A stretch of 64,000 nt of DNA. Origin: Propionispira arboris. Its GTDB lineage: Bacteria > Bacillota > Negativicutes > Selenomonadales > Selenomonadaceae. The stretch is from assembly GCF_900109225.1 (NCBI RefSeq), contig NZ_FNZK01000019.1, positions 1-64,000 on the forward strand, written 5' to 3'. Positions 1-64,000 of this stretch are shown here, piece by piece. The notes under the pieces are model-generated. The model saw only the letters and a program-made list of their open reading frames with translations, searched no databases and was not told where the DNA came from. The first letter of the stretch is position 1; every line of letters starts with the position of its first letter. Both the position numbers and the translations under genes were made by a program.

Positions 1-788
1 AAAATCGTAATCGATCCATGGGGAACAAAGATGTCTCCATCGGATGATTTGTGTAAACGGTTAATAACACGGCTGGTTAGACGATGATTAAATGCAACCA
101 GTGTGCCTCGATCCGGCTGCACATGGACTGGAATATTCGCACAGGCTGCGACCTGTCCCGCCCAGGGACCCGCTGCATTCACAATAAATTCGCAGGCAAT
201 ATCATATTGTTGTTTGGTGAAATAGTCACGAACGGTAACCGTAGTTACTTGTCCGTTTACAGAATGAATCTTAACCACTTCGGTATACGTTTTTACTCTG
301 CCGCCATATCTCTTCGCAGAATCAATATTCTGCCAGGCCATGCGAAATCCATCAATGGCTGCATCCGGCACACGGTATACAGCTTGGGCACGATGGGTTA
401 AGTTTGGTTCCAAATGCCAGGCTTCCGCAGTGTCGATTTGGATGGCCGGTAAATTGATCTTTTTGCAGGCTTCAACCCATTCTTTTTCATAGGCCGGATC
501 ATCTTCTGGCAAGCGAACAAAATATCCTTCGGTAGCTTCCACACAATGCCTGCCTATTTTACGTAAGATCGTATTTTCTTCAATACATTCGCGTCCAGCA
601 TCTGCATCTTTCACAGCATAACGTCCACCGCTATGCAATAGGCCATGATAACGAGAACTCGTTCCATGTACCATGTCACGCATTTCAAGCAGCATGACAT
701 CTACGCCACGCATCGCTAAGTCGCGCAATATGCCAACTCCTGTGGCACCACCGCCAATTACAAGTACTGTCGCTTTTTCCATCATCAT
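1..788 (-). CDS. glpA: FAD-dependent glycerol-3-phosphate dehydrogenase (GlpA/GlpD type), N-terminal part
   Basis: This open frame runs off the left edge of the window, so only about 262 N-terminal residues are visible. It starts with ATG codons at 788, 785 or 782 behind an AAGAAGG ribosome binding site. The N-terminus has the FAD dinucleotide fold VIGGGATGVGILRD, followed by SSRYHGLLHSGGRY, the pattern of the GlpA/GlpD oxidoreductase family, which oxidises glycerol 3-phosphate to dihydroxyacetone phosphate at the membrane. It is co-directional with the sugar-alcohol operon and follows the HAD phosphatase across a hairpin. Substrate specificity cannot be judged from the fragment; another polyol-phosphate oxidation is possible. 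Confidence 0.85.
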   Translation of the reverse strand, partial: MMMEKATVLVIGGGATGVGILRDLAMRGVDVMLLEMRDMVHGTSSRYHGLLHSGGRYAVKDADAGRECIEENTILRKIGRHCVEATEGYFVRLPEDDPAYEKEWVEACKKINLPAIQIDTAEAWHLEPNLTHRAQAVYRVPDAAIDGFRMAWQNIDSAKRYGGRVKTYTEVVKIHSVNGQVTTVTVRDYFTKQQYDIACEFIVNAAGPWAGQVAACANIPVHVQPDRGTLVAFNHRLTSRVINRLHKSSDGDIFVPHGSITI

Positions 789-804
789 TACACCTTCTTT
801 ATGT

Positions 805-850
805 AATAAGTTTTGTAAACAATATGCCGCTCTTGTTTACAAAACTTATT
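805..850. terminator. Perfect 16-bp hairpin between the HAD gene and glpA
   Basis: Arms 805-820 and 835-850 are exact complements (AATAAGTTTTGTAAAC). The stem overlaps the HAD stop codon. A strong T-run follows it on the plus strand; on the minus strand only TTATTACAT follows. In the operon's direction it may be a leaky terminator or mRNA-processing hairpin rather than a full stop, and the glpA ribosome binding site comes directly after it. Confidence 0.6.
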
Positions 851-1652
851 TTTTATTTATATCATATTTTTTCAATTCTCTGTAAATATCACGCACCCCT
901 GGTAATACCAGCGTGGCTGTAACACCATATTTCTGCAAATCTGCTTCTGTGGATTCTCCCGACAAAACTAAAATAGAAGCAATCCCCGCATTTTCACCGG
1001 TACGAATATCCGTATAAACACGGTCACCGACAATAGCCATTTCAGTTTTGGATACACCAGGGATTTTTCTAAAGGCACTTTCAATAATTTCTTTGTTGGG
1101 TTTACCAATGACTTTAGGAACTTTCCCCGTCGATGCTTTAATAAATTCAATCATGGATCCAGTATCGGGAATATAACCACCCGTCACCGGACAATTAATA
1201 TCAGGATGGGTCGCTATATAAATCGCTCCATCACGAATAAAGTCACATGCTTTAACCAATTTTTGATAAGTCAAAGTTGTATCAAAACCGAGTACCACAA
1301 ATTCCGGATTTTCGTCTGTCAAAACAAATCCATTTTCCCTAAAATCTTTTTCTAATGCCGATGTACCTAGCAGATAGATACGTGCCTGCGGTTTTAAGGC
1401 CGACAGATAACTGATCGTCGCGTCACCCGATGTCAATACATTCTCCCGGTTACAACGTATACCCAGATTTTGCATCTTGTTTACATAATGAGCACCGTCC
1501 TGCGATGAATTATTGGTCAAAAACAAAAACTGACGACCACTTGATCGAAGATACGACATAAACTCTTTTGCTCCAGGCAGCAAAGTATCACCAAGATTAA
1601 TCGTACCATCCATATCCAATAAAAAACAACGTATTTCCCCCAAAGATACCAT
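846..1652 (-). CDS. HAD-superfamily IIA sugar phosphatase (NagD/AraL-like)
   Basis: This 268-aa HAD hydrolase has motif I FLLDMDGTINLG near the N-terminus, motif II FLTNNSS, a conserved Lys in VIGKPNKE and motif IV VGDRVYTDIRTGENAG. That set and length are typical of the NagD/AraL branch, which dephosphorylates small sugar phosphates and nucleotides. I chose the ATG at 1652 because AGGAG lies 10 nt upstream; an ATG at 1682 has no binding site. It is the eighth gene of the PTS operon. Bacillus araL, also a NagD-like phosphatase, sits beside araM and araD in the arabinose operon, so the grouping recurs here. Removal of unwanted sugar phosphates is the likely role, by inference. Confidence 0.85.
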   Translation of the reverse strand: MVSLGEIRCFLLDMDGTINLGDTLLPGAKEFMSYLRSSGRQFLFLTNNSSQDGAHYVNKMQNLGIRCNRENVLTSGDATISYLSALKPQARIYLLGTSALEKDFRENGFVLTDENPEFVVLGFDTTLTYQKLVKACDFIRDGAIYIATHPDINCPVTGGYIPDTGSMIEFIKASTGKVPKVIGKPNKEIIESAFRKIPGVSKTEMAIVGDRVYTDIRTGENAGIASILVLSGESTEADLQKYGVTATLVLPGVRDIYRELKKYDINKK

Positions 1653-1723
1653 GGATTTTAAACTCCTTTTCTTTTTTAACATAGCTAAAATTTATTTTGA
1701 AAACCCTTCTAAAAAAATTTAGA

Positions 1724-2542
1724 CTAATCCAAAAATTCTGTTGGCAGCTTCAGTGAAAAACTTTCCGCCAAGTTTAATAAATTTTCTTTGGTAATGGTAT
1801 GTTTCTTGCCCCCCATAGACATTACCCGGCTATAGATCTCCGCCGCTTTTTCTATTGTGTCCATCAGTCCAAAAGCTTCATCCAAATTGTTACCAGCAAC
1901 AAACAACCCATGATAGGCCCAAACAACCGCATCATATTTTTTCATTAAACTAGCTGTTGCTTCGGCAATATCGGCACTGCCAGCAATCATCCAAGGTAAT
2001 ACACCGATTCCCTGGTGAAATACAATGGAATTTTCTGTAGCCATTTCCCATAATTCCCGCGTAAATACTTTATCTTCCAACGGTAAAACAAATGTTAACG
2101 CCATTAAATTGGGTGTGTGTGCATGATATATAACACGATTTTTTCCCTTACTCAATTGTTTTTTTATACTGTGATTCGCTAAATGTGTTGAAAGTTCACT
2201 GGTTGGAACGCCTCCGTTTTTCACCCCCCAAACAACCTCATAGTTTAATCCATGATCATCTATTTTTATGATTGCAATATTATCTTGTGGTGCCAAAACA
2301 ACATTACGCATATACTTTCCGCTGCCGGTCACTAGGAAATATTCGCCAGCCAATTCTGGGACAGCAACCCCAATCCGCGTCCATTGGTGATTTTCCTTTA
2401 GATTTTCTTTTACAGAATCAATCTCTTCTATGCTAATACGATAACTTAAATTTCCGCCATTTCTCTCATGCCAGCCTTTTTGAAAACCATCCTCTGTTAA
2501 CCGAATAAAACCTTTTATAAACTCTGCTTTTAATATATCCAA
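1724..2542 (-). CDS. rhaD: Rhamnulose-1-phosphate aldolase-like class II aldolase
   Basis: About 272 aa. It aligns by eye with E. coli RhaD along its length: KGWHERNGGNLS, FLVTGSGKYMRN, VPTSELSTH, VIYHAHTPN, TRELWEMATE, LPWMIAGS and AYHGLFV. The zinc-binding histidines (HAH and the later H of YHGLF) and the catalytic Glu of TSE are present. The family cleaves L-rhamnulose 1-phosphate, or related ketose 1-phosphates, to dihydroxyacetone phosphate plus an aldehyde. No rhamnose isomerase or kinase is nearby, so the substrate is probably a PTS-derived ketose phosphate. A TTG at 2542 fits AAGGAG spacing and the family N-terminus; a GTG at 2551 is the alternative. Confidence 0.88.
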   Translation of the reverse strand: MDILKAEFIKGFIRLTEDGFQKGWHERNGGNLSYRISIEEIDSVKENLKENHQWTRIGVAVPELAGEYFLVTGSGKYMRNVVLAPQDNIAIIKIDDHGLNYEVVWGVKNGGVPTSELSTHLANHSIKKQLSKGKNRVIYHAHTPNLMALTFVLPLEDKVFTRELWEMATENSIVFHQGIGVLPWMIAGSADIAEATASLMKKYDAVVWAYHGLFVAGNNLDEAFGLMDTIEKAAEIYSRVMSMGGKKHTITKENLLNLAESFSLKLPTEFLD

Positions 2543-2571
2543 GAAAAACACATCTCCTTATAAAATACGAA

Positions 2572-3267
2572 TCAACCCTGACCATAATATGCATTTTTGC
2601 CATGTTTTCTAAAATAATGTTTCTTCAATAAAACAGGCTGCATCGCTTGAACCTGTGAGTTAATCAATAGCGTATTTTCGGCCATAAAAGCAATTTCTTC
2701 TAAGATAATCGCTTTTTTAACAGCTGCCAGCGGGTCCTTTCCCCAAGCAAACGGCCCATGTGAATAAACCAACACACCAGGAACATCTTCCATATGTATC
2801 TTTTTTTTCTGAAATGTTTCAATAATGACTTTTCCTGTTTCTTTTTCATATTCACTATTTATTTCATCGTCTGTCATTGCCCGTGTACAAGGTATTTCCC
2901 CATAAAAATCATCTGCATGTGTTGTTCCCAATGCAGGTATGCTGCGACAAGCCTGCGCCCAGGATGTTGCATAACGTGAATGCGTATGCACGATCCCGCC
3001 TATATCTCGACAAGCTTTGTATAATTCCAAATGTGTTGGTGTATCCGATGAAGGGGCCTTATTTCCTTCTATAATATTGCCTTCCATATCAACAACTACC
3101 ATATCGTCGACTGTCATGTCTTCATATGGAACTCCCGAAGGTTTAATTACAACTAAATTTTTATCTCGATCAATCCCCGAAACATTACCCCAAGTAAAGG
3201 TAACCATTTTATATTGTGGCAGCATTTCATTCGCTTTATATACTATTTCTTTTAATTCTTCTAGCAT
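2572..3267 (-). CDS. araD: L-ribulose-5-phosphate 4-epimerase
   Basis: At 231 aa this equals the length of E. coli AraD. Motifs [52 protein letters not shown] and SHGPFAWGK are those of the AraD/UlaF/SgbE epimerases, including zinc ligands HTH and the later SHG His. It converts L-ribulose 5-phosphate to D-xylulose 5-phosphate. The ATG at 3267 lies just behind a GGGGGG/GGAG tract; an in-frame ATG at 3282 is less likely. With no AraA or AraB nearby, its substrate would come from PTS uptake plus dehydrogenation of a pentitol phosphate (inference). Confidence 0.9.
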
Positions 3268-3291
3268 ACTCCAGCCCCCCATAGCTCATTT

Positions 3292-4335
3292 CTAATGAAT
3301 GATCATTTTACTGAATCCGGCAGCAAAATAATCATTCATAACATTTTTTAACAAATATGGTGACCGTGCTATAGCATCCACTGTATCACCAGCAATATGC
3401 GCAGTCAGTGTAACATTATCCAATTTTAGGAAAGGATCATTTACCGGAATTGGTTCTGTCCAAAAAACATCCAATGCGGCTCCGGCAATTTTTTTATTTT
3501 GCAGCACTTCCAGTAAATCCACTTTGTTTACCAGCTTAGCGCGTGCCGTATTAATTAAATAAGCATTTTTCTTCATCAAAAAAAGTAAATCTTTATTTAT
3601 CATTCCTGTAGTTTCTTCCGTCAGACGTGTATGCAAAGATACAATATCACTGTTCTCAAATATTTCCTGTAAAGATACTTTTTTGACTGTAATATTTTCT
3701 CTCATCAATTCTTCTTCACTGACAAATGGATCATATGCTTGTACTTCTATTTTGAGCGCCTGTAAATATTCAACTAGCAATTTACCTATATTGCCTAACC
3801 CTACCAAACCTACTGTCAGATTTGATAATGTTGTTTTATAAAACGCGTTGCTAAATTCTTTTTCCCACCCGCCAGTTTTTATAGAATAATGTGATTTCGC
3901 AATATTTCGTGTTTCTGCCAGTATCAGACCCAACGTAAATTCTGCTACCGGTACAGCATTTCTGATTACATGTATTACCGGTATATTATGCTTAGCTGCT
4001 TCTTGTATATTAATATTTTCCAAGCCACCACGACTAACCCCAATCATTTTTAAATTGGTCCCGGCACGAATCATGGTTTGGGAAACGGGTGCAAGATGCA
4101 CCAATAGATAGTCAGCATCTGGAAGGAGCTCCAAAATTCCATCAGGAATCGGTACCTTTTCTGAACCACTACGTTCAATTAATAAAATTTTTTTTTGAAA
4201 TTCGTCTTTACTCAATTCGGAAAACCATTCAAATTTTTCAACTTCAATCTCATCATTTAAATGAAGCATATACGCTGCTTTTTCCATATTTTCACTACTA
4301 ACCAAAGCATCGCCGACAACAATGATTTTTATCAT
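3292..4335 (-). CDS. D-isomer-specific 2-hydroxyacid dehydrogenase family protein
   Basis: 347 aa. The Rossmann motif GLVGLGNIGKLL and the catalytic triad of the family are visible: Arg in NTARAKLV, Glu in WTEPIP and His in TAHIAG. The family reduces 2-oxo acids or oxidises D-2-hydroxyacids with NAD(P). AAGGAAGG precedes the ATG. It lies between the AraM-like dehydrogenase and AraD in the PTS operon. One possibility is that it handles an aldonate or lactate product of the aldolase branch; the exact substrate cannot be read from sequence. Confidence 0.85.
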   Translation of the reverse strand: MIKIIVVGDALVSSENMEKAAYMLHLNDEIEVEKFEWFSELSKDEFQKKILLIERSGSEKVPIPDGILELLPDADYLLVHLAPVSQTMIRAGTNLKMIGVSRGGLENINIQEAAKHNIPVIHVIRNAVPVAEFTLGLILAETRNIAKSHYSIKTGGWEKEFSNAFYKTTLSNLTVGLVGLGNIGKLLVEYLQALKIEVQAYDPFVSEEELMRENITVKKVSLQEIFENSDIVSLHTRLTEETTGMINKDLLFLMKKNAYLINTARAKLVNKVDLLEVLQNKKIAGAALDVFWTEPIPVNDPFLKLDNVTLTAHIAGDTVDAIARSPYLLKNVMNDYFAAGFSKMIIH

Positions 4336-4429
4336 ACTACTGACCTTCCTTGAAAGAAGTTTTCTGGTAAAAATATATTACAGCTCAAAACTATAGTAAG
4401 CTGTAATATATTCACCATTTTAGTATTCC

Positions 4430-5770
4430 TTATTTATATTGTTCAATCTGTTTACATACGCAGTCCGCGGCATTTTCCAACTCGCCCATATCAAACAATA
4501 ACTGTAGAATTCCATACCGATTACGTAATTCTTTAGCGTAAACAATACTATTTTTGAGCAATTCGGGCGTCACACCAATCTCTTTTGGCAGATATGGTGC
4601 CTGAATTTTTTTCATGGCAGCAATGATTTTTTCCGGTGCTGGCAAGGCCTTCGCCAATTTTATAAAATCTTCTCGATGCTGCTGTAATACAGCTAATCGT
4701 TTAGCTACTGCGGCATCACTATTTTTGTGTACCTTTTCTTCTAACGACAAAACCCCAGGAGCCGATATTCCATAGGCTTTTTTGATGGATTTTATCCAGA
4801 TATTCTCATCAAAGGAAGGCTGTGGAAAAGCTTTGTCGCTTGCCAATATTTTTTTTGCATATTGATAAAGTAATAATGCAATAACCGTACCAACACCGAC
4901 TTTTGTTCCATGCAACGGGTCCTCTTGACCATTTTGTAAAAACATCATCTCCCAATAATGCGCTAAATGATGTTCGCTTCCCGATGCAGGTCTGGAATTG
5001 CCTACATAACTCATCCCTACTCCGGCAAGTACCAAACCTTCCATGATTGCTCCCATCGCTTTTGTGTTACGTGATGGGATACCATCAAGCGATGTTTCCA
5101 AGGCTTTTAAGGCATCCTGCATAATACCATCAACAAACTCACAATAATATTCTCCCGTAATCAAATGGGACAGTTTCCATTCTGTAAGGCAAATATATTT
5201 GCCAAAAACATCGCCGACACCAGCTGTAATCAGACGCATAGGTGCTTTTGACAAAACATCCACATCACCAAGAATCGCTTTAGCATGGCCCATTTTTTCA
5301 TAAGTTGTTTTTAAATTATGAATCAGCATTGGTGTAACATCCGAAGCATAACCGTCCATAGATGGTGCTGTTCCAACAATAAAATAATCAATTTTCATTT
5401 TATGAGAAATGAACCGACAGGAATCATTGATCGTTCCTGAACCGACTGCTATAATCAAATCGGTTTCCGCTGCTATATCAGCAATAAGATTGCCTAACGT
5501 AATTTCATCCGGGATGATTTCGTCAGCTTCTAGTCTGATTTTGTCAAAAAAGATTTCACCTTTTTCTAAAACAGCATATACCATCTCTCCAGCTGCTTTT
5601 TCTGTGTTTTTATCAACAACGACTGCCACATGTTGATAACCTTTTTCTTTGATGTACTCTAGCAAAGATTCAATGACATTAACACCTATAGCAACATGTT
5701 TGATAGCGCAGCTATGTTCTCTGCCGCAGGCACATTCAATTTTTTTATTCAAATAATTATTCCAATCCAT
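4430..5770 (-). CDS. AraM/EgsA-type iron-containing (glycerol-1-phosphate-like) dehydrogenase
   Basis: 446 aa. It has the AraM/EgsA pattern: IIAVGSGTINDSCRF nucleotide loop, GTAPSMDGYASDVTPM, and metal-ligand regions ASGSEHHLAHYWEM and DPLHGTKVGVGT. Characterised members reduce dihydroxyacetone phosphate to sn-glycerol 1-phosphate with NAD(P)H, usually with nickel or zinc. In this operon it could equally act as an alditol-phosphate dehydrogenase, oxidising the PTS product to a ketose phosphate (inference). The ATG at 5770 has GGAGG nine bases upstream; the longer frame would run into the preceding IIC gene. A second, CACGREH-type cysteine cluster sits at the N-terminus. Confidence 0.82.
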   Translation of the reverse strand: MDWNNYLNKKIECACGREHSCAIKHVAIGVNVIESLLEYIKEKGYQHVAVVVDKNTEKAAGEMVYAVLEKGEIFFDKIRLEADEIIPDEITLGNLIADIAAETDLIIAVGSGTINDSCRFISHKMKIDYFIVGTAPSMDGYASDVTPMLIHNLKTTYEKMGHAKAILGDVDVLSKAPMRLITAGVGDVFGKYICLTEWKLSHLITGEYYCEFVDGIMQDALKALETSLDGIPSRNTKAMGAIMEGLVLAGVGMSYVGNSRPASGSEHHLAHYWEMMFLQNGQEDPLHGTKVGVGTVIALLLYQYAKKILASDKAFPQPSFDENIWIKSIKKAYGISAPGVLSLEEKVHKNSDAAVAKRLAVLQQHREDFIKLAKALPAPEKIIAAMKKIQAPYLPKEIGVTPELLKNSIVYAKELRNRYGILQLLFDMGELENAADCVCKQIEQYK

Positions 5771-5792
5771 TATTAGTTGCCTCCATATATTT

Positions 5793-7175
5793 TTAAGCGT
5801 TCTTCGCCGCCTGTACATCTATATAATCAGTAATTTTTTGCTTGTTCAGTTTATAGAAAGCAAAACCCGCAAAATAAATTACAACTGCCAAACCAATCCA
5901 AAGCGGACTTCCTGTAATAAAGGCAAAAAATACTAATGACATCAATGGTTTACCTAAAATATTAAAGCTGGTAATCAGCATAGCAGTTGCCGGAATCGCT
6001 ACACCAACGGTCGTTGCAATACTAGTAAATAATGGTGCTGTTGCAGTGCAAACCAAAAGCCCCAGACTAAACCAAATCACACCAGAAATAACGATTTTAA
6101 CAATATTGCCATTATGTACAGCTACCAGCCCCTGTACCATATATGGTATGGCAAGCAAATCCACAACCGGAAGTGTCTGGTTTCCCGGTAAAATAACCGC
6201 AATGAATACCATAATTGGAATCAAGATCAAACCACACGTAAGTGTTGCTGGTTCACCATAACCACAGGCATCATTCACAGCAATATACCATTCACGATCT
6301 GTTTGTTTCGACATCATTTTACGTGCAGCTTCTGTAATCGCAGCAAAAGCTTGGGAAAATACAGCTGCAACTTTTGGGAAAATAGCCATTACTGCACTCG
6401 TTGAAATACCTACTTTAAAAATTTCGCCCCATGCCATAATAGTCGTAATACGATCCATATTCCCAATAATACCAATCAGCATCCCTAAAACGAGACCCAA
6501 GGTCATCGGTTCACCTAAGAAGCCAAATTTTTCTTGTACTGTCTGTGGGTTTAATTTGATTTTGTTAAGCCCAAAAAAATTATAAATTGGTTCTATAACA
6601 ATAGCAAAAATAGAAGGCTCTACATTGTGCATTGCTATAATCGTACAATTCGGATAGTTATAGTATTTTGACCATCTCTTAGCCAGCAATTCAGAAATCA
6701 ATAAACTATATAAATTCATCAATATCATACAAGTAATCCCTAAAGTAAAGCTGCCTGTAACAGTAGTAACCATAGCTCCCCATACCATATAAGAATAATT
6801 GTTCCATAAATCAGATGGTTGAAAAACATCCGTCCATTTAATCAAGAATAAGACGGTCTGAAGTACAATTCCTATTCCCAGATACAACATGCCCGCATCG
6901 GTCGAATAGGCGACCAATGATGTAGCTTGCCAGCCCACATCAAATACGGGAAGATTGACGCCGGTATTATTCACCATTCTCTGGATAACCGGACTAATAA
7001 TAGGTGTAAAGGCATTGATTAATAACATAAATCCAGCCAAACCTACCCCTGCATACATAGCTGCTAAAAAAGATTTTTTAGTTGTAACTTTAAACACTTT
7101 AGCAATAATAAAAATAACAATTGGTACTACTACGGCTGCTCCTAATGAATCAATAATCTCTTTTAATATATCCAA
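5793..7175 (-). CDS. gatC: PTS galactitol-type transporter subunit IIC
   Basis: A 460-aa, very hydrophobic protein with about ten membrane segments in the GatC/SgcC family layout: VFDVGWQATSLVAYSTDAG, ILMNLYSLLISELLAKRW, AMHNVEPSIFA, and the C-terminal NDACGYGEPATLTCG loop. It forms the membrane channel that imports and phosphorylates a hexitol or pentitol with the IIA and IIB partners encoded upstream. The start is a TTG with AGAGGA about ten bases upstream. The family covers galactitol, arabitol and related alditols, so the actual sugar is not fixed by sequence. Confidence 0.9.
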   Translation of the reverse strand: MDILKEIIDSLGAAVVVPIVIFIIAKVFKVTTKKSFLAAMYAGVGLAGFMLLINAFTPIISPVIQRMVNNTGVNLPVFDVGWQATSLVAYSTDAGMLYLGIGIVLQTVLFLIKWTDVFQPSDLWNNYSYMVWGAMVTTVTGSFTLGITCMILMNLYSLLISELLAKRWSKYYNYPNCTIIAMHNVEPSIFAIVIEPIYNFFGLNKIKLNPQTVQEKFGFLGEPMTLGLVLGMLIGIIGNMDRITTIMAWGEIFKVGISTSAVMAIFPKVAAVFSQAFAAITEAARKMMSKQTDREWYIAVNDACGYGEPATLTCGLILIPIMVFIAVILPGNQTLPVVDLLAIPYMVQGLVAVHNGNIVKIVISGVIWFSLGLLVCTATAPLFTSIATTVGVAIPATAMLITSFNILGKPLMSLVFFAFITGSPLWIGLAVVIYFAGFAFYKLNKQKITDYIDVQAAKNA

Positions 7176-7220
7176 AATATAACAGTCCTCTCTTCTAGTT
7201 AAATTTTTTAATACAAAAAG

Positions 7221-7523
7221 TTATTTTCCCAAACCCTCAATGACTTTCGTTACTTCCTCCAAAAATTCATCTTCTCCCATGCCGGTCAAACAAGCAAACG
7301 CATTAATTACAGGAATCCCATAATCACCCTGCGGCAGCGGGCTGGTAAAAGTAAGCAGGTCAAACTTGCCGGACTGGGCTAAGTTCATCGCTTCTGTCGG
7401 TCTTGCTTCTACTGTTTCAACATGGTATCCCTTATCATTTAGATATTCTTTCAATTTTCCTGCTACCATCGAAGACGTTACCGTTCCTGAACCACATACA
7501 GATAAAATATTGACTCTTTTCAT
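7221..7523 (-). CDS. gatB: PTS galactitol-type subunit IIB
   Basis: A 100-aa cytoplasmic phosphocarrier. The P-loop with the phosphorylated cysteine is near the N-terminus (LSVCGSGTVTSSMVAGKL, Cys10). It passes phosphate from IIA to the incoming alditol at IIC. Length and motif match the GatB family. It lies 21 bases after the IIA gene in the same operon. Confidence 0.9.
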   Translation of the reverse strand: MKRVNILSVCGSGTVTSSMVAGKLKEYLNDKGYHVETVEARPTEAMNLAQSGKFDLLTFTSPLPQGDYGIPVINAFACLTGMGEDEFLEEVTKVIEGLGK

Positions 7524-7544
7524 GAAAAAATCGCCCCTTTACGT

Positions 7545-7991
7545 CTAAATTTGAATAAAATCTAATAAATCGTCGACTTCTTGTTTTGTTGTTGCATGTC
7601 TAATATTCTTCATTAAGTCTACATTTTGAAATATTTTCATTAAATTTCCCAACAACCCCACTTGTGAAGCCGGATCTTTTACCGCCAGTAAAAAGACCAA
7701 ACCAATTTTCAGTGTTTTTGTCGGTTCACTCATCGAATGAAATTCGACTGGATTTTTTAGAATTCCGATCGCAAAGTTAGATATATTTACATGTTCTGTG
7801 TTTGTGTGCGGAATTGCTACACAAAATTCACCTAAATCCAACCCTGTCGGTAATTTACTTTCTCGTTCTAACACTGCATCAATGTACGTATCTTTGACAT
7901 AATTTTTGGCGAGCATTCGTGTGCCCAATTCCCGAATGACACTTTTGGGATCTTCTGCTTCAACGTTTAATGCAATCAAATCTAAATCCAT
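7545..7991 (-). CDS. gatA: PTS galactitol/fructose-type subunit IIA
   Basis: A 148-aa IIA domain of the fructose/mannitol/galactitol class. The phosphorylated His is in FCVAIPHTNTEHV (about residue 62). It takes phosphate from HPr and gives it to IIB. It is the first gene of the operon: a consensus sigma-54 promoter lies 54-69 bases upstream. Bacillota IIA proteins of this kind also phosphorylate the PRD regulator, which here is encoded next door. Confidence 0.9.
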   Translation of the reverse strand: MDLDLIALNVEAEDPKSVIRELGTRMLAKNYVKDTYIDAVLERESKLPTGLDLGEFCVAIPHTNTEHVNISNFAIGILKNPVEFHSMSEPTKTLKIGLVFLLAVKDPASQVGLLGNLMKIFQNVDLMKNIRHATTKQEVDDLLDFIQI

Positions 7992-8044
7992 TATTTTTCC
8001 TCCCCTCTATCAACTCTCTGAGTTAACCTGCCACTTAATATTAA

Positions 8045-8060
8045 AGCAAGTTTCGTGCCA
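8045..8060 (-). promoter_or_regulatory. Sigma-54 (-24/-12) promoter of the PTS operon
   Basis: The minus strand reads TGGCACGAAACTTGCT, an exact match to the sigma-54 consensus TGGCACG-N4-TTGCW. The invariant GG is at 8059-8058 and the GC at 8047-8046. Transcription would begin near 8034 and run into gatA. The adjacent activator has the GAFTGA loop needed to drive this type of promoter. Activator sites should lie between here and 8203; I see AT-rich partial repeats but no clear one. Confidence 0.93.
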
Positions 8061-8203
8061 ACAAAAAAAATCCATTATTTTCTCTGAAAAGCCTGCATTC
8101 TAAAGACTTTTCTTAACCATTCCACAATTTGCAAACAAAAATACATTTGAAAGTTTTGTCTAAACATTATGTAACAGTCTCAATTTTCTGCTTTATGACC
8201 ACC

Positions 8204-11092
8204 TTATTCTAACTGTGCAATTTTATCTAAAATAATATTTTGAAAATCATCTTGATTTGTACAACTTTTAATTTTGACCATAAATTCATGGTCACGTAAA
8301 AGTTGCAGCATATTTTTTACAACTTCCTGGTCATTTGATTTAAAAACTGGCATAAAGATAAAATTAACATTTCCGACGCCCCAGTCAATCGGATTTTTCA
8401 ACTTCACAAAAACAAAACTCGTGCGATTCACAGCAATTGAATTACCATGCGGTACTGCTGTATTTCCCTCACTAAAAGTAGGCAATAAAGCTTCTCGATC
8501 GAGTACCGACTGTAAATATTCTTTTTCAACATACCCTTTATTAATCAGCAAAGAACAAATATACTCTAAAATTTCATTTTTAAAATAAATAGCAGGTTCA
8601 AATAACATAAAATCACGAGTTATATTGCGTTCATATTTCGTAAGTTCTGATTCATGCCTTGTTTCAAAATAAAGTTCAATGTTTTTCAATAGATTTTTGT
8701 CATAATTAATAAAAGTAGTCCCAGCAATTTTAGGATTCATCGTCCCGACAATTAATACATTATGTTCTTTCTGAAAATCGGTGATTTCATTCAGCAAATT
8801 TTCATCAAGGGCACTCATAACATAACAAGGGATATGCGTATACTCTTTTTTAATCACCTCACCAATATGCTTGGCATTGCCTTCGCCAGTCAGACACATC
8901 GCAATAATCAAATTTGCTTTATGACTATTTTCTTTTTCAGTAAAGTACAAATCACCCAACTTATCTTTTTTTAAGTAAAAATAGATTTCATCTAAAGTAT
9001 CTTCCCCTAAAGATACCCGCCGCGTAGCTTCAAGCCCCAAAACAAGATCAACACGATTGAGAGTCTTTGTCTTGATATGAGTCTGCTCGTAAACGATATC
9101 ACCAATATTGCTCAAAGATCCCATATCTACTAAGAACAAAACCCCACGTCCCTGATCGATAACCTTAGCCAGTTCAATCGCTTTATTATAAATATTGATT
9201 GGTTTTTCCGTTAATGGCATATCAAGCGCAATAGGGAAATTCGTTCCGAGCAGATCTTTAATAACCTTTACTGTTTCACTGGCAATATAACCATGCGAAA
9301 TCATAATTAAGCCAATTCTTGTTTTTAAAGTTTCAGAATTAAAAGCAGATTTGATATATAAAGCAATAAACGCAACCTCATCTTCGGGAATATTAATATT
9401 TTCTTGCTGTTCAAGGCGCTTGGTAGCTGCTAAAGCAATCGAATATTCAGCCGCAAACTCACGTTTAATCTTATCCAGATGAATATTAATGATTTTCTGA
9501 TTCAAACGTATTCTCTTTATAGCCTCTTCCAGATGAATTGCCAAATATTTAAATGCACTACGATTGATTTGGAGTCCTGCTTCTTTTTCAATAAGCTCTT
9601 GCATCAAAAACTTCACTTCAGACATAACCGTTTCACTGACGAAACTGCATAAATTATTCATTGAAAAAAGGTCTGGCTGTCTAATATCATTTACATTTAA
9701 ACTTGTAAAGCGATTTATAACAAATGCCCAGAGAATATTTTCTATTTCACCTTCCGATAAATTCAATATTTTGAGTTCATCGTATTTTGCTTCGATACTC
9801 TGATACATATCTTGTATATCTGGATCTTGCTCTTCTATAGGAAACGAGGCTGCCAGATTATCAGGCTTAAAAGGAATCAGCATTAAATTATTTAAATATT
9901 TTCTAATTTCCGAATGGTTTTCATCCATTAAAGTCTTTTCATCGACGGAATCAATCAGTTTTAAAATTTCATTCACATCGATCGAAACTAGACGATCTGC
10001 CTTGTTATGCATAACTTTCAGAAAAGATCTGGCACAGAGCACTTGAATCATGTTCTGTAATTCCCCAATATTGCCATTAAATTTATTAAGTGCCAAAATT
10101 TCAACCACATTTTTATCTACAAAAATTTTACAATTAATTCGATTACATTCTTGTTGGAAAATTCGATATATTAAGTCAACTTTTTCTTTTAAAAATCGTT
10201 CACGCAAGGAAGGCAGATAAATCACCATTGGTATACGGCGACGAAAGGTAAGCAATAAATTTGTTTCTATGTTTTCAGTTGTAGCACCAACTAACATAAT
10301 ACTTACTTTCCGTTCACCGCTGCTTTCGCCTAACCGCCTAAAACTGCCTCGATCTAAAATAGAAAACAATATTTCCTGTCCTTTTGGCGGTAAACGGTGA
10401 ATTTCGTCTAAAAACAGCATGCCGCCATCAGCTTGTTCCACCAAACCGGGGCTATCATTTACTGCACCCGTAAAAGCTCCCTTTTTATAACCAAATAAAA
10501 GCGACAATAACAATTGCGGATTATCCGCATAATCCGCACAATTAAATACAACAAACTCAGCATTAGCCCGTAAAATACTTTCCTGCTCAGCAAATTGATA
10601 CATTTTTTTTGAAAATAAACTTTTTCCCACACCGCTTTCGCCAACAATCAAGGTCGGTAAACCTTTGGGCGGATACAATATTGCTGATTTTGCCTGTTCA
10701 ATTGAATTTTTCAAACTGCCCTTATACCCAATTAAATCTGTAAAAGGATCTTTCATGGCATGATTCTCTACAGCCACATCAAAAGTTGTTTCTTCTTTTG
10801 ACAAAACCTCTTCTACAACCCGACGTGATATAGTAAACCCCTGTTCTAATAACGCTCTTGTTATATCAGCAATATTGATTGTTTTAGCATTTTTCTCAAT
10901 GGCTAAAATTGCCGATTTTAAATAAGGATACCTTCGTTGCCGAGAATTAAGAATATTTAATTCTTTTCTGATATTCGTAATATTTTCTCGTGTCGTATTC
11001 AAGAATTTAGCAATTTCCATATCTGTTAAAGGATTTTTTTTATTTTCTGTGTTGATGATATTAATGATCTTATTCTGCATCTCCATAAACAT
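8204..11092 (-). CDS. LevR-like sigma-54 activator with PRD and PTS domains
   Basis: 962 aa. Order of domains: N-terminal helix-turn-helix (about 20-55), AAA+ ATPase with Walker A GESGVGKS (151-158), GAFTGA loop (205-210) and Walker B MLFLDE (225-230), PRD region with His520, EIIA-Man-like domain around SHGY (His600), a GatB-like domain with AMCLTGEGNA, and a C-terminal EIIA-Fru/Mtl-like domain with AVPHGN (His882). Such proteins activate sigma-54 PTS operons and are tuned by phosphorylation on PRD and PTS-domain histidines. It sits directly upstream of the PTS operon and its -24/-12 promoter. ATGs at 11092, 11086 and 11080 all lie near AGGAGGAG, so the exact start is unsettled. Confidence 0.93.
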   Translation of the reverse strand: MFMEMQNKIINIINTENKKNPLTDMEIAKFLNTTRENITNIRKELNILNSRQRRYPYLKSAILAIEKNAKTINIADITRALLEQGFTISRRVVEEVLSKEETTFDVAVENHAMKDPFTDLIGYKGSLKNSIEQAKSAILYPPKGLPTLIVGESGVGKSLFSKKMYQFAEQESILRANAEFVVFNCADYADNPQLLLSLLFGYKKGAFTGAVNDSPGLVEQADGGMLFLDEIHRLPPKGQEILFSILDRGSFRRLGESSGERKVSIMLVGATTENIETNLLLTFRRRIPMVIYLPSLRERFLKEKVDLIYRIFQQECNRINCKIFVDKNVVEILALNKFNGNIGELQNMIQVLCARSFLKVMHNKADRLVSIDVNEILKLIDSVDEKTLMDENHSEIRKYLNNLMLIPFKPDNLAASFPIEEQDPDIQDMYQSIEAKYDELKILNLSEGEIENILWAFVINRFTSLNVNDIRQPDLFSMNNLCSFVSETVMSEVKFLMQELIEKEAGLQINRSAFKYLAIHLEEAIKRIRLNQKIINIHLDKIKREFAAEYSIALAATKRLEQQENINIPEDEVAFIALYIKSAFNSETLKTRIGLIMISHGYIASETVKVIKDLLGTNFPIALDMPLTEKPINIYNKAIELAKVIDQGRGVLFLVDMGSLSNIGDIVYEQTHIKTKTLNRVDLVLGLEATRRVSLGEDTLDEIYFYLKKDKLGDLYFTEKENSHKANLIIAMCLTGEGNAKHIGEVIKKEYTHIPCYVMSALDENLLNEITDFQKEHNVLIVGTMNPKIAGTTFINYDKNLLKNIELYFETRHESELTKYERNITRDFMLFEPAIYFKNEILEYICSLLINKGYVEKEYLQSVLDREALLPTFSEGNTAVPHGNSIAVNRTSFVFVKLKNPIDWGVGNVNFIFMPVFKSNDQEVVKNMLQLLRDHEFMVKIKSCTNQDDFQNIILDKIAQLE

Positions 11093-11835
11093 ATCTCCTC
11101 CTCTATATTATAGTAAGCAAGATGTATGCCATACTTTTCTGAGTTTTTTATCAGATCCATATCGCGTTATTACGTTTGCTATTTAACATCTTATACAAAA
11201 TGTAAATATTAGAGTATATTCGCATTTTGTAATGTATAAAATGTAAGCAGGAATTAAACTAAAGTATACCCCATAGGAAAGATACGGAATCTTCATCCCA
11301 TGGAGTTATATTTTTAGTATCGTTAGATAATCCGGTTCATACTTTAACGTATGAAGCACGTTCAATCATAATGTTATCTTTTAAAATATAGCACCGTGCC
11401 TTTTTTCGACCAATATGATATCCAGCTTGAGCTGTGATGATATTTCGTAAGCACCCCTGCAGGATTATCAGTGTGGATATGGTCGATAAACTCAAATCTG
11501 ATTTTAATTTAGCTGAGAATTTTTTCTTTTATGTGACATATAACAAACCCTCTTTCTGTAATATTTTAGTATAGCAGATTCATTATACTCTTATTCAGAA
11601 AGTGTCTTCTTTTATACTACCATTTGACGACAAAACAGCCGAAAATCAACGATTAAAACCGTTGGTCTTCAGCTGTTTTTCTATAATCTCACATTACAGA
11701 TTCATCTTTAAAACTAAAAACAAATTTCATTATTTCAAGGTTAGACATAAAAAAAATCCCCTGAGCCCTACTTTCACAACAATCACCTAAAAATGATATT
11801 TTAAAGCTCACAATCCTTTGAAGTTTTAGGAATTT
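11093..11835. other. 743-bp intergenic region without a supported gene
   Basis: Contains the promoter region of the sigma-54 activator near 11093-11290. Between about 11290 and 11530 the minus strand has short open stretches in two frames, each ended by stops, that look like a decayed coding fragment I could not identify. The 3' end holds a terminator hairpin (11632-11680). Confidence 0.5.
11632..11680. terminator. Bidirectional terminator downstream of the DUF4153 gene
   Basis: Arms AACAGC..GAA..CAACG and CGTTG..TTC..GCTGTT form an imperfect 18-position stem with T-runs on both sides (GTTTTT on plus, TTTTG on minus). It lies about 155 bases past the stop of the minus-strand DUF4153 gene. 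Confidence 0.6.
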
Positions 11836-13593
11836 TCAATGATTCTTCATTTTGACCAACAAGGAACAATCCAGCGATTGAGTATTAATTACACCTTCAT
11901 CATCAGTCCCAGAAATGCTTTTGACAAAATAAATAACTTTTACATTTTCATTTTCATCTGTAACCATCATATCTTCTGTTTTTTTTACAGAATTGGTTTG
12001 ATTCGCAGTATGTATTTTCTGCGCAATATCATTGATCTTTTTGGCGTAAATAACTTGGCCGTTTTCTAGGATCTTAACTTCACTGTCTTTCCCTGTACAC
12101 ACAACAGAAATGGGTATTTCCGGTTTCTCTATTTGACTATTTATTGTGGACAGCTCGAATAAATAGTCAAACCCATTGATACTTGCGACTTTTTCTTGTT
12201 CTTGCATGACATGATTAAAATATTTCGCTGCGTTTCCATTAAGGCCATTATTATCAGTTGGTGAAAATCCAAATACTGTTTTAAACTCGCCTATTTTAAA
12301 ATTTTGCGGAAGAATTTTCACTTCATCCAACTTATGATAGCTGTTAAAGTAATAAAGAATATTCGTAATTTCCTTTTTATCGTCTACTGTAATCTCGGGA
12401 TTCATTTTACTTATTTTACCATTTTCTATCATATCATATTTACTAATAATTTTTTCAAGTCTCATACTTTGACTCGTTGTAGAAACCGAAAAACAACTCC
12501 ATGGTCCCATCACCGACAGCAATGATAAAATCGCTAGCGAAATGGGTAAGACAATATTTCTAGGAGTTTTATGGGTAATGAAATATATCATACTACTTAC
12601 CAGCCAAAGCCCTGTAAGAAAAACAAAGTAGCGATTTTCCGTAATGCCATAGGCATTAACTCGCATACCTAACGACAAAAACATCATTGCCAATAAGGGC
12701 AATACCACAATGGGGAATACTTTAATAAATTTATTTGCCCAAGAGCTCGTATGACACATTGGGAAAATAGCAAACATAACGGTAACACCGAGTAAGGAAT
12801 ACCATATCACAAGATTTGTGACGATTCCTGCTGGCCATTCCATTTGAATCAGTATTTTAGCAAAATAAATATACAATGTAGTGGAATATGCCACAATTAA
12901 GGGCATTATGATGTAAAGTAATAATACTTTGAGAACTTTAGGATAGGACGAAATGGAAAGTTCCTTATCCTGTTTTGGTATATCCCCCAAGAAAAATACA
13001 GGAGCAAAAATTCCAGTTATAAGCAGTCCAATATCAAAATAAGCCTCAAAAGAAACCGTAATTAAAAAGAGTACGTGTATCATCTCGAGTATAGCTGCAA
13101 GCCCTGCATACAATATTACGGAATATAAATAGGTAACAAAAAATCTTGTTACTAAATGAACAATATAGAGCTCGTAGTTGTCTTTTTTGTAGAAATAAGG
13201 GATGAGAAGAAACATACAATAAAACGAAATCGTAACCGCTGTATATCGAATCCACGCTGTGATTTGCAGATCTGCCAGCAAAAATGCGTAGTAAAGCCAT
13301 AATCCACCTATTGCGATCCCATAGATCATACATTTTTCACGGTTGGTTAAGGATGGTCTTCTTTCAAAAAAAACTTTGATACTTAACGATACAGGAATCG
13401 CTAATCCTAAAATCATACAAAGATGTTGCAGTAAATTTCTGTTTTCTTCTGTTAATGCGCTGAGCATATGCTGTTCCACACCGAGAATAACGGCAATAGC
13501 CGTTGATAGCAAGATTGTCACGGGGAATCGTTTACTGCTTGCAATAAATTTTGCTACTAATCCCTGACAAAATGAAATGATTTTTTCTAACAT
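11836..13593 (-). CDS. DUF4153 family membrane protein
   Basis: 585 aa. The first 350 residues or so are a polytopic membrane domain with roughly ten to eleven segments; the remainder (about 370-585) is a soluble domain, probably extracellular, with GPWSCFSVSTTSQS at the junction. This layout matches DUF4153, a family of unknown function common in Bacillota and Bacteroidetes. AGAGGAGG precedes the ATG. It stands alone between long intergenic regions. Confidence 0.8.
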   Translation of the reverse strand: MLEKIISFCQGLVAKFIASSKRFPVTILLSTAIAVILGVEQHMLSALTEENRNLLQHLCMILGLAIPVSLSIKVFFERRPSLTNREKCMIYGIAIGGLWLYYAFLLADLQITAWIRYTAVTISFYCMFLLIPYFYKKDNYELYIVHLVTRFFVTYLYSVILYAGLAAILEMIHVLFLITVSFEAYFDIGLLITGIFAPVFFLGDIPKQDKELSISSYPKVLKVLLLYIIMPLIVAYSTTLYIYFAKILIQMEWPAGIVTNLVIWYSLLGVTVMFAIFPMCHTSSWANKFIKVFPIVVLPLLAMMFLSLGMRVNAYGITENRYFVFLTGLWLVSSMIYFITHKTPRNIVLPISLAILSLLSVMGPWSCFSVSTTSQSMRLEKIISKYDMIENGKISKMNPEITVDDKKEITNILYYFNSYHKLDEVKILPQNFKIGEFKTVFGFSPTDNNGLNGNAAKYFNHVMQEQEKVASINGFDYLFELSTINSQIEKPEIPISVVCTGKDSEVKILENGQVIYAKKINDIAQKIHTANQTNSVKKTEDMMVTDENENVKVIYFVKSISGTDDEGVINTQSLDCSLLVKMKNH

Positions 13594-13798
13594 ATGTACC
13601 TCCTCTAACTATATAGGGGGCTGGAAATGCTTCCTTTTCCGAACAGCAATTTACTATCAATCCAACCATATATCTTAAAATTAAACAAACTAAGCCTAAA
13701 TATATTTTCCCTATAAATTCGCAAACCCCTCTTTATTGAGTGAAAGCCGACAAAATCCACTTCATTTGGTCTTGAAAAATTTACAGTATCATAAATTC

Positions 13799-13849
13799 AA
13801 GGTATCTCTTATGTTGGAACTACTGCCCCAGCACAAGAGATACCTTTTT
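13799..13849 (+). terminator. Orphan intrinsic terminator (plus strand)
   Basis: AAGGTATCTCTT (13799-13810) pairs exactly with AAGAGATACCTT (13835-13846), with further TGG/CCA pairing inside, followed by a T5 run. No plus-strand gene lies upstream: the flank is the 5' side of the divergent DUF4153 gene. It may end a small RNA, or be the relic of a lost gene. Confidence 0.6.
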
Positions 13850-14047
13850 GCCTATAAAAATTTTATAATATAATATCGTACAATATATTACACAAATCAT
13901 AAAATATGGTATAATAGTCCTATTCTTAATTACTTTTTATACACAACAGGGATATTACCTCACCCCAACATACATCATAAATATTATGTATGTTACAAAT
14001 AAAAAACAGACATTTATTTCTTATTAAATTGGTGGTTTATGTGGAGC

Positions 14048-14142
14048 ATTACATTATTGGGTTTGAACGAGCCTACGCGTAATGAATATTACAGATAGGA
14101 CCAATAAGCCATGTTTCTCAGCGAAACATGGCTTTATTATTG
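14048..14142 (+). promoter_or_regulatory. Structured leader with terminator upstream of the chemoreceptor gene
   Basis: TTATTGG (14054-14060) pairs with CCAATAA (14101-14107); nested inside are CCTA/TAGG (14072-14075, 14096-14099) and GTAAT/ATTAC (14079-14083, 14088-14092). A second ATTAC at 14048-14052 could compete for GTAAT. Directly after comes an intrinsic terminator: AAGCCATGTTTC, loop TCAGC, GAAACATGGCTTT. The mcp start is about 100 nt further on. This looks like a transcription attenuator or riboswitch, but I cannot match it to a known class. Confidence 0.45.
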
Positions 14143-14239
14143 AAATCTTCTTGTTCAAAAATGGAACATATAATAAAAAATACGTATTATATGTTATAAA
14201 ATATATAATATTTCGAAATTCGAGGAGGTACTTATTAAT

Positions 14240-15961
14240 ATGGATTGGTTTAATAACTTACAAGTTAAACAAAAATTGACGCTTTTAATTGCTGTATTTG
14301 TTTTTGCCATTATTGGTGTCTCATTAGCGAACAACCTAGAATTAAAGCAAAGCAGCTCTCGAATGGATCAGCTTTACACAACGAATGTAAAACAAATTCA
14401 ATTGGCTTATAAGGACAAAGTATTATTACATCAAACCGTAGAAACCATATATGCTTTAATAATTTCAACTGAAGCTAGCGAAAATCAAAGACTCAAAACG
14501 GATCTCGCTGAAATAAGAAAAGAATTAGATGAAAATATTGCAACCTACGAAAAGCTGCCATTGACAGCAGCACAAGTTAGCGATATAAATGCCCTAAAAG
14601 ATTCTGTACAAAAATACCGTGCTGTTAACAATCAAATAATCGACCTAGCAACACAAAATAAAAATCAAGAAGCATATGCTTTATCTAAAAAAGAAGCAGC
14701 ACCACTATTGAAAAATATTTTAGTTGCTGGAGATAAAATTGCAAATGATTCGGATCAAGGCGCCGCTGAAATGAATGAATTCGGTAAGACCGAAATAGTA
14801 AAATCAGTATGGACATCTAGTATAATTACCTTAATTGCCATCTTATTAGGTTTAAGTATAGGTATATTAACGGTTAAGCAAATAGGAAACAGATTAAAAA
14901 CGACTGTAAATTTCTTGACACATCTTGCTGATGGAAATTTTTCAAATAATATTTCAGAAAAAAGCCTGCTAGATAGAAGCGAATTTGGTATATTATCTCA
15001 GTCCGTGGATAAAATGACTCGTAACATAAGAAAATTAATTCAACAAATTTTAGCTGCGGCTGAACAAATGGCTTCTTCTTCGCAACAACTCACAGCAAGT
15101 GCAGAACAATCTTCTCAGGCGGCTACACAGGTAGCAGAATCAACGACGCATGTAGCTGATAGTAGTACGAAACAACTCAAACTTATTGAACATACAGCTT
15201 CGGTTGTTAGTGAAATGATTCAGGGGATTAATACGGTAACTAAAAATATACAGACAGTCAATGACTCTGGTAAAAGAACTTCTGATACAGCACTTGAAGG
15301 AACAAAGGCTATTAAAACAACGATAGAACAAATGGCACGTATTGGTGAAAAAACTGAAAATGCTGCAGAAGTCATTCATGCTTTAAGTCAGTATTCGAAA
15401 GAGATTGATAAAATCATAGGTATAATTTCCTCTATCGCCGATCAAACAAACCTTTTAGCTTTAAATGCCGCTATAGAAGCAGCACGAGCTGGCGATGCTG
15501 GACGAGGCTTTTCTGTTGTTGCCGAAGAAGTCAGAAAATTAGCAGAACAATCTGCTCAATCTACAAAAGAAATTGTAGATTTAATAAAAAATGTTCAAAT
15601 AAACACAGAAAAAGCTGTTTCATATATGAATGAAAATAAAAAAGAGGTTCAATCTGGCGAGGATTTTGCTAATAGTGCAGGCGATAAATTTAACAATATC
15701 TTTACTATGATTACAGAAATAGGAAATGGCATCGAAGAAATTACAGCTTCAACGACTCAATTGGATGCTGGAACAAAGCGTGTTGTTGAATCATCAAACA
15801 ATATAGATAAAGAATCCCGTAAAGCCGCTAGTGAAACACAGACAATTTCAGCGGCAACAGAAGAGCAATCTGCTTCAATGGAAGAAATCGCTAGTGCAAG
15901 CACACATTTAGCAAAAATGGCGGAAGACTTGCAAACTATTGTACGCAAATTTAAAGTGTAA
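14240..15961 (+). CDS. Methyl-accepting chemotaxis protein with four-helix-bundle sensor
   Basis: 573 aa. Membrane segment 1 is at about 13-31 and segment 2 at about 190-211, enclosing a 4HB_MCP-like extracytoplasmic helical sensor. A HAMP domain follows (about 212-265), then a long signalling coiled coil with the conserved hairpin tip [20 protein letters not shown] and [18 protein letters not shown]. It would sense a ligand at the cell surface and signal to CheA/CheW, whose genes are not in this window. GGAGG lies upstream of the ATG. A close paralogue, cut after the second membrane segment, is at 23221-23856. Confidence 0.95.
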
Positions 15962-16060
15962 AATTCGGTTCGCTTCATACCTATGTTGTCCTGTATCAGT
16001 ATAATAAATTATGACATTTTAAGTGTTTCTTCTTCCGGGATAATAGTATATCATTTAAAG

Positions 16061-16100
16061 AAAAGACCTCTCATCCAAAAAAGGATCAGAGGTCTTTTCT
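16061..16100 (+). terminator. Terminator after the chemoreceptor gene
   Basis: AAAAGACCTCT.ATCC pairs with GGAT.AGAGGTCTTTT, followed by CTTGTC. It lies 100 bases past the mcp stop codon. Confidence 0.85.
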
Positions 16101-16234
16101 TGTCTGCAATTAAATAGAATTTTTTTATCCGCCTGCTTCTCGTTATCATGAATCTTTGTAACTTCATATTCTTTTTAAAAAAGGGATGTTCTTACAATAA
16201 AGAGAATATATAGTTCTAAAAGGTGGTGATATCA

Positions 16235-17740
16235 TTGCGCATCTTTCATAAATTTGCACTCTTACTTATCATATTAATGCTCAGCAGTACGTTACTTCAA
16301 TTTATACTTTTCGATAAATTTGTTATGTCAAATCTTGATGATCTAATACTATCTATCAATGAACGGGCTGCAAAAAATTTTGCCGTACAACTTTCTTCCG
16401 CCTTGGAAAATATTGAATATACCTTAAAAAAAACTGCAAATACCCCTGCTATTTGGCAAAATCAAAAAGAATTAGATCTTATGAATGAGATAACACCAAA
16501 TATAACCGTCATGGCAGTTTTAGATTTACAGGGGAATTTCATTAGAATTAGTGGAATACCCGATCTCCCCACCGTCAATCTAGCAAAACGAGATTTTTTT
16601 CAGGCAGCCCTTCAAGGTGAAACCTCCATTACCGACGTCTATATCAATACGGCTGGTTATCAAATCATCGCCATCGCAACACCTATTTTGCAAGATGGCA
16701 TAATTACAGGTGTGCTTATCGGTTCAATTCGTATCCATGAAAATAGTTTCCCCTTGGTTTTTGACAATACGATTTTTGGTCGTGATGGTTATATATCCGT
16801 TATTGACAAACAGGGTACTATTCTTTATCATCATCTAGCAGAACGAATCGGACAAAAATCATCTATATTTTCAATAATTTCAGATCAAAATGGTGCGCTA
16901 ATTCATACCAACCCTTTCGGGCAAGAAAATTACGTAGGTTATAGCAAGGTTCCAACATTAGACTGGCTGGTTACCGTCAATCTTCCTACTTCTGAATTAA
17001 CTGGATTTCGTCAATTATTATTTTATCAAAATATGATATCAGCTCTTATTATCACAATTGTATTGATCACGATTGCAATCTATACAATTCGTCGGGTCAC
17101 GGACCCTATTGAGCGTTTAATTTCAGCATTCGCATTAATCCGTCAGGGAAAATACAAAGAAATTAATACAATGGACTATGCCGGAGAATTTCATGAAATG
17201 ATTCATGCTTACAATTCAACGATATCCATACTGCAAAAACTGCATATTTCACTAAAAGAAAAATCGGAATTAGATAGTTTAACCAAAGCGTATAATCGCC
17301 GTGCTTTTGACAGGTTAGCTAAAAAACTGGATCAAGAAATCCAAGCCCATGCAGTAGACCAAATTGTTGTAATGATTTTAGATCTTGATTTTTTCAAAGA
17401 ACTAAATAACTCGCAGGGGCATGCAAGCGGAGATGATACCTTGCAAAATTTCACTGAACTATGCCAAGCTGTAGCCGGAATTAAGTCCGTCTTTCGTTTT
17501 GGTGGTGATGAATTTACGATTATTCTACGAAATATCTCTCTAAAAGAAGCTCAGCATACTGCCGAAGAAATTCGGTCACTGTGCCAAAAAGCACTAGCTC
17601 CATGTACAACTAGTATTGGAATTGCAAGCTATCCTGAAAATGCTGCTACAATAAGAGATTTACTACTCGCAGCCGATAAAGCCTTGTACATCAGCAAAAA
17701 AAATAGAAACAGCATTACCATGGCTGATACACAAGCTTGA
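16235..17740 (+). CDS. Membrane diguanylate cyclase with dCACHE sensor
   Basis: About 501 aa. N-terminal membrane segment (about 8-27), an extracytoplasmic Cache-type sensor (about 45-270), a second membrane segment (about 275-295), a HAMP-like linker with RRVTDPIERL, and a C-terminal GGDEF domain with canonical RFGGDEF and DLDFFKELN. It makes c-di-GMP from two GTP. No RxxD inhibitory site is obvious five residues before the motif. A TTG at 16235 has AAGGTGGTG at ideal distance; GTGs at 16223 and 16226 lie inside that binding site. It converges on the multicopper oxidase gene with only three bases between stops. A c-di-GMP riboswitch lies 2 kb away. Confidence 0.93.
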   Translation: MRIFHKFALLLIILMLSSTLLQFILFDKFVMSNLDDLILSINERAAKNFAVQLSSALENIEYTLKKTANTPAIWQNQKELDLMNEITPNITVMAVLDLQGNFIRISGIPDLPTVNLAKRDFFQAALQGETSITDVYINTAGYQIIAIATPILQDGIITGVLIGSIRIHENSFPLVFDNTIFGRDGYISVIDKQGTILYHHLAERIGQKSSIFSIISDQNGALIHTNPFGQENYVGYSKVPTLDWLVTVNLPTSELTGFRQLLFYQNMISALIITIVLITIAIYTIRRVTDPIERLISAFALIRQGKYKEINTMDYAGEFHEMIHAYNSTISILQKLHISLKEKSELDSLTKAYNRRAFDRLAKKLDQEIQAHAVDQIVVMILDLDFFKELNNSQGHASGDDTLQNFTELCQAVAGIKSVFRFGGDEFTIILRNISLKEAQHTAEEIRSLCQKALAPCTTSIGIASYPENAATIRDLLLAADKALYISKKNRNSITMADTQA

Positions 17741-17743
17741 TTA

Positions 17744-19213
17744 TTATTCAATCTTTATCTGCGCCATCATTCCATTATCTTCATGTTCTAAAATATGGCA
17801 ATGATACATAAATATCCCTTTTTCTATAAACATAACCTCAAGTTTCACTCGCTCATCAGGATTAATGGCAACTGTATCTTTCCAGCCTCTTTCATTCGCC
17901 GCTGGAGATATTCCATTGCGTGAAATGATTCTAAACTGAGTTCCATGAATATGAAATGGATGAACCATTCCCCCCATCATATCTTTTTGATTATAAATTT
18001 CCCATATTTCTCGCTTTCCAACTGTTCCATAGGCATCTATCCGATGTTCATTAAATTTTTCTTGGTTTATCTCAACCATTCCGGCCATTCCAGATAAAAC
18101 GATTTTTCTATCAATCATTGAGAAATCATTTATTTCTGGCAATTGATTCAATACTATAGGCATTGTGTTTTTCGTATCTTTGCGTTCTCCTATCTGCATC
18201 TTCAATACCGCTATATCACCAGTCATCAGACTTAAAACATCACCATTTTTATACATCTTATCTGTGTTTATTATAACTTCTGCACGTTCCCCTGGTGAAA
18301 GCGAAAGTGCCTGCATTTCTACAGGACTATTAAGCAATCCACCATCTGTAGCAATTTGTTTAAATGTGCTGTTGTCACTCAGACTAAAGGTATAAATTCT
18401 AGCATTCGATCCATTTAGCAAGCGCAATCTTACTTCATTCGTTGTAACATCAATATAAGGATTAATCGTTCCATTGACAAGAAGCGTATTTCCTGCAGTT
18501 CCGTCTGCTCTATAGTCTTTCTCATAATCAAATTGGTTTGTATCAGTAAACGTGCGATCTTGAACGACTACCGGTATATCGTCAATTCCATACTTTTCGG
18601 GCAAACCAAGCTTCGATTCATTTTCATCTTTTACAATCAAGATACCAGCAAGACCTAAATAGACCTGCTCAGCTGTCTTTCCTATTACGTGTGGATGATA
18701 CCATAATGTAGCAGCCTCTTGGTTTACATGAAATGCAATTGTTGTTTGTTTTCCTGCATCAATCGGACTATGGGGACCACCATCCATATCTGATGGCACG
18801 ATAAGTCCATGCCAATGAAATGTCGTCTGTTCATTATTTAAATGATTAATCAAGTTTATCTGTATATTCTGACCTTTTTTAACTACAATTGTTGGTCCAA
18901 GAAAACTTCCATTATATCCCATCGTTTTTGTCTTTTCACCATCTTTAAATTGTACAGCACCGTTCTCCGCAGTCAAAGAATAAACGATATCTCCACTACT
19001 ATTCATTTCTCCTTTTATTATAGGTGGTATATTTAAATATCCCTGTTCTCCCGTTTTATTTTCAAGCTTTGCTATACTGTCGTGCATCCCTTCCATCATA
19101 TGATTCGATGATCCATTCATTCTCATCCGGCCAAAAAAACTCATATAAATGAATAAAGCTCCAATCAATATGCCAATAGTAATCGCAAGAATAATCATAG
19201 ATCTTTTTTTCAT
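17744..19213 (-). CDS. Membrane-anchored multicopper oxidase
   Basis: 489 aa. An N-terminal hydrophobic segment (about 6-26) anchors or exports it. Three cupredoxin domains follow with all copper motifs: TFHWHGL, LWYHPHV, HPFHIHG and MYHCHILEHEDNGMM, supplying the trinuclear cluster and type 1 site. A Met/His-rich stretch (SSNHMMEGMH) follows the anchor, as in CueO-like enzymes. The family oxidises Cu(I), other metals or phenols with O2. It is odd company if the host is a strict anaerobe; oxygen or copper defence is the likely role (inference). The upstream region carries no further gene for 700 bases. Confidence 0.92.
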   Translation of the reverse strand: MKKRSMIILAITIGILIGALFIYMSFFGRMRMNGSSNHMMEGMHDSIAKLENKTGEQGYLNIPPIIKGEMNSSGDIVYSLTAENGAVQFKDGEKTKTMGYNGSFLGPTIVVKKGQNIQINLINHLNNEQTTFHWHGLIVPSDMDGGPHSPIDAGKQTTIAFHVNQEAATLWYHPHVIGKTAEQVYLGLAGILIVKDENESKLGLPEKYGIDDIPVVVQDRTFTDTNQFDYEKDYRADGTAGNTLLVNGTINPYIDVTTNEVRLRLLNGSNARIYTFSLSDNSTFKQIATDGGLLNSPVEMQALSLSPGERAEVIINTDKMYKNGDVLSLMTGDIAVLKMQIGERKDTKNTMPIVLNQLPEINDFSMIDRKIVLSGMAGMVEINQEKFNEHRIDAYGTVGKREIWEIYNQKDMMGGMVHPFHIHGTQFRIISRNGISPAANERGWKDTVAINPDERVKLEVMFIEKGIFMYHCHILEHEDNGMMAQIKIE

Positions 19214-19608
19214 ACGTTCTCCCCCTCATATAAAATATAATAATTTGTACATGATCTGTGCATTTTTATTAGCCTAAAACACCAGCTAATTTTCTGTTTC
19301 ACCATGTTTTTAGTATATAGCTTTTAAGAACGTAAAATAGACGACTAATACCAATCTATCTATCGGCTTACTCGTCTTACAAAAGCAAAATATAACAAAA
19401 TTTGTTCATACTTAAAGTATTTCAATGTAAGTTTTATTCAAAAAGAATTAACTACTCTGTAAGTATACGTCTTACCTCTTATTATTTCAATAAAAACTTC
19501 ATCAAAAAGAATGACGGATTATATTTGATGAACTCTTGTTGTTTTGGTTAGCGTGAATGTCAATGGCAAGTATGTGTTTCGTCGACTAATCTACTGCTTA
19601 ACTTATGA

Positions 19609-19637
19609 TTGCAATTTCACAAAAAATAATATATTAT
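19609..19637 (+). promoter_or_regulatory. Probable sigma-A promoter of the c-di-GMP riboswitch transcript
   Basis: TTGCAA (19609-19614) and TATTAT (19632-19637) are separated by 17 bases, placing the start near 19645, about 55-60 nt before the aptamer. The upstream 400 bases (19214-19608) contain no other feature that I can support. Confidence 0.55.
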
Positions 19638-19699
19638 AATTTAATGAATAGAAATAATGATTAAAGCTCTGAAATATTTTTCTTTTAAAAATTTTGTAT

Positions 19700-19834
19700 T
19701 ATATATTGGCAAACTTGTTGAAAAACAAGGGCGCAAAACTATGGGTCTAAAGAAGTATTCCATGACTGCCAGGTTGCATAAGCGAATCGTGTATAAAATA
19801 TACCGATATCCTATGTACTGGCAGTATTTTTTTT
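19700..19834 (+). promoter_or_regulatory. c-di-GMP-I (GEMM) riboswitch with overlapping terminator
   Basis: The aptamer shows the GEMM signature in order: GGCAAAC (19708-19714), stem CTTGTT-GAAA-AACAAG (19714-19729) with the GAAA tetraloop, GGGCGCAAAACTATGGGTC (19729-19747), and ATGACTGCCAGGTTGC (19762-19777). ACTGCCAG (19765-19772), part of the aptamer's 3' side, also pairs exactly with CTGGCAGT (19818-19825), which is followed by T8 (19827-19834). An inner ATCG.GTATA/TATACCGAT hairpin closes the long terminator. Because the terminator takes aptamer bases, c-di-GMP binding should block termination and turn the downstream gene on (inference from the pairing). Confidence 0.93.
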
Positions 19835-19928
19835 GTAAGAAGAAAATAAATGTATACGAAAAAAATCGGTGAGCGATGTACGCACATTTAAAGTATAAAA
19901 ATATTAACTGTAGAAATGGTTGTTAAAT

Positions 19929-20276
19929 ATGATTGAATTCTATCTTTCTTTTAATTTTAAAGAAGGCGGCGACAAGCATCCGCCCAAAATTGCTAATACA
20001 ATACGAAAATGTCTGTTTGACAATCAGATTATAACATCTGGAAGACAGTTTCATCTTTACGTAGATGCAGAAAGACATAATCTTGACAAGAATAAAAATT
20101 GTCAAACTAAAGGATGCTTAACTAAATCAGTTCGCATGAACTTCTTATGTAAAGTTGATACAGATCCTGATTTGCCTCCTTATGAATTAACTCTTCTCAA
20201 TTTATTACTAGAACCTGCTTTTAAAATTTTAAGCAAACAATGTGGACTGGATAATTTTAAAATAAGGAAAATATAA
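19929..20276 (+). CDS. Unrecognised 115-aa protein under c-di-GMP riboswitch control
   Basis: The only open frame downstream of the GEMM riboswitch, starting about 95 bases after its terminator T-run. The ATG at 19929 has no strong ribosome binding site; a TTG at 19920 is in frame. The protein is soluble, with no signal peptide or membrane segment. It is lysine-rich with several cysteines (CLF, CQTKGC, FLC, QCGL) that could bind metal or form disulfides. I do not recognise the family. The riboswitch implies it is made when c-di-GMP is high. Next to it lies the 3' end of a convergent MFS transporter gene. Confidence 0.6.
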   Translation: MIEFYLSFNFKEGGDKHPPKIANTIRKCLFDNQIITSGRQFHLYVDAERHNLDKNKNCQTKGCLTKSVRMNFLCKVDTDPDLPPYELTLLNLLLEPAFKILSKQCGLDNFKIRKI

Positions 20277-20386
20277 TCAAAATTCATCCGATGTAATACA
20301 CCTATTGAAATATGAGGATGTTCAGGGGGGTATCATTCACTCAGAGATAGTTGATGGTGTTCGACTTATCCGAGCATCTGATTCCC

Positions 20387-21664
20387 TCAAATATAATTTT
20401 TTTCATTTGCTCGCTTCTCCTTATCATGAATCCAACTAAAAAGCTCTTGGCGTTCACAAATAAATACGACACCCAATAATCCCAATGCTGCTATTCCACA
20501 TAAGGGAAATCCCCATACTCCACCCAGATATTCCATCGCAGTTCCTGCATAAAAATTTCCCACAGGCGTAGATCCCTGATTAAGAAAAGAATATACACTC
20601 ATGACCCTGCCACGATGTTCATCATCAGAATTTAATTGAAAAATCGAATTTCCCATATTCATAAAAGCTAAATTCAAAAAACCGATACAGGCAACACAAA
20701 GAAAGGCTGCATTATAATCTGCAACAAAGACCATAAAAACTTGTAAAAGTGCGGTTGTACATAAACAAAGCAGAAAAAATCTTTTTTCTACCCCTTTTTC
20801 GGCACGAAAAGCCATAAAAATTGCACCAATAAATGCACCAATTCCAGCTGCGCTCATCAAACCAGTATAAGCCGCCGCCCCCATACCTAGTACACTTTTG
20901 GCAAAAACAGGGATAATAACTGCATTATTCATTGCAAAGGTACAAATAATTGCCATAAATATTATATTGATCATCAACGCTTTACTCTGTTTAATATAGG
21001 ATAAGCCTTCTTTCACTTCTTTGATAACCTTTTGTTTTTTCCGTATAATCTGCTGCGGTAAAACATTAATATAAAACAAACTTAATAATACTGCAAAAAA
21101 GCTAATGGCGTTGATCGAAAAACAATACACTGTTCCAAAGTTCACCATCACAATTCCCGATAAAGCAGGCCCAATAATCTTTGCCAAATTCACAATTGTC
21201 GAGTTGAGTGACACGGCATTCATAATATCCCCCCTGCCAACGAGTTCAATAAAAAAAGACTGGCGTGCCGGCATATCAAAGGTTTGTGTTAATCCTAAAA
21301 AAATGCTAAGCAACAGAATATGCCAATATTGGAGCATATTAAGATAAGCTAAAAGAGTTAAAGCAATCGCTTGAATCATCAAAGCAGATTGCGTCATCAA
21401 CAAAATATTTCGTTTTGAAAAGCGATCGACCAGAGCTCCCGCAAATAAAGTAAAAAGAAGGATCGGTGTAAATTGACAAACCCCAACCATTCCTACCATA
21501 AAAGGTGAATTCGTCATCGTATAAACAAGCCAGACCTGTGCTGTTCGCTGCATCCAGGTACCAATCAAGGATATACATTGTCCAAACCAAAAATAGCGGA
21601 ATTCTTTATGCTTCAAAGAAGAAAAAACTCTTTGCAAAATTGGAATTAATTTATTTTTTAGCAA
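20387..21664 (-). CDS. MFS transporter (MFS_3/EntS-like efflux family)
   Basis: 425 aa with about twelve membrane segments. The N-terminal pattern FRYFWFGQCISLIGTWMQRTAQVWLVY and FTLFAGALVDRFSKRNILL, plus FDMPARQSFFIELVGR, are those of the MFS_3 family that includes enterobactin exporter EntS and macrolide or drug efflux proteins. The substrate is unknown. Its upstream neighbour on the same strand is a separate DUF4405 gene ended by its own terminator. Confidence 0.88.
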   Translation of the reverse strand: MLKNKLIPILQRVFSSLKHKEFRYFWFGQCISLIGTWMQRTAQVWLVYTMTNSPFMVGMVGVCQFTPILLFTLFAGALVDRFSKRNILLMTQSALMIQAIALTLLAYLNMLQYWHILLLSIFLGLTQTFDMPARQSFFIELVGRGDIMNAVSLNSTIVNLAKIIGPALSGIVMVNFGTVYCFSINAISFFAVLLSLFYINVLPQQIIRKKQKVIKEVKEGLSYIKQSKALMINIIFMAIICTFAMNNAVIIPVFAKSVLGMGAAAYTGLMSAAGIGAFIGAIFMAFRAEKGVEKRFFLLCLCTTALLQVFMVFVADYNAAFLCVACIGFLNLAFMNMGNSIFQLNSDDEHRGRVMSVYSFLNQGSTPVGNFYAGTAMEYLGGVWGFPLCGIAALGLLGVVFICERQELFSWIHDKEKRANEKNYI

Positions 21665-21795
21665 GCAGGATGCTCCTTTCTGGTATCTCTTTTCAGATTA
21701 CGAATATGTCTGTATTGAAGTGTAACAAAAAATATATGTATTTGCATGAAAAGTCTTTCAGATTCACGTAGGATTACGTTTACGGGATGACGTAA

Positions 21796-21831
21796 AAATA
21801 ACCTGAGCCCTATTTTCTATAGAGCTCAGGT
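21796..21831 (-). terminator. Terminator after the DUF4405 gene
   Basis: ACCTGAGC (21801-21808) pairs with GCTCAGGT (21824-21831); on the minus strand the stem is followed by TATTTTTACG. Confidence 0.8.
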
Positions 21832-21911
21832 CTTTCGTCGCCTCGAGAAAAAGCTGTGTGGAACTGCACTGAAATTCGTCGCGAACCAGTTAAGCGTTCA
21901 TATTGATTTGC

Positions 21912-22391
21912 TTATTGCATTTCTCTCTGAGTTTGGTCCACCTGTTGCACAGCACGATTCTTCCCATCTCGCAATCGTTGTCCACCTCCAGGTCCACCCC
22001 AGCTTTCCTTGAATGACGTGCCCCAAGACATTATTTTATCCACCGGCGGCACATTAAAATAACTTGCTCCCAGCAATACTAGTATAAATACAAGTGCTAA
22101 TATGGACTCGATATTCCATATTTTTTCCTGCCTGCCTAATAACAGATATCTCCACAAAACGGAACGATTATACCAAGCATGCAGTAAAACTGCTACTAAG
22201 AAACCCAAAGACAAAATCGTATGCAACCTAATATATTCCGTCTTAGAAATTCCTGCCAATGTCCACTGTAACTCACGAGCTACCCTGGTCGGCGGTACTA
22301 TATACAATACCAAACCAGTCAACACCATAAAAATAAACAAATACAAAGTCAATAGAGAAACAAGCTGTCGTGAAGATATTCCTTTAAACAT
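21912..22391 (-). CDS. DUF4405-type small membrane protein
   Basis: 159 aa with three membrane helices (about 10-31, 55-73, 92-111) and histidines within or next to the helices (RLHTILSLGFLVAVLLHAW). This matches DUF4405, thought to be related to cytochrome b-type haem membrane proteins. The C-terminal tail (about 115-159) is polar and glycine-rich with WGGPGGGQ. GGGGAGG precedes the ATG. Haem binding is plausible but not shown. It is monocistronic. Confidence 0.65.
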   Translation of the reverse strand: MFKGISSRQLVSLLTLYLFIFMVLTGLVLYIVPPTRVARELQWTLAGISKTEYIRLHTILSLGFLVAVLLHAWYNRSVLWRYLLLGRQEKIWNIESILALVFILVLLGASYFNVPPVDKIMSWGTSFKESWGGPGGGQRLRDGKNRAVQQVDQTQREMQ

Positions 22392-22549
22392 GTTAGCTAC
22401 CTCCCCTTCGTATGATTTAAGAACTATTAAAAATCTATTCTATCTTTTCCAAATATTTCACACACCTGTAAATAACAAACCACCAGCATAATTCTGGCAG
22501 TTTATATATTTTTATGCACTTGTAACATGAATGCACCTTTGTAGAACAA

Positions 22550-22870
22550 CTACTTCTTTATCATATGCGCTGTTATAATGGTGTAACTATAAGAATTTAC
22601 TGTAATGATGCAATTATCTATATTCACATACCAATTTTTACCTTTTTTATTTGTAATCGAACTAGCCTTCTGTATCTTTTCTTTGCACCAATTGACGACT
22701 TCATCTGTTTCTAACGAAAGATTTCTTTTGATGCGTACAATTCCCAAATCGGTTGTATGCAACTTATTTAAATTTAAAAGCAATTCATTTGCAGTAATAA
22801 TATTCAACTCCCTGATCGTATTTTTGCAAAGTTCATGGATTTTAAACAGCCTTTTCCCTATTATATACAA
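22550..22870 (-). CDS. DUF3781 family protein
   Basis: Up to 106 aa. The core LNKLHTTDLGIVRIKRNLSL, VVNWCKEKI and GKNWYVNIDNCIITVNSY is the DUF3781 pattern, a small cytoplasmic family of unknown function. The start is uncertain: the TTG at 22870 lacks a good ribosome binding site, and a perfect TTTCATGCC/GGCATGAAA hairpin lies just upstream. The first 25 residues may not be translated. Confidence 0.65.
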   Translation of the reverse strand: MYIIGKRLFKIHELCKNTIRELNIITANELLLNLNKLHTTDLGIVRIKRNLSLETDEVVNWCKEKIQKASSITNKKGKNWYVNIDNCIITVNSYSYTIITAHMIKK

Positions 22871-23220
22871 CTTTTTGCCATTCTTTCATGCCGTAAATGG
22901 CATGAAAAAAACCGTCTAAAACGGTAAGCGGGTTCTTTTCAAATCAATAATTTAGAGGAGAACAAACTCAACCACACATCAACTGTTTCTTTGTTTATAG
23001 TATAATACAAAAATATAATTCACAGCAATATTTAACTTTTTATCCTGCAATACAAAATAATATTGCTACACGATATAGTGAGAGATGAAAAAATAATTCG
23101 GAGAAAAATAAATTATAGTGATGTATTTCATCTTTTTTTCAATAAGATTGCATATAATAAATTTAAAGCGATATGGCCTAGAAGGAATGTGTTTCTAAAA
23201 TCAAGGAGGTCCTTATCCAG
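22871..23220. other. 350-bp intergenic region with two hairpins
   Basis: Holds a 9-bp hairpin at the 5' end of the DUF3781 gene (TTTCATGCC, GGCATGAAA, near 22886-22909), a small ACCGT/ACGGT hairpin, and the leader of the truncated chemoreceptor gene. No further gene is seen. Confidence 0.5.
23083..23139 (+). terminator. Leader terminator/attenuator before the truncated chemoreceptor gene
   Basis: AGATGAAA (23083-23090) pairs with TTTCATCT (23126-23133), running into T7; an inner ATAATT/AATTAT pair extends the stem. It lies about 80 bases before the start codon, so it could attenuate transcription of that gene. Confidence 0.5.
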
Positions 23221-23856
23221 ATGAAAGGGTTTAAACAGTTACAAGCTAAGCAAAAACTGACGCTTTTAATTACTGTATTTATTTTTTCTATTATCGGTGT
23301 ATCGATAACAGGAAATTTGGCTGTAAAGCAAGGTAGTGCTCGAATGGATCAACTTTTCACCATAAATATGAAGCAAATGCAATCCGCTTATAAAAGCAAG
23401 GTATTATTACATGAAACTGTAGAAGATGTATATAGTTTAATGCTTACGACCGAAGACAGCGAAAATCAAAAGCTCAAAAACGATCTCATTGTAAAAAGAA
23501 AAGAGCTGGATGAAAATTTTTCAGCCTATGAGCAGCTATCATTAACAGCAACACAAATTAACGAAATGAACGCTTTGAAAGATGCTTTGCAGCAACTCCG
23601 CACTGCCGACAATCATATAATAGACCTGGCAACACAAAACAAGAAACAAGAATCATATGCGTTATATCAGAAAGAAACAGTACCTTTATTTAAGAACGTT
23701 CTGTCCGCTTTGGATAAGATTGCAAACGATTCTAATCAAGCTGCCACGGAAATGAATGAACTTAGCAAGACCGAAATGGTTAAATCTGTATGGACATCTA
23801 TTATAATCACCTTAATTGCCACTTTATTAGGTGTAAATTGGTATATTAACTCTTAA
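23221..23856 (+). CDS. Sensor-only truncated chemoreceptor (4HB domain without HAMP or signalling domain)
   Basis: 211 aa. It is strikingly similar to residues 1-210 of the chemoreceptor at 14240: same KQKLTLLI membrane segment, RMDQL sensor start, LATQNK and KIANDS near the sensor end, and TEMVKSVWTSIIITLIATLLG as the second membrane segment. It then stops after NWYINS, with no HAMP and no signalling coiled coil. It has a good AAGGAGG binding site and its own terminator, so it looks expressed. It may heterodimerise with full-length receptors or be a young pseudogene. Confidence 0.75.
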   Translation: MKGFKQLQAKQKLTLLITVFIFSIIGVSITGNLAVKQGSARMDQLFTINMKQMQSAYKSKVLLHETVEDVYSLMLTTEDSENQKLKNDLIVKRKELDENFSAYEQLSLTATQINEMNALKDALQQLRTADNHIIDLATQNKKQESYALYQKETVPLFKNVLSALDKIANDSNQAATEMNELSKTEMVKSVWTSIIITLIATLLGVNWYINS

Positions 23857-23875
23857 ATCAATAAGGCTAATAATG

Positions 23876-23912
23876 CCGTGTTTCTTCGCAGAGACACGGG
23901 TTTTGTTATTTT
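23876..23912 (+). terminator. Terminator after the truncated chemoreceptor gene
   Basis: CCGTGTTTCT pairs with AGAGACACGG (one G-U pair) around TCGC, followed by GTTTTGTTATTTT. Its sequence resembles the terminator in the leader of the intact chemoreceptor gene near 14106. Confidence 0.75.
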
Positions 23913-24059
23913 CATTAAAAGAAATAAGTAACCACAATTTTCCTCCTATATTTGGTAGATTTAGAAACAATTTTGGTGTATAATCACAGCACAGGTTTCA
24001 TTTTTCTTATGCTAATCATATCATCAATTTTTATAAGCTCAAAAGAAAGAAGGTATTAA

Positions 24060-24578
24060 ATGAAACGAATATTTCCTTTTGTTATAATATTTATGGTAAT
24101 TTTAAGCAGTCTTTGTTTTGCCAATCAATATGATGATCATCCCGACAAGTATATAAAAATCGACTCTGGTGCAGACTTTAATACTTATCTGGATAAAACC
24201 TCTATCAAATCCGTAAAATATGCCCCACCCTACTACACGATTCAATGTGATAATATCGAATTTGATCAAGCTGACGGTATTACGGCTAAAACCACAGTAA
24301 TATACTATTATGACTTCAATACAAAAAGCATACAGTTACAAATCCCTCAAAACATTGCCCATACAGAAGATGGCAGCATTTCATACAACTCCATTCGTGA
24401 TGAACCTCCAGTTCACGTTGATCCTTCTAGTTTGTCATTTAAAGAGTCCATTATGTTATTTAAACAATTGTATGGTGAAAAATATGCAAATACATTTCTT
24501 AATGCTCCAAGGAATAAAGCAGAGACCAATTCAAATATAGATAATAAGAACGATCTCCCACTTGGTGAAATAGTATAG
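24060..24578 (+). CDS. Secreted protein of unknown function
   Basis: 172 aa with a clear signal peptide (MKRIFPFVIIFMVILSSLCFA, cleavage near residue 21) and a soluble remainder. I do not recognise a domain with confidence; the pattern of a YIKIDSG start and aromatic-rich beta strands resembles small surface proteins of unknown function. AAGAAGG precedes the ATG. The PAS-GGDEF gene follows 85 bases later and might share its transcript. Confidence 0.65.
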   Translation: MKRIFPFVIIFMVILSSLCFANQYDDHPDKYIKIDSGADFNTYLDKTSIKSVKYAPPYYTIQCDNIEFDQADGITAKTTVIYYYDFNTKSIQLQIPQNIAHTEDGSISYNSIRDEPPVHVDPSSLSFKESIMLFKQLYGEKYANTFLNAPRNKAETNSNIDNKNDLPLGEIV

Positions 24579-24663
24579 GTCCTCTCAAAAAATAATCTAA
24601 AACAATGAAACAGCAGCCTTGGCAAATTCTACACAAAACTTATTCCAGGGAGGATAGAGCATT

Positions 24664-25968
24664 TTGAAACGAAAACATTTTTTATTAAAAAACTTTTTCA
24701 AAGCAGAACCATTTTTCATACTGAATAACATTTCTGCTTATGTTGCCTATATTGATGCCATTACTTTGCGCTATAAATTTGTTAATAATGCATTTATTAA
24801 AGCTTATAATATCTCAAGAGAACAAATTATAGGTAAACATATGAATGAAATACTTTCAGAAAATAACTATCAAAATGCCATCAAATACATTTCAATCGTA
24901 AAAAAAGGAAAAATTGCCACATATGAATATTACTTTAATATGCATATTGGAAAGCGTTGGATTAAGGTAGAATATATACCTGAATTTGACATAAATAAAA
25001 AAGTTTGTTCTTTTATTGTTCTTGGATCTGATATTACCGATCGCAAAATAGCCGAAGAAAAATTGCAAAAAAGCGAAGCTCGTTACCGTTTTATGGTTGA
25101 GACTGCCAATGAAGGAATTCTAATTACTGGGCACGATTTGAAAATTATATTTGTTAATAATAAATTAGCATCTATGCTTGGCTATGAAATCAAAGAATTG
25201 ATGGGACAACGTTTTAAAGATTTATTATTTGAAGAACATTTGGAAGATCTGAAAAGAAAAATATTGGAAAGAATACAAGGAAAAGATGCAACCTACGATC
25301 AATATTTACGAAAAAAAGATGGTTCTAAACATTGGGTAACTATTTCTGTAAAAGCAATGATGGATAACAAAAACAATTATATGGGCTCCTTTATCATGCT
25401 GACCGATATTCATGCGAGAAAAATGCTTGAAGAACAATTAAAAGCCGCCATAAAAAAGCTTGAAGTATTAAGTAATGTTGATGGATTGACCGATCTGGCA
25501 AATCGACGATATTTTGATAATATAGTATCTTTAGAATACGATAAATTAGCAAAACATGGAGAGCTATTATCTTTTATTATGATTGATATTGATTTTTTCA
25601 AGGGTTTAAATGACTATTATGGGCATTTGGTTGGAGACGATTGCCTGAAACAAGTTGCAAAGGCTTTAGCTGGAAGTGTTTCCGATCCCACCCAGCTCAT
25701 TGCGCGCTATGGCGGTGAGGAATTTATTTGTATGTTACCAAGAACAAATGAGAAGGACGCCGAAACCCTTGCTGAGAAAATGCGAATTGCAGTTGAAAAT
25801 CTTCATATCTCTAACAAAGGGTCTAAAATTTCAACATATCTTACTGTCAGTCTAGGCATTGTAACTATGCAGTGTTCCCCTGAACAAGAAGTAATAGAGC
25901 TTATTAATCATGCAGATAAGGCACTTTATCGTGCGAAATCTACCGGACGTAATAGAGTTTGCACATAA
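24664..25968 (+). CDS. Cytoplasmic PAS-PAS diguanylate cyclase
   Basis: 434 aa with no membrane segment. PAS 1 spans about 20-125 (YKFVNNAFIKAYNISREQIIG), PAS 2 about 135-255 (EKLQKSEARYRFMVETANEG), and the GGDEF domain about 270-434 with RYGGEEF, DIDFFKGLND and YGHLVGDDCL. It makes c-di-GMP in response to an internal signal. The start is a TTG with GGGAGG eleven bases upstream. It is the second cyclase in the window and may feed the riboswitch at 19.7 kb. Confidence 0.93.
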   Translation: MKRKHFLLKNFFKAEPFFILNNISAYVAYIDAITLRYKFVNNAFIKAYNISREQIIGKHMNEILSENNYQNAIKYISIVKKGKIATYEYYFNMHIGKRWIKVEYIPEFDINKKVCSFIVLGSDITDRKIAEEKLQKSEARYRFMVETANEGILITGHDLKIIFVNNKLASMLGYEIKELMGQRFKDLLFEEHLEDLKRKILERIQGKDATYDQYLRKKDGSKHWVTISVKAMMDNKNNYMGSFIMLTDIHARKMLEEQLKAAIKKLEVLSNVDGLTDLANRRYFDNIVSLEYDKLAKHGELLSFIMIDIDFFKGLNDYYGHLVGDDCLKQVAKALAGSVSDPTQLIARYGGEEFICMLPRTNEKDAETLAEKMRIAVENLHISNKGSKISTYLTVSLGIVTMQCSPEQEVIELINHADKALYRAKSTGRNRVCT

Positions 25969-26044
25969 ATTTATATAATCCATACACGTGAATATGAAAT
26001 CTAATACTTGCCTATTTACTAGCAAAATACACAATTATAAAGCA

Positions 26045-26090
26045 AAAAAGGGCTGATGCACATAATAAAACATGTGCATCAGCCCTTTTT
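26045..26090. terminator. Strong bidirectional terminator
   Basis: AAAAAGGGCTGATGCACAT (26045-26063) and its exact complement (26072-26090) form a 19-bp stem between the convergent cyclase and DUF4260 genes, with T-runs on both strands. Confidence 0.9.
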
Positions 26091-26139
26091 AAAACTATAA
26101 ACTTAAAATTAGAAACGTATAGCTTTTTATTTTTTGTTA

Positions 26140-26493
26140 TTACACGTTTTGCATGTGATTATCTTTAAAGTCCGACCCATATTTCAGTCCAAACCCTAAT
26201 GTACGATCCAATGAAATATGAGCGATCCATATGGTAGCAATCATCATGAAGGTCTGCTGTGCTGTATATAGACCATACACTAGCAAAATCACAGGCAATA
26301 CATACGTGTGTCCAATATTGTATATATATGCACCTAAAGTTTTATCTACAAAATAGCCAATCATAAAAATATCAGGCGCTAATAATAATACTGCAAATAC
26401 TATCCAATTAAACTGGCAAAAAGAATACCAATAGATACTACTTATTAAAATAACAGCATTTTCAGCTCTCAGAATAAATTTTATCATCATCAC
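26140..26493 (-). CDS. DUF4260 family membrane protein
   Basis: 117 aa with about four short membrane segments. The pattern APDIFMIGYFVDKTLGAYIYNIGHTY and WIAHISLDRTLGFGLKYGSDF is that of DUF4260, a small membrane family of unknown function. It lies 46 bases downstream of the Nramp-related gene on the same strand and could share its transcript. Confidence 0.8.
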   Translation of the reverse strand: MMMIKFILRAENAVILISSIYWYSFCQFNWIVFAVLLLAPDIFMIGYFVDKTLGAYIYNIGHTYVLPVILLVYGLYTAQQTFMMIATIWIAHISLDRTLGFGLKYGSDFKDNHMQNV

Positions 26494-26539
26494 ACCATCC
26501 CTTGACTTTACTATAAGTACTTTTATTTAGAACGATTAT

Positions 26540-27805
26540 TTAAAATCCACTTGCTTCCATTAAATTTTTCATAAATTCAGGTGCAATTGTAGACAATAAC
26601 AACATAAGTGTTAAAGCAATTAATACGATTGTGAATATCCATGCAACAATATTATACCATTCCGAATTTTTATACTGGCCCATAATCGTTTGGTTATTAG
26701 CAATGAGTACCATAAAAATCAGAATAGGTGGTAATAATACCCCATTAACAACCTGGGATACTAACATGACATCCGTTAAGGATATATTTGGCCACAGTGC
26801 GATCCCTGCGCCTAATAAAATAATCACGGTGTATACGCCAAAAAAAACGGATGCTTCTTTTGGTTTTTTACTGACACCACTTTCAAAACCAAATGCTTCA
26901 CAAACAGCATAGGCACTACTCAATGGCAATATAAATGCTGCAAGCATGGAAGCTCCCAATAACCCAAAAGAAAACAACATACTTGCATATTTTCCAGCCA
27001 AAGGTTCCAGTGCCATTGCTGCATCTTTTACCGATTCAATTTCAATATGGTTGATATTGAAAGTAGCCGCTGTAGTTACAATTACAAAAAATGCAATAAG
27101 CCAAGTAAAAAATGCCCCCAGCATAACATCCCAAAAAATATATTTATAATCTTTTACAGTTATACCTTTATCAACCACTGCCGCCTGTATATAAAATTGT
27201 CCCCACGGAGTGATTGTTGTACCAATAATACCAATAGCCATCATAAGAAACGCTGCATCACTGTGAAATGTAGGTGTAAATGAAGTCATAAGAACTTCTT
27301 CCCACGGAGGATTTATAATAACTCCTGATATAATATAACTTAAAAAAGTTGCACACAATACAAAAAACACTTTTTCAATTCGAGAATAATTTCCTTTAAG
27401 AACAGCCCACCAAACCGTAAAGGCCATAAGAGGTACTGCAATAATTTTATTGACACCAAACATTTCAAAACTGGCAGCAATACCAGAAAATTCCGATGCA
27501 GTCGTCCCCACATTCGCAATCATTAATACAATCATAGCAAAAAAAGTCCATTTTACACCAAAGGATTCACGAATCAAATCGGATAAACCGCGCCCGGTAA
27601 TCGCGCCGGTTCGTGCTGAAATTTCTTGCGCCATAGCAAGACAAATCGAACTAACTAAAAGTGTAAATAATAAATCATAACCATAAGTTGCCCCTGCCGA
27701 AGCATAGGTAGCAATACCACCAGCATCATTATCAGCAAAAGCAGTAACAACACCTGGCCCCATTACTGCAAAAAATAAACTTAAACGCATGCGCATATTT
27801 TTCAT
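26540..27805 (-). CDS. Nramp-related magnesium transporter (NRMT type)
   Basis: 421 aa with about eleven membrane segments of the SLC11/Nramp fold. The metal site departs from classical Nramp: segment 1 reads FADNDAGGIATY instead of the DPGN motif, and segment 6 reads GTTITPWGQFY, lacking the Met-Pro-His of Mn/Fe transporters. Those are hallmarks of the Nramp-related group, for which Mg2+ transport has been shown in clostridia. The start codon overlaps the stop of the upstream PRC/MgtE-N/CBS gene by four bases (ATGA), implying translational coupling. The partner's MgtE-like sensor domains support Mg2+ (family knowledge plus inference). Confidence 0.85.
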   Translation of the reverse strand: MKNMRMRLSLFFAVMGPGVVTAFADNDAGGIATYASAGATYGYDLLFTLLVSSICLAMAQEISARTGAITGRGLSDLIRESFGVKWTFFAMIVLMIANVGTTASEFSGIAASFEMFGVNKIIAVPLMAFTVWWAVLKGNYSRIEKVFFVLCATFLSYIISGVIINPPWEEVLMTSFTPTFHSDAAFLMMAIGIIGTTITPWGQFYIQAAVVDKGITVKDYKYIFWDVMLGAFFTWLIAFFVIVTTAATFNINHIEIESVKDAAMALEPLAGKYASMLFSFGLLGASMLAAFILPLSSAYAVCEAFGFESGVSKKPKEASVFFGVYTVIILLGAGIALWPNISLTDVMLVSQVVNGVLLPPILIFMVLIANNQTIMGQYKNSEWYNIVAWIFTIVLIALTLMLLLSTIAPEFMKNLMEASGF

Positions 27806-29088
27806 TTTCTACCTCCCCACTTGCGAAGGGTAAACCAAGAGTGCATATCGATTTTCCCCTGTTCCGGCAACAAGAGATCCAGAACATCATCTACCGTAAC
27901 AATACCTAAAATAATCCCCTGCTCATCGATGACCGGCACAGCCAGTAGTCCATACTTATTGATAACTTGTGCTATACTTTCATGGTCATCATCCGGCTGT
28001 ACCGTCTGCAGCTTCGTATGCATTAAATCTCGCAATATTTTATCTGGTGCTGCAATAATCAATTCCCGCAGGGACAATATGCCCTGTAGTGTTCCAACAT
28101 TATCTACCACATAAAGATAATAGATTGTTTCAGCTTCTGGTGCCAACGCTCTAAGACGGTTAATGACTTCTTCCACGGTAAGCTCTGCAGAAAATGCAAT
28201 AAATTCCGTTGTCATCAATGCACCAGCAGTACCTTCCTCATACTGCATAAGTTCACGCACGCCCTCAGCATCGTCGACTTCCATCAAATTGAGTAGTTCT
28301 TCTGATTTTTCTGCTGTCATTTCTACTAGAATATCGGCGGCTTCATCTGGTGGCATTTCTTCCAACAAATCAGATGCCCGCTGTTGATCCATTTGTTCAA
28401 TGATTTCAACCTGCGCATCTAAATCCATTTCCCCCAATGTATCAACTGCTTGTTGATCATTTAAAGTCTCAAGAAAACCTGCACGCGTTTTATAATCCAT
28501 TTCCTCTAGTAAGTCCGCAATATCTGCAGGATGAAGCTGACTGATTTGTTGTTTTTCACGATTCAACTGAAGATAGGAATTCCAATTTTCTAAAGGATTC
28601 ACATATTGCAAATCCAATAAATTGTTTTTACAACCAGCGACTAAAAACTCTAGGCCAAGACGACGTAAAAGTCCTTTTATTCCAATATCAACAGCAACTA
28701 ATGTCATGTATTCAATATTTTCCTGCATGACCCATGACAAAATAATATCATTAACACGAACAAGTTTCGATCCTTTTAAATCGATGATTTGCTTATCCAG
28801 CAACCACTTGCTAATATAAATATCCGTTTCATGTAATATGATAGTTTTTTCTATCGCAAAGTTTTCTTTTAGTCTTATTTCTCGATACGTACAAGATTCT
28901 ATCTGATCTATAGCAATTAATTGATGTTCTCTTGATTCATATTTAATTCCGATAATTTGTGGATAAGAATTCTCCCACCGTACAGCCATATCTTTGATTT
29001 TGCCTATCTTTCGATTACTTTTATCATAGATGGGCTTTCCTAACAATCGACTAAAGCAAAATTCTCCTAAAACTTGTACCTCTACCAT
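27802..29088 (-). CDS. PRC-barrel/MgtE N-domain/CBS-pair protein, partner of the Mg transporter
   Basis: 428 aa, soluble. N-terminal PRC-barrel-like repeats (about 8-75 and 90-160), then the MgtE intracellular N domain of leucine-rich helical repeats (about 185-290: HPADIADLLEEM, LLEEMPPDEAADIL), then two CBS domains (about 300-415: GTAGALMTTEF, GILSLRELI, GIVTVDDVLDLLLPE). It lacks the MgtE membrane channel. In MgtE these domains sense Mg2+ and gate the pore, so here they probably regulate the coupled Nramp-type transporter. The ATG at 29088 has AAAGGAGG nine bases upstream; a GTG at 29112 lies in front of that site. Confidence 0.88.
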   Translation of the reverse strand: MVEVQVLGEFCFSRLLGKPIYDKSNRKIGKIKDMAVRWENSYPQIIGIKYESREHQLIAIDQIESCTYREIRLKENFAIEKTIILHETDIYISKWLLDKQIIDLKGSKLVRVNDIILSWVMQENIEYMTLVAVDIGIKGLLRRLGLEFLVAGCKNNLLDLQYVNPLENWNSYLQLNREKQQISQLHPADIADLLEEMDYKTRAGFLETLNDQQAVDTLGEMDLDAQVEIIEQMDQQRASDLLEEMPPDEAADILVEMTAEKSEELLNLMEVDDAEGVRELMQYEEGTAGALMTTEFIAFSAELTVEEVINRLRALAPEAETIYYLYVVDNVGTLQGILSLRELIIAAPDKILRDLMHTKLQTVQPDDDHESIAQVINKYGLLAVPVIDEQGIILGIVTVDDVLDLLLPEQGKIDMHSWFTLRKWGGRK

Positions 29089-29145
29089 AGTAGAATACCT
29101 CCTTTTATCCACTAAAAGCGGATTATGTAAAATGCCCCCCTGCGT

Positions 29146-29190
29146 AAAAATAGTTTGAGTGACATACTTTTATCATCACTCAAACTATTT
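29146..29190 (-). terminator. Leader terminator/attenuator 58 nt upstream of the Mg-transport operon
   Basis: Perfect 15-bp stem (29148-29162 with 29176-29190) followed on the minus strand by CTATTTTTACG. It lies between the terminator of the preceding ppx gene and the operon's start codon, in a leader of up to 400 nt, so it probably controls the operon rather than ending the previous one. I do not see a recognisable M-box. Confidence 0.6.
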
Positions 29191-29355
29191 AATGATGTCT
29201 GTTTGCTTGTAAAAATTCGTTACTAAACCCCAAGCTTCCGACTAGCTGATGCAAATTTATACACTTTTTCTCATATAACAATTATAGTTCATACTTAGCT
29301 GATTTTACAACTCCTAATTATTAATGGTTAATCACCAATAAGTTAAAAATATCAA

Positions 29356-29387
29356 GAAAAAATCGTTAATCGAGATAGTTCTCGATT
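29356..29387 (-). terminator. Terminator after the ppx gene
   Basis: AATCGAGA pairs with TCTCGATT around ACTA (29368-29387), followed on the minus strand by AACGATTTTTTC. Confidence 0.75.
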
Positions 29388-29503
29388 TTTATGTATAGCT
29401 AATATCAGGATTTTTGTTATACATCTTATTCTGCCTCAGCTATTTTTTATTCGGAGACTTTGTTCATTCTTCCGTTTAGCACCTAATTCTTATCGTTGTT
29501 TTG

Positions 29504-30487
29504 TCAACTTGCAGCATAATTTGATTCATTTTTGGCTTCTATCGGAGAAATCGTTTGGGCAGTCTGTTTTTTTACAGTAAGTATGTTTTTATATAAATAA
29601 CCTTCACGAATGCCCGATTTACTAACCACAATTCTTTCGTTTTTAAAATATTTACTCAGCGTATGTAAAATAATTAGTCCCGGTACGATTGTTTCAATGC
29701 GTCCTGGTACTGTTTTTAATAGAACCTTCAATGTTTCACTCGAAAGAAGTTCATTTTCTTCATCATTCTCTAAAAGCTTAATCATTTTTTTCATGTTAGA
29801 CACTTTAATTTCAGCTGTATTCATCGACAAATTGAATAAAGATATATTGATTCTTCCGGTTGCACGAATCAACCCCCCCATACCACAAATAAAGGTTTGT
29901 GGTCTCGGAGCAAAATCAGTAATTTGTGCCAATTCCACTAAAACCGCATTTTTAATCATTTTTTGTTCCTTTTTATTTGGCAGCAAATATTGAACATACT
30001 GTTCATAAGCATTAAGTGAACCTATCGACAGATTTACGGAATTAACGATACGTCCATTTTCATACAAAACCAGTTCTGTACTCGCTCCACCGATATCAAG
30101 GAGCAAGCCGTTTTGATTCTGCATAGCATATGTTGCTCCGAAAAGATCAAGTGCTGTCTCTTCCGTTCCCGAAAGGACAGTAACGCTTACACCTGTTTTT
30201 TGCATAATTTGTGTAATAACCATTGCACTGTTTGAAATATTTCGCAAAGCCGTCGTAGCAAAGGCTGATATATTCGTAACATGAAATGTCTCCAATAAAG
30301 TTTTAAATGAAGAAATTGCCTGACAAGTTTTATCAATGCCAGCTTGCAGCATTTTTTCTTTTTTAATATAAGAAGCCAAACTAGAAGAATGCTTTTTATT
30401 CAATAAGACTGTTAATTGACTGTCATCTATTTTGTATATTGCCAAACGGATAGAATTTGAGCCAATATTAATAATTCCCTGAACCAT
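29504..30487 (-). CDS. ppx: Ppx/GppA family phosphatase
   Basis: 327 aa of the ASKHA fold: phosphate-1 loop NIGSNSIRLAIY, catalytic region TEETALDLFGATYA and phosphate-2 loop LLLDIGGASTELVL, plus GSLNAYEQY. Members hydrolyse polyphosphate or convert pppGpp to ppGpp. The protein is the short form without the C-terminal HD-like extension of E. coli PPX/GppA. It is transcribed alone, flanked by terminators. Which of the two activities it has cannot be told from sequence. Confidence 0.88.
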   Translation of the reverse strand: MVQGIINIGSNSIRLAIYKIDDSQLTVLLNKKHSSSLASYIKKEKMLQAGIDKTCQAISSFKTLLETFHVTNISAFATTALRNISNSAMVITQIMQKTGVSVTVLSGTEETALDLFGATYAMQNQNGLLLDIGGASTELVLYENGRIVNSVNLSIGSLNAYEQYVQYLLPNKKEQKMIKNAVLVELAQITDFAPRPQTFICGMGGLIRATGRINISLFNLSMNTAEIKVSNMKKMIKLLENDEENELLSSETLKVLLKTVPGRIETIVPGLIILHTLSKYFKNERIVVSKSGIREGYLYKNILTVKKQTAQTISPIEAKNESNYAAS

Positions 30488-30670
30488 ATCAAATCACTCC
30501 ATCAATCTATATTTTCTACAACTAAATTATCATGTAAGATAATGAAGCTTCATGCGTATACACAAAATTCCTATATCTATTATAATATAATTCAAGCAAA
30601 CTTATGTTAATTTATGGTTAAGTTATCTGCTATTAAAAAATCAGATAACTACCTGTTCTGTAGAGAAAAA

Positions 30671-30752
30671 GATCCCTCAATTATTAAGCCCTTAAATCAA
30701 TTTGGCGTCTTGCCTTCCTCTTTTGATTCAGGAACTTAATAATTGAGGGATC
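30671..30752 (-). terminator. Long inverted repeat/terminator after the ParB-like gene
   Basis: GATCCCTCAATTATTAAG (30671-30688) and its exact complement (30735-30752) enclose 46 bases that carry a further AATCAA/TTGATT pair. On the minus strand the stem runs into CTTTTTCTC, consistent with termination 15 bases past the ParB-like stop. It is unusually long for a terminator and could also be the relic of a small mobile repeat. Confidence 0.65.
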
Positions 30753-30766
30753 TAACCTTTACATTC

Positions 30767-31792
30767 TTATTCTGCTTTTTGTCTAGTACCTTGATCTGCT
30801 GGATCTATTATCTGTTTTAATTTTTCAAGCTCATTTTTTAAATGATTGTATTCTTTCTGTTTTTCGGATATCTTTTTTTCTAAATCATTTTTTACTTTAT
30901 ATTTTGTTTCAGAATCGATTTTCCCCTTAAGCTTTTCTATTTTTAAGTCTATTTTTTCAGTCTTTTTATTTTTATTGTCAATATCTTTTAAGGCTTTTAC
31001 AATTTCCGCTCTTCTGTTTTTAGCTGCTTTTATTTCCGGTTTATTTTTTTCTATATATTTAAGATATTCCATAATTTTTTTCGTTAACTTTTTTGCTTTT
31101 TGAATACTATCTAAAGTTTTATTTGCATCCGTATCTTCTATAATAATTTTCATACTATTTTGGATGTCCATCATTATTGATTTATATTGATGATCAAAAT
31201 CAATAATTTCAGGTTCTAAATTAGCAGCGTTATTATCTGCTGCTAATTTCATGTTTCTCTTATAAATATTCACAAGTTTTTGAGCATACGCTTTACTAAT
31301 ACCAAAAGTACGTGCCAATGTTTCAAGAGATGCACTTATTTTTTTATTGCCAGCCATTATACTTTCTTTTGATAAATTTTTCAGTCTTTCTTGTTCATGA
31401 TATATGATTGCTGCTTTATCTTCTGTAGTCATTTCAGACTTTGCAAAATTTGCAATCAATGCAAGTTTTTTTTGATCATCATTCATATCATTCACTTCTA
31501 CAATAGTAGCAAAAATATCTTTTTTAGGATTCGTTGCATAACGTGTATTTCCGTTGATAATACCATATATCGCGGTTTTTTTAGTGGATTTTCCTCTTTC
31601 TGCAACGGTCAATTCTCTAATTAAGATTGGCTGCAAGTGTCCTACCGGCTTAATAGTATGTTTTATATTTTCGATATCAGCCTTATATTCTTCTTTTGAT
31701 TTTTCTTTTTGATCTTCTCGTATGTTGATTTCCTCGATAACATCTGGATCAATTAAATCCATTCTAATTTTTGTTGCTTTAATGTTTTTCAT
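30767..31792 (-). CDS. Solitary ParB-like protein with long coiled coil
   Basis: 341 aa. The N-terminal half resembles the ParB/Spo0J nuclease-like domain (GHLQPILIREL, YGIINGNTRYAT, LALIANFAKSEMTTEDKAAII), followed by a helix-turn-helix segment (SLETLARTFGISKAYAQKLVNIYKR). The last 140 residues are lysine/glutamate-rich and predicted coiled coil. No ParA gene or canonical parS is adjacent. It has its own promoter with a perfect palindrome just after the expected start point, suggesting self-repression. Very AT- and Lys-rich compared with its neighbours, it may derive from a plasmid or phage. Confidence 0.7.
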   Translation of the reverse strand: MKNIKATKIRMDLIDPDVIEEINIREDQKEKSKEEYKADIENIKHTIKPVGHLQPILIRELTVAERGKSTKKTAIYGIINGNTRYATNPKKDIFATIVEVNDMNDDQKKLALIANFAKSEMTTEDKAAIIYHEQERLKNLSKESIMAGNKKISASLETLARTFGISKAYAQKLVNIYKRNMKLAADNNAANLEPEIIDFDHQYKSIMMDIQNSMKIIIEDTDANKTLDSIQKAKKLTKKIMEYLKYIEKNKPEIKAAKNRRAEIVKALKDIDNKNKKTEKIDLKIEKLKGKIDSETKYKVKNDLEKKISEKQKEYNHLKNELEKLKQIIDPADQGTRQKAE

Positions 31793-31859
31793 TTTAAAAA
31801 TCTCCTTTTATTTTTTATATACTCAATTTATTTTCATTTACAAATATATATTATTTTTC

Positions 31860-31921
31860 CGTATACTAAGTATACGTTTTTTAATTATTCTTATTATATA
31901 ACGATTTTAGTTAAACCACAA
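31860..31921 (-). promoter_or_regulatory. Promoter and palindromic operator of the ParB-like gene
   Basis: On the minus strand TTGTGG (31921-31916) and TATAAT (31898-31893) are 17 bases apart, with a start near 31885. Just downstream, CGTATAC-TTA-GTATACG (31876-31860) is a perfect 7-bp inverted repeat about 68 bases before the start codon, well placed to be an operator. Confidence 0.65.
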
Positions 31922-31930
31922 TCATTTTAG

Positions 31931-31975
31931 AAAATAAAAACTGCCAGCAGCCCATTTCAAAGGGTTACTGGCAGT
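31931..31975 (-). terminator. Terminator of the alkylation-repair operon
   Basis: ACTGCCAG (31940-31947) pairs with CTGGCAGT (31968-31975), with inner CCC/GGG; on the minus strand it is followed by TTTTTATTTTC. Confidence 0.85.
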
Positions 31976-32006
31976 GTAAAACTTTTTTCTTATAGAATTT
32001 TGGGTA

Positions 32007-33266
32007 TTAAAAAGCACAAGGGGAAGAAGTAATACACTTTCCGCATACTTCACTTCCCTTACTATTTGTTTTCGTTAACGTTTCATCAAAATAAGAATCA
32101 CCAAATTCTGTGTAAACAGCAGCATTTTCTTTTAACAGAGAATAACATTTCGCACGATTATATCGTAATTCAGTAAGTGCACCGGCAGGGCAATTTTTCA
32201 GGCAAATTTTACAGCTTCCATTTTTTTTATATAAACATAATTCATTTACCAGGGGGCTGTCTGGCACTATATCCAAGTTAGTTACGATCGTGAAAAAACG
32301 ACCGCAGCAGCCACATTTGGTAATCAACATATTATTTATACCAAATGTTCCAAGCCCTGCTATATAAGCAAAATGCCGGTGTGACCAATTGCTTATAAGT
32401 TTTTCTGTACTAAATGTTGCAGATTCCTTAGAAACAGCGGCATTATAACCTTTTGAATTTAAATATTCTATTATATGTTGGTTTAAATATTTAAACATGG
32501 CATTTGTCTCTTCGTAGGCTAAAGCCCACTGAGATGATGCTAATCTATGCTTCGAACTATTTGTTTTAGCAAGTTCTTTCGTAAAGGGGATGTAATAGGC
32601 AATGACAATAGAAGCATCTTTTAATACATCTGTTGGCAGTTCGTGATTAGGACCTATTATGTTTTTAAGATTTAGGATAAAAGGATGTTTTGCATCAGCA
32701 AATCCAACCAACGGCATCCCCCATTTTGTTGATATTTCTGCTTTCGCTTCATAGTTTTTCACAAAGGAGGAAATTTCTGCTTTAATTTCCCCCTTTAGGA
32801 TTGTGTGTTTATATTTCTTGTGCTCAAGTTCCAGCAACGCTTTTTTCATGTCTAAACCACCTGCATAGCCGACCAGCTTTCCGCCCGTTCCAATAACCCT
32901 ATGGCACGGAACCACGATCATCAAAGGATTTTTATGATTTGCCATTCCCACCGCACGACTGGCTTTCGGGTTGCCAACTACCGTCGCAATGTCCTTGTAT
33001 GTGCGAGTTTCTCCGTATGGAATCTGACGAAGAGCCTCCCACACTTTTTTCTGAAATTCCGTACCGTAAAGCTCATAGGGAAAGTCAAATTTTTGGCGTT
33101 GTCCGTGGAGATATTCACTAATCTGTTTAAAAACCAGATTGGTGAGCGTTGAAGGTTCATTGTCCGTGTCAACCTGCTCGACTCGGTCCAATGAAACAAC
33201 AACCGTATCAGTATAGCCGATTTTTAGAATTCCAAGTTTAAAATTATAAAATGCGTACCGTATCAT
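32007..33266 (-). CDS. Methylated-DNA-cysteine methyltransferase fused to a 4Fe-4S (QueG-like) domain
   Basis: 419 aa in two parts. Residues 1-150 are a complete Ogt/MGMT: FQKKVWEALRQIPYGETRTY, RAVGMANHKNP and the acceptor-cysteine motif IVVPCHRVIG. Residues 165-419 resemble the epoxyqueuosine-reductase/double 4Fe-4S ferredoxin family: ISNWSHRHFAYIAGLGTFG, CGCCGRFF, then CKICLKNCPAGAL, RAKCY and CGKCITSSPC at the end. The first half removes alkyl groups from O6-alkylguanine. The function of the iron-sulfur half is unknown; it might reduce a base or a damaged product. Its start overlaps the AdaA gene by four bases, so both belong to one operon. Confidence 0.88.
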   Translation of the reverse strand: MIRYAFYNFKLGILKIGYTDTVVVSLDRVEQVDTDNEPSTLTNLVFKQISEYLHGQRQKFDFPYELYGTEFQKKVWEALRQIPYGETRTYKDIATVVGNPKASRAVGMANHKNPLMIVVPCHRVIGTGGKLVGYAGGLDMKKALLELEHKKYKHTILKGEIKAEISSFVKNYEAKAEISTKWGMPLVGFADAKHPFILNLKNIIGPNHELPTDVLKDASIVIAYYIPFTKELAKTNSSKHRLASSQWALAYEETNAMFKYLNQHIIEYLNSKGYNAAVSKESATFSTEKLISNWSHRHFAYIAGLGTFGINNMLITKCGCCGRFFTIVTNLDIVPDSPLVNELCLYKKNGSCKICLKNCPAGALTELRYNRAKCYSLLKENAAVYTEFGDSYFDETLTKTNSKGSEVCGKCITSSPCAF

Positions 33267-33811
33267 TTTCGATACTCCTTCCTGTATGCAGCAGGAGAAA
33301 CTCCTGTTCCGGTTTTAAAAAAGCGATAAAAAGATGACAATCCAGCAAAACCTACAGAATACGCGATGTCGATAATCCTGCCATCGGTATCTGAAAGCAG
33401 CCGTTTTGCTTCTGTCAGACGCAACTTACTCACATATTCGGACAATGTAATACCATATTCCTCTTGAAAGATTTCAACCATACGATGTGAGGATACGCCC
33501 AACTGCCGCAGTTTCTGATTCAGATCACAGCTTTTGCGAAAAGAATCATCAAGAAGACGTTTTGCCTTTTCCGCGATTTCTTTGATTGGTTGATAGTCCA
33601 AAAGGTCGCTTCTACAACGCTTACAGGGACGAAAACCCGCGCGTCTCGCCTCTTCTGCAGCAGCAAAAAAATATACATTTTCTCGTTTCGGTATTTTAGA
33701 TTTACAGGAAGGACGGCAATAAATTCCTGTGGATTGAACCGCATAGAAGAAAATCCCATCATAGGAGCCATCGTTTTCATATACTGCTTTCCACATTTCT
33801 TCCTGTGTCAT
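33263..33811 (-). CDS. adaA: AdaA: methylphosphotriester-accepting AraC-type activator
   Basis: 182 aa. The N-terminal Ada zinc domain (about 1-75) has the four cysteines in TGIYCRPSCKSK and FRPCKRCRSD; the first is the methyl acceptor. The AraC helix-turn-helix domain follows (about 85-180: GVSSHRMVEIFQEEYG, IIDIAYSVGFAGLSSFYRFF). When methylated by damaged phosphotriesters, such proteins activate alkylation-repair genes. It overlaps AlkA upstream and the Ogt fusion downstream by four bases each, forming an adaptive-response operon that probably controls itself. Confidence 0.93.
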   Translation of the reverse strand: MTQEEMWKAVYENDGSYDGIFFYAVQSTGIYCRPSCKSKIPKRENVYFFAAAEEARRAGFRPCKRCRSDLLDYQPIKEIAEKAKRLLDDSFRKSCDLNQKLRQLGVSSHRMVEIFQEEYGITLSEYVSKLRLTEAKRLLSDTDGRIIDIAYSVGFAGLSSFYRFFKTGTGVSPAAYRKEYRK

Positions 33812-34464
33812 TTTTTTACCACATCACGTTTCTTTTTCGGTGCATAGTCTCGCATTCCATCAATCGCGCCTCCCGCAATTGCCCAAAGATACAGGCTTGC
33901 TACCGTTCCGTAGGGTGAATACCGCCTTGCATATTTCTCAAACTTTTTTCTGTCGATACTTCTATGATGATACAGCATCCGCATGCCTCGATGAATTGCA
34001 AGGTCTCCATAGCTCACAATATTAGATCGCTGCATACAGAAGGTCATAATCATTTCCGCAGTCCAAATACCAATCCCCTTTAGGGATGAAAGTTCTTTGA
34101 CAACCACTGCATCGGGCTGATTGACCAGTGCATCAATATCAAATTCCTTATTTTTTATTTTTTGTGCAAAGTCTTTGATGTATTCGGTTTTTTTGAATGT
34201 CATGCCAATTTTTTGAAGTTCGTTTGATTCAATAGAACAGATTGTATCTGGATTTATATTTTCAAGTCTGTCATTCAGCCTTTGCCAAATCGTCGCCTGC
34301 GCCTGAGTAGAGATCTGTTGTCCGATAATGTGATGAATTACCGATGAAAATAGATCGCTGTCGACCGTCCGATAAATATGCCCGATCTGATCAATCGCTT
34401 CTCCTAGCAGATCGTCACGACTTTTTAAGAATTCCATGGCCTCACTGCCATATTCAAAATGCAA
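33808..34464 (-). CDS. alkA: DNA-3-methyladenine glycosylase (AlkA-like, HhH-GPD)
   Basis: About 218 aa. HhH-GPD glycosylase: IIGQQISTQAQATIWQRL, helix-hairpin-helix LSSLKGIGIWTAEMIMTF and catalytic Asp in SYGDLAIHRGMRML. It excises 3-methyladenine and related alkylated bases. A TTG at 34464, behind GGGGGTGA, fits the family N-terminus better than the longer frame to 34521, which runs through poorly conserved sequence. It is the first of three overlapping repair genes. Confidence 0.88.
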   Translation of the reverse strand: MHFEYGSEAMEFLKSRDDLLGEAIDQIGHIYRTVDSDLFSSVIHHIIGQQISTQAQATIWQRLNDRLENINPDTICSIESNELQKIGMTFKKTEYIKDFAQKIKNKEFDIDALVNQPDAVVVKELSSLKGIGIWTAEMIMTFCMQRSNIVSYGDLAIHRGMRMLYHHRSIDRKKFEKYARRYSPYGTVASLYLWAIAGGAIDGMRDYAPKKKRDVVKK

Positions 34465-34558
34465 AAAAATCACCCCCACTGCTGCAATTATAGCATAAGT
34501 GTCCGGTGATTTTCTTCTCAATTTTGGATATTCAATTCGAAAAAAGTGTACTTTCTTT

Positions 34559-34891
34559 TCATCGTTTTTTTAGAACTGGCACTTTCTTCAATGATCGAAT
34601 AATATGATCGATTGCTAACACCGGATGCTTATATATCATGCGAGGTCCCGCATACCGCATCACAGTAGTTATTTTTTCTCGCATCTCTTTTTGATAGCAA
34701 TGAATTGGACATTTACCACATACCGGTTTATGTTCACCAAAGAAACAATGTTCCAGCCGCTTCTGTACATAGTTTAACAAATTTTTACATTCGCTGCACA
34801 ATCCGCTATCTATCTTATGATTCGCCTTGCAATAAATCGCAGTCATTTTTTCAGCAGTCTTTTTTTCACGCAAAATTCTTTTCCCCGTCAA
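34559..34891 (-). CDS. ygbA: YgbA-family (nitrous-oxide-stimulated promoter) protein
   Basis: About 110 aa, cysteine-rich: AIYCKANHK, GLCSECKNLLNYVQKRLEHC, KPVCGKCPIHCY and VMRYAGPRMIYKHPV. This is the PF11756 pattern of E. coli YgbA, whose gene is controlled by the nitric-oxide sensor NsrR; the protein's biochemical role is not well defined. A TTG at 34891 has GAGGAG at normal distance; the GTG at 34900 is too close to it. It lies 94 bases before AlkA with no terminator visible between, so co-transcription with the repair operon is possible. Confidence 0.85.
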   Translation of the reverse strand: MTGKRILREKKTAEKMTAIYCKANHKIDSGLCSECKNLLNYVQKRLEHCFFGEHKPVCGKCPIHCYQKEMREKITTVMRYAGPRMIYKHPVLAIDHIIRSLKKVPVLKKR

Positions 34892-34942
34892 ATCGCACAC
34901 TCCTCTTCAGCTAAACGCTAATAATTTATACTACATTTTGTA

Positions 34943-36325
34943 TTATTTTTTCATTACAGAATGCAAAATCCCTATCCCTTTTTGAATTTCTTCAGGTTCT
35001 AAATGTCCATATCCTAACAAGAGTTTATTTAAATGCCGACCTTTTTGAATTCCATGATAGTCGACTGAAGTGATTTTAAGACCATTCCTCTTGCAACGTC
35101 CAAAAAAATCCGAATCAAAATTCCCCTTTTGAAATTCTATGGCAAGATGCAGACCCGCAGCATCGCCCCAACTTCTCCAAGTATCAGCAAAATGGAATTT
35201 CAAGGCTTCTAATAATACCGTTCTTCGCTCCCCATACAATTTTTTCATAGATCGAATATGTCGATCAAATTTTCTTGTACGAAGAAATTCTGCCAAAGCA
35301 GCTTGCTCAAAGGGCGTATTTTGAACATCCGTGTGTAAACGAAGTTCACACCAGTCCGCTTGCAGCTCCTGCGGTAAAATCACATAACCAATCCGAATTG
35401 CTGGAAATAATGTTTTACTGAACGTGCCTATATAGATCACCTTATTTGGTGCCATGGCGTAAAGTGGCGCTATCGGATCTCCCAAATAACGAAACTCACT
35501 GTCATAATCATCTTCTACCAAATAAGCTTCATTGGCTTTAGCATATCGAACCAACGCCGCTCGGCGAACAGCTGGTAAAATCCCACCTAAAGGGAATTGA
35601 TGGGACGGCGTCGTGTATACTGCTCGAACCTTGGTTTTATTCAGCAACTCTGTTTGAATTCCGTGCTCATCAACAGGAATAGGCTCGATGCTGCATCCTG
35701 TATTTAGAATTGTTTTCAAAACACCCTGATTACATGGATCTTCTATCGCAATTTTATTTCCATGCCCGCCAAGAAGATTGCTAATCAGGTGCAACGCCTG
35801 AGTAGCACCTGAACTAATAAAAATATCCTGTTCCTGCACACTTAATCCCTTACTACGAAGCAGCCATGCAGAAATCTCGCTGCGCAGCGTAATCAGCCCC
35901 TGGGGATTGCTGTAACCGAAATCGTCCAATTGCAATGTTGCAGTAGTTTTATGCATCATTTGCTGCCAAAGGTATTGAGGAAAACGCTTCAAATCTGGAC
36001 GTCCGGTTTGAAAATCAACGATATAATGAGGTTTTTTTCTGACTTTAATCTCAATCTTTTTTTCTAAAGCTGTTTCAAGCTGCAGTCCTTCTGCTATACG
36101 GGTCGGTGCTCCTTGACGATGCAGAACAAACCCTTCCGCAATGAGCATCTCGTAAGCCTCACATACCGTATTACGCGATACTTTTATTTGTTCAGCTAGT
36201 TCTCTCGTAGAAGGCAATGCCACGCCTGCGGTAAGAACTCCTGTAAAAATCTGATCGCGTATTTTTTGATAAATTTGTCGTTTTATCGGAATCGCACTTT
36301 TCCGCTGTACTTGAATGCTATACAT
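34943..36325 (-). CDS. MocR/PdxR-type regulator (GntR HTH fused to aminotransferase fold)
   Basis: 460 aa. Residues 1-75 are a GntR winged helix (LPSTRELAEQIKVSRNTVCEAYE); residues 110-460 are a class I aminotransferase fold with VEDDYDSEFRY and the PLP lysine in GTFSKTLFPAIRIGY. MocR proteins use PLP or an amino acid ligand to control divergent neighbours, here an EamA exporter. Repeated ACTGGTAT-type boxes lie in the shared 117-bp intergenic region. It could regulate PLP synthesis genes elsewhere or the exporter next to it. Confidence 0.93.
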   Translation of the reverse strand: MYSIQVQRKSAIPIKRQIYQKIRDQIFTGVLTAGVALPSTRELAEQIKVSRNTVCEAYEMLIAEGFVLHRQGAPTRIAEGLQLETALEKKIEIKVRKKPHYIVDFQTGRPDLKRFPQYLWQQMMHKTTATLQLDDFGYSNPQGLITLRSEISAWLLRSKGLSVQEQDIFISSGATQALHLISNLLGGHGNKIAIEDPCNQGVLKTILNTGCSIEPIPVDEHGIQTELLNKTKVRAVYTTPSHQFPLGGILPAVRRAALVRYAKANEAYLVEDDYDSEFRYLGDPIAPLYAMAPNKVIYIGTFSKTLFPAIRIGYVILPQELQADWCELRLHTDVQNTPFEQAALAEFLRTRKFDRHIRSMKKLYGERRTVLLEALKFHFADTWRSWGDAAGLHLAIEFQKGNFDSDFFGRCKRNGLKITSVDYHGIQKGRHLNKLLLGYGHLEPEEIQKGIGILHSVMKK

Positions 36326-36339
36326 AAATCCTCCACTGG

Positions 36340-36382
36340 ACTGGTATATTATTGGTTATACTGGAACTTTATCCATACCAGT
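36340..36382. promoter_or_regulatory. MocR operator cluster
   Basis: Three boxes: ACTGGTAT (36340-36347), TATACTGG (36357-36364) and ATACCAGT (36375-36382). The outer two are exact inverted repeats. They sit between the divergent mocR-type and EamA genes, the usual place for such sites. Confidence 0.7.
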
Positions 36383-36442
36383 TAATCAAATATAATTATA
36401 GCATATCAGATTGAAATGATCACATTTTTAGGAGGATACACT

Positions 36443-37396
36443 ATGCAGCAAATAAAAGGAATGTTGTTTTTATTAGGGGCATTTACATTGGCTGGTACTT
36501 CTGTAGTTGCAGCGCGATATGTTACCGGAAAATTAGGTCCGTATACTATAACGTGTGTCAGTCTGCTTTTTGCCATATTATTTTTATTACCTCTCACCCG
36601 ATGGAAAACCATAGAGAGTCTTTTCCATTTAACAGGCAAAGATTGGATTTATTTATTCTTTCAGTCCGTATGTGGTGTTTTTTTATATCGTATGTTTTTA
36701 TTGTTTGGACTACTTCATACAAGTTCTGCAGAAGCTGGTATTTTAACCGGAGCAACTCCCGCGATTACAGTAATTCTTTCAAGAGTTCTCTTAAAAGAAA
36801 AAATAACGTCCATTAAACTATTTGGTATTTTTTGTACTGTTGCCGGAATTTTATTAATCCAAAATATCTTTACAGCCACAGATCATTTTTCTATGGCACA
36901 TCTTGTCGGGAACCTATTCGTCATCTGTTCTGCGACTTGTGAATCTCTATTTAACACTTGCTCTAAGATTGCCATTACCACAAAAAAAGCTGGGTCAAGC
37001 ACTACACTGTCCCCCATAATTCAGACTATACTGGTTAGTCTCATTGCAATCGTTCTTTGTCTGCTCCCGGCCAGTCTTGAACAGCCACTTGCGCTTCTTG
37101 CACAGGCAGACCAGACAGAATGGTTTGCACTTATTTGGTATGGTGTCTTCGTAACTGCACTCGCATATATTTTTTGGTATGCGGGAATTAAGCATTGTAC
37201 ACTTGCGACTGCAGCTGCCTTTTCCGGCATGATTCCTTTTACTGCATTAGTTTTATCCGTTTTAATTTTAAAGGAACAGACCACTATGCAACAATGGATT
37301 GGTTGTATACTACTGATAACAAGTATGGTCTTAATTGGTTTCACAAAAGAATCTTCAAATATTAAAATAAGCTCCGAATCAAAAGAGGCAATATAA
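36443..37396 (+). CDS. EamA/DMT-family transporter
   Basis: 317 aa with ten membrane segments in two EamA repeats (TLAGTSVVAARYVTG, SSAEAGILTGATPAITVI, and the second repeat ending AAAFSGMIPFTALVLSVLILKE). The family exports amino acids, nucleosides or other metabolites. The ATG at 36443 has AGGAGG upstream; the frame could start at 36416 but without a binding site. Its divergent MocR regulator suggests control by an amino acid or PLP. Confidence 0.88.
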   Translation: MQQIKGMLFLLGAFTLAGTSVVAARYVTGKLGPYTITCVSLLFAILFLLPLTRWKTIESLFHLTGKDWIYLFFQSVCGVFLYRMFLLFGLLHTSSAEAGILTGATPAITVILSRVLLKEKITSIKLFGIFCTVAGILLIQNIFTATDHFSMAHLVGNLFVICSATCESLFNTCSKIAITTKKAGSSTTLSPIIQTILVSLIAIVLCLLPASLEQPLALLAQADQTEWFALIWYGVFVTALAYIFWYAGIKHCTLATAAAFSGMIPFTALVLSVLILKEQTTMQQWIGCILLITSMVLIGFTKESSNIKISSESKEAI

Positions 37397-37435
37397 AAAC
37401 AACGCAGCGGTTTTCACACTCGCTGCGTTGTTTTT
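37395..37435. terminator. Bidirectional terminator between EamA and murI
   Basis: AACAACGCAGCG pairs exactly with CGCTGCGTTGTT, with A5 before and T5 after; it serves both convergent genes and overlaps the last codons of murI. Confidence 0.9.
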
Positions 37436-38219
37436 ATATTTCGAGACTATCCAGTCTTTTCAATAAGCCTTTATATTGTTCTAACATATCCCCATCTTCC
37501 AATCGAATCGATGAATTATAATATACAACCTGTCCGCTGCCTCCGCCTAGGGCATTTCTTTTCTTCAACTGGTGCTGTAGGTTTTTTATTGTACCAATAT
37601 TCCCGTCAATAATTGCCATTTCCGGTGGCAGTATTTTTCTGAAAGTATCTTTGAAAAATGGAAAATGCGTACAACCTAGAACGATAGCATCATAATCTGA
37701 AAGATGATACGGTGCAAAGACTTCTTCCAAATACGGACGAACCATCTTTTCCTCAAAAGAGAATTTTTCTGCCAGCTCTACTAATCCGGGCAAAGGCAGA
37801 AGATCTACTATATTTTCACCGTCAAGTTTTGCTATAAGGTTATGCAACTTTTCTTCCCGTAGCGTCAACGCAGTAGCCGTTACAAAAACACGACGCCCTG
37901 GTTGCGACTTCTTCTCCAGTGCTGGTTTTACAGCTGGTTCCATTCCAATAATGGGCAAATCTTTATATTTTTCGCGCAAACTCTGAACGGCTACACTCGT
38001 TGCCGTATTACATGCAATGACAATCGCTTTAACGCCTTGTTGAACAATAAAGTCCATGGATTCAAAAATATATTTTCTTACATCTTCTTTTGGCTTTGGC
38101 CCATAAGGAACGTGCGCCGTATCCGCATAGTAAATATAGTCTTCATCCGGCATTCTTTTCATTAAATCATGCAGAACCGTCATACCGCCCAGTCCTGAAT
38201 CAAAAACTGCAATTTGCAT
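37434..38219 (-). CDS. murI: Glutamate racemase
   Basis: 261 aa. Both catalytic cysteines are in place: VIACNTATSVAV and VLGCTHFPFF, along with AVFDSGLGGMTV at the N-terminus and DTAHVPYG. It interconverts L- and D-glutamate for peptidoglycan synthesis. The ATG at 38219 has GGGGGAAG upstream; an ATG at 38243 is less well placed. It is transcribed alone. Confidence 0.95.
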   Translation of the reverse strand: MQIAVFDSGLGGMTVLHDLMKRMPDEDYIYYADTAHVPYGPKPKEDVRKYIFESMDFIVQQGVKAIVIACNTATSVAVQSLREKYKDLPIIGMEPAVKPALEKKSQPGRRVFVTATALTLREEKLHNLIAKLDGENIVDLLPLPGLVELAEKFSFEEKMVRPYLEEVFAPYHLSDYDAIVLGCTHFPFFKDTFRKILPPEMAIIDGNIGTIKNLQHQLKKRNALGGGSGQVVYYNSSIRLEDGDMLEQYKGLLKRLDSLEI

Positions 38220-38389
38220 TGATTCTTCCCCCATACTATTCATCTATAAAAAATTAGAAATTTGTAAAAAAACTTAAAATCACTCGTCTTTTTGCATATT
38301 CTATTGTATCGCATTTTCAAATTTCGTCAATGCCATAAGCTGTTTCAATAAAAAATATAATCAACACAGGAATCAGCAAATAGTCTATC

Positions 38390-39544
38390 TCATTTTTTAT
38401 ACATTGATAAAAAATCTTTTCTATTTAAGATAATTGTAACAACTGAGGCTATACTTCCTAATAGAACTAATCCACCCCAACCATATAGCTCACCTAAAAT
38501 ACTACCAGCTTTGGTTCCTAATGCACCTCCTAAAAAATAAGCTGTCATAAAAGCAGTATTTAATCTACCTCTCGCACTTTCATTTAAAGAAAAAACTCTA
38601 AGCTGATTCCCGATAACACTATGTCTGGCAGAAACATCCAATAATATCATAAACGTCAATACAATCATTATACTCCATACAGAAAAATACATTACACAAA
38701 AACCCAGCAAAGAAATCACTCCCCCCACTGCAACAACAAAGCCCGGAGTATAAATATCAGCCATGCGCCCAATATAAGGAGCAACAATTATTCCTGCGAT
38801 TCCACTTAATCCAAGCAATCCCACTTCATAACTTGTAAGAAAAAATGGCGTTGAGCTTGTCAAATATGCCACCGATCCCCATAGTGCACTATACGCACCA
38901 AAAATAAGAAAACCACTCAAACAAGAACGTCTCAATTCTTTTTCATGTAGAAATAAAGAACATGTAGATTTTATTAACATTTTATAATTCAATTGATGAT
39001 TTCCTTTATTCGCAGGAAAATTAAAAGATATAAATAAGATACTACCTATATCTATAAACGAAGCCACAAAAAAGACTGCACGCCACCCCCAAATTTCACC
39101 GATATATCCAGAAAGCAACCGTGCTACTAAAATTCCTGTTACTAATCCAGAAAGTAAAATACCAATTGCCTTACCTCGATTTTTCTTGTCCACATAGGAT
39201 GGTGCAGCTGGAATTATAATTTGTGCACCGATGGATGTTATTCCAATAAAAAAATTTAGTACTTCTAATAATAAAAAAGACTCCGATATTGCTATTATAA
39301 AAGATGCAATTAGATTAATAAAAAGCAAGATTTGCAATAATCTTTTTCTATTGACTTTGTCCCCGAGTGGAACTAAAAAGAGCAACCCTACAGCATATGA
39401 TAATTGAACTATCGTAGGAATATTTCCGATTTGCGCTTGTGTAACGCCAAAAGATTTCGCTAAAATCATTAATATTGGCTGACTATAATAGATATTGGCT
39501 ACACAAAATGCACATATCATAGACATCAAATAAATAAGACGCAT
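38390..39544 (-). CDS. MFS transporter
   Basis: 384 aa with about twelve membrane segments (ANIYYSQPILMILAKSFGVTQ, LLFLVPLGDKVNRKRLL, NFFIGITSIGAQIIIPAAP). This matches the drug:H+ antiporter branch typified by YgaY/YdhP-like exporters. Its substrate is unknown. It is divergent from an MmyB-type XRE regulator, which probably controls it. Confidence 0.85.
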   Translation of the reverse strand: MRLIYLMSMICAFCVANIYYSQPILMILAKSFGVTQAQIGNIPTIVQLSYAVGLLFLVPLGDKVNRKRLLQILLFINLIASFIIAISESFLLLEVLNFFIGITSIGAQIIIPAAPSYVDKKNRGKAIGILLSGLVTGILVARLLSGYIGEIWGWRAVFFVASFIDIGSILFISFNFPANKGNHQLNYKMLIKSTCSLFLHEKELRRSCLSGFLIFGAYSALWGSVAYLTSSTPFFLTSYEVGLLGLSGIAGIIVAPYIGRMADIYTPGFVVAVGGVISLLGFCVMYFSVWSIMIVLTFMILLDVSARHSVIGNQLRVFSLNESARGRLNTAFMTAYFLGGALGTKAGSILGELYGWGGLVLLGSIASVVTIILNRKDFLSMYKK

Positions 39545-39666
39545 TATTATACCAAACCTTTCAACGATAAATTCATTTTTAATTGCACTATTTTGCTACG
39601 CTAATGTGCAATCAAGTTGACTCTGCTATTTTATAATATTAGTATAGAAAGAACAAGATAACTTAT

Positions 39667-39693
39667 AAACCTAGGATTATTTCTCCTAGGTTT
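39667..39693. promoter_or_regulatory. Palindrome in front of the XRE regulator gene
   Basis: AAACCTAGG (39667-39675) and CCTAGGTTT (39685-39693) are exact inverted repeats, 16 bases before the regulator's start codon and close to its ribosome binding site. It could be the regulator's own operator or an mRNA hairpin limiting translation. Confidence 0.5.
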
Positions 39694-39709
39694 AAGCAGG
39701 GAGAGTCAT

Positions 39710-40558
39710 ATGAAAATCCACGAAGATAGGCGAAGAAAAAATCTCGGCGTATTTCTTAAAACAAGGCGTAAAAACTTAATACCTGAAAGCTATGGATTTC
39801 ATAGCAAAAGCAGAAGAACCACTGGTCTTCGACGCGAAGAAGTTTCATTATTAATTGATGTTAGCGTAGATTGGTATACCCGCTTAGAACAAGGTCGAGA
39901 TATCCATGTATCCTCTAGAGTTTTAGATAATATAGCTGATGTTTTTCATTTAGATACGAATGAACGAACCTATTTATTCTTACTGTCACAACAAACAGTT
40001 CCAGTGGATACAGTCCCCCAAAAAGATACAATAACCCCATCACTTCAAACTTTTTTAGATAAGCAAGGAACAAGCCCTTCCTATATTACAAACTTAAAAT
40101 GGGATATTATCGCATGGAATAACGCAGCATGTGTAGTCTTTGGAGATTACAATAAGATGAATCGTTTTTATCGCAACTCTATTTGGCGAGCGTTCCACTC
40201 CCAATATATGAAAAATATATTAGACGACTGGGGGGCACACGCAAAAAAAAGAGTTGCACAGTTCAGAGCCAGCTATAGCCGCTTATATAAAGATCCATGG
40301 TGGGAATCTATGTTAAATGATCTCATATTGGATAAAGACTTTAAAAGCTGGTGGGACTTATACAATATACAGGAGTCACCAGATGGTGATAAGTTATTGC
40401 ACCATCCAATTGCGGGAACTTTACATTTGGGATATTTATCTTTCCGATGGTGTGATAATCCTAATTTGCTAATTACAATACATCTGCCTACCGATGAAGA
40501 ATCCTCTGATAAAATAAAGAATTTAATAAATAATTATGAATTACAACATAAGAAATAA
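39710..40558 (+). CDS. XRE regulator with MmyB-like ligand-binding domain
   Basis: 282 aa. Residues 10-75 are a helix-turn-helix in the MmyB style (LKTRRKNLIPES, RTTGLRREEVSLLIDVSVDWYTRLEQGRD); the rest is the MmyB ligand-binding domain (NLKWDIIAWNNAACVVFGDY, HHPIAGTLHLGYLSF). Members often regulate a divergent neighbour, here an MFS exporter. GGGAGAG precedes the ATG. The ligand is unknown; fatty acids have been proposed for relatives. Confidence 0.9.
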   Translation: MKIHEDRRRKNLGVFLKTRRKNLIPESYGFHSKSRRTTGLRREEVSLLIDVSVDWYTRLEQGRDIHVSSRVLDNIADVFHLDTNERTYLFLLSQQTVPVDTVPQKDTITPSLQTFLDKQGTSPSYITNLKWDIIAWNNAACVVFGDYNKMNRFYRNSIWRAFHSQYMKNILDDWGAHAKKRVAQFRASYSRLYKDPWWESMLNDLILDKDFKSWWDLYNIQESPDGDKLLHHPIAGTLHLGYLSFRWCDNPNLLITIHLPTDEESSDKIKNLINNYELQHKK

Positions 40559-40572
40559 TAACCTTATAAGCA

Positions 40573-40617
40573 TTAAAAATGCCGTTACCTTGACACTATG
40601 TCATTTGGTAACGGCAT
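40573..40617 (-). terminator. Terminator after dapA
   Basis: ATGCCGTTACC pairs with GGTAACGGCAT (40579-40589, 40607-40617); on the minus strand the stem is followed by TTTTTAATG. Confidence 0.8.
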
Positions 40618-40657
40618 TCAAAAATTCACAATAAGAATAAATCTACAAAATTAAATA

Positions 40658-41521
40658 TTATCGCCCAACAACTTGATCAAGCTTTTTCTTTAATTGAGCT
40701 GATATTGGAATTAAAGGCAGCCTTGCTTCATCTGAATGAATAAGCCCCGCTCTATATAATACATATTTGATTGGCATTGGATTAGATTCCGTAAACAACA
40801 ATGAAATTAAATCGACTACATCATGCCACTTCTTCATCGCCGCATGATGATCATTATTTTTCATCGCCGCATACAGCGCAATAAATTTTTCCGTCTCTAT
40901 ATGGGCCGATGCCATGATTCCCCCATTTCCACCAAGTGCTAAGGAATTATAAAAAAAGCAATCTTCTCCGGTAAGTACTGAAAAATTCTCCGGTCTATTT
41001 AGCAGTAACTGCATGGATTGTTTTGTATCTCCACAAGAATCCTTTAAGCCTATTATATTTTTTAGTTCTGCCAAACGATAAATTGTCTCATTTTCCATAT
41101 TGATTCCCGTGCGATACGGAATATTATATAAGACGATATCTAAGTCCGTTGCCTCTGAAATCTTTCGAAAATGTTCATAAATACCTTCTTGAGAAGGACG
41201 ATTATAAAATGGACACACCGAGAGAATTCCATTCACCTTATACTTTTCGACGATTTTTAGTTGCTTTACCAAACGTCTAGTATCATTTCCGCCGCAACCA
41301 ACAAAAATCGGTACGCGTCCATTCACATATTCAACAATCTGAGCAATGATTTCTTCATATTCAAGTTCATCAATCGTCGGAATTTCTCCCGTTGTTGCCA
41401 ATGGCATAAATCCATAAATTCCTTTATCAATATAATGCTCCACCATTTTTTTTAGTGCTGGAAAATCTACATGATCGTTAAGAAACGGAGTAATTATTGG
41501 CAGCCAAACACCTTCAATCAA
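40658..41521 (-). CDS. dapA: DapA family (4-hydroxy-tetrahydrodipicolinate synthase-like) aldolase
   Basis: 287 aa TIM barrel with the family motifs: PLATTGEIPTID (substrate loop), CPFYNRPSQEGIYEHF, YNIPYRTG (catalytic Tyr) and the Schiff-base Lys in IIGLKDSCGD. It condenses pyruvate with aspartate semialdehyde or splits related 2-keto sugars. Since it is alone and divergent from a LysR regulator, it might be a catabolic paralogue rather than the biosynthetic enzyme. Confidence 0.85.
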   Translation of the reverse strand: MIEGVWLPIITPFLNDHVDFPALKKMVEHYIDKGIYGFMPLATTGEIPTIDELEYEEIIAQIVEYVNGRVPIFVGCGGNDTRRLVKQLKIVEKYKVNGILSVCPFYNRPSQEGIYEHFRKISEATDLDIVLYNIPYRTGINMENETIYRLAELKNIIGLKDSCGDTKQSMQLLLNRPENFSVLTGEDCFFYNSLALGGNGGIMASAHIETEKFIALYAAMKNNDHHAAMKKWHDVVDLISLLFTESNPMPIKYVLYRAGLIHSDEARLPLIPISAQLKKKLDQVVGR

Positions 41522-41670
41522 AATCTTCCACCTCCATTAAATTTTATTTTCTCGATAATTTTGCTATAATCAACTATAATATACATTTTTATCGTACGGC
41601 ATACAAGAACATATGTACAACGAAAAATACGAATGACTATGATCGAAAAATTAGATGGGAGTAGTTTTCT

Positions 41671-42555
41671 ATGGATATTCAGCATTTGACCTCTTTTATT
41701 GAGATTGCAAACTCAAAGAGTTTTACTAAAACAGCCGAAAAATTGGGTTATGTACAATCGAGTGTTTCCGCTCACATCAACACCCTCGAAAAAGAATTGG
41801 GGGTTAAACTATTTTATCGACAAACGGGCAAAGGCGTACAGCTCACAACCGAAGGTAACCGTGTATTACCGCTTGCCGAACAAATTGTCAGTCTAGCCTC
41901 ACAATTGATAAAACCAGGCATTTCATCACCAGAAACTTTATCAATTGCCACCATTGAATCTTTGAGTCGAACTCGCCTAAAAGATCTCTTTCATGCTTAT
42001 CCGGCTACCCATCCCAATATCAATTTAGTTATAAATTACGGCAACTGCACGGATAATCTCAATCAACTGCGCCAGGGAAAAGTAGACATTGCGATTGTTC
42101 TCGCACCCAAAATTATTGATCCCGAATTTTCCATACAAGTCTTTTCGCAAGAATCACTGAGTGTCTTGGTTTCCCCAGAGCATCCTCTCGCAAAAAAGGA
42201 AGAACTTACACCTGCTGATTTCCATCAACTTGATATAATTCTGACAGAAAAAGGCTGCAGTTATCATGATTTATTTATTCGCTATATCAAAAAAAACCAT
42301 ATCACCCCACGAAAAATTGTAGAGATCAACAGTATTTCCGCAATCCTTGAATTAATCCACACCTGTCAGGGAGTTACCTTTTTACCTGAAATTTCTGTAT
42401 TAAACCAAATCACAGCAAACAAACTGCACCCCCTAAAATTAATCGGACAAAAAACGGACATGTTCACTCAAATTGCCACCAGAAAAAACAAGACATCCGC
42501 TAACGCTATAAAACTATTTTTAAACGACTGTTCTTCGCATTCTACGTTGGAATAA
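41671..42555 (+). CDS. LysR family transcriptional regulator
   Basis: 294 aa. N-terminal winged helix (FIEIANSKSFTKTAEKLGYVQSSVSAHINTLEKELGVKLF) and a C-terminal substrate-binding domain (about 90-290: INLVINYGNCTDNLNQLRQGKVDIAIVL). It diverges from dapA across 149 bases, so it likely regulates that gene. The ligand is unknown. Confidence 0.93.
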   Translation: MDIQHLTSFIEIANSKSFTKTAEKLGYVQSSVSAHINTLEKELGVKLFYRQTGKGVQLTTEGNRVLPLAEQIVSLASQLIKPGISSPETLSIATIESLSRTRLKDLFHAYPATHPNINLVINYGNCTDNLNQLRQGKVDIAIVLAPKIIDPEFSIQVFSQESLSVLVSPEHPLAKKEELTPADFHQLDIILTEKGCSYHDLFIRYIKKNHITPRKIVEINSISAILELIHTCQGVTFLPEISVLNQITANKLHPLKLIGQKTDMFTQIATRKNKTSANAIKLFLNDCSSHSTLE

Positions 42556-42566
42556 AAGTTTCTGGA

Positions 42567-43097
42567 TTACTTATGCTTAACTATATAATCAATATAATGA
42601 TCAGCGCTCTGGTTGATTTCTGCATCGCTTGCCTGAAAAGATGAACCAAAAACAGCGAAATATGGTAATGCAATTGCTCCAACATGTATTGTACTAGCTT
42701 TAAATGGCGTAATTAATTCATCTATTGTAAATGAAACCGACCCTGTACATGTGTAATTTTCTTTTTTATCCCCTATCGACATTGCTATGCCGATTTTTTT
42801 CCCTTTTAGTTTATTACCCTTTGAACCATAAGCCCAGCCATGAGTAAAAACCTCATCGAACCATTTTTTTAGTAAAGGTGGATAGCTATACCAATACAAC
42901 GGAAACTGGAGAATAATATGATCGTAAGTCTCTAAGAGTTTTTGTTCGCGTTTAACATCAATATCCATGTTTGGATATTCTTTATAAAGCTCGTGAATCA
43001 CAATTTCACTTGGATGTTGAATGAGCTCCTGTTTCCACCTTTTGTTTACTCTTGAATCTTTAATGCAGGGATGCGCTAAAATTATAAGTGATTTCAT
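42567..43097 (-). CDS. NAD(P)H oxidoreductase, flavodoxin-like fold (KefF/MdaB family)
   Basis: 176 aa. Flavodoxin-2 pattern: LIILAHPCIKDSRVNK (FMN-binding start), HIILQFPLYWYSYPPLLKKWFDEVFTHGWAYG and GKKIGIAMSIG. These enzymes reduce quinones or act as ancillary subunits of K+ efflux systems. Divergent from an HxlR regulator, a classic arrangement for quinone- or aldehyde-stress response. Confidence 0.88.
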   Translation of the reverse strand: MKSLIILAHPCIKDSRVNKRWKQELIQHPSEIVIHELYKEYPNMDIDVKREQKLLETYDHIILQFPLYWYSYPPLLKKWFDEVFTHGWAYGSKGNKLKGKKIGIAMSIGDKKENYTCTGSVSFTIDELITPFKASTIHVGAIALPYFAVFGSSFQASDAEINQSADHYIDYIVKHK

Positions 43098-43127
43098 GGT
43101 AAATCATCTTCCTTTCAAACTGCTTTC

Positions 43128-43150
43128 ATATGATAACTCCATTATCATAT
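43128..43150. promoter_or_regulatory. Palindromic operator between oxidoreductase and HxlR genes
   Basis: ATATGATAA-CTCCA-TTATCATAT is a perfect 9-bp inverted repeat, about 30 bases upstream of the oxidoreductase start codon, well placed for HxlR binding. Confidence 0.6.
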
Positions 43151-43291
43151 ACAACCCACTATTAGTAAATACGCACCATAAAGTCAGTAAAAAGCTTACC
43201 TATAAGTATGTATTAGACTTGAAAGTAAATATATGTCATACTAGCATTATCATTTAAAATTTATAATTTTCAATGCATAGGAGATGATACT

Positions 43292-43645
43292 ATTAAGCAA
43301 TATAATTTAGGTATCGAGGCAACACTCGAAATACTCGGTGGAAAATGGAAAGCCCTTATTGTATGTCTACTTATAACGGGGACTAAAAGAACGGGCGAAT
43401 TGCAACGTCTTATCCCAGCTATCTCACAGAAGGTTCTCATACAGCAACTCCGTGAACTTGAAAGGGATGGCATTGTAGGTCGGCACGCATATAATGAAAT
43501 GCCACCCAAAGTTGAATATTATATAACTGAATATGGAGTTACCGCGAATAAAATCATCGATGTAATGTGTTCTTGGGGAAGAAAGAATATTAAAATGCGA
43601 CAAGAAAAGGGGGAAGCCGTAGAATTATTGGAAAATGAACTATAA
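43292..43645 (+). CDS. HxlR family regulator with apparent AUU start
   Basis: About 117 aa, a DUF24/HxlR winged helix: NLGIEATLEILGGKWKALIVCLL, RTGELQRLIPAISQKVLIQQLRELERDG and PPKVEYYITEYG. The first third of the domain is coded upstream of any ATG, GTG or TTG in that frame. The family's usual start position coincides with ATT at 43292, nine bases after an AGGAG ribosome binding site. So it appears to use AUU, or it has lost its start codon. It probably controls the divergent flavoprotein gene. Confidence 0.75.
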   Translation: MKQYNLGIEATLEILGGKWKALIVCLLITGTKRTGELQRLIPAISQKVLIQQLRELERDGIVGRHAYNEMPPKVEYYITEYGVTANKIIDVMCSWGRKNIKMRQEKGEAVELLENEL

Positions 43646-43689
43646 TTATAGCCTTAATTGATTCTTTACCATATTCCTCTAAGGCAAAG

Positions 43690-43729
43690 CAATAAGAAGA
43701 GCCGCTTTTATTAGCAGCTCTTCTTATTG
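43690..43729. terminator. Terminator between convergent HxlR and methyltransferase genes
   Basis: CAATAAGAAGAGC (43690-43702) and GCTCTTCTTATTG (43717-43729) are exact complements around a short loop. Confidence 0.75.
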
Positions 43730-43763
43730 TGTCGGAAAATACCAGCAAAACTATTTTTACCAG

Positions 43764-44429
43764 TTAATGTTTACAAAACAAAATATGCCAATGCCAGCCT
43801 ACCGAATGTAATTCATTATCATTGATAAATTCGTTAATATGCTGTACTGAAATGATCTCAAATTTTTTAAATAGTTTTTCTATTAAATTTATATCTGCAT
43901 AAAAATGTGGAATGCCATTTTCCGGACCATTTTCTACACGAATTTTTGTATTTTCATCCACAACCGGCCAAGATTGATGAAATCCCCATGCATTTTTAGA
44001 ACCCAGAGTTACATAACATTCTCCGCGAGGTCGCATAACACGAAATATTTCCTCCAATATCTTTTTTACGCCTTCGGTATCTGAATGTGATATAACATTT
44101 CTGCATAGGATGCAGTCAAACTGACTATCGTCATAAGGTAATTGAAGCATATCACCAACAGTACAATTGATTGCAAGTTCTTCGGTCTTTGCCCATTCTT
44201 TTGTTCTTGTAACAGCATACGCACTTAGATCAAAGGCCCAGGTAGTAAAACCATTTCCAGCAAAAAGTATACTGTGTCTGCCAAGTCCACAACCAAGATC
44301 CAAGAACTTATTCTTGTCTTGCTGTTTCCAACGATTAATAAGATAATAGCTTTCGATTGCTGGATTTCTCCAACATTTCGCATTATTCTCATCGACAATT
44401 TCCCATTTCCATGATTTTGATTTTATCAT
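43764..44429 (-). CDS. SAM-dependent class I methyltransferase
   Basis: 221 aa. Rossmann motif I is FLDLGCGLGRHSILFA, followed by TTWAFDLSAYAV (motif II), LPYDDSQFDCILCRNVISHS and VMRPRGECYVTLGS. It transfers a methyl group to an unidentified substrate. The ATG at 44429 has AAGGAAG upstream; 44447 does not. A terminator-like hairpin sits in its leader. Confidence 0.88.
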   Translation of the reverse strand: MIKSKSWKWEIVDENNAKCWRNPAIESYYLINRWKQQDKNKFLDLGCGLGRHSILFAGNGFTTWAFDLSAYAVTRTKEWAKTEELAINCTVGDMLQLPYDDSQFDCILCRNVISHSDTEGVKKILEEIFRVMRPRGECYVTLGSKNAWGFHQSWPVVDENTKIRVENGPENGIPHFYADINLIEKLFKKFEIISVQHINEFINDNELHSVGWHWHILFCKH

Positions 44430-44452
44430 AGTCTCTTCCTTCTTCATAAATT

Positions 44453-44488
44453 AAAAAGCGAATGCTCTCCGTCAGCATTCGCTTTTTT
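44453..44488. terminator. Terminator-like hairpin in the methyltransferase leader
   Basis: AAAAGCGAATGCT and AGCATTCGCTTTT form a perfect stem with T-runs on both strands, 24 bases upstream of the methyltransferase start. Since the next upstream gene is divergent, on the minus strand it can only act on the methyltransferase transcript, suggesting attenuation. Confidence 0.6.
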
Positions 44489-44532
44489 GTGCTATATAAA
44501 AACAAGTTATATTTTATAAATTTTATACTATT

Positions 44533-44561
44533 ATATTACCACAAAATTCGCAAAATTTCAA
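44533..44561 (-). promoter_or_regulatory. Likely promoter of the methyltransferase gene
   Basis: TTGAAA (44561-44556) and TAATAT (44538-44533) on the minus strand are 17 bases apart; the transcript would carry a leader of about 100 nt including the hairpin at 44453-44488. Confidence 0.45.
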
Positions 44562-44615
44562 GACTTGTATAGTTTCTAGTATAAGCTTATCCTATACTAT
44601 ACGGAGGCGATGAAT

Positions 44616-45068
44616 ATGACGTTTGCTTTAGAAACTATAAAACTGCAACAACTTGCAGCTATACAGGAATTACAGAAATGCAATCAATTCACAGAAAAAT
44701 TTGGTCTTACTTTGACCGAAGAGCAGATTCAAAGACTAGTGAATGAACGCTTTGAAACTTTGCAGGAAAATGGACGCATTGAATTTGGCGAAGGTGTACT
44801 AAAAAAACTCGTTTATGCATTCTGCAGTTCACCTTATCTTTACCAGTTTGATTATGAGGATACGATTGCTGCATTGCAGGAAACTTTTTATTATTTCAAG
44901 AATGAATCCGATGACCGTCTTTCCGATGATGAACTTATTACCTTCATGAAGCAGACCTTTGACGGTAAAGCGCAAGGCTCACTGGAATATCTGGCAGAAA
45001 CCTCGCTTGAGGAACTTTGCCGCAATGCCCGCTATGGTTATAAACTAGACGAAGGAGAGTCTCTATGA
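44616..45068 (+). CDS. DUF6323 family protein
   Basis: 150 aa, all soluble and mostly helical (LQQLAAIQELQKCNQFTEKFGLTLTEEQIQRLV, GRIEFGEGVLKKLVYAFCSSPYL). It resembles DUF6323, found next to DUF6179 in Bacillota; both functions are unknown. The second ATG (44616) has ideal spacing from GGAGG; the first, at 44610, is two bases from it. It overlaps the next gene by four bases. Confidence 0.65.
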   Translation: MTFALETIKLQQLAAIQELQKCNQFTEKFGLTLTEEQIQRLVNERFETLQENGRIEFGEGVLKKLVYAFCSSPYLYQFDYEDTIAALQETFYYFKNESDDRLSDDELITFMKQTFDGKAQGSLEYLAETSLEELCRNARYGYKLDEGESL

Positions 45069-45970
45069 ATACATCGGCTTTGTTTCCATTCATAGATCCA
45101 TTAGTAGACGATTTGAGCTTGCAGGATACGGAACGGCTGCAGATAAAGCTTTGGCAGCTCGTTTCCTACCAAAGCAAGCGTTACACTATGGGGGATAGCA
45201 GTTCACTTCGTATCGAAACAGCAGAGGAACTTTTCACTTCAATCTGCTTCTTGCTGCAACTTTATCAAAGAGAAAGCCATATTCCATGGCAAAAGCTTTT
45301 GGATGCGGATTTCAAAGAACTTTTAAAAGAATCCCGCTCACTTGCAAAAGTCAGGATATCCCAGGCGAAAAGCCTTTATACAAGAACCCAGCAAAGTCTG
45401 CCAAAAATCAAAAACGATTTTCTCGAAGATACACTGACCAATATCGGTATCTTTTTTCAAAAATATGATATATATCTCTTTGCCCATCAGATTCCCTGTA
45501 TAATAGATTATCCTTTAGCCTGTCCTGTTCCTGAAACCCTATATGGTATCGAATACATTTTGCAGTATCTGCAGCAACTACTCATAGAAAATCATTTTCT
45601 GCAATGTTTCTCGATCAGAGATTTGAACTGCCTGTTATCCGTCTATATTCCCAACTACGAATCATCACTTATCAATCTCTATGAGCCAGTTGCTATAAAT
45701 GCCTGGGGACACCAACTGCTCGTACAAACAAACAACACCTTGAATATCAGCCACCAAGAAAAAGGTCTCCTTCAACAGCTTTTCCAACACCTTTCATCAC
45801 CAGAGCTTCACCACTTAGCCGCCGCTTCTGCCAAAAAGCTTACAATCGAACTTTCATTATCCACTCCTATCGAAACAGACTATTTACAGCATACCATCGA
45901 CTCTTTGATTCCCCGCCTAAAAGTCGCTTTAAATGCACAAAATCTAAACGGAATTTTTATGTCATGGTAA
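45065..45970 (+). CDS. DUF6179 family protein
   Basis: 301 aa, soluble and mostly helical, leucine- and glutamine-rich (GIEYILQYLQQLLIENHFLQCFS, LLSVYIPNYESSLINLYEPV). It resembles DUF6179, the usual partner of DUF6323. The ATG overlaps the end of the upstream gene, implying translational coupling and perhaps a complex. No catalytic motif is visible, and I cannot assign a function. Confidence 0.65.
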   Translation: MNTSALFPFIDPLVDDLSLQDTERLQIKLWQLVSYQSKRYTMGDSSSLRIETAEELFTSICFLLQLYQRESHIPWQKLLDADFKELLKESRSLAKVRISQAKSLYTRTQQSLPKIKNDFLEDTLTNIGIFFQKYDIYLFAHQIPCIIDYPLACPVPETLYGIEYILQYLQQLLIENHFLQCFSIRDLNCLLSVYIPNYESSLINLYEPVAINAWGHQLLVQTNNTLNISHQEKGLLQQLFQHLSSPELHHLAAASAKKLTIELSLSTPIETDYLQHTIDSLIPRLKVALNAQNLNGIFMSW

Positions 45971-45990
45971 CCCTATCGTCAGGGGGCAGA

Positions 45991-46146
45991 TTATGCTGCA
46001 AACTTATATTCTATGTCAGCTTTTGCGTTTACAGCGGTCGTAGCTGCCTCCGCTCCATTGTCCATAAGAGACAAAACTATCATCAGAATAAAGATTGCAA
46101 ATTTAAACTTGTTTACTTTGAGTTTTGAATTCAGCAAATTTTCCAT
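45991..46146 (-). CDS. Small 51-aa hydrophobic/secreted protein
   Basis: The ATG at 46146 has a good AAGGAG seven bases upstream. The product has a basic N-terminus (NSKLKVNKFK), a hydrophobic run (FAIFILMIVLSLM) and then a polar tail starting NGAEAATT, fitting either a signal peptide with cleavage after AEA or a single membrane anchor. I do not recognise it. It converges on the DUF6179 gene with a 20-base gap. Confidence 0.5.
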   Translation of the reverse strand: MENLLNSKLKVNKFKFAIFILMIVLSLMDNGAEAATTAVNAKADIEYKFAA

Positions 46147-46203
46147 ATAACTTCTCCTTGCTATTGATACTCGACACGAATATCCCCCATGATGTTTCTT
46201 CAA

Positions 46204-46693
46204 ATTTTATAATGATAACTCTTTTATATGTTGTTACAATGTAAAATCCAAACGATTCTGCTCTCCTACTAAAAAAAAATGATATAATAAATTTATGCTA
46301 ATTTCAATGGTTATAAATGTAAAAATAAATTTAGTTCTTTCCACAATTAATTAAAAAGGCAGTTAGCTATGGAAAGAACCAAAAAGTGGTGCCAATCCAA
46401 CAGACCAAAGAAAGCTATTAGTACACCCTTTTCTACAAGTAGCGCTGGATAAAAAAGAACGATTTAGCACAAACGTATCCCGTTACTTTCTCGTTCAAAT
46501 ACCAAAACTATCGGCTGCATCTTGCATGCATTAACAGTAGCCTCAGCAATAATCATATGACCATCAATTACTTTTTATATGATAGTTTTCAACCGTTTTA
46601 AAGTATAATTCTTCTACATAAACAGGGAATCCTTCAATATTCCTATATAAAACAAATCCCTACCTGACAGCCAGATAGAGATTGTTTTATACA
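46204..46693. other. 490-bp intergenic region with possible gene remnants
   Basis: Both strands contain short open stretches (about 50 codons on plus near 46375-46530, about 36 codons on minus near 46470-46580), without ribosome binding sites or start codons in frame. They look like decayed coding sequence; I could not identify the source. Confidence 0.4.
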
Positions 46694-47077
46694 TCAGTCT
46701 GTATATGCAACAGCACTTATTTCAACTAATTGTGACAAAAAAGCAAAATATGGCACGCCTATAAGAGTTCCCGCGGGGCGGTGCTTCCCTAAGTATTCCT
46801 TGAACAGCTTAATGGCGGAATCCGAATGATCCCCAGCATCTGCCAGATAAATTTCCACATAAGCGAGGTTGGATTTCGTGATGCCAAACTCCGCTAAAAC
46901 ATGATCAAGATTTTTAAGTGTCTGGCGAGTTTGCGTTTCAATATCACCTTCGCCAATAAATATGCCTTCCGAATCATGAGAAAATTGCCCTGAAATATAA
47001 ATCGTGCCATTCACGCTGTAGGCTTGGGAAATACCATGATCCCAAAGATTATGATTATAAGTTTTAATATTAGTCAT
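46694..47077 (-). CDS. RidA/YjgF family enamine/imine deaminase
   Basis: 127 aa trimer-forming fold: AYSVNGTIYISGQFSHD, TLKNLDHVLAEFGITKSNLAYVEIYL and the C-terminal LVEISAVAY with the conserved Glu. Members hydrolyse reactive enamines from PLP enzymes; some have other roles. The usual Arg of the RidA active site is not obvious in the expected position, and HRPAGTLIGV stands where RPAR..V is usual, so it may be a non-canonical member. Divergent from an HxlR regulator. Confidence 0.88.
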   Translation of the reverse strand: MTNIKTYNHNLWDHGISQAYSVNGTIYISGQFSHDSEGIFIGEGDIETQTRQTLKNLDHVLAEFGITKSNLAYVEIYLADAGDHSDSAIKLFKEYLGKHRPAGTLIGVPYFAFLSQLVEISAVAYTD

Positions 47078-47088
47078 TTTCTCTCTCC

Positions 47089-47163
47089 TTTACTTTAAAG
47101 TAAATTTAGTATAACAAGACAGCAAACAAAAAAATAGTACGCACTTTATTGATAGGTACTATT
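47089..47163. promoter_or_regulatory. Operator region between ridA-like and HxlR genes
   Basis: Two palindromes: TTTACTTTAAAGTAAA (47089-47104), and AATAGTAC (47133-47140) with GTACTATT (47156-47163). The second resembles the spaced TAGTAC-type sites used by several HxlR/DUF24 regulators. Confidence 0.55.
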
Positions 47164-47182
47164 AGAAAGGATAGTGTAAATT

Positions 47183-47524
47183 ATGGGAATGGCTGCATAT
47201 AAGGGGCAAGTAAAAAATATCCAAGATACACCTTTTGGATACACCTTGTCAGTGATTGGCGGTAAATGGAAAATGGTTATCATATACCTTTTGGCAGAAA
47301 ACCAGCCAATTCGCTTTAATGAACTAAAAAGACAAATTGGCTCAATTACCTTTAAGATATTGAGTTCACAACTGAAAGAACTGGAATCAGATGGTTTGAT
47401 AGAACGAAAAGAGTATCCTCAAATTCCTCCTAAAGTTGAATACCGTTTAACAGCTAAAGCAGAAACGCTCTTGCCTGTTTTAGAAGGATTATGCGAATGG
47501 GGAGCAAGAAATCAAAATAAATAA
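47183..47524 (+). CDS. HxlR family transcriptional regulator
   Basis: 113 aa winged helix: YTLSVIGGKWKMVIIYLL, RFNELKRQIGSITFKILSSQLKELESDGLIERKEY and PPKVEYRLTAKA. AGAAAGGATAG precedes the ATG. No cysteine lies near the N-terminus, so a redox role like HypR or YodB is not indicated. It probably controls the divergent RidA-like gene and itself. Confidence 0.93.
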   Translation: MGMAAYKGQVKNIQDTPFGYTLSVIGGKWKMVIIYLLAENQPIRFNELKRQIGSITFKILSSQLKELESDGLIERKEYPQIPPKVEYRLTAKAETLLPVLEGLCEWGARNQNK

Positions 47525-47573
47525 GCTGCCCGTTCAGGCAATTTTTTTAATGACTGCCGCCTTTTCATCTAGC

Positions 47574-48653
47574 TTAGAAATGTTTTTTGTTTTTTTCTTT
47601 ACTAAACTTTCGTGCATTTTTCATTCCACCTACCCCTGCGAACATAGTATTAAACTTTTCAATCTCAATCTGTTTTGAATTTAATCTTTCATACTTGGCT
47701 TCTTTTTGGAGCTTCAAATAGTTCGCAAACCGATCCGCTGATACCATCCCATCATTTATGGCTTTTCGCACTGCACAAGCAGGCTCACTCGTATGCGTAC
47801 AATCTTGAAATTTACATTCTCGGGATAGTTCATCAATATCTGCAAAGGCTTTTGACATATCAGCACTTTCAATTCCTAATGCCCGCATTCCCGGTGTGTC
47901 AATAACGACACCTAAACCCGGAAGAGCAATAAGTTCCCGTCTGGTAGTCATATGCCGTCCCTTATCATCATGTCTAATTTTTTTAGTTTCCAAAACATTT
48001 TTACCAACGAGCCTATTTATCAAAGTAGATTTTCCTACACCTGATGAGCCAATAAATGCAACTGTTTTGCCCTTGCCAAGATACTTTTCAATAGATAGTG
48101 CACGGTCGCTTAAACTTGAAGTAACCAACACATCCACTCCACAAGAAACTGTGTTGACTTCAGACAACTTTTCCGTAAGATCCACGCATAAATCCGCTTT
48201 GGTGAGCACGATAACCGGAATGGCCTGACTACTCCAAGCAACACTAAGATATCGCTCCAGCCTACGGATATTAAAATCATTATTAAGTGACATGCAGATA
48301 AAAATAGTATCAATATTTGAGGCTACGACCTGTTCATCCTCCGATGTTCCCGCAGCTTTTCTGATAAAAGCACTTTTTCTTGGCAAAACATGCCGGATGA
48401 TTGCATTCCCCCTGATATTTTCATTACGGTCAAGCATAACGAAATCACCTACTGCCGGAAAATCAGACAAAGTCTTAACCTCAAAACGAAACTTCCCAAA
48501 TATTTCTGCCGACAGCTCGCCCGCCTCCGTTATTACTTTATACATATTTTTGTATTGCGATGCGATTCGGCCTACATAAAGATTCTTGTAAAAATTAGCT
48601 TCAACAACAAACCGTTCACTGAATCCCAAATTTTCCATATCTATTTTGCTCAT
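47574..48653 (-). CDS. rsgA: Ribosome small-subunit-dependent GTPase A
   Basis: About 359 aa. OB-fold N-terminus (VGRIASQYKNMYKVITEAGE), then circularly permuted GTPase motifs in the order G4 (LTKAD), G1 (GSSGVGKSTLINRL), G2-like and G3 (DTPGMRALG), and a C-terminal zinc finger CKFQDCTHTSEPAC. It helps mature the 30S subunit. The ATG at 48653 follows GGAGG; the longer frame begins before that site. Confidence 0.94.
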   Translation of the reverse strand: MSKIDMENLGFSERFVVEANFYKNLYVGRIASQYKNMYKVITEAGELSAEIFGKFRFEVKTLSDFPAVGDFVMLDRNENIRGNAIIRHVLPRKSAFIRKAAGTSEDEQVVASNIDTIFICMSLNNDFNIRRLERYLSVAWSSQAIPVIVLTKADLCVDLTEKLSEVNTVSCGVDVLVTSSLSDRALSIEKYLGKGKTVAFIGSSGVGKSTLINRLVGKNVLETKKIRHDDKGRHMTTRRELIALPGLGVVIDTPGMRALGIESADMSKAFADIDELSRECKFQDCTHTSEPACAVRKAINDGMVSADRFANYLKLQKEAKYERLNSKQIEIEKFNTMFAGVGGMKNARKFSKEKNKKHF

Positions 48654-48771
48654 TTTTACCTCCAAAAGTTAAAAAAAATTCAAAAATCACAATATCACTT
48701 TTAGTTCTTTGATTTTATATCATTATATTTTGTTTCGCAAAAAATGTATTCCCCTTTTTTCTTTCAGAAAA

Positions 48772-48812
48772 AAGAAAGAGAACGCTGCAGTCTGCATAGC
48801 GTTCTCTTTCTT
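48772..48812. terminator. Terminator upstream of rsgA / after the CD3324-family gene
   Basis: AAGAAAGAGAACGCT (48772-48786) and AGCGTTCTCTTTCTT (48798-48812) are exact complements with a T-rich tail on the minus strand. It ends the CD3324-family transcript. Confidence 0.85.
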
Positions 48813-48822
48813 AATAACAAAT

Positions 48823-49092
48823 TCATATTTTCATTTTAGTTAAAATTCCATAAACCGTTTTATCCGACAAAAAATATGTCTTCGCAATTTCTTTTACCGA
48901 AATTCCCGCTGCATATTTCCTAAAAATCTCCTGGTTTCGCGCGAACGTAATCTGCCGACTTTGACCATCCGCATCCCATGGCTGTCGATTATCCTTTTTG
49001 CGAGGAATATAGATGTACTCACCATCAACATATTTTTGGATCGCTGCAAGCAAAGACTCCGGCAATACCGCTTTACCATTCTGATAGCTCAT
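48823..49092 (-). CDS. CD3324-family (Mor-like) small DNA-binding protein
   Basis: 89 aa: YQNGKAVLPESLLAAIQKYVDGEYIYIPRK, then a C-terminal helix-turn-helix (AGISVKEIAKTYFLSDKTVYGIL). This is the CD3324-type pattern, distantly related to Mor phage activators; likely a regulator, target unknown. The ATG at 49092 has GGAGG nine bases upstream. Confidence 0.8.
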   Translation of the reverse strand: MSYQNGKAVLPESLLAAIQKYVDGEYIYIPRKKDNRQPWDADGQSRQITFARNQEIFRKYAAGISVKEIAKTYFLSDKTVYGILTKMKI

Positions 49093-49364
49093 TTTGCTTC
49101 CTCCTAAAGAAAAATATTTTTTAGGATTTAGCAAAAGCTATTCGAGCTTTAATTTTACTACAAACAGCTTTTGCTATTTGTAGTAAACAATCATCGATTT
49201 CATCAACAACTTAATAAGTCATTTCTCCCTTCATCATCAATTAATATTATTTTATATAGATTTTTCTAACATGTCAAACAGCAAACTGCTTATACAACAA
49301 TAGTTTTCAAATTTTATTTTATGATAATATTCCCTTATTATCGCATTCAAAAAGTCCCCATATA

Positions 49365-49418
49365 GATTGACACCTGTTTCAGCATTTTCTTACATTAATA
49401 CTAAAACAGGTGTCAATC
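49365..49418. repeat. Perfect 15-bp inverted repeat without U-run
   Basis: GATTGACACCTGTTT (49365-49379) and AAACAGGTGTCAATC (49404-49418) enclose 24 bases. It lies 37 bases past the last gene of the hut-like operon. No T-run follows on either strand, so it is not a standard terminator; it may protect the 3' end of the mRNA or be a repeat element. The rest of 49093-49455 holds nothing recognisable. Confidence 0.7.
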
Positions 49419-49455
49419 ATGAAGACTTTGAATTATAGATATTTTTATAAAACAA

Positions 49456-50049
49456 TCAACTAACATCCTTGATCGGAGGAGTAACTTCAACGTGTATCAC
49501 GGTAGTCGATTCTACATCCGCATAAATTACAATAGTCTCTATGGCTTTTCTTATATGAATCAAGGTTTCCTTTTTTACTTTTATTCTTTCCAAGTTGGTT
49601 TGCAAAATAAAAGTGCCGTCCACAGAATAAAAAAAGTGTTCTTTTCCTTTCATTATAATTTTTTTAGGCAAATGAATATATGCCTGCAGATTGACTTTCG
49701 ATCCACTATTCTTTCGTACCATAACATTAAAATCTTTACAGCATCCCCAGCTGACTGTATCATCAGCACCGTCAAATGCATCAACGACAAACGGCTGAAG
49801 CATTTGACTCACTTGATTCTTATGCTGTAACCTAATGTTATTTTCCAAAACCATAAGAAACCGATCATAGTTGGGAAGCTCTGTAAAAATCGATTTTTCA
49901 ATTTCTACGGTTGCTGAACTAATCCTAAGTAAAAAGTTTCGTTCAGCATAACGACTGTTAGTTGGTGTAATGTAAAGTTCTGTAGTTGTGCCACCCGACC
50001 ATTTCGTTGTATTTTGATCTCTTTTCTCAAATATTTCTATGTTCATCAT
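49456..50049 (-). CDS. hutD: HutD family protein
   Basis: 197 aa cupin-like fold: TKWSGGTTTELYI, FLLRISSATVE and FTELPNYDRFLMVLENNI are typical of HutD, a conserved protein of histidine-use operons thought to moderate the pathway; its reaction is unknown. It is the last gene of the operon, ten bases after the ABC ATPase gene. Its presence supports a true hut-type pathway. Confidence 0.88.
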   Translation of the reverse strand: MMNIEIFEKRDQNTTKWSGGTTTELYITPTNSRYAERNFLLRISSATVEIEKSIFTELPNYDRFLMVLENNIRLQHKNQVSQMLQPFVVDAFDGADDTVSWGCCKDFNVMVRKNSGSKVNLQAYIHLPKKIIMKGKEHFFYSVDGTFILQTNLERIKVKKETLIHIRKAIETIVIYADVESTTVIHVEVTPPIKDVS

Positions 50050-50059
50050 CGTTTTACCA

Positions 50060-50866
50060 TCAGGCTCCCGTTTGAACGCCTTTCAATAGCTTCATACTTT
50101 CCGTACGAATAAGTTCTGTCGCCTGAGCCTTATATTCCATAAATTTTTGTGTTGTTTTTACATGATAATCTCTTGGTCTTTCTAAAGAAATATTTAATAT
50201 TTCTTTAATTTTTCCTGGACGCGAGCTCATTAAAGCTACACGATCTGCTAAAAAAATAGCTTCATCAATATCATGTGTAACCATAAGAATCATCTTAGGC
50301 GATTTTTGCCATACATCAAGCAGTAATTCCTGCATGACCCCTCGCGTTTGCATATCTAAGGCACCAAATGGTTCATCCAATAATAAAATATCGGGATTAT
50401 TAGCTAAAGCCCTGGCAATTGCAACCCGTTGCCGCATGCCACCAGATAAAGAATTGGGATGTTGATGTTCAAATCCTCTAAGGCCCACTAAATCAATGTA
50501 ATGAGCCGCAATTTCTTTTGCATTTTTAGTGTTTATTTTTTGTTGTTTCAACCCAAATTGAATATTTTCTGAAACACTCATCCACGGAAAAAGAGTATAT
50601 GCTTGAAATACCATTCCTCTATCAGCTCCAGGACCAGTAAGTTCTTTTCCACAATGCATAATTTTCCCCTGCGTTGCTTTTTCAAGACCGCAAATGATCC
50701 GCAGTAACGTACTTTTACCACAACCAGAAGTTCCTAATAAAGACACAAATTCTTTTGGTTTTACATGTAAATTTATCTCATCTAAAGCAAAAACATCACC
50801 ATTTTTACTAGGATAAATTTTGCTTACACCTATAACATCAAGCCCTTGTTCTATCTGTGTGTTCAT
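50060..50866 (-). CDS. ABC transporter ATP-binding protein (TauB/SsuB family)
   Basis: 268 aa. Walker A LLGTSGCGKSTLLRI, signature LSGGMRQRVAIARAL, Walker B ILLLDEPFGALD and switch His VTHDIDEA. This family powers uptake of taurine, sulfonates, nitrate, pyrimidines and similar small anions or heterocycles. The ATG at 50866 has AAGGAAGG upstream. It works with the permease (50883) and the lipoprotein (55146), whose gene is separated by hutU and hutI. Confidence 0.9.
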   Translation of the reverse strand: MNTQIEQGLDVIGVSKIYPSKNGDVFALDEINLHVKPKEFVSLLGTSGCGKSTLLRIICGLEKATQGKIMHCGKELTGPGADRGMVFQAYTLFPWMSVSENIQFGLKQQKINTKNAKEIAAHYIDLVGLRGFEHQHPNSLSGGMRQRVAIARALANNPDILLLDEPFGALDMQTRGVMQELLLDVWQKSPKMILMVTHDIDEAIFLADRVALMSSRPGKIKEILNISLERPRDYHVKTTQKFMEYKAQATELIRTESMKLLKGVQTGA

Positions 50867-50882
50867 AAAATTACACCTTCCT

Positions 50883-51776
50883 TCAATGACTATCTTTATT
50901 CCAGTAAAACAATTGGTTATGACCTTCTTTAAACAAAATATCAATAATCATTCCTATAAATCCAATTGTTAAAATCCCCACAAAAATACGAGATGTATCC
51001 ATCATTCGCTGTGACTGAATAATCATATAGCCGATCCCCGAGGAAGCTCCTACCATTTCAGCAACAATAACATAAGTCCACGCCCATCCAAGCACGGTTC
51101 TCAAGGTATCCACAATATCTGGCATTGCTTTTGGTAAAATAACTTTCCAGAGAACATCCCATTTTGAAGTTCCTAACGTATACGAAACCTCAATCATCGA
51201 CATGGGAACATTGCGGACATTTGTTGCAATCATCAAAATAAGTTGGGGTAAACTGCCCAAAATAATAATAGCTATTTTTTCCGACTCATCAATGCCTATC
51301 CATAAAATAAATAAAGGAATAAACGCCGATGCTGGTAAATAACGAATAAATGAAAAAACATATTCCAGCAAAGCCGAAGCTGGTGCATAGGTTCCTATTA
51401 AAAGCCCCAGTGGTATAGCAATTACAACAGAAATAAAAAATCCACTCATAACCCGATATACTGTCATTTCAATGCCTTTCAGAAAGTCTCCATCCGACAA
51501 TAAATCAATTGCAACATGCACGGTATTTTCTATTGTTGGTAAAAACAATGCATCTACGGTCCCAGAAGCTGTCAAAAACATCCATAGTAAAATAATAGAA
51601 AGAAAAGCTCCTACAGCAAGTAGTATTGTATAAACTTTTTTTATTCTGCCCTTCGGCGTAAAAGCATCCTTTAATTTAGTAATTATTTTTCTTTCTGTTT
51701 TTAAATTACGGTTTGCTGTTTGCTCTTTTGCAATAAACATTGGCTCTACCTGCATATTTACTTTTTCATTCACCAT
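50883..51776 (-). CDS. ABC transporter permease (TauC/SsuC family)
   Basis: 297 aa with six or so membrane segments (first about 50-75) and the binding-protein-dependent transport motif region LGTSKWDVLWKVILPKAMPDIVDTLR. It forms the membrane channel for the ATPase next to it. The ATG overlaps the hutI stop by seven bases, implying coupling. The N-terminal 45 residues are an extra cytoplasmic tail. Confidence 0.9.
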   Translation of the reverse strand: MVNEKVNMQVEPMFIAKEQTANRNLKTERKIITKLKDAFTPKGRIKKVYTILLAVGAFLSIILLWMFLTASGTVDALFLPTIENTVHVAIDLLSDGDFLKGIEMTVYRVMSGFFISVVIAIPLGLLIGTYAPASALLEYVFSFIRYLPASAFIPLFILWIGIDESEKIAIIILGSLPQLILMIATNVRNVPMSMIEVSYTLGTSKWDVLWKVILPKAMPDIVDTLRTVLGWAWTYVIVAEMVGASSGIGYMIIQSQRMMDTSRIFVGILTIGFIGMIIDILFKEGHNQLFYWNKDSH

Positions 51777-53017
51777 AAGAATTCACCATCCTTTATTACA
51801 TGTTGAACAATATTAATGCCCGTATGATATACCAAAAAACGATAGTCCGGATATGCTAGTAATAATATGTCGGCTCTTTTTCCCGGTTCAATGCTGCCGA
51901 CAGAATCTGCCTGATCGATTGCCGCTGCAGCATTCAACGTAATCGCGGTTAAAGCTTCTTCCAATGTCATACACATTGAAATCACTGCCAAGGCTAATAT
52001 TAATGGTATAGAATACGTATAGCAGCTTCCCGGATTAAAATCACTTGCTAAAGCAACTGCACAGCCAGCATCAATCATTTTTCTTGCCGGAGCAAATGGT
52101 TTTCTCATACAAAAAGCTGTTGCCGGTAAAAGAACTGCTATTGTATTACCTGAAGACAAGGCTTGGATATCTGCTTCCGTAACGGCTAATAAATGATCGG
52201 CGGAAATGGCTTTTAGTTTATGAGCTAAAGCTGCTCCCCCTATAGAATTAATTTCATCCGCATGCATTTTTAATTTAAAACCCATCTGAGCTGCTCTTGA
52301 TAAGAAACGTTCGGATTGTTCCAAAGAAAAAACGTCAGGTTCACAGAACACATCACAAAAATCCGCTAAATTTTCTTTTTTAACCTGCGTTAATACATCG
52401 CTCACTAAAAAATCTATATATTGATCGCCATTCCCCTTATATTCTGGCGGAACGGCATGCGCTCCTAAAAAAGTTGTTTGTAATGAAATCGGCAAATCCT
52501 GATTCAAGCGATGCATAACACGAAGCTGTTTCAGTTCTGTATCTTTATCTAACCCATAACCACTTTTTCCCTCTACCGAAGTAACTCCCAATTTCAGCAT
52601 ATTGTTCAAGACAGCCCGACCACTTTGATATAGACTTTCTTCTGAGCTGTCTCTTGTTGACTGCATAGTGGAACAAATACCACCACCTTGCTTCAAAAGT
52701 TCCAAATAAGGAACACCTGCCAAACGATCCATGAATTCGTCCGCGCGACTTCCACCAAAGAGAAAATGTGTATGTGGATCAATAAAGCCGGGAATCGCAC
52801 ATTTCCCCTGAGCATTTACAATTTTAAAATCATCACCATTTTTTTTCGCATAGGTCTCAACCTCAGCATTGTTACCGACTTTTTCAATAATTCCGGCTTC
52901 AATATAAATTGCCGCATTTTCCTGAATTTCGATCTGTTGCATTGCATTTCCATGCCGTGCTGATTTTCCTTTTGAAGTAACAAGCTGCGAGATATTTTGA
53001 ATTAAGAGTTTTTCCAT
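51770..53017 (-). CDS. hutI: Imidazolonepropionase
   Basis: 415 aa amidohydrolase: metal ligands PGFIDPHTHFLFGGSR and KMHADEINSIGGA, ASDFNPGSCYTYSIPLIL, and the C-terminal NAAAAIDQADSVGSIEPGKRADILLL, all as in HutI. It opens imidazolone-5-propionate to N-formimino-L-glutamate. The ATG at 53017 follows GGGAGGATGGGAAGG; the longer frame crosses it. It directly follows hutU in pathway order. Confidence 0.93.
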   Translation of the reverse strand: MEKLLIQNISQLVTSKGKSARHGNAMQQIEIQENAAIYIEAGIIEKVGNNAEVETYAKKNGDDFKIVNAQGKCAIPGFIDPHTHFLFGGSRADEFMDRLAGVPYLELLKQGGGICSTMQSTRDSSEESLYQSGRAVLNNMLKLGVTSVEGKSGYGLDKDTELKQLRVMHRLNQDLPISLQTTFLGAHAVPPEYKGNGDQYIDFLVSDVLTQVKKENLADFCDVFCEPDVFSLEQSERFLSRAAQMGFKLKMHADEINSIGGAALAHKLKAISADHLLAVTEADIQALSSGNTIAVLLPATAFCMRKPFAPARKMIDAGCAVALASDFNPGSCYTYSIPLILALAVISMCMTLEEALTAITLNAAAAIDQADSVGSIEPGKRADILLLAYPDYRFLVYHTGINIVQHVIKDGEFLW

Positions 53018-53051
53018 GTTCCTTCCCATCCTCCCAGTCCTTTTTCTAAAA

Positions 53052-55070
53052 TTACTTTGTAAAATATCCTGCAACTGCTTTTTTAATTAGATTATCATCT
53101 GCCAAGCACGGTTCTGTAATATGACTTTCATCCGCATATTCTCTATTGTATTTTTTCACGGTTTCGATTGAATGTTCATTTCTTGCCCAGCTGCGGCGTG
53201 CTACGCCACCCATAACATCCCAAAGCAGGGCACTTTTTATAATTTGATCAACTCGCGTACTGCCATCCAAAACCAGACCAAATCCGCCATTAATTGATTT
53301 GCCGATACCAACACCACCACCATTATGCAACGCCACCAGACTCATTCCACGGGCAGCATTCCCCGCGTAACATTGAACTGCCATATCGGCCATGACATTA
53401 CTACCATCTTTGATATTTGCCGTTTCTCGAAAAGGCGAATCCGTCCCGCTTACATCATGATGATCACGTCCCATCATAACTGGACCAATTTCGCCAGTCT
53501 TGACCATTTCATTAAATTTTAAAGCAATACGAATGCGCCCTTCTGCATCTTGGTATAAGATACGGGCCTGTGTTCCAACAACCATATCATTTTTTTCTGC
53601 ATCACGAATCCAATTATAGTTATCACGATCCTGATACCGACGATTTGGATCTATACATTCCATTGCAGCATGATCTGTCTTTAATAAATCTTCCCGTTTC
53701 CCGCTCAGGCAAATCCAGCGAAACGGGCCATAGCCATAATCAAAAAGTTGTGGTCCCATAATATCTTCCACATAAGATGGTAAAATAAACCCATCCTTTT
53801 CATCGATTCCATTTTTTGAAAGTTCTTTAACTCCAGCATCATAAACGGCTTTAAGAAACGAATTCCCATAATCAAAAAAGAATGTCCCCTGTTCTACACA
53901 ACATTTAATTAATTCATAATGATGCCGTAAACTTTGATCGACCATATGCATAAATTTGATACGGTCTTTTGCCAGCATTTCTGTACGTTCATCAAAGGTT
54001 ACTCCCTGTGGACAATAGCCGCCATCATAAGCGACATGACAGGATGTCTGATCAGACAGCAGGTCAATCTTAATTTTATGTTCTACCGCGTACTCTAACA
54101 AATCAACAATATTACCGCAATAAGCAATCGAGATAGTTGTTTTATCTTTAAGATGTTTCTGTGCCGAAGCAAAGACATCTGCCAAATTTTCATAACATTC
54201 GCTAATCCAGCCTTGATCCAAACGTGTTTTAATCCGTAAAAAATCGACCTCAGCCACAATTCCAACCGCATTGGCAATTTCTGCGGCCTTCGGTTGTGCA
54301 CCGCTCATTCCGCCAAGACCGGAACTTACAAACAAATGCCCCGTCAAATCGCCATCGTTTGGTATTCCCAAATGCATTCTGCCAGCATTCAGCAAAGTGT
54401 TGTATGTCCCATGAACAATCCCTTGCGGCCCAATATACATCCAACCACCTGCAGTCATTTGTCCATAATTAGCAACGCCCATTTCTTCAGCAATTTCCCA
54501 ATCTTTTTGATTATCAAACATTCCAATCATCAAAGCATTTGTAATAATGATACGCGGGGCTTCCGGTTTCGATTTAAACAATCCCAAAGGATGTCCTGAT
54601 TCCATCACTAATGTCTGAGAATCTGTCATAACTTGCAAATACTTCTTGATTAAACGATACTGAAGCCAATTTTGACATACACTGCCTGTTTCACCATAGG
54701 TAACAAGCTCATATGGGTAAAGAGCTACTGCAAAATCAAGATTATTGTCTATCATTACCTGAAATGCTTTGCCTTCAATACAATTCCCTGAATATTCTTC
54801 GATTGGTTTTCCATAAATATGTTCTACCGGACGAAATCTATAGGCATAAATACGACCATACTTTATTAGCTCTTCCAAAAATTCAGGAACCAACTGTTTA
54901 TGCAGCTTTGGATCAATATAACGCAGCGCATTTTTCAAAGCCACCTCAGTCTGTGCTGAAGATAAATGAAAACCTCTCGAAGGCGCCCGTCGTATACCTT
55001 CTTTAAATTTAGGCATAGACGGCAATTCTGTTTCCGGACCAATTACAAATTTTTTATTATCAGATGTCAT
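53052..55070 (-). CDS. hutU: Urocanate hydratase (long form)
   Basis: 672 aa, the longer variant of urocanate hydratase. Visible: ESGHPLGLFKSKPEAPR, GQMTAGGWMYIGPQGIVHGT, the NAD-binding SSGLGGMSGAQPKAAEIANA, DQTSCHVAYDGGYCPQG and the C-terminal LHNGGGVGIGKSINGGFGLV. It converts urocanate to imidazolonepropionate with NAD+ as electrophile. The ATG at 55070 has TTGGAGGAAA upstream. No histidine ammonia-lyase is present in the operon, so urocanate must be imported or produced by another route. A related thiourocanate hydratase activity cannot be excluded. Confidence 0.92.
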   Translation of the reverse strand: MTSDNKKFVIGPETELPSMPKFKEGIRRAPSRGFHLSSAQTEVALKNALRYIDPKLHKQLVPEFLEELIKYGRIYAYRFRPVEHIYGKPIEEYSGNCIEGKAFQVMIDNNLDFAVALYPYELVTYGETGSVCQNWLQYRLIKKYLQVMTDSQTLVMESGHPLGLFKSKPEAPRIIITNALMIGMFDNQKDWEIAEEMGVANYGQMTAGGWMYIGPQGIVHGTYNTLLNAGRMHLGIPNDGDLTGHLFVSSGLGGMSGAQPKAAEIANAVGIVAEVDFLRIKTRLDQGWISECYENLADVFASAQKHLKDKTTISIAYCGNIVDLLEYAVEHKIKIDLLSDQTSCHVAYDGGYCPQGVTFDERTEMLAKDRIKFMHMVDQSLRHHYELIKCCVEQGTFFFDYGNSFLKAVYDAGVKELSKNGIDEKDGFILPSYVEDIMGPQLFDYGYGPFRWICLSGKREDLLKTDHAAMECIDPNRRYQDRDNYNWIRDAEKNDMVVGTQARILYQDAEGRIRIALKFNEMVKTGEIGPVMMGRDHHDVSGTDSPFRETANIKDGSNVMADMAVQCYAGNAARGMSLVALHNGGGVGIGKSINGGFGLVLDGSTRVDQIIKSALLWDVMGGVARRSWARNEHSIETVKKYNREYADESHITEPCLADDNLIKKAVAGYFTK

Positions 55071-55145
55071 AAAACATTTTCCTCCAAAACTAAAAATAAT
55101 ATTGGATGAGGCAAAAACGGCCTCATCACAATACGAATCCATGAT

Positions 55146-56180
55146 TTATTTTGATCTCGTCAAGAACGAATCATCAATAATAGAAGCCGGATTAACTGCT
55201 TGATCAATTAATTTAGTCTGTAACCAAAGGTCTGATGCCATTTTTACAATTTTGTAAAAATCACCAGGTTTTTCTTTTGTTCCGAAATATGCTTTGTTTC
55301 CGGCTTCATCATAAAATTGTACATCCTTTAATTCTGCTTTGAGTTTTTCTGGTTTTTCACCAAGACGTTTTGCCATGATCTGCAAAGCATCGTCTTCATT
55401 TGATTTTAAATAATCCAAAGCATCATACCAGGCATCTACAATAGCCTGTGCCGATTCTGGATGTTGTGCTATAAAGTCTTTTTTCATTGCAAAGGTATCA
55501 ACAATCACACCAGGACTTTGCTTACTATCCATCATAGTATAACCAAAGTCCGTAGCAGCTGCCCTTGAAAGCCATGGCTGCCAGGTAATCGCGGCATCTA
55601 CTTTTCCGGCAACAAAGGCTGCACCAGCATCCCCCGCTGACATTGCCTGCACATCAAAGTCTTTAAGACTCATTCCCTTTGCGCTTAGTAAATATTGAAA
55701 CCAGAAAAAGTCCGCCCCGCCCGTAGTGTCCAAGGCAATTTTTTTCCCTTTCAGCTCTTCAATTGTCTTAATTTCTTTTTTTGCGACAATTCCATCACCA
55801 CCCGCCGAAGTATCGAGTGCCAAAATTTGTACTTCATCAATTCCTGCTGCTGCATTTACAACATGTGTATCCGCTGAAGTAGAAACTCCCTGAATACGAT
55901 TTGCAGCCAAAGCACTCTTACTATCTGCCTTGCTTTCTATCGACTGTATTTTTACATTTGCACCATGCTTTTTAAAAAAACCTTTTTCTTCAGCAATATA
56001 CAATGGTGCAAATCCAATCCAGGAAGACTGTCCTAAGATAATCTCACCATCATAAGCAGCCCTTGAAGAAGATGCTTTCGCTGTGTCTTTTGCCGTAGAA
56101 TTGGTACCACAGCCAGCAACTGAAAAAAGAAATACACCGGCCATTGCAACGGATACAATTTTTTTTAAGTATGTTTTCAT
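55146..56180 (-). CDS. ABC transporter substrate-binding lipoprotein (NMT1/TauA family)
   Basis: 344 aa. A lipoprotein signal peptide with lipobox VAGC (Cys near residue 24), then a two-lobed periplasmic-type fold of the NMT1/TauA kind (GQSSWIGFAPLYIAEEKGFFKK, KGKKIALDTTGGADFFWFQYLL, SAGDAGAAFVAGKVDAAITW). It binds the substrate for the ATPase and permease. Relatives bind thiamine precursors, nitrate, sulfonates or aromatic heterocycles, so an imidazole compound is plausible. It lies between the 2-hydroxyacid dehydrogenase and hutU. Confidence 0.9.
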   Translation of the reverse strand: MKTYLKKIVSVAMAGVFLFSVAGCGTNSTAKDTAKASSSRAAYDGEIILGQSSWIGFAPLYIAEEKGFFKKHGANVKIQSIESKADSKSALAANRIQGVSTSADTHVVNAAAGIDEVQILALDTSAGGDGIVAKKEIKTIEELKGKKIALDTTGGADFFWFQYLLSAKGMSLKDFDVQAMSAGDAGAAFVAGKVDAAITWQPWLSRAAATDFGYTMMDSKQSPGVIVDTFAMKKDFIAQHPESAQAIVDAWYDALDYLKSNEDDALQIMAKRLGEKPEKLKAELKDVQFYDEAGNKAYFGTKEKPGDFYKIVKMASDLWLQTKLIDQAVNPASIIDDSFLTRSK

Positions 56181-56273
56181 TTTTTAACTCTCCTTTTATT
56201 TTCTATTACAAACAAAGTTACTAGTCATTGCTACTTAAAATTTTTAACCTTTATATTTGAGAATTTAACGAAT

Positions 56274-57239
56274 TTAATTCACCAAATCAGCGGGGCGTTC
56301 TCCTTTTAACATTTTTAATGCATTTTCTACAGTTCTCCGTTTAAGTTCTTTATAAGATTCAATTGATATATAGGAAATATGTGGTGTTATAAGTATATTT
56401 TTCTGTGCAAAGATATTTTCGTTTCCTTGTGGTGGTTCCTGAACAATCACATCTAAGATTGCACCTGCCATTTTTTTTGAAGAAACCGCCTTGATCAACT
56501 CCTGTTCATTTAAAATTTTCCCCCTTGAAGTATTGATGAGATACGCCGTCGGTTTCATTAAATCAAAATGTTTTTTCGTTATAAGATTTTCGGTAGTCTC
56601 ATCACACTTTATATGAATACTGACAAAATCAGCTGCAGCAAAGCCCTCTTCCAATGTTACTTTACAAGCACCTAAGGATGTTATTTTATCAGTTTTTACA
56701 TACGGATCATAAATTAGGACTTGCATTCCTAATGCCCTTGCTTTTTTTGCAACGCCTGAACCAATTGTTCCGCAGCCAGCAATAAATAAAGTACTTGAAC
56801 TAACCCGATGTATTGGTTCACGTACAGCCTGAGCACCCCATTTCCCCTGATGAATCGCCTCCGCATAAGTATCCAGCTGCTTATTACTGCGGTAAATTGC
56901 TGCCATTACATAATCTTCAATATCTTCCAAGCAATATCCCCGGACATTCGTTACCCCAATATTTTTTGCTCTAGCAGCTTTGATATCTACACGATCGTAC
57001 CCACCACCATAAACGGCAATTCCTTTACAATGTTCCAACTGTGCTATCACAGATGCCGGAATTTTTGCATAAATTTGTGCAAAAATAAGATCTGCGTGTC
57101 GGCCAAAAGATGTAAGGTCTTTTTCATACGTATAGGTTGAAAAACGAAGCTCACAATTTGGCAGTTCTTTTTGTAAAATTTCTATTTCATCCTTATAATC
57201 TGACCATTCCTCATCTATAATCCAAACTAAAAATGACAT
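56274..57239 (-). CDS. D-isomer-specific 2-hydroxyacid dehydrogenase family protein
   Basis: 321 aa. NAD-binding GCGTIGSGVAKKARALGM and the catalytic residues: Arg in INTSRGKILN, Glu in QEPPQG and His in TPHISY. It interconverts a 2-oxo acid and D-2-hydroxyacid. It follows aconitase X by 13 bases inside the hut-like operon. Neither enzyme belongs to the standard histidine pathway. Imidazole-pyruvate/lactate is one possible substrate pair (inference). Confidence 0.87.
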   Translation of the reverse strand: MSFLVWIIDEEWSDYKDEIEILQKELPNCELRFSTYTYEKDLTSFGRHADLIFAQIYAKIPASVIAQLEHCKGIAVYGGGYDRVDIKAARAKNIGVTNVRGYCLEDIEDYVMAAIYRSNKQLDTYAEAIHQGKWGAQAVREPIHRVSSSTLFIAGCGTIGSGVAKKARALGMQVLIYDPYVKTDKITSLGACKVTLEEGFAAADFVSIHIKCDETTENLITKKHFDLMKPTAYLINTSRGKILNEQELIKAVSSKKMAGAILDVIVQEPPQGNENIFAQKNILITPHISYISIESYKELKRRTVENALKMLKGERPADLVN

Positions 57240-57252
57240 CTCCCTTTTCCTC

Positions 57253-57657
57253 CTATAACAAAGTGATTACACCATTTTCTGCATCAAGTTCCACTCTGGT
57301 TCCATCGGATACATCTCTATAAAATTCAGTTGCTGCTTTATTGACCATTGGAGCTTCTAAAATAATTGCGCTGGCAGCCAACGTCGTATCGGCATTTTCT
57401 ACAATCATTCCTGCAGGACTCATGCCTGTCATCTTCATCTGATACATTCCATCTGCTTGTACAACAGAACTTCCCTTTCCATAAGGAAAAACAATGATTT
57501 TTCCGGCAATTGATTTGCCATATAAGCAATGTTCTTTTTCAATAACAACTCCTGTTTTTGGATCAACCAGATAAAAGCATAAGCCATCCTGCGAAAACAA
57601 TATTTCACCTTGTACCTTGCCACCAGAAATTTTATGACATGAATAACTCTGCCCCAT
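57253..57657 (-). CDS. Aconitase X small (swivel) subunit
   Basis: 134 aa, the DUF126/aconitase X swivel domain: GGKVQGEILFS, LYGKSIAGKIIVFPYGKGSS and the end FYRDVSDGTRVELDAENGVITLL. The phosphate- or carboxylate-contacting serine loop is PYGKGSS, where relatives have GRGS. The ATG lies one base after the stop of the large subunit. With it, it forms a separate-subunit aconitase X. Confidence 0.88.
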   Translation of the reverse strand: MGQSYSCHKISGGKVQGEILFSQDGLCFYLVDPKTGVVIEKEHCLYGKSIAGKIIVFPYGKGSSVVQADGMYQMKMTGMSPAGMIVENADTTLAASAIILEAPMVNKAATEFYRDVSDGTRVELDAENGVITLL

Positions 57658-57658
57658 C

Positions 57659-58858
57659 TTAATACATCCCTTTCAATGCAGCTTCCACGCTGTCTTCAAG
57701 TGAAGCAATTACAAAGCGCATATCTCTTCTTTTCGTATAGTACGCACATTTTGGTGAATCCGTAATGCCTTTTTTCCCATATAAAAATTTCCAACAAGGT
57801 TGATCCATACAAGTATCTTCAACAAGCTCTCCACCCGCTTCACGAATGATATCCATATATCCCATTTTTTCGGATAAATTTCTCGACAAAGCAGAGGACA
57901 TTATGAAAAGTGGCACCTTTAATTTTTTTCCTTTTAACAAATCAACCACTCTGGCTATTTGATCAATCGTAAAATGTGGACAGCCAAATAAAGCAAAGTC
58001 AATCTCACCACCAGCATCTGATATTTCTTGTTGCATTGCTTTTAAATCAGCTTCCGTTATTGTCACCTCACCTTTTGGCTTTTTACCTTGAAATGCAGAT
58101 TTCATATCTCTCGCTTCCGGTGTGAATCCCAAAATATGATACATTGCTACATTACCACCCGTATTTAGTTGTGCACCTAAATTCATCAGCGCTTCTTTGC
58201 TTGGATTTTTCAAGCCCTCAAAAACTGGAATTGAAAAACCGGTTTTCTTAGGAACAAAATAGCCTAGCATTTGATATGAAAAATCATCGGTCATATCTGC
58301 TTCTACATGAACCAAAATTTCACCGGCTCTATTTTCATCCAATAAATATCCATAAAGTGGTGTAACACCTGTTATCGCAGAACATAATGCACTTTGTGCG
58401 GATTCGCGATTAGAACGAGCCCCGCAAACAGAATTCACAAAAGGTGTAGCACTCGATTCAGAAAATGCAATCACTTCACCAAAACGAGGAACGTTTTTTT
58501 CAAGATAAGGCGTACAGTCATATGTCATTATTGCTTCTAAACGATTATATGCAGCATGGGTACGTTTCACGATCGCTTCATCTTCCGCTTCAATTCGCGT
58601 TATTTTTTGAAACTGCTTCAAGTGGAAACTCGGATTTACCGTTGGTCGAATGCGGCAGGTCGCTCCACCAGCTACTAATTTTTCAGCAAACCATAAATCA
58701 GCCTCCTGATTACTTAAAGCTACATGCGTTCGCGTGACTGGAACCATTTTAGGTGCATCATAGGCTTCTCCCACCGCTACTAAAATTTTCATTGCCAACT
58801 TTGTACCTTCACCATAAAATCCATTGAGCATTTTCTGTTCTTCATCTGTTAAAAGCAT
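57659..58858 (-). CDS. Aconitase X catalytic (large) subunit
   Basis: 399 aa, the DUF521/aconitase X domain. Conserved cysteine motifs for an iron centre: NSVCGARSNRES, FALFGCPHFTIDQI and EDTCMDQPCW. Characterised bacterial members dehydrate cis-3-hydroxy-L-proline; archaeal ones dehydrate mevalonate 5-phosphate. No proline racemase, hydroxyproline gene or mevalonate gene is nearby, and the operon instead holds hut genes, so it may act on a different hydroxy acid. The ATG follows GAGGGATATG-type sequence. Confidence 0.9.
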   Translation of the reverse strand: MLLTDEEQKMLNGFYGEGTKLAMKILVAVGEAYDAPKMVPVTRTHVALSNQEADLWFAEKLVAGGATCRIRPTVNPSFHLKQFQKITRIEAEDEAIVKRTHAAYNRLEAIMTYDCTPYLEKNVPRFGEVIAFSESSATPFVNSVCGARSNRESAQSALCSAITGVTPLYGYLLDENRAGEILVHVEADMTDDFSYQMLGYFVPKKTGFSIPVFEGLKNPSKEALMNLGAQLNTGGNVAMYHILGFTPEARDMKSAFQGKKPKGEVTITEADLKAMQQEISDAGGEIDFALFGCPHFTIDQIARVVDLLKGKKLKVPLFIMSSALSRNLSEKMGYMDIIREAGGELVEDTCMDQPCWKFLYGKKGITDSPKCAYYTKRRDMRFVIASLEDSVEAALKGMY

Positions 58859-58878
58859 TTCATATCCCTCTTTTCTCC

Positions 58879-60213
58879 TTATAAATTTTCTTCTAAATGC
58901 TGCATTGTCTGTCCAATTTTTTCTAGAACTCTTTTTTCTGATATGCTTTGCAATTCACCGTTGCGAACTGTCGTCCGCCCATTTACTGCAACATTTTTTA
59001 TAGCTGTTGGCTGCATCGAATATACCAGGTTAGGCAAAAATTGATTTCCTGCCGCCGTAATTGGCTGCATCGAAAGATTTCGCAAATCAATCCCCGTAAA
59101 GTCAGCTTTACAGCCCACCTCCAGCTTCCCAATTTTTAAACCCAATGCTTTTCCTCCGCCTATAGTGCCCATACGAAATGCATCTTTATAATTTACACAC
59201 AAGGCATCCAACGTATGAACTTTCTGCAAAATAGACACCATGCGCATTTCTTCAAATATACTAATTCTATTATTGCTGCAAGCTCCATCACTCCCCAATC
59301 CAATAGAAACACCATACTTTAAAAATGCTGGTATATTCGTTACACCATCTGCCAAAAACATATTACTTGACGGACAATATGCCAGTTGTCCGCCCTTATC
59401 ACCTAATAGCTTTATTTCCAAGTCATTCAACCATACACCATGAATAATGACCATACTTTCATCTACAACACCAATACTATCAAGATAAGTTAATGGCGTC
59501 ATTTTATGCTCTTTTATAACTTGCTCCACTTCAAAAGGTTCTTCCGCTACATGAATATGATAGGTTGTCCCATATTTTCGCGCGAGATTGTACCCTGCTT
59601 TGATCATTGCGGGAGAAGCTGCATGTAAACTATGTGGCGCTGGCAAAACACGAACCATTCCCCCCGTATATTTTTTCATCAAAGTTTCTGTATTAAAAAT
59701 CGCTGTTGAAACATCCTCAACATATCCCGCAGGAGCTCCGTCCCAGTCATACATTGTCCGTGCCAGTACAAGCCTGATCCCAGCATCCGTTGCCGCCTGA
59801 ATTACCGCTTCATCACTTTCAATACCCTCATTATGCAAATAGAAAAAATCGCAAACCGTCGTAACGCCGCTTTTCATCATCTCTGTAAACGCAAATAAAG
59901 CTCCAGCATATATATCCACCGTCCGCATTTTAGGTGAAAATTTATATAAAGACTCATCCCTCCATTCTAAAAAAGGACGATCTACCGCAATACCTCTTAG
60001 TAAACTCTGAAAACTATGATTATGCGTATTCACTGCTCCTGGAATCAGCACGAGCCCAGGCCATTCTTCAAGCAACGCATTCGGATAAGAAGCTATTAAT
60101 CGACTGCTTTCATCCACAGAAATAATTTCACCATTTTCTACAGCAATTCCATACCCATATTTTAATTTTTCATCTAATAGACAAGCTTCTGGTTTAAATA
60201 TTTTTACAGTCAT
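58879..60213 (-). CDS. Amidohydrolase, MtaD/HutF-like deaminase
   Basis: 444 aa. Metal-dependent amidohydrolase: HxH in VNTHNHSFQSLLRGIA, HIHVAEEPFEVEQ, IIHGVWLND and the catalytic Asp in GLGSDGACSNN. It is close to the SAH/MTA-deaminase (MtaD) group and more distantly to HutF, which deiminates N-formiminoglutamate. After HutI, HutF activity would be the expected next step (context inference). The ATG immediately follows the stop of the upstream M20 amidase. Confidence 0.85.
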   Translation of the reverse strand: MTVKIFKPEACLLDEKLKYGYGIAVENGEIISVDESSRLIASYPNALLEEWPGLVLIPGAVNTHNHSFQSLLRGIAVDRPFLEWRDESLYKFSPKMRTVDIYAGALFAFTEMMKSGVTTVCDFFYLHNEGIESDEAVIQAATDAGIRLVLARTMYDWDGAPAGYVEDVSTAIFNTETLMKKYTGGMVRVLPAPHSLHAASPAMIKAGYNLARKYGTTYHIHVAEEPFEVEQVIKEHKMTPLTYLDSIGVVDESMVIIHGVWLNDLEIKLLGDKGGQLAYCPSSNMFLADGVTNIPAFLKYGVSIGLGSDGACSNNRISIFEEMRMVSILQKVHTLDALCVNYKDAFRMGTIGGGKALGLKIGKLEVGCKADFTGIDLRNLSMQPITAAGNQFLPNLVYSMQPTAIKNVAVNGRTTVRNGELQSISEKRVLEKIGQTMQHLEENL

Positions 60214-61496
60214 TTATTTTAAGCTCCTATCAAGTATCAAAATTGTATCCAATAAAATCTGTGCCGCTTTTACAATCTCATCATTTCCTGTCATTTCCTT
60301 GGGGCAATGGCTGTATCCATCAATACTTTGAACAAAAAGCATACCTGCTTTTGTGACTCTGGCCATGTTAGCCGCATCATGCCCTGCCATACTGACCAAT
60401 TGCCGTTTTGTTTCTCCTGCAAAAAGAATCGCTTCATTGAGCGAATCTATGACGATCTTGTCCATTTGCATTTCCGGTTGATCCAAATCAAGGTTCCGTA
60501 CAATCTGCAATTTTCGTTCGACCATAATTTCATCAACTGCTTTTGTCAATATTTGAAGAGCTTTGCCCCTTTTTACCGGATCAGCTGTACGAAGATCCAA
60601 GGTCAAAGTAACTTCTCCAGGAATGATATTCGATGAATTCGGTAAAACCTCTACTCTTCCGACAGTAGCTGACACTTCCGTCATATCAGGCTGTTTCATA
60701 ATATTTTCTACTGCCAGACAAACTTCGGCGGCTGCAGCCAAAGCATCGCGGCGATTTTGTATCTGTGTCGTTCCCGCATGGTTAGCCTCACCAACAATGC
60801 GAATGGTTTCACGATAAATTCCCGTAATGCAAGTCACAGAAGCTACAGCTTGGTTTTTATCATAAAGTCTGCGTCCCTGTTCAATATGACATTCAACAAA
60901 TGCCGCTAAACTATTTTTTTTAATAACCGCATCTCCTACTTTGCTTATATCCCCACCGAGCCGACTAACAGCATGTTCTAATGTTTCGCCTGTATTCTTA
61001 TCATAAAGTTTTTGTAAATCTCTATAAGTCAATCGTCCGCATAATACCTTGCTTCCTAAAGTAGAAACCGAAAACGAATTTGGCTCCTCCCCGGTAAAAG
61101 AAACTATTTCTAGCGGATGTTTCAATTCCAATAAATTTTCCTGGATAATCTGCATAATTTCAGTTGCGATTAATACCCCTAATGCCCCATCAAATCCGCC
61201 GCCATTTGGTACCGTATCATGATGTGAGCCAATTACAATTGGCAATCTTTCTGAAACTGTTTTTTGCCTCGCCCAAATATTTGCAATCGGATCTATATAG
61301 AGATTTAAATCCAATTCTTTAGTCCAGCAATTCACCAACCATTTTCTCGTTTTTTCATCAGCGGGACTAGCTAATTGCCGATCAATCCCCCCCTTGTATT
61401 CATCCCTATTTTCGCAAGTTCTTGTAAGCGTCCAATCAATCGTGGAGCATTTATCTTCATAACTGATGGTTCTGCTTTTTCTATAATATTTTGCAT
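60214..61496 (-). pseudogene. M20-family carbamoylase/amidase frameshifted at a G7 tract
   Basis: Two frames together make a full-length protein of about 427 aa. The first (ATG at 61496, AGAGGTG upstream) reads INAPRLIGRLQELAKIGMN and shifts at seven Gs (61393-61387); the second continues as GGIDRQLASPADEKTRKWLV to the stop at 60214. The second alone could start at a GTG (61338) but would lack the N-terminus. M20 zinc motifs are intact: SHHDTVPNGGGFDG, FTGEEPNSF, FVECHIEQGR and YSHCPKE. The family hydrolyses N-carbamoyl- or N-formyl-type amino acids. It could finish the pathway by releasing glutamate. One extra G would restore the frame, so slippage, phase variation or assembly error are all possible. 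Confidence 0.85.
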
Positions 61497-61527
61497 TTGC
61501 GCACCTCTATTTCTATTAATTAACTCA

Positions 61528-61574
61528 TTTTTACATTTCTACGAATGATGATATCATTCATAGAAATGTAAAAA
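61528..61574. promoter_or_regulatory. 47-bp palindrome upstream of the hut/aconitase-X operon
   Basis: Arms 61528-61549 and 61553-61574 are inverted repeats of 22 bases with one mismatch (TTTTTACATTTCTA, GAATGAT). The palindrome is 32 bases before the first gene's start. It lacks a U-run, so it is more likely an operator for the neighbouring RpiR regulator than a terminator. Confidence 0.65.
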
Positions 61575-61614
61575 AAAGACGTTTTACTTCCTTGTTTTCG
61601 GAAATAAAGCGCCT
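61570..61614 (-). terminator. Terminator after the rpiR-type gene
   Basis: On the minus strand AGGCGCTTTATTTCC pairs with GGAAGTAAAACGTCT (with G-U pairs) and runs into T8. This separates the regulator transcript from the operon. Confidence 0.7.
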
Positions 61615-61699
61615 TTGCTTCTTCAACTGTCTTCAATTTCTTTTATTATAATCTTCCCTAAATTAAAAGTCAACTAGAAAATTACAAAGTTACAAATGT

Positions 61700-62593
61700 T
61701 CATTTAAAATAAACTTCATTTTCTCGTTCGATTTGTTCAATCTGTTCCATCCTTTGATCTAGTTCTGGCATTTGCTTGGCTGCATCACGTAATAACAAAT
61801 TAAAAAAAGCAATTGGTGTACTATAAATATCAAAAATAGACGAAGTTGTTGCTGGTACAAATACCGTAGATTCACAAAAATTCATTGCAGGTGAAAAATG
61901 ATTATCCGTAACGCCCGCAATATGGAAACCCTTTTCTTTTAATGAACTGCATTTTTGTACAAGTATTTTAGGATAACGAGGAAACATTACCGTAACTATA
62001 TTTACATCCTCCGGATTACACAATTCAAGAGTGTCCCACATTGGCGAATTAGGAATTAACTGAAAAACATTGGATCGCATTTTATTCAAAATATAACCAA
62101 CATATGGCAAAATAGTAGCTGACATTCTTGCAGAAAGCAAAATCAACTGTTTATCGGAAATAATCATATTTATAAGATTTTCATAAGCTTTCCCTTGCAT
62201 AATATTAATCAGTTCATCCATATTCGCCAATTCAATGTCAAGAATATCCCGCAATGGATTGTCTTGCTTTTTATGTTGTTTGCTATACTGCAACCGTTGT
62301 GGAGCTGTCAATTTCTCACTTACAATATTCTGCAAAGTTCTCAAAAAATCATTATAGCCCCGATATCCTAAAGCAATAAAAAACCTGGATACACTTCCCT
62401 GACTAATCCCCAACTGATCTGCCAATTCATTTGCTGTCATAAAAATTATACGAAGATAATTTTTTTCTATATACACTGCAATCTTTTGATACGTTGGTGA
62501 CTCTTTTGCTACATGCATCAACATACTATTTAATTCTTCAAAGCTCTGGATAAGTTTCGGATCTTTCATATCAGATAGGTCTCCTATTTTCAA
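61700..62593 (-). CDS. MurR/RpiR family transcriptional regulator
   Basis: 297 aa. N-terminal helix-turn-helix (MTANELADQLGISQGSVSRFFIALGYRGYNDFLRTLQ) and a C-terminal SIS sugar-isomerase domain (about 130-270: ISDKQLILLSARMSATIL, VIVTVMFPRYPK-like segment, GVTDNHFSP). RpiR proteins usually sense a phosphosugar, though several regulate amino-acid or purine-type catabolism. Its position directly upstream of the hut-like operon suggests it controls it. Confidence 0.9.
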   Translation of the reverse strand: MKIGDLSDMKDPKLIQSFEELNSMLMHVAKESPTYQKIAVYIEKNYLRIIFMTANELADQLGISQGSVSRFFIALGYRGYNDFLRTLQNIVSEKLTAPQRLQYSKQHKKQDNPLRDILDIELANMDELINIMQGKAYENLINMIISDKQLILLSARMSATILPYVGYILNKMRSNVFQLIPNSPMWDTLELCNPEDVNIVTVMFPRYPKILVQKCSSLKEKGFHIAGVTDNHFSPAMNFCESTVFVPATTSSIFDIYSTPIAFFNLLLRDAAKQMPELDQRMEQIEQIERENEVYFK

Positions 62594-62796
62594 TTATATT
62601 GTAATGCACGTCATTTTTCTTATTATATAATACATCGTACTAAATTAACACATATTCTATTTATTTTCTTCCGGCACACCAATAGCAACTTATGCTAAAA
62701 ATAATCACAGCCAATGAATATTCTCTAGATCAAGATAGCAAGAAATAATACTAAACTACGTTTCATCAACCCGTGTAGTAAAGCATCTAAAAAAAA

Positions 62797-63375
62797 TTAA
62801 CACCCTTGAATTTTTTTCAATAACCAAGCCATATTTTCGCCGATATTTTTCATATTGTTCATACCTTCCTGATCTTGTTCCACTTCGCCAATCTCATTGC
62901 CGTAGACCATGTTCCAATAGGTTGAACCAACGAGAAACATTTCTTTACTATGCAAAAAATGATTTAACGTATCAGCCGCACTTATTGCCCCGCCTCGACG
63001 AGCAGCGATTACGGTAGCACCAACCTTATGTTTTAATAAACCTTTATTCGCTGCTAACACGATACTAGCTCGATCAATAAGAGCTTTGATCTGTGAAGTC
63101 ACTCCGGCAGAGTACACGGGAGAACCAAGAATAATCCCATCTGCTTTAATCATTTTCCCCAAACAATCATTAAAATCATCATTTTTGATAACGCATTGCT
63201 GATTTTGATTTTTCATACAGGCTTTACAGGCTATGCAGCCTTTAAGGTTTTTCCCAGATAAGGAAATCAATTCTGTTTCAATCCCCTGCTGATTGAGTTC
63301 TTTAAATACGGTTTGAATTAATATCGCTGTGTTCCCCTCTTTACGAGGGCTTCCATTTATACCAATAACTTTCAT
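62797..63375 (-). CDS. NADPH-dependent FMN reductase/iron-sulfur flavoprotein family
   Basis: 192 aa flavodoxin-like fold: VIGINGSPRKEGNTAILI (FMN loop), LKGCIACKACMKNQNQQC (cysteine motif as in Isf-type iron-sulfur flavoproteins) and GIILGSPVYSAGVTSQIKALIDR. It carries electrons or reduces a small substrate in the cytoplasm. AGAT-type binding site before the ATG. It lies between the RpiR gene and a MATE transporter, with no clear functional link. Confidence 0.88.
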   Translation of the reverse strand: MKVIGINGSPRKEGNTAILIQTVFKELNQQGIETELISLSGKNLKGCIACKACMKNQNQQCVIKNDDFNDCLGKMIKADGIILGSPVYSAGVTSQIKALIDRASIVLAANKGLLKHKVGATVIAARRGGAISAADTLNHFLHSKEMFLVGSTYWNMVYGNEIGEVEQDQEGMNNMKNIGENMAWLLKKIQGC

Positions 63376-63462
63376 TACTTACATCTCCAATTCTGTCAGT
63401 CTCTTTTTATAAACTACTTTACCCGTTATCCACTCTAAAAGTTTGCCTTATTTTGAAACACG

Positions 63463-64000
63463 TTAACAAATATTATGCTTGTACCAAGCTGTTCCAGCCA
63501 GTCGTTTTATATAGAAACTACCACGGAATAACCAATCAACAAACATACCCATCCATACCCCTTCAATGCCAAAGCCTAATTTTATACCCAATAAATACCC
63601 GCCAAAGATTCTGAAGATCCACATTCCTAGCAATGAAATAATCATTGTATACGTGGCATCTCCAGCCCCTTTTAATCCAGCCGGCAAAACAAAAGATATT
63701 GCCCAAACTACCATAAAAGCAGAATTCATAATCAATAAATCCAAAACCATTTTTGTAATAACCAAGTCTCTGGTATACCAGAGTACAACCCCCGGATAAA
63801 ATGGAATACATGTCAAGGCAAATATTGTTAAACAAGCTGTGGCGAGCTTTAGTATGTATATTACGTTTTCCTTTGCTTTAGCAATATTTCTTTTCCCGAT
63901 AGATTGTGCAACCATTGTAGTAGCAACTACACCTAATGCATTACCTGGTATATTCAACATTGCCGAAATATAGATTGCAATATAATTAGCGGCAATTGCT
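63463..64000 (-). CDS. MATE family efflux transporter, C-terminal part
   Basis: The gene begins beyond the right edge; about 178 C-terminal residues are visible and the frame stays open to 64000. Membrane segments and the motifs NIPGNALGVVATTMVAQSIGKRN and LPAGLKGAGDATYTMIISLLGMWIFRI match the MATE multidrug exporters, which move cationic compounds out with Na+ or H+. Confidence 0.9.
   Translation of the reverse strand, partial: AIAANYIAIYISAMLNIPGNALGVVATTMVAQSIGKRNIAKAKENVIYILKLATACLTIFALTCIPFYPGVVLWYTRDLVITKMVLDLLIMNSAFMVVWAISFVLPAGLKGAGDATYTMIISLLGMWIFRIFGGYLLGIKLGFGIEGVWMGMFVDWLFRGSFYIKRLAGTAWYKHNIC

Follow-up and report, generated by a model that had tools for sequence, protein, structure and literature searches.

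A putative class-I c-di-GMP ON switch preceding an orphan gene confined to Propionispira

Class-I c-di-GMP riboswitches (GEMM-I, Rfam RF01051) share a common architecture: an aptamer with c-di-GMP contacts at G20, A47 and C92, a GAAA tetraloop and a C44-G83 interhelical pair, followed by an overlapping intrinsic terminator. An A at position 20 is the mark of cGAMP-type GEMM RNAs, as in Geobacter. The cGAMP subclass is termed GEMM-Ib (PMC6456294), and a further Rfam family, RF03167 (c-di-GMP-I-GGC), carries G at position 47; here the letters GGC are read as residues 20, 47 and 92 from the RF03167 consensus CGCGAA. The models of this clan tend toward recognising the same RNAs (PMC9943018). Residue numbers in what follows are those of Vc2 (PMC3764141, PMC4744006).

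We describe one such element in the window, the 64,000-nucleotide stretch of Propionispira arboris DNA that was analysed. With a probability of roughly 85%, we read the locus as a canonical class-I c-di-GMP antitermination ON switch placed before a Propionispira-confined gene, the two joined by local rearrangement. This reading is carried by the identity of the aptamer, its contact residues, the overlapping terminator, the coding constraint on the gene, the gene's paralogues and a duplicate locus. The window element shares all the features listed above for RF01051; it differs in a longer terminator arm bearing an inner hairpin, and in its target, an orphan without known function.

Aptamer and ligand class

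The aptamer lies on the forward strand at 19699-19782, identified by Rfam covariance models and by its contact residues. It scores 74.6 bits against RF01051, above the gathering score of 35, and has the whole canonical c-di-GMP contact set: G20 (19708), A47 (19735) and C92 (19777). A48 is likewise present, as are the GAAA tetraloop in P2 (19720-19723) and the C44-G83 pair (19732 and 19768), so that an earlier note's assignment of the DNA to this class, with all its signature elements, is borne out. Judged on these letters, the element is a genuine and ordinary class-I c-di-GMP riboswitch, from which we infer binding of c-di-GMP.

That the aptamer might sense another cyclic dinucleotide, whether cGAMP in the manner of Geobacter GEMM-Ib or the altered ligand of a GGC variant, is suggested by the top cmscan label, RF03167 (64.1 bits against a gathering score of 59; E = 8e-13 for the whole window), but we consider it very improbable. 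The RF01051 bit score is the higher of the two. G20 and C92 match canonical c-di-GMP-I, and at the spot where the RF03167 consensus reads CGCGAA the window reads CGCAAA, with A at 19735 in place of the G47 that the variant class needs; the GGC assignment was rejected on this ground. A near-identical copy on contig C4 of P. raffinosivorans is moreover assigned to RF01051 by the same tool, so the GGC label is not to be read as a different ligand class. GEMM-Ib was rejected in turn, since it needs A20 and the window has G at 19708. Of the 18 GGDEF domains matched in the window's genome, 11 allowed a check of the GHxxGD position, and each of these has Asp; none of those 11 therefore resembles a Hypr cGAMP synthase.

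Both other GEMM-I aptamers of the window's genome have A20 rather than G20, as does one in genome G244. The two lie before a REC-GGDEF gene (G000:C23:39470-39557, L004) and before a Flp-pilus CpaB gene (G000:C33:73824-73908, L006). The cGAMP hint that they give finds no match in the 11 of 18 GGDEF domains accessible to the check, all of which have the canonical Asp. A putative fourth GEMM (G000 C40:48266) was dropped: locus L048 covers the spot and has no GEMM match, its sole Rfam match being a glmS ribozyme elsewhere.

GEMM-I elements were found in five of the 121 family genomes sampled, and the window locus adds one clean c-di-GMP ON switch, as predicted here, for Selenomonadaceae, where the class is thus scarce. 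Leaving out the window locus and its orthologue, seven other distinct loci precede genes for REC-GGDEF proteins (four loci: C23, C4, G006 and G034), a chemoreceptor, CpaB of the Flp pilus and a TPR-like protein (one each). In a folding test the terminator 5' arm is the aptamer 3' strand at six of the seven; at the CpaB locus the automatic cut came too early, and a matching later hairpin is visible by eye.

Terminator and direction of control

A sigma-70-like promoter, TTGCAA-17-TATTAT, occupies 19609-19637 of the forward strand. Its hexamers are identical in three copies, that of the window and those on P. raffinosivorans contigs C20 and C4, and the spacing is also kept in the latter two. The expression platform (19765-19834, forward strand) consists of an intrinsic terminator hairpin at 19765-19825 and a U tract at 19827-19834. 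The hairpin has a folding energy of -25.3 kcal/mol (z = -4.8), and none of 200 shuffles is equally stable. From G79 into the U tract the window terminator spans 67 nt, compared with about 40-50 nt in most relatives.

One strand, ACTGCCAG (19765-19772), is common to the aptamer 3' side and the terminator 5' arm, just as the earlier note had claimed; in the hairpin it pairs with CTGGCAGT (19818-19825). Terminator and aptamer are thus predicted to be mutually exclusive. In stepwise folding, the terminator claims the aptamer strand only once its 3' arm has been made, near 19824. Energies computed with the terminator pairs forbidden disagreed with the stepwise folds and were set aside. Because of the overlap, ligand binding should prevent termination, and the riboswitch should be an ON switch; the read-through logic proposed earlier is supported by both the overlap and the stepwise folds, from which its direction is deduced. 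Without ligand, the aptamer 3' strand would be drawn into the long terminator hairpin and RNA polymerase would halt at the U tract; once c-di-GMP is bound, the strand would be retained in the aptamer, the terminator blocked and the downstream gene, which encodes a 115-aa protein, transcribed.

Aptamer and platform are better conserved than the adjoining DNA. Relative to the diverged C4 copy, identity is 96.9% over 19707-19835 and 75.7% over the adjoining upstream flank, 19598-19706 (Fisher p = 1e-6). The contrast fits constraint on aptamer and terminator; local gene conversion is a less simple source. The riboswitch and 115-aa gene have orthologues on contig C20 of P. raffinosivorans, so that the pairing is kept in two species, both of one genus.

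The orphan gene and its family

The 115-aa gene (19929-20276, forward strand, ATG frame; alternative TTG start at 19920) is the sole gene of its transcription unit, in keeping with the single downstream gene claimed before; the next gene, for an MFS transporter (20387-21664), is on the opposite strand. That the frame is spurious, or the RNA element non-functional, is scarcely credible. Pfam, NCBIfam and PHROGs yield no family passing threshold, and the ribosome-binding site looks weak, as a spurious frame would have it. Every dN/dS value is nevertheless well below 1: 0.08 relative to the P. raffinosivorans orthologue, a figure drawn from four changes only (three synonymous and one non-synonymous), and 0.23-0.42 relative to paralogues. 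Indels in the family alignment are all in-frame and about 60 columns are invariant, while the conservation of aptamer and platform above that of the flank speaks against a non-functional element. The frame is truly coding by these comparative measures, and the earlier worry that it might lack conservation is answered by its dN/dS of 0.08-0.42 and its presence in P. raffinosivorans.

The Shine-Dalgarno region of the window gene, TAGAAATGG, looks weaker than that of the paralogues, which have AGAGGTG just before the ATG, so the gene's output may be low. Its product is a small soluble protein. It had been described as cysteine-containing; most of its cysteines are no family feature, C28 and C74 being the only ones conserved, and the CxxxxC stretch is absent from some paralogues.

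Pfam gave the 115-aa protein no match up to E = 1, and hence no PilZ or other known c-di-GMP effector family; NCBIfam and PHROGs had no family above threshold, and a profile search of PDB sequences returned nothing significant. A structure model built from six sequences (pLDDT 70, pTM 0.59) has a beta-alpha-beta-beta-alpha-beta plait, and we predict with moderate confidence a ferredoxin-like plait; a single-sequence model of a paralogue reached pLDDT 43. Foldseek found no PDB or viral match to the model at E <= 0.001, and a structural second look found common plaits only (Z 8.5). Ferredoxin-like plaits are too common for a function to be drawn from the predicted fold.

Among the genomes searched, the gene appears to be an orphan confined to Propionispira. 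In searches covering 300 genomes from the class and 398 from the phylum, the window's own genome alone yielded matches, and plasmids, phages and viral contigs held no relative. The sole same-genus relative in the search was P. raffinosivorans, whose shared segment is about 96% identical to the window. The window's genome has three intact family members and one fragment, and the paralogues there lack riboswitches. Two P. raffinosivorans copies lie in a cluster with the order 115-aa, nitroreductase-like (a label judged on sequence alone), C_GCAxxG_C_C redox, 172-aa, 115-aa, 188-aa and DUF805.

The earlier note had seen here a direct handle on a new c-di-GMP effector gene. Control of a gene by c-di-GMP is distinct from action of its product in c-di-GMP signalling; the former is probable for the 115-aa gene, presuming ligand binding and expression, and an effector role is not supported. 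No relative was found outside Propionispira in the collections searched, the paralogues have no riboswitch, and behind the sister riboswitch copy stand a cyclase gene and then a broken 115-aa piece. Nor did recurrence behind GEMM elements, suggested as a check, emerge: a whole 115-aa gene follows only the window element and its orthologue, and it is lacking at all seven remaining distinct loci of the family. The protein could conceivably be a genus-specific c-di-GMP output, for example a small ferredoxin-like regulator acting on a partner as c-di-GMP levels increase, acquired through capture of a mobile riboswitch module, although we hold this to be unlikely. If true, GEMM-I elements would be ready-made control cassettes moving between cyclase and non-cyclase genes. 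The orphan would be of importance only if its deletion altered a c-di-GMP-dependent trait.

A second copy and a rearranged neighbourhood

The second riboswitch copy in P. raffinosivorans (G001:C4:102077-102160; L016, L032) has the same promoter hexamers as the window and is 96.9% identical in aptamer and platform, but the gene behind it encodes a REC-GGDEF diguanylate cyclase of 311 aa. Beyond that gene a remnant of the 115-aa gene survives: 56 bp that match its central part (window 20105-20160) at 84% identity. The C4 locus is missing from the window's genome, where parts of its flanks are found on contig C36. Since the second copy drives a cyclase and trails a 115-aa remnant, the riboswitch-115-aa pairing is lineage-specific and shuffled, and the 115-aa gene would have been placed under the riboswitch through local rearrangement. 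Nearly identical yet placed before different genes, the two riboswitches offer a modest natural example of target change.

In one scenario the cyclase took the place of the first half in a riboswitch-115-aa copy; in the other, a single riboswitch originally stood before both genes and each copy went on to lose one of them. The C4 spacer resembles neither the window spacer nor the paralogue leaders better than shuffles do, and the spacers beyond the terminator therefore give no order of events.

These data bear on the possibility, to which we give slightly less than even odds, that the riboswitch was ancestrally that of a REC-GGDEF cyclase and that the 115-aa gene is a rearranged bystander, expressed in response to c-di-GMP and without a role in c-di-GMP physiology. 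The arrangement at C4 favours it, as do the REC-GGDEF genes that follow four of the other seven GEMM-I elements in the family, the lack of riboswitches before paralogues, and a decayed start of a C_GCAxxG_C_C gene at 23053-23115 that points to a rearranged cluster. Against these stand the retention of the pairing in both species and purifying selection on gene and RNA; C4 could equally be derived, through cyclase insertion into a riboswitch-115-aa copy, and the dissimilar spacers leave the order unreadable. Because this possibility concerns the role of the gene and can hold alongside the switch mechanism, our confidences in the two do not total 1. The antitermination ON switch remains our reading of the RNA in either case.

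Two diguanylate cyclase genes (16223-17740 and 24664-25968) and a chemoreceptor gene (14240-15961) lie within 6 kb, all located as the earlier note had described. The surroundings carry several further traces of change. A multicopper oxidase gene region (17755-19580) is missing at the P. raffinosivorans C20 locus. The remnant at 23053-23115 corresponds to the leader and opening codons of the C_GCAxxG_C_C gene beside 115-aa paralogues, which suggests a decayed duplicate of the paralogue cluster. A segment of roughly 600 bp (24054-24650) with a gene for a 172-aa secreted-like protein is missing in the otherwise collinear C20 locus; the nearest relatives of this gene adjoin 115-aa paralogues. At 23221-23856 lies a truncated chemoreceptor comprising the 4HB sensory half only, its DNA 76% identical to the start of the chemoreceptor gene at 14240-15961. 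At the C4 locus, a segment of roughly 350 bp (L032:6572-6923) has about ten partial copies, of 74-90% identity, across the window's genome.
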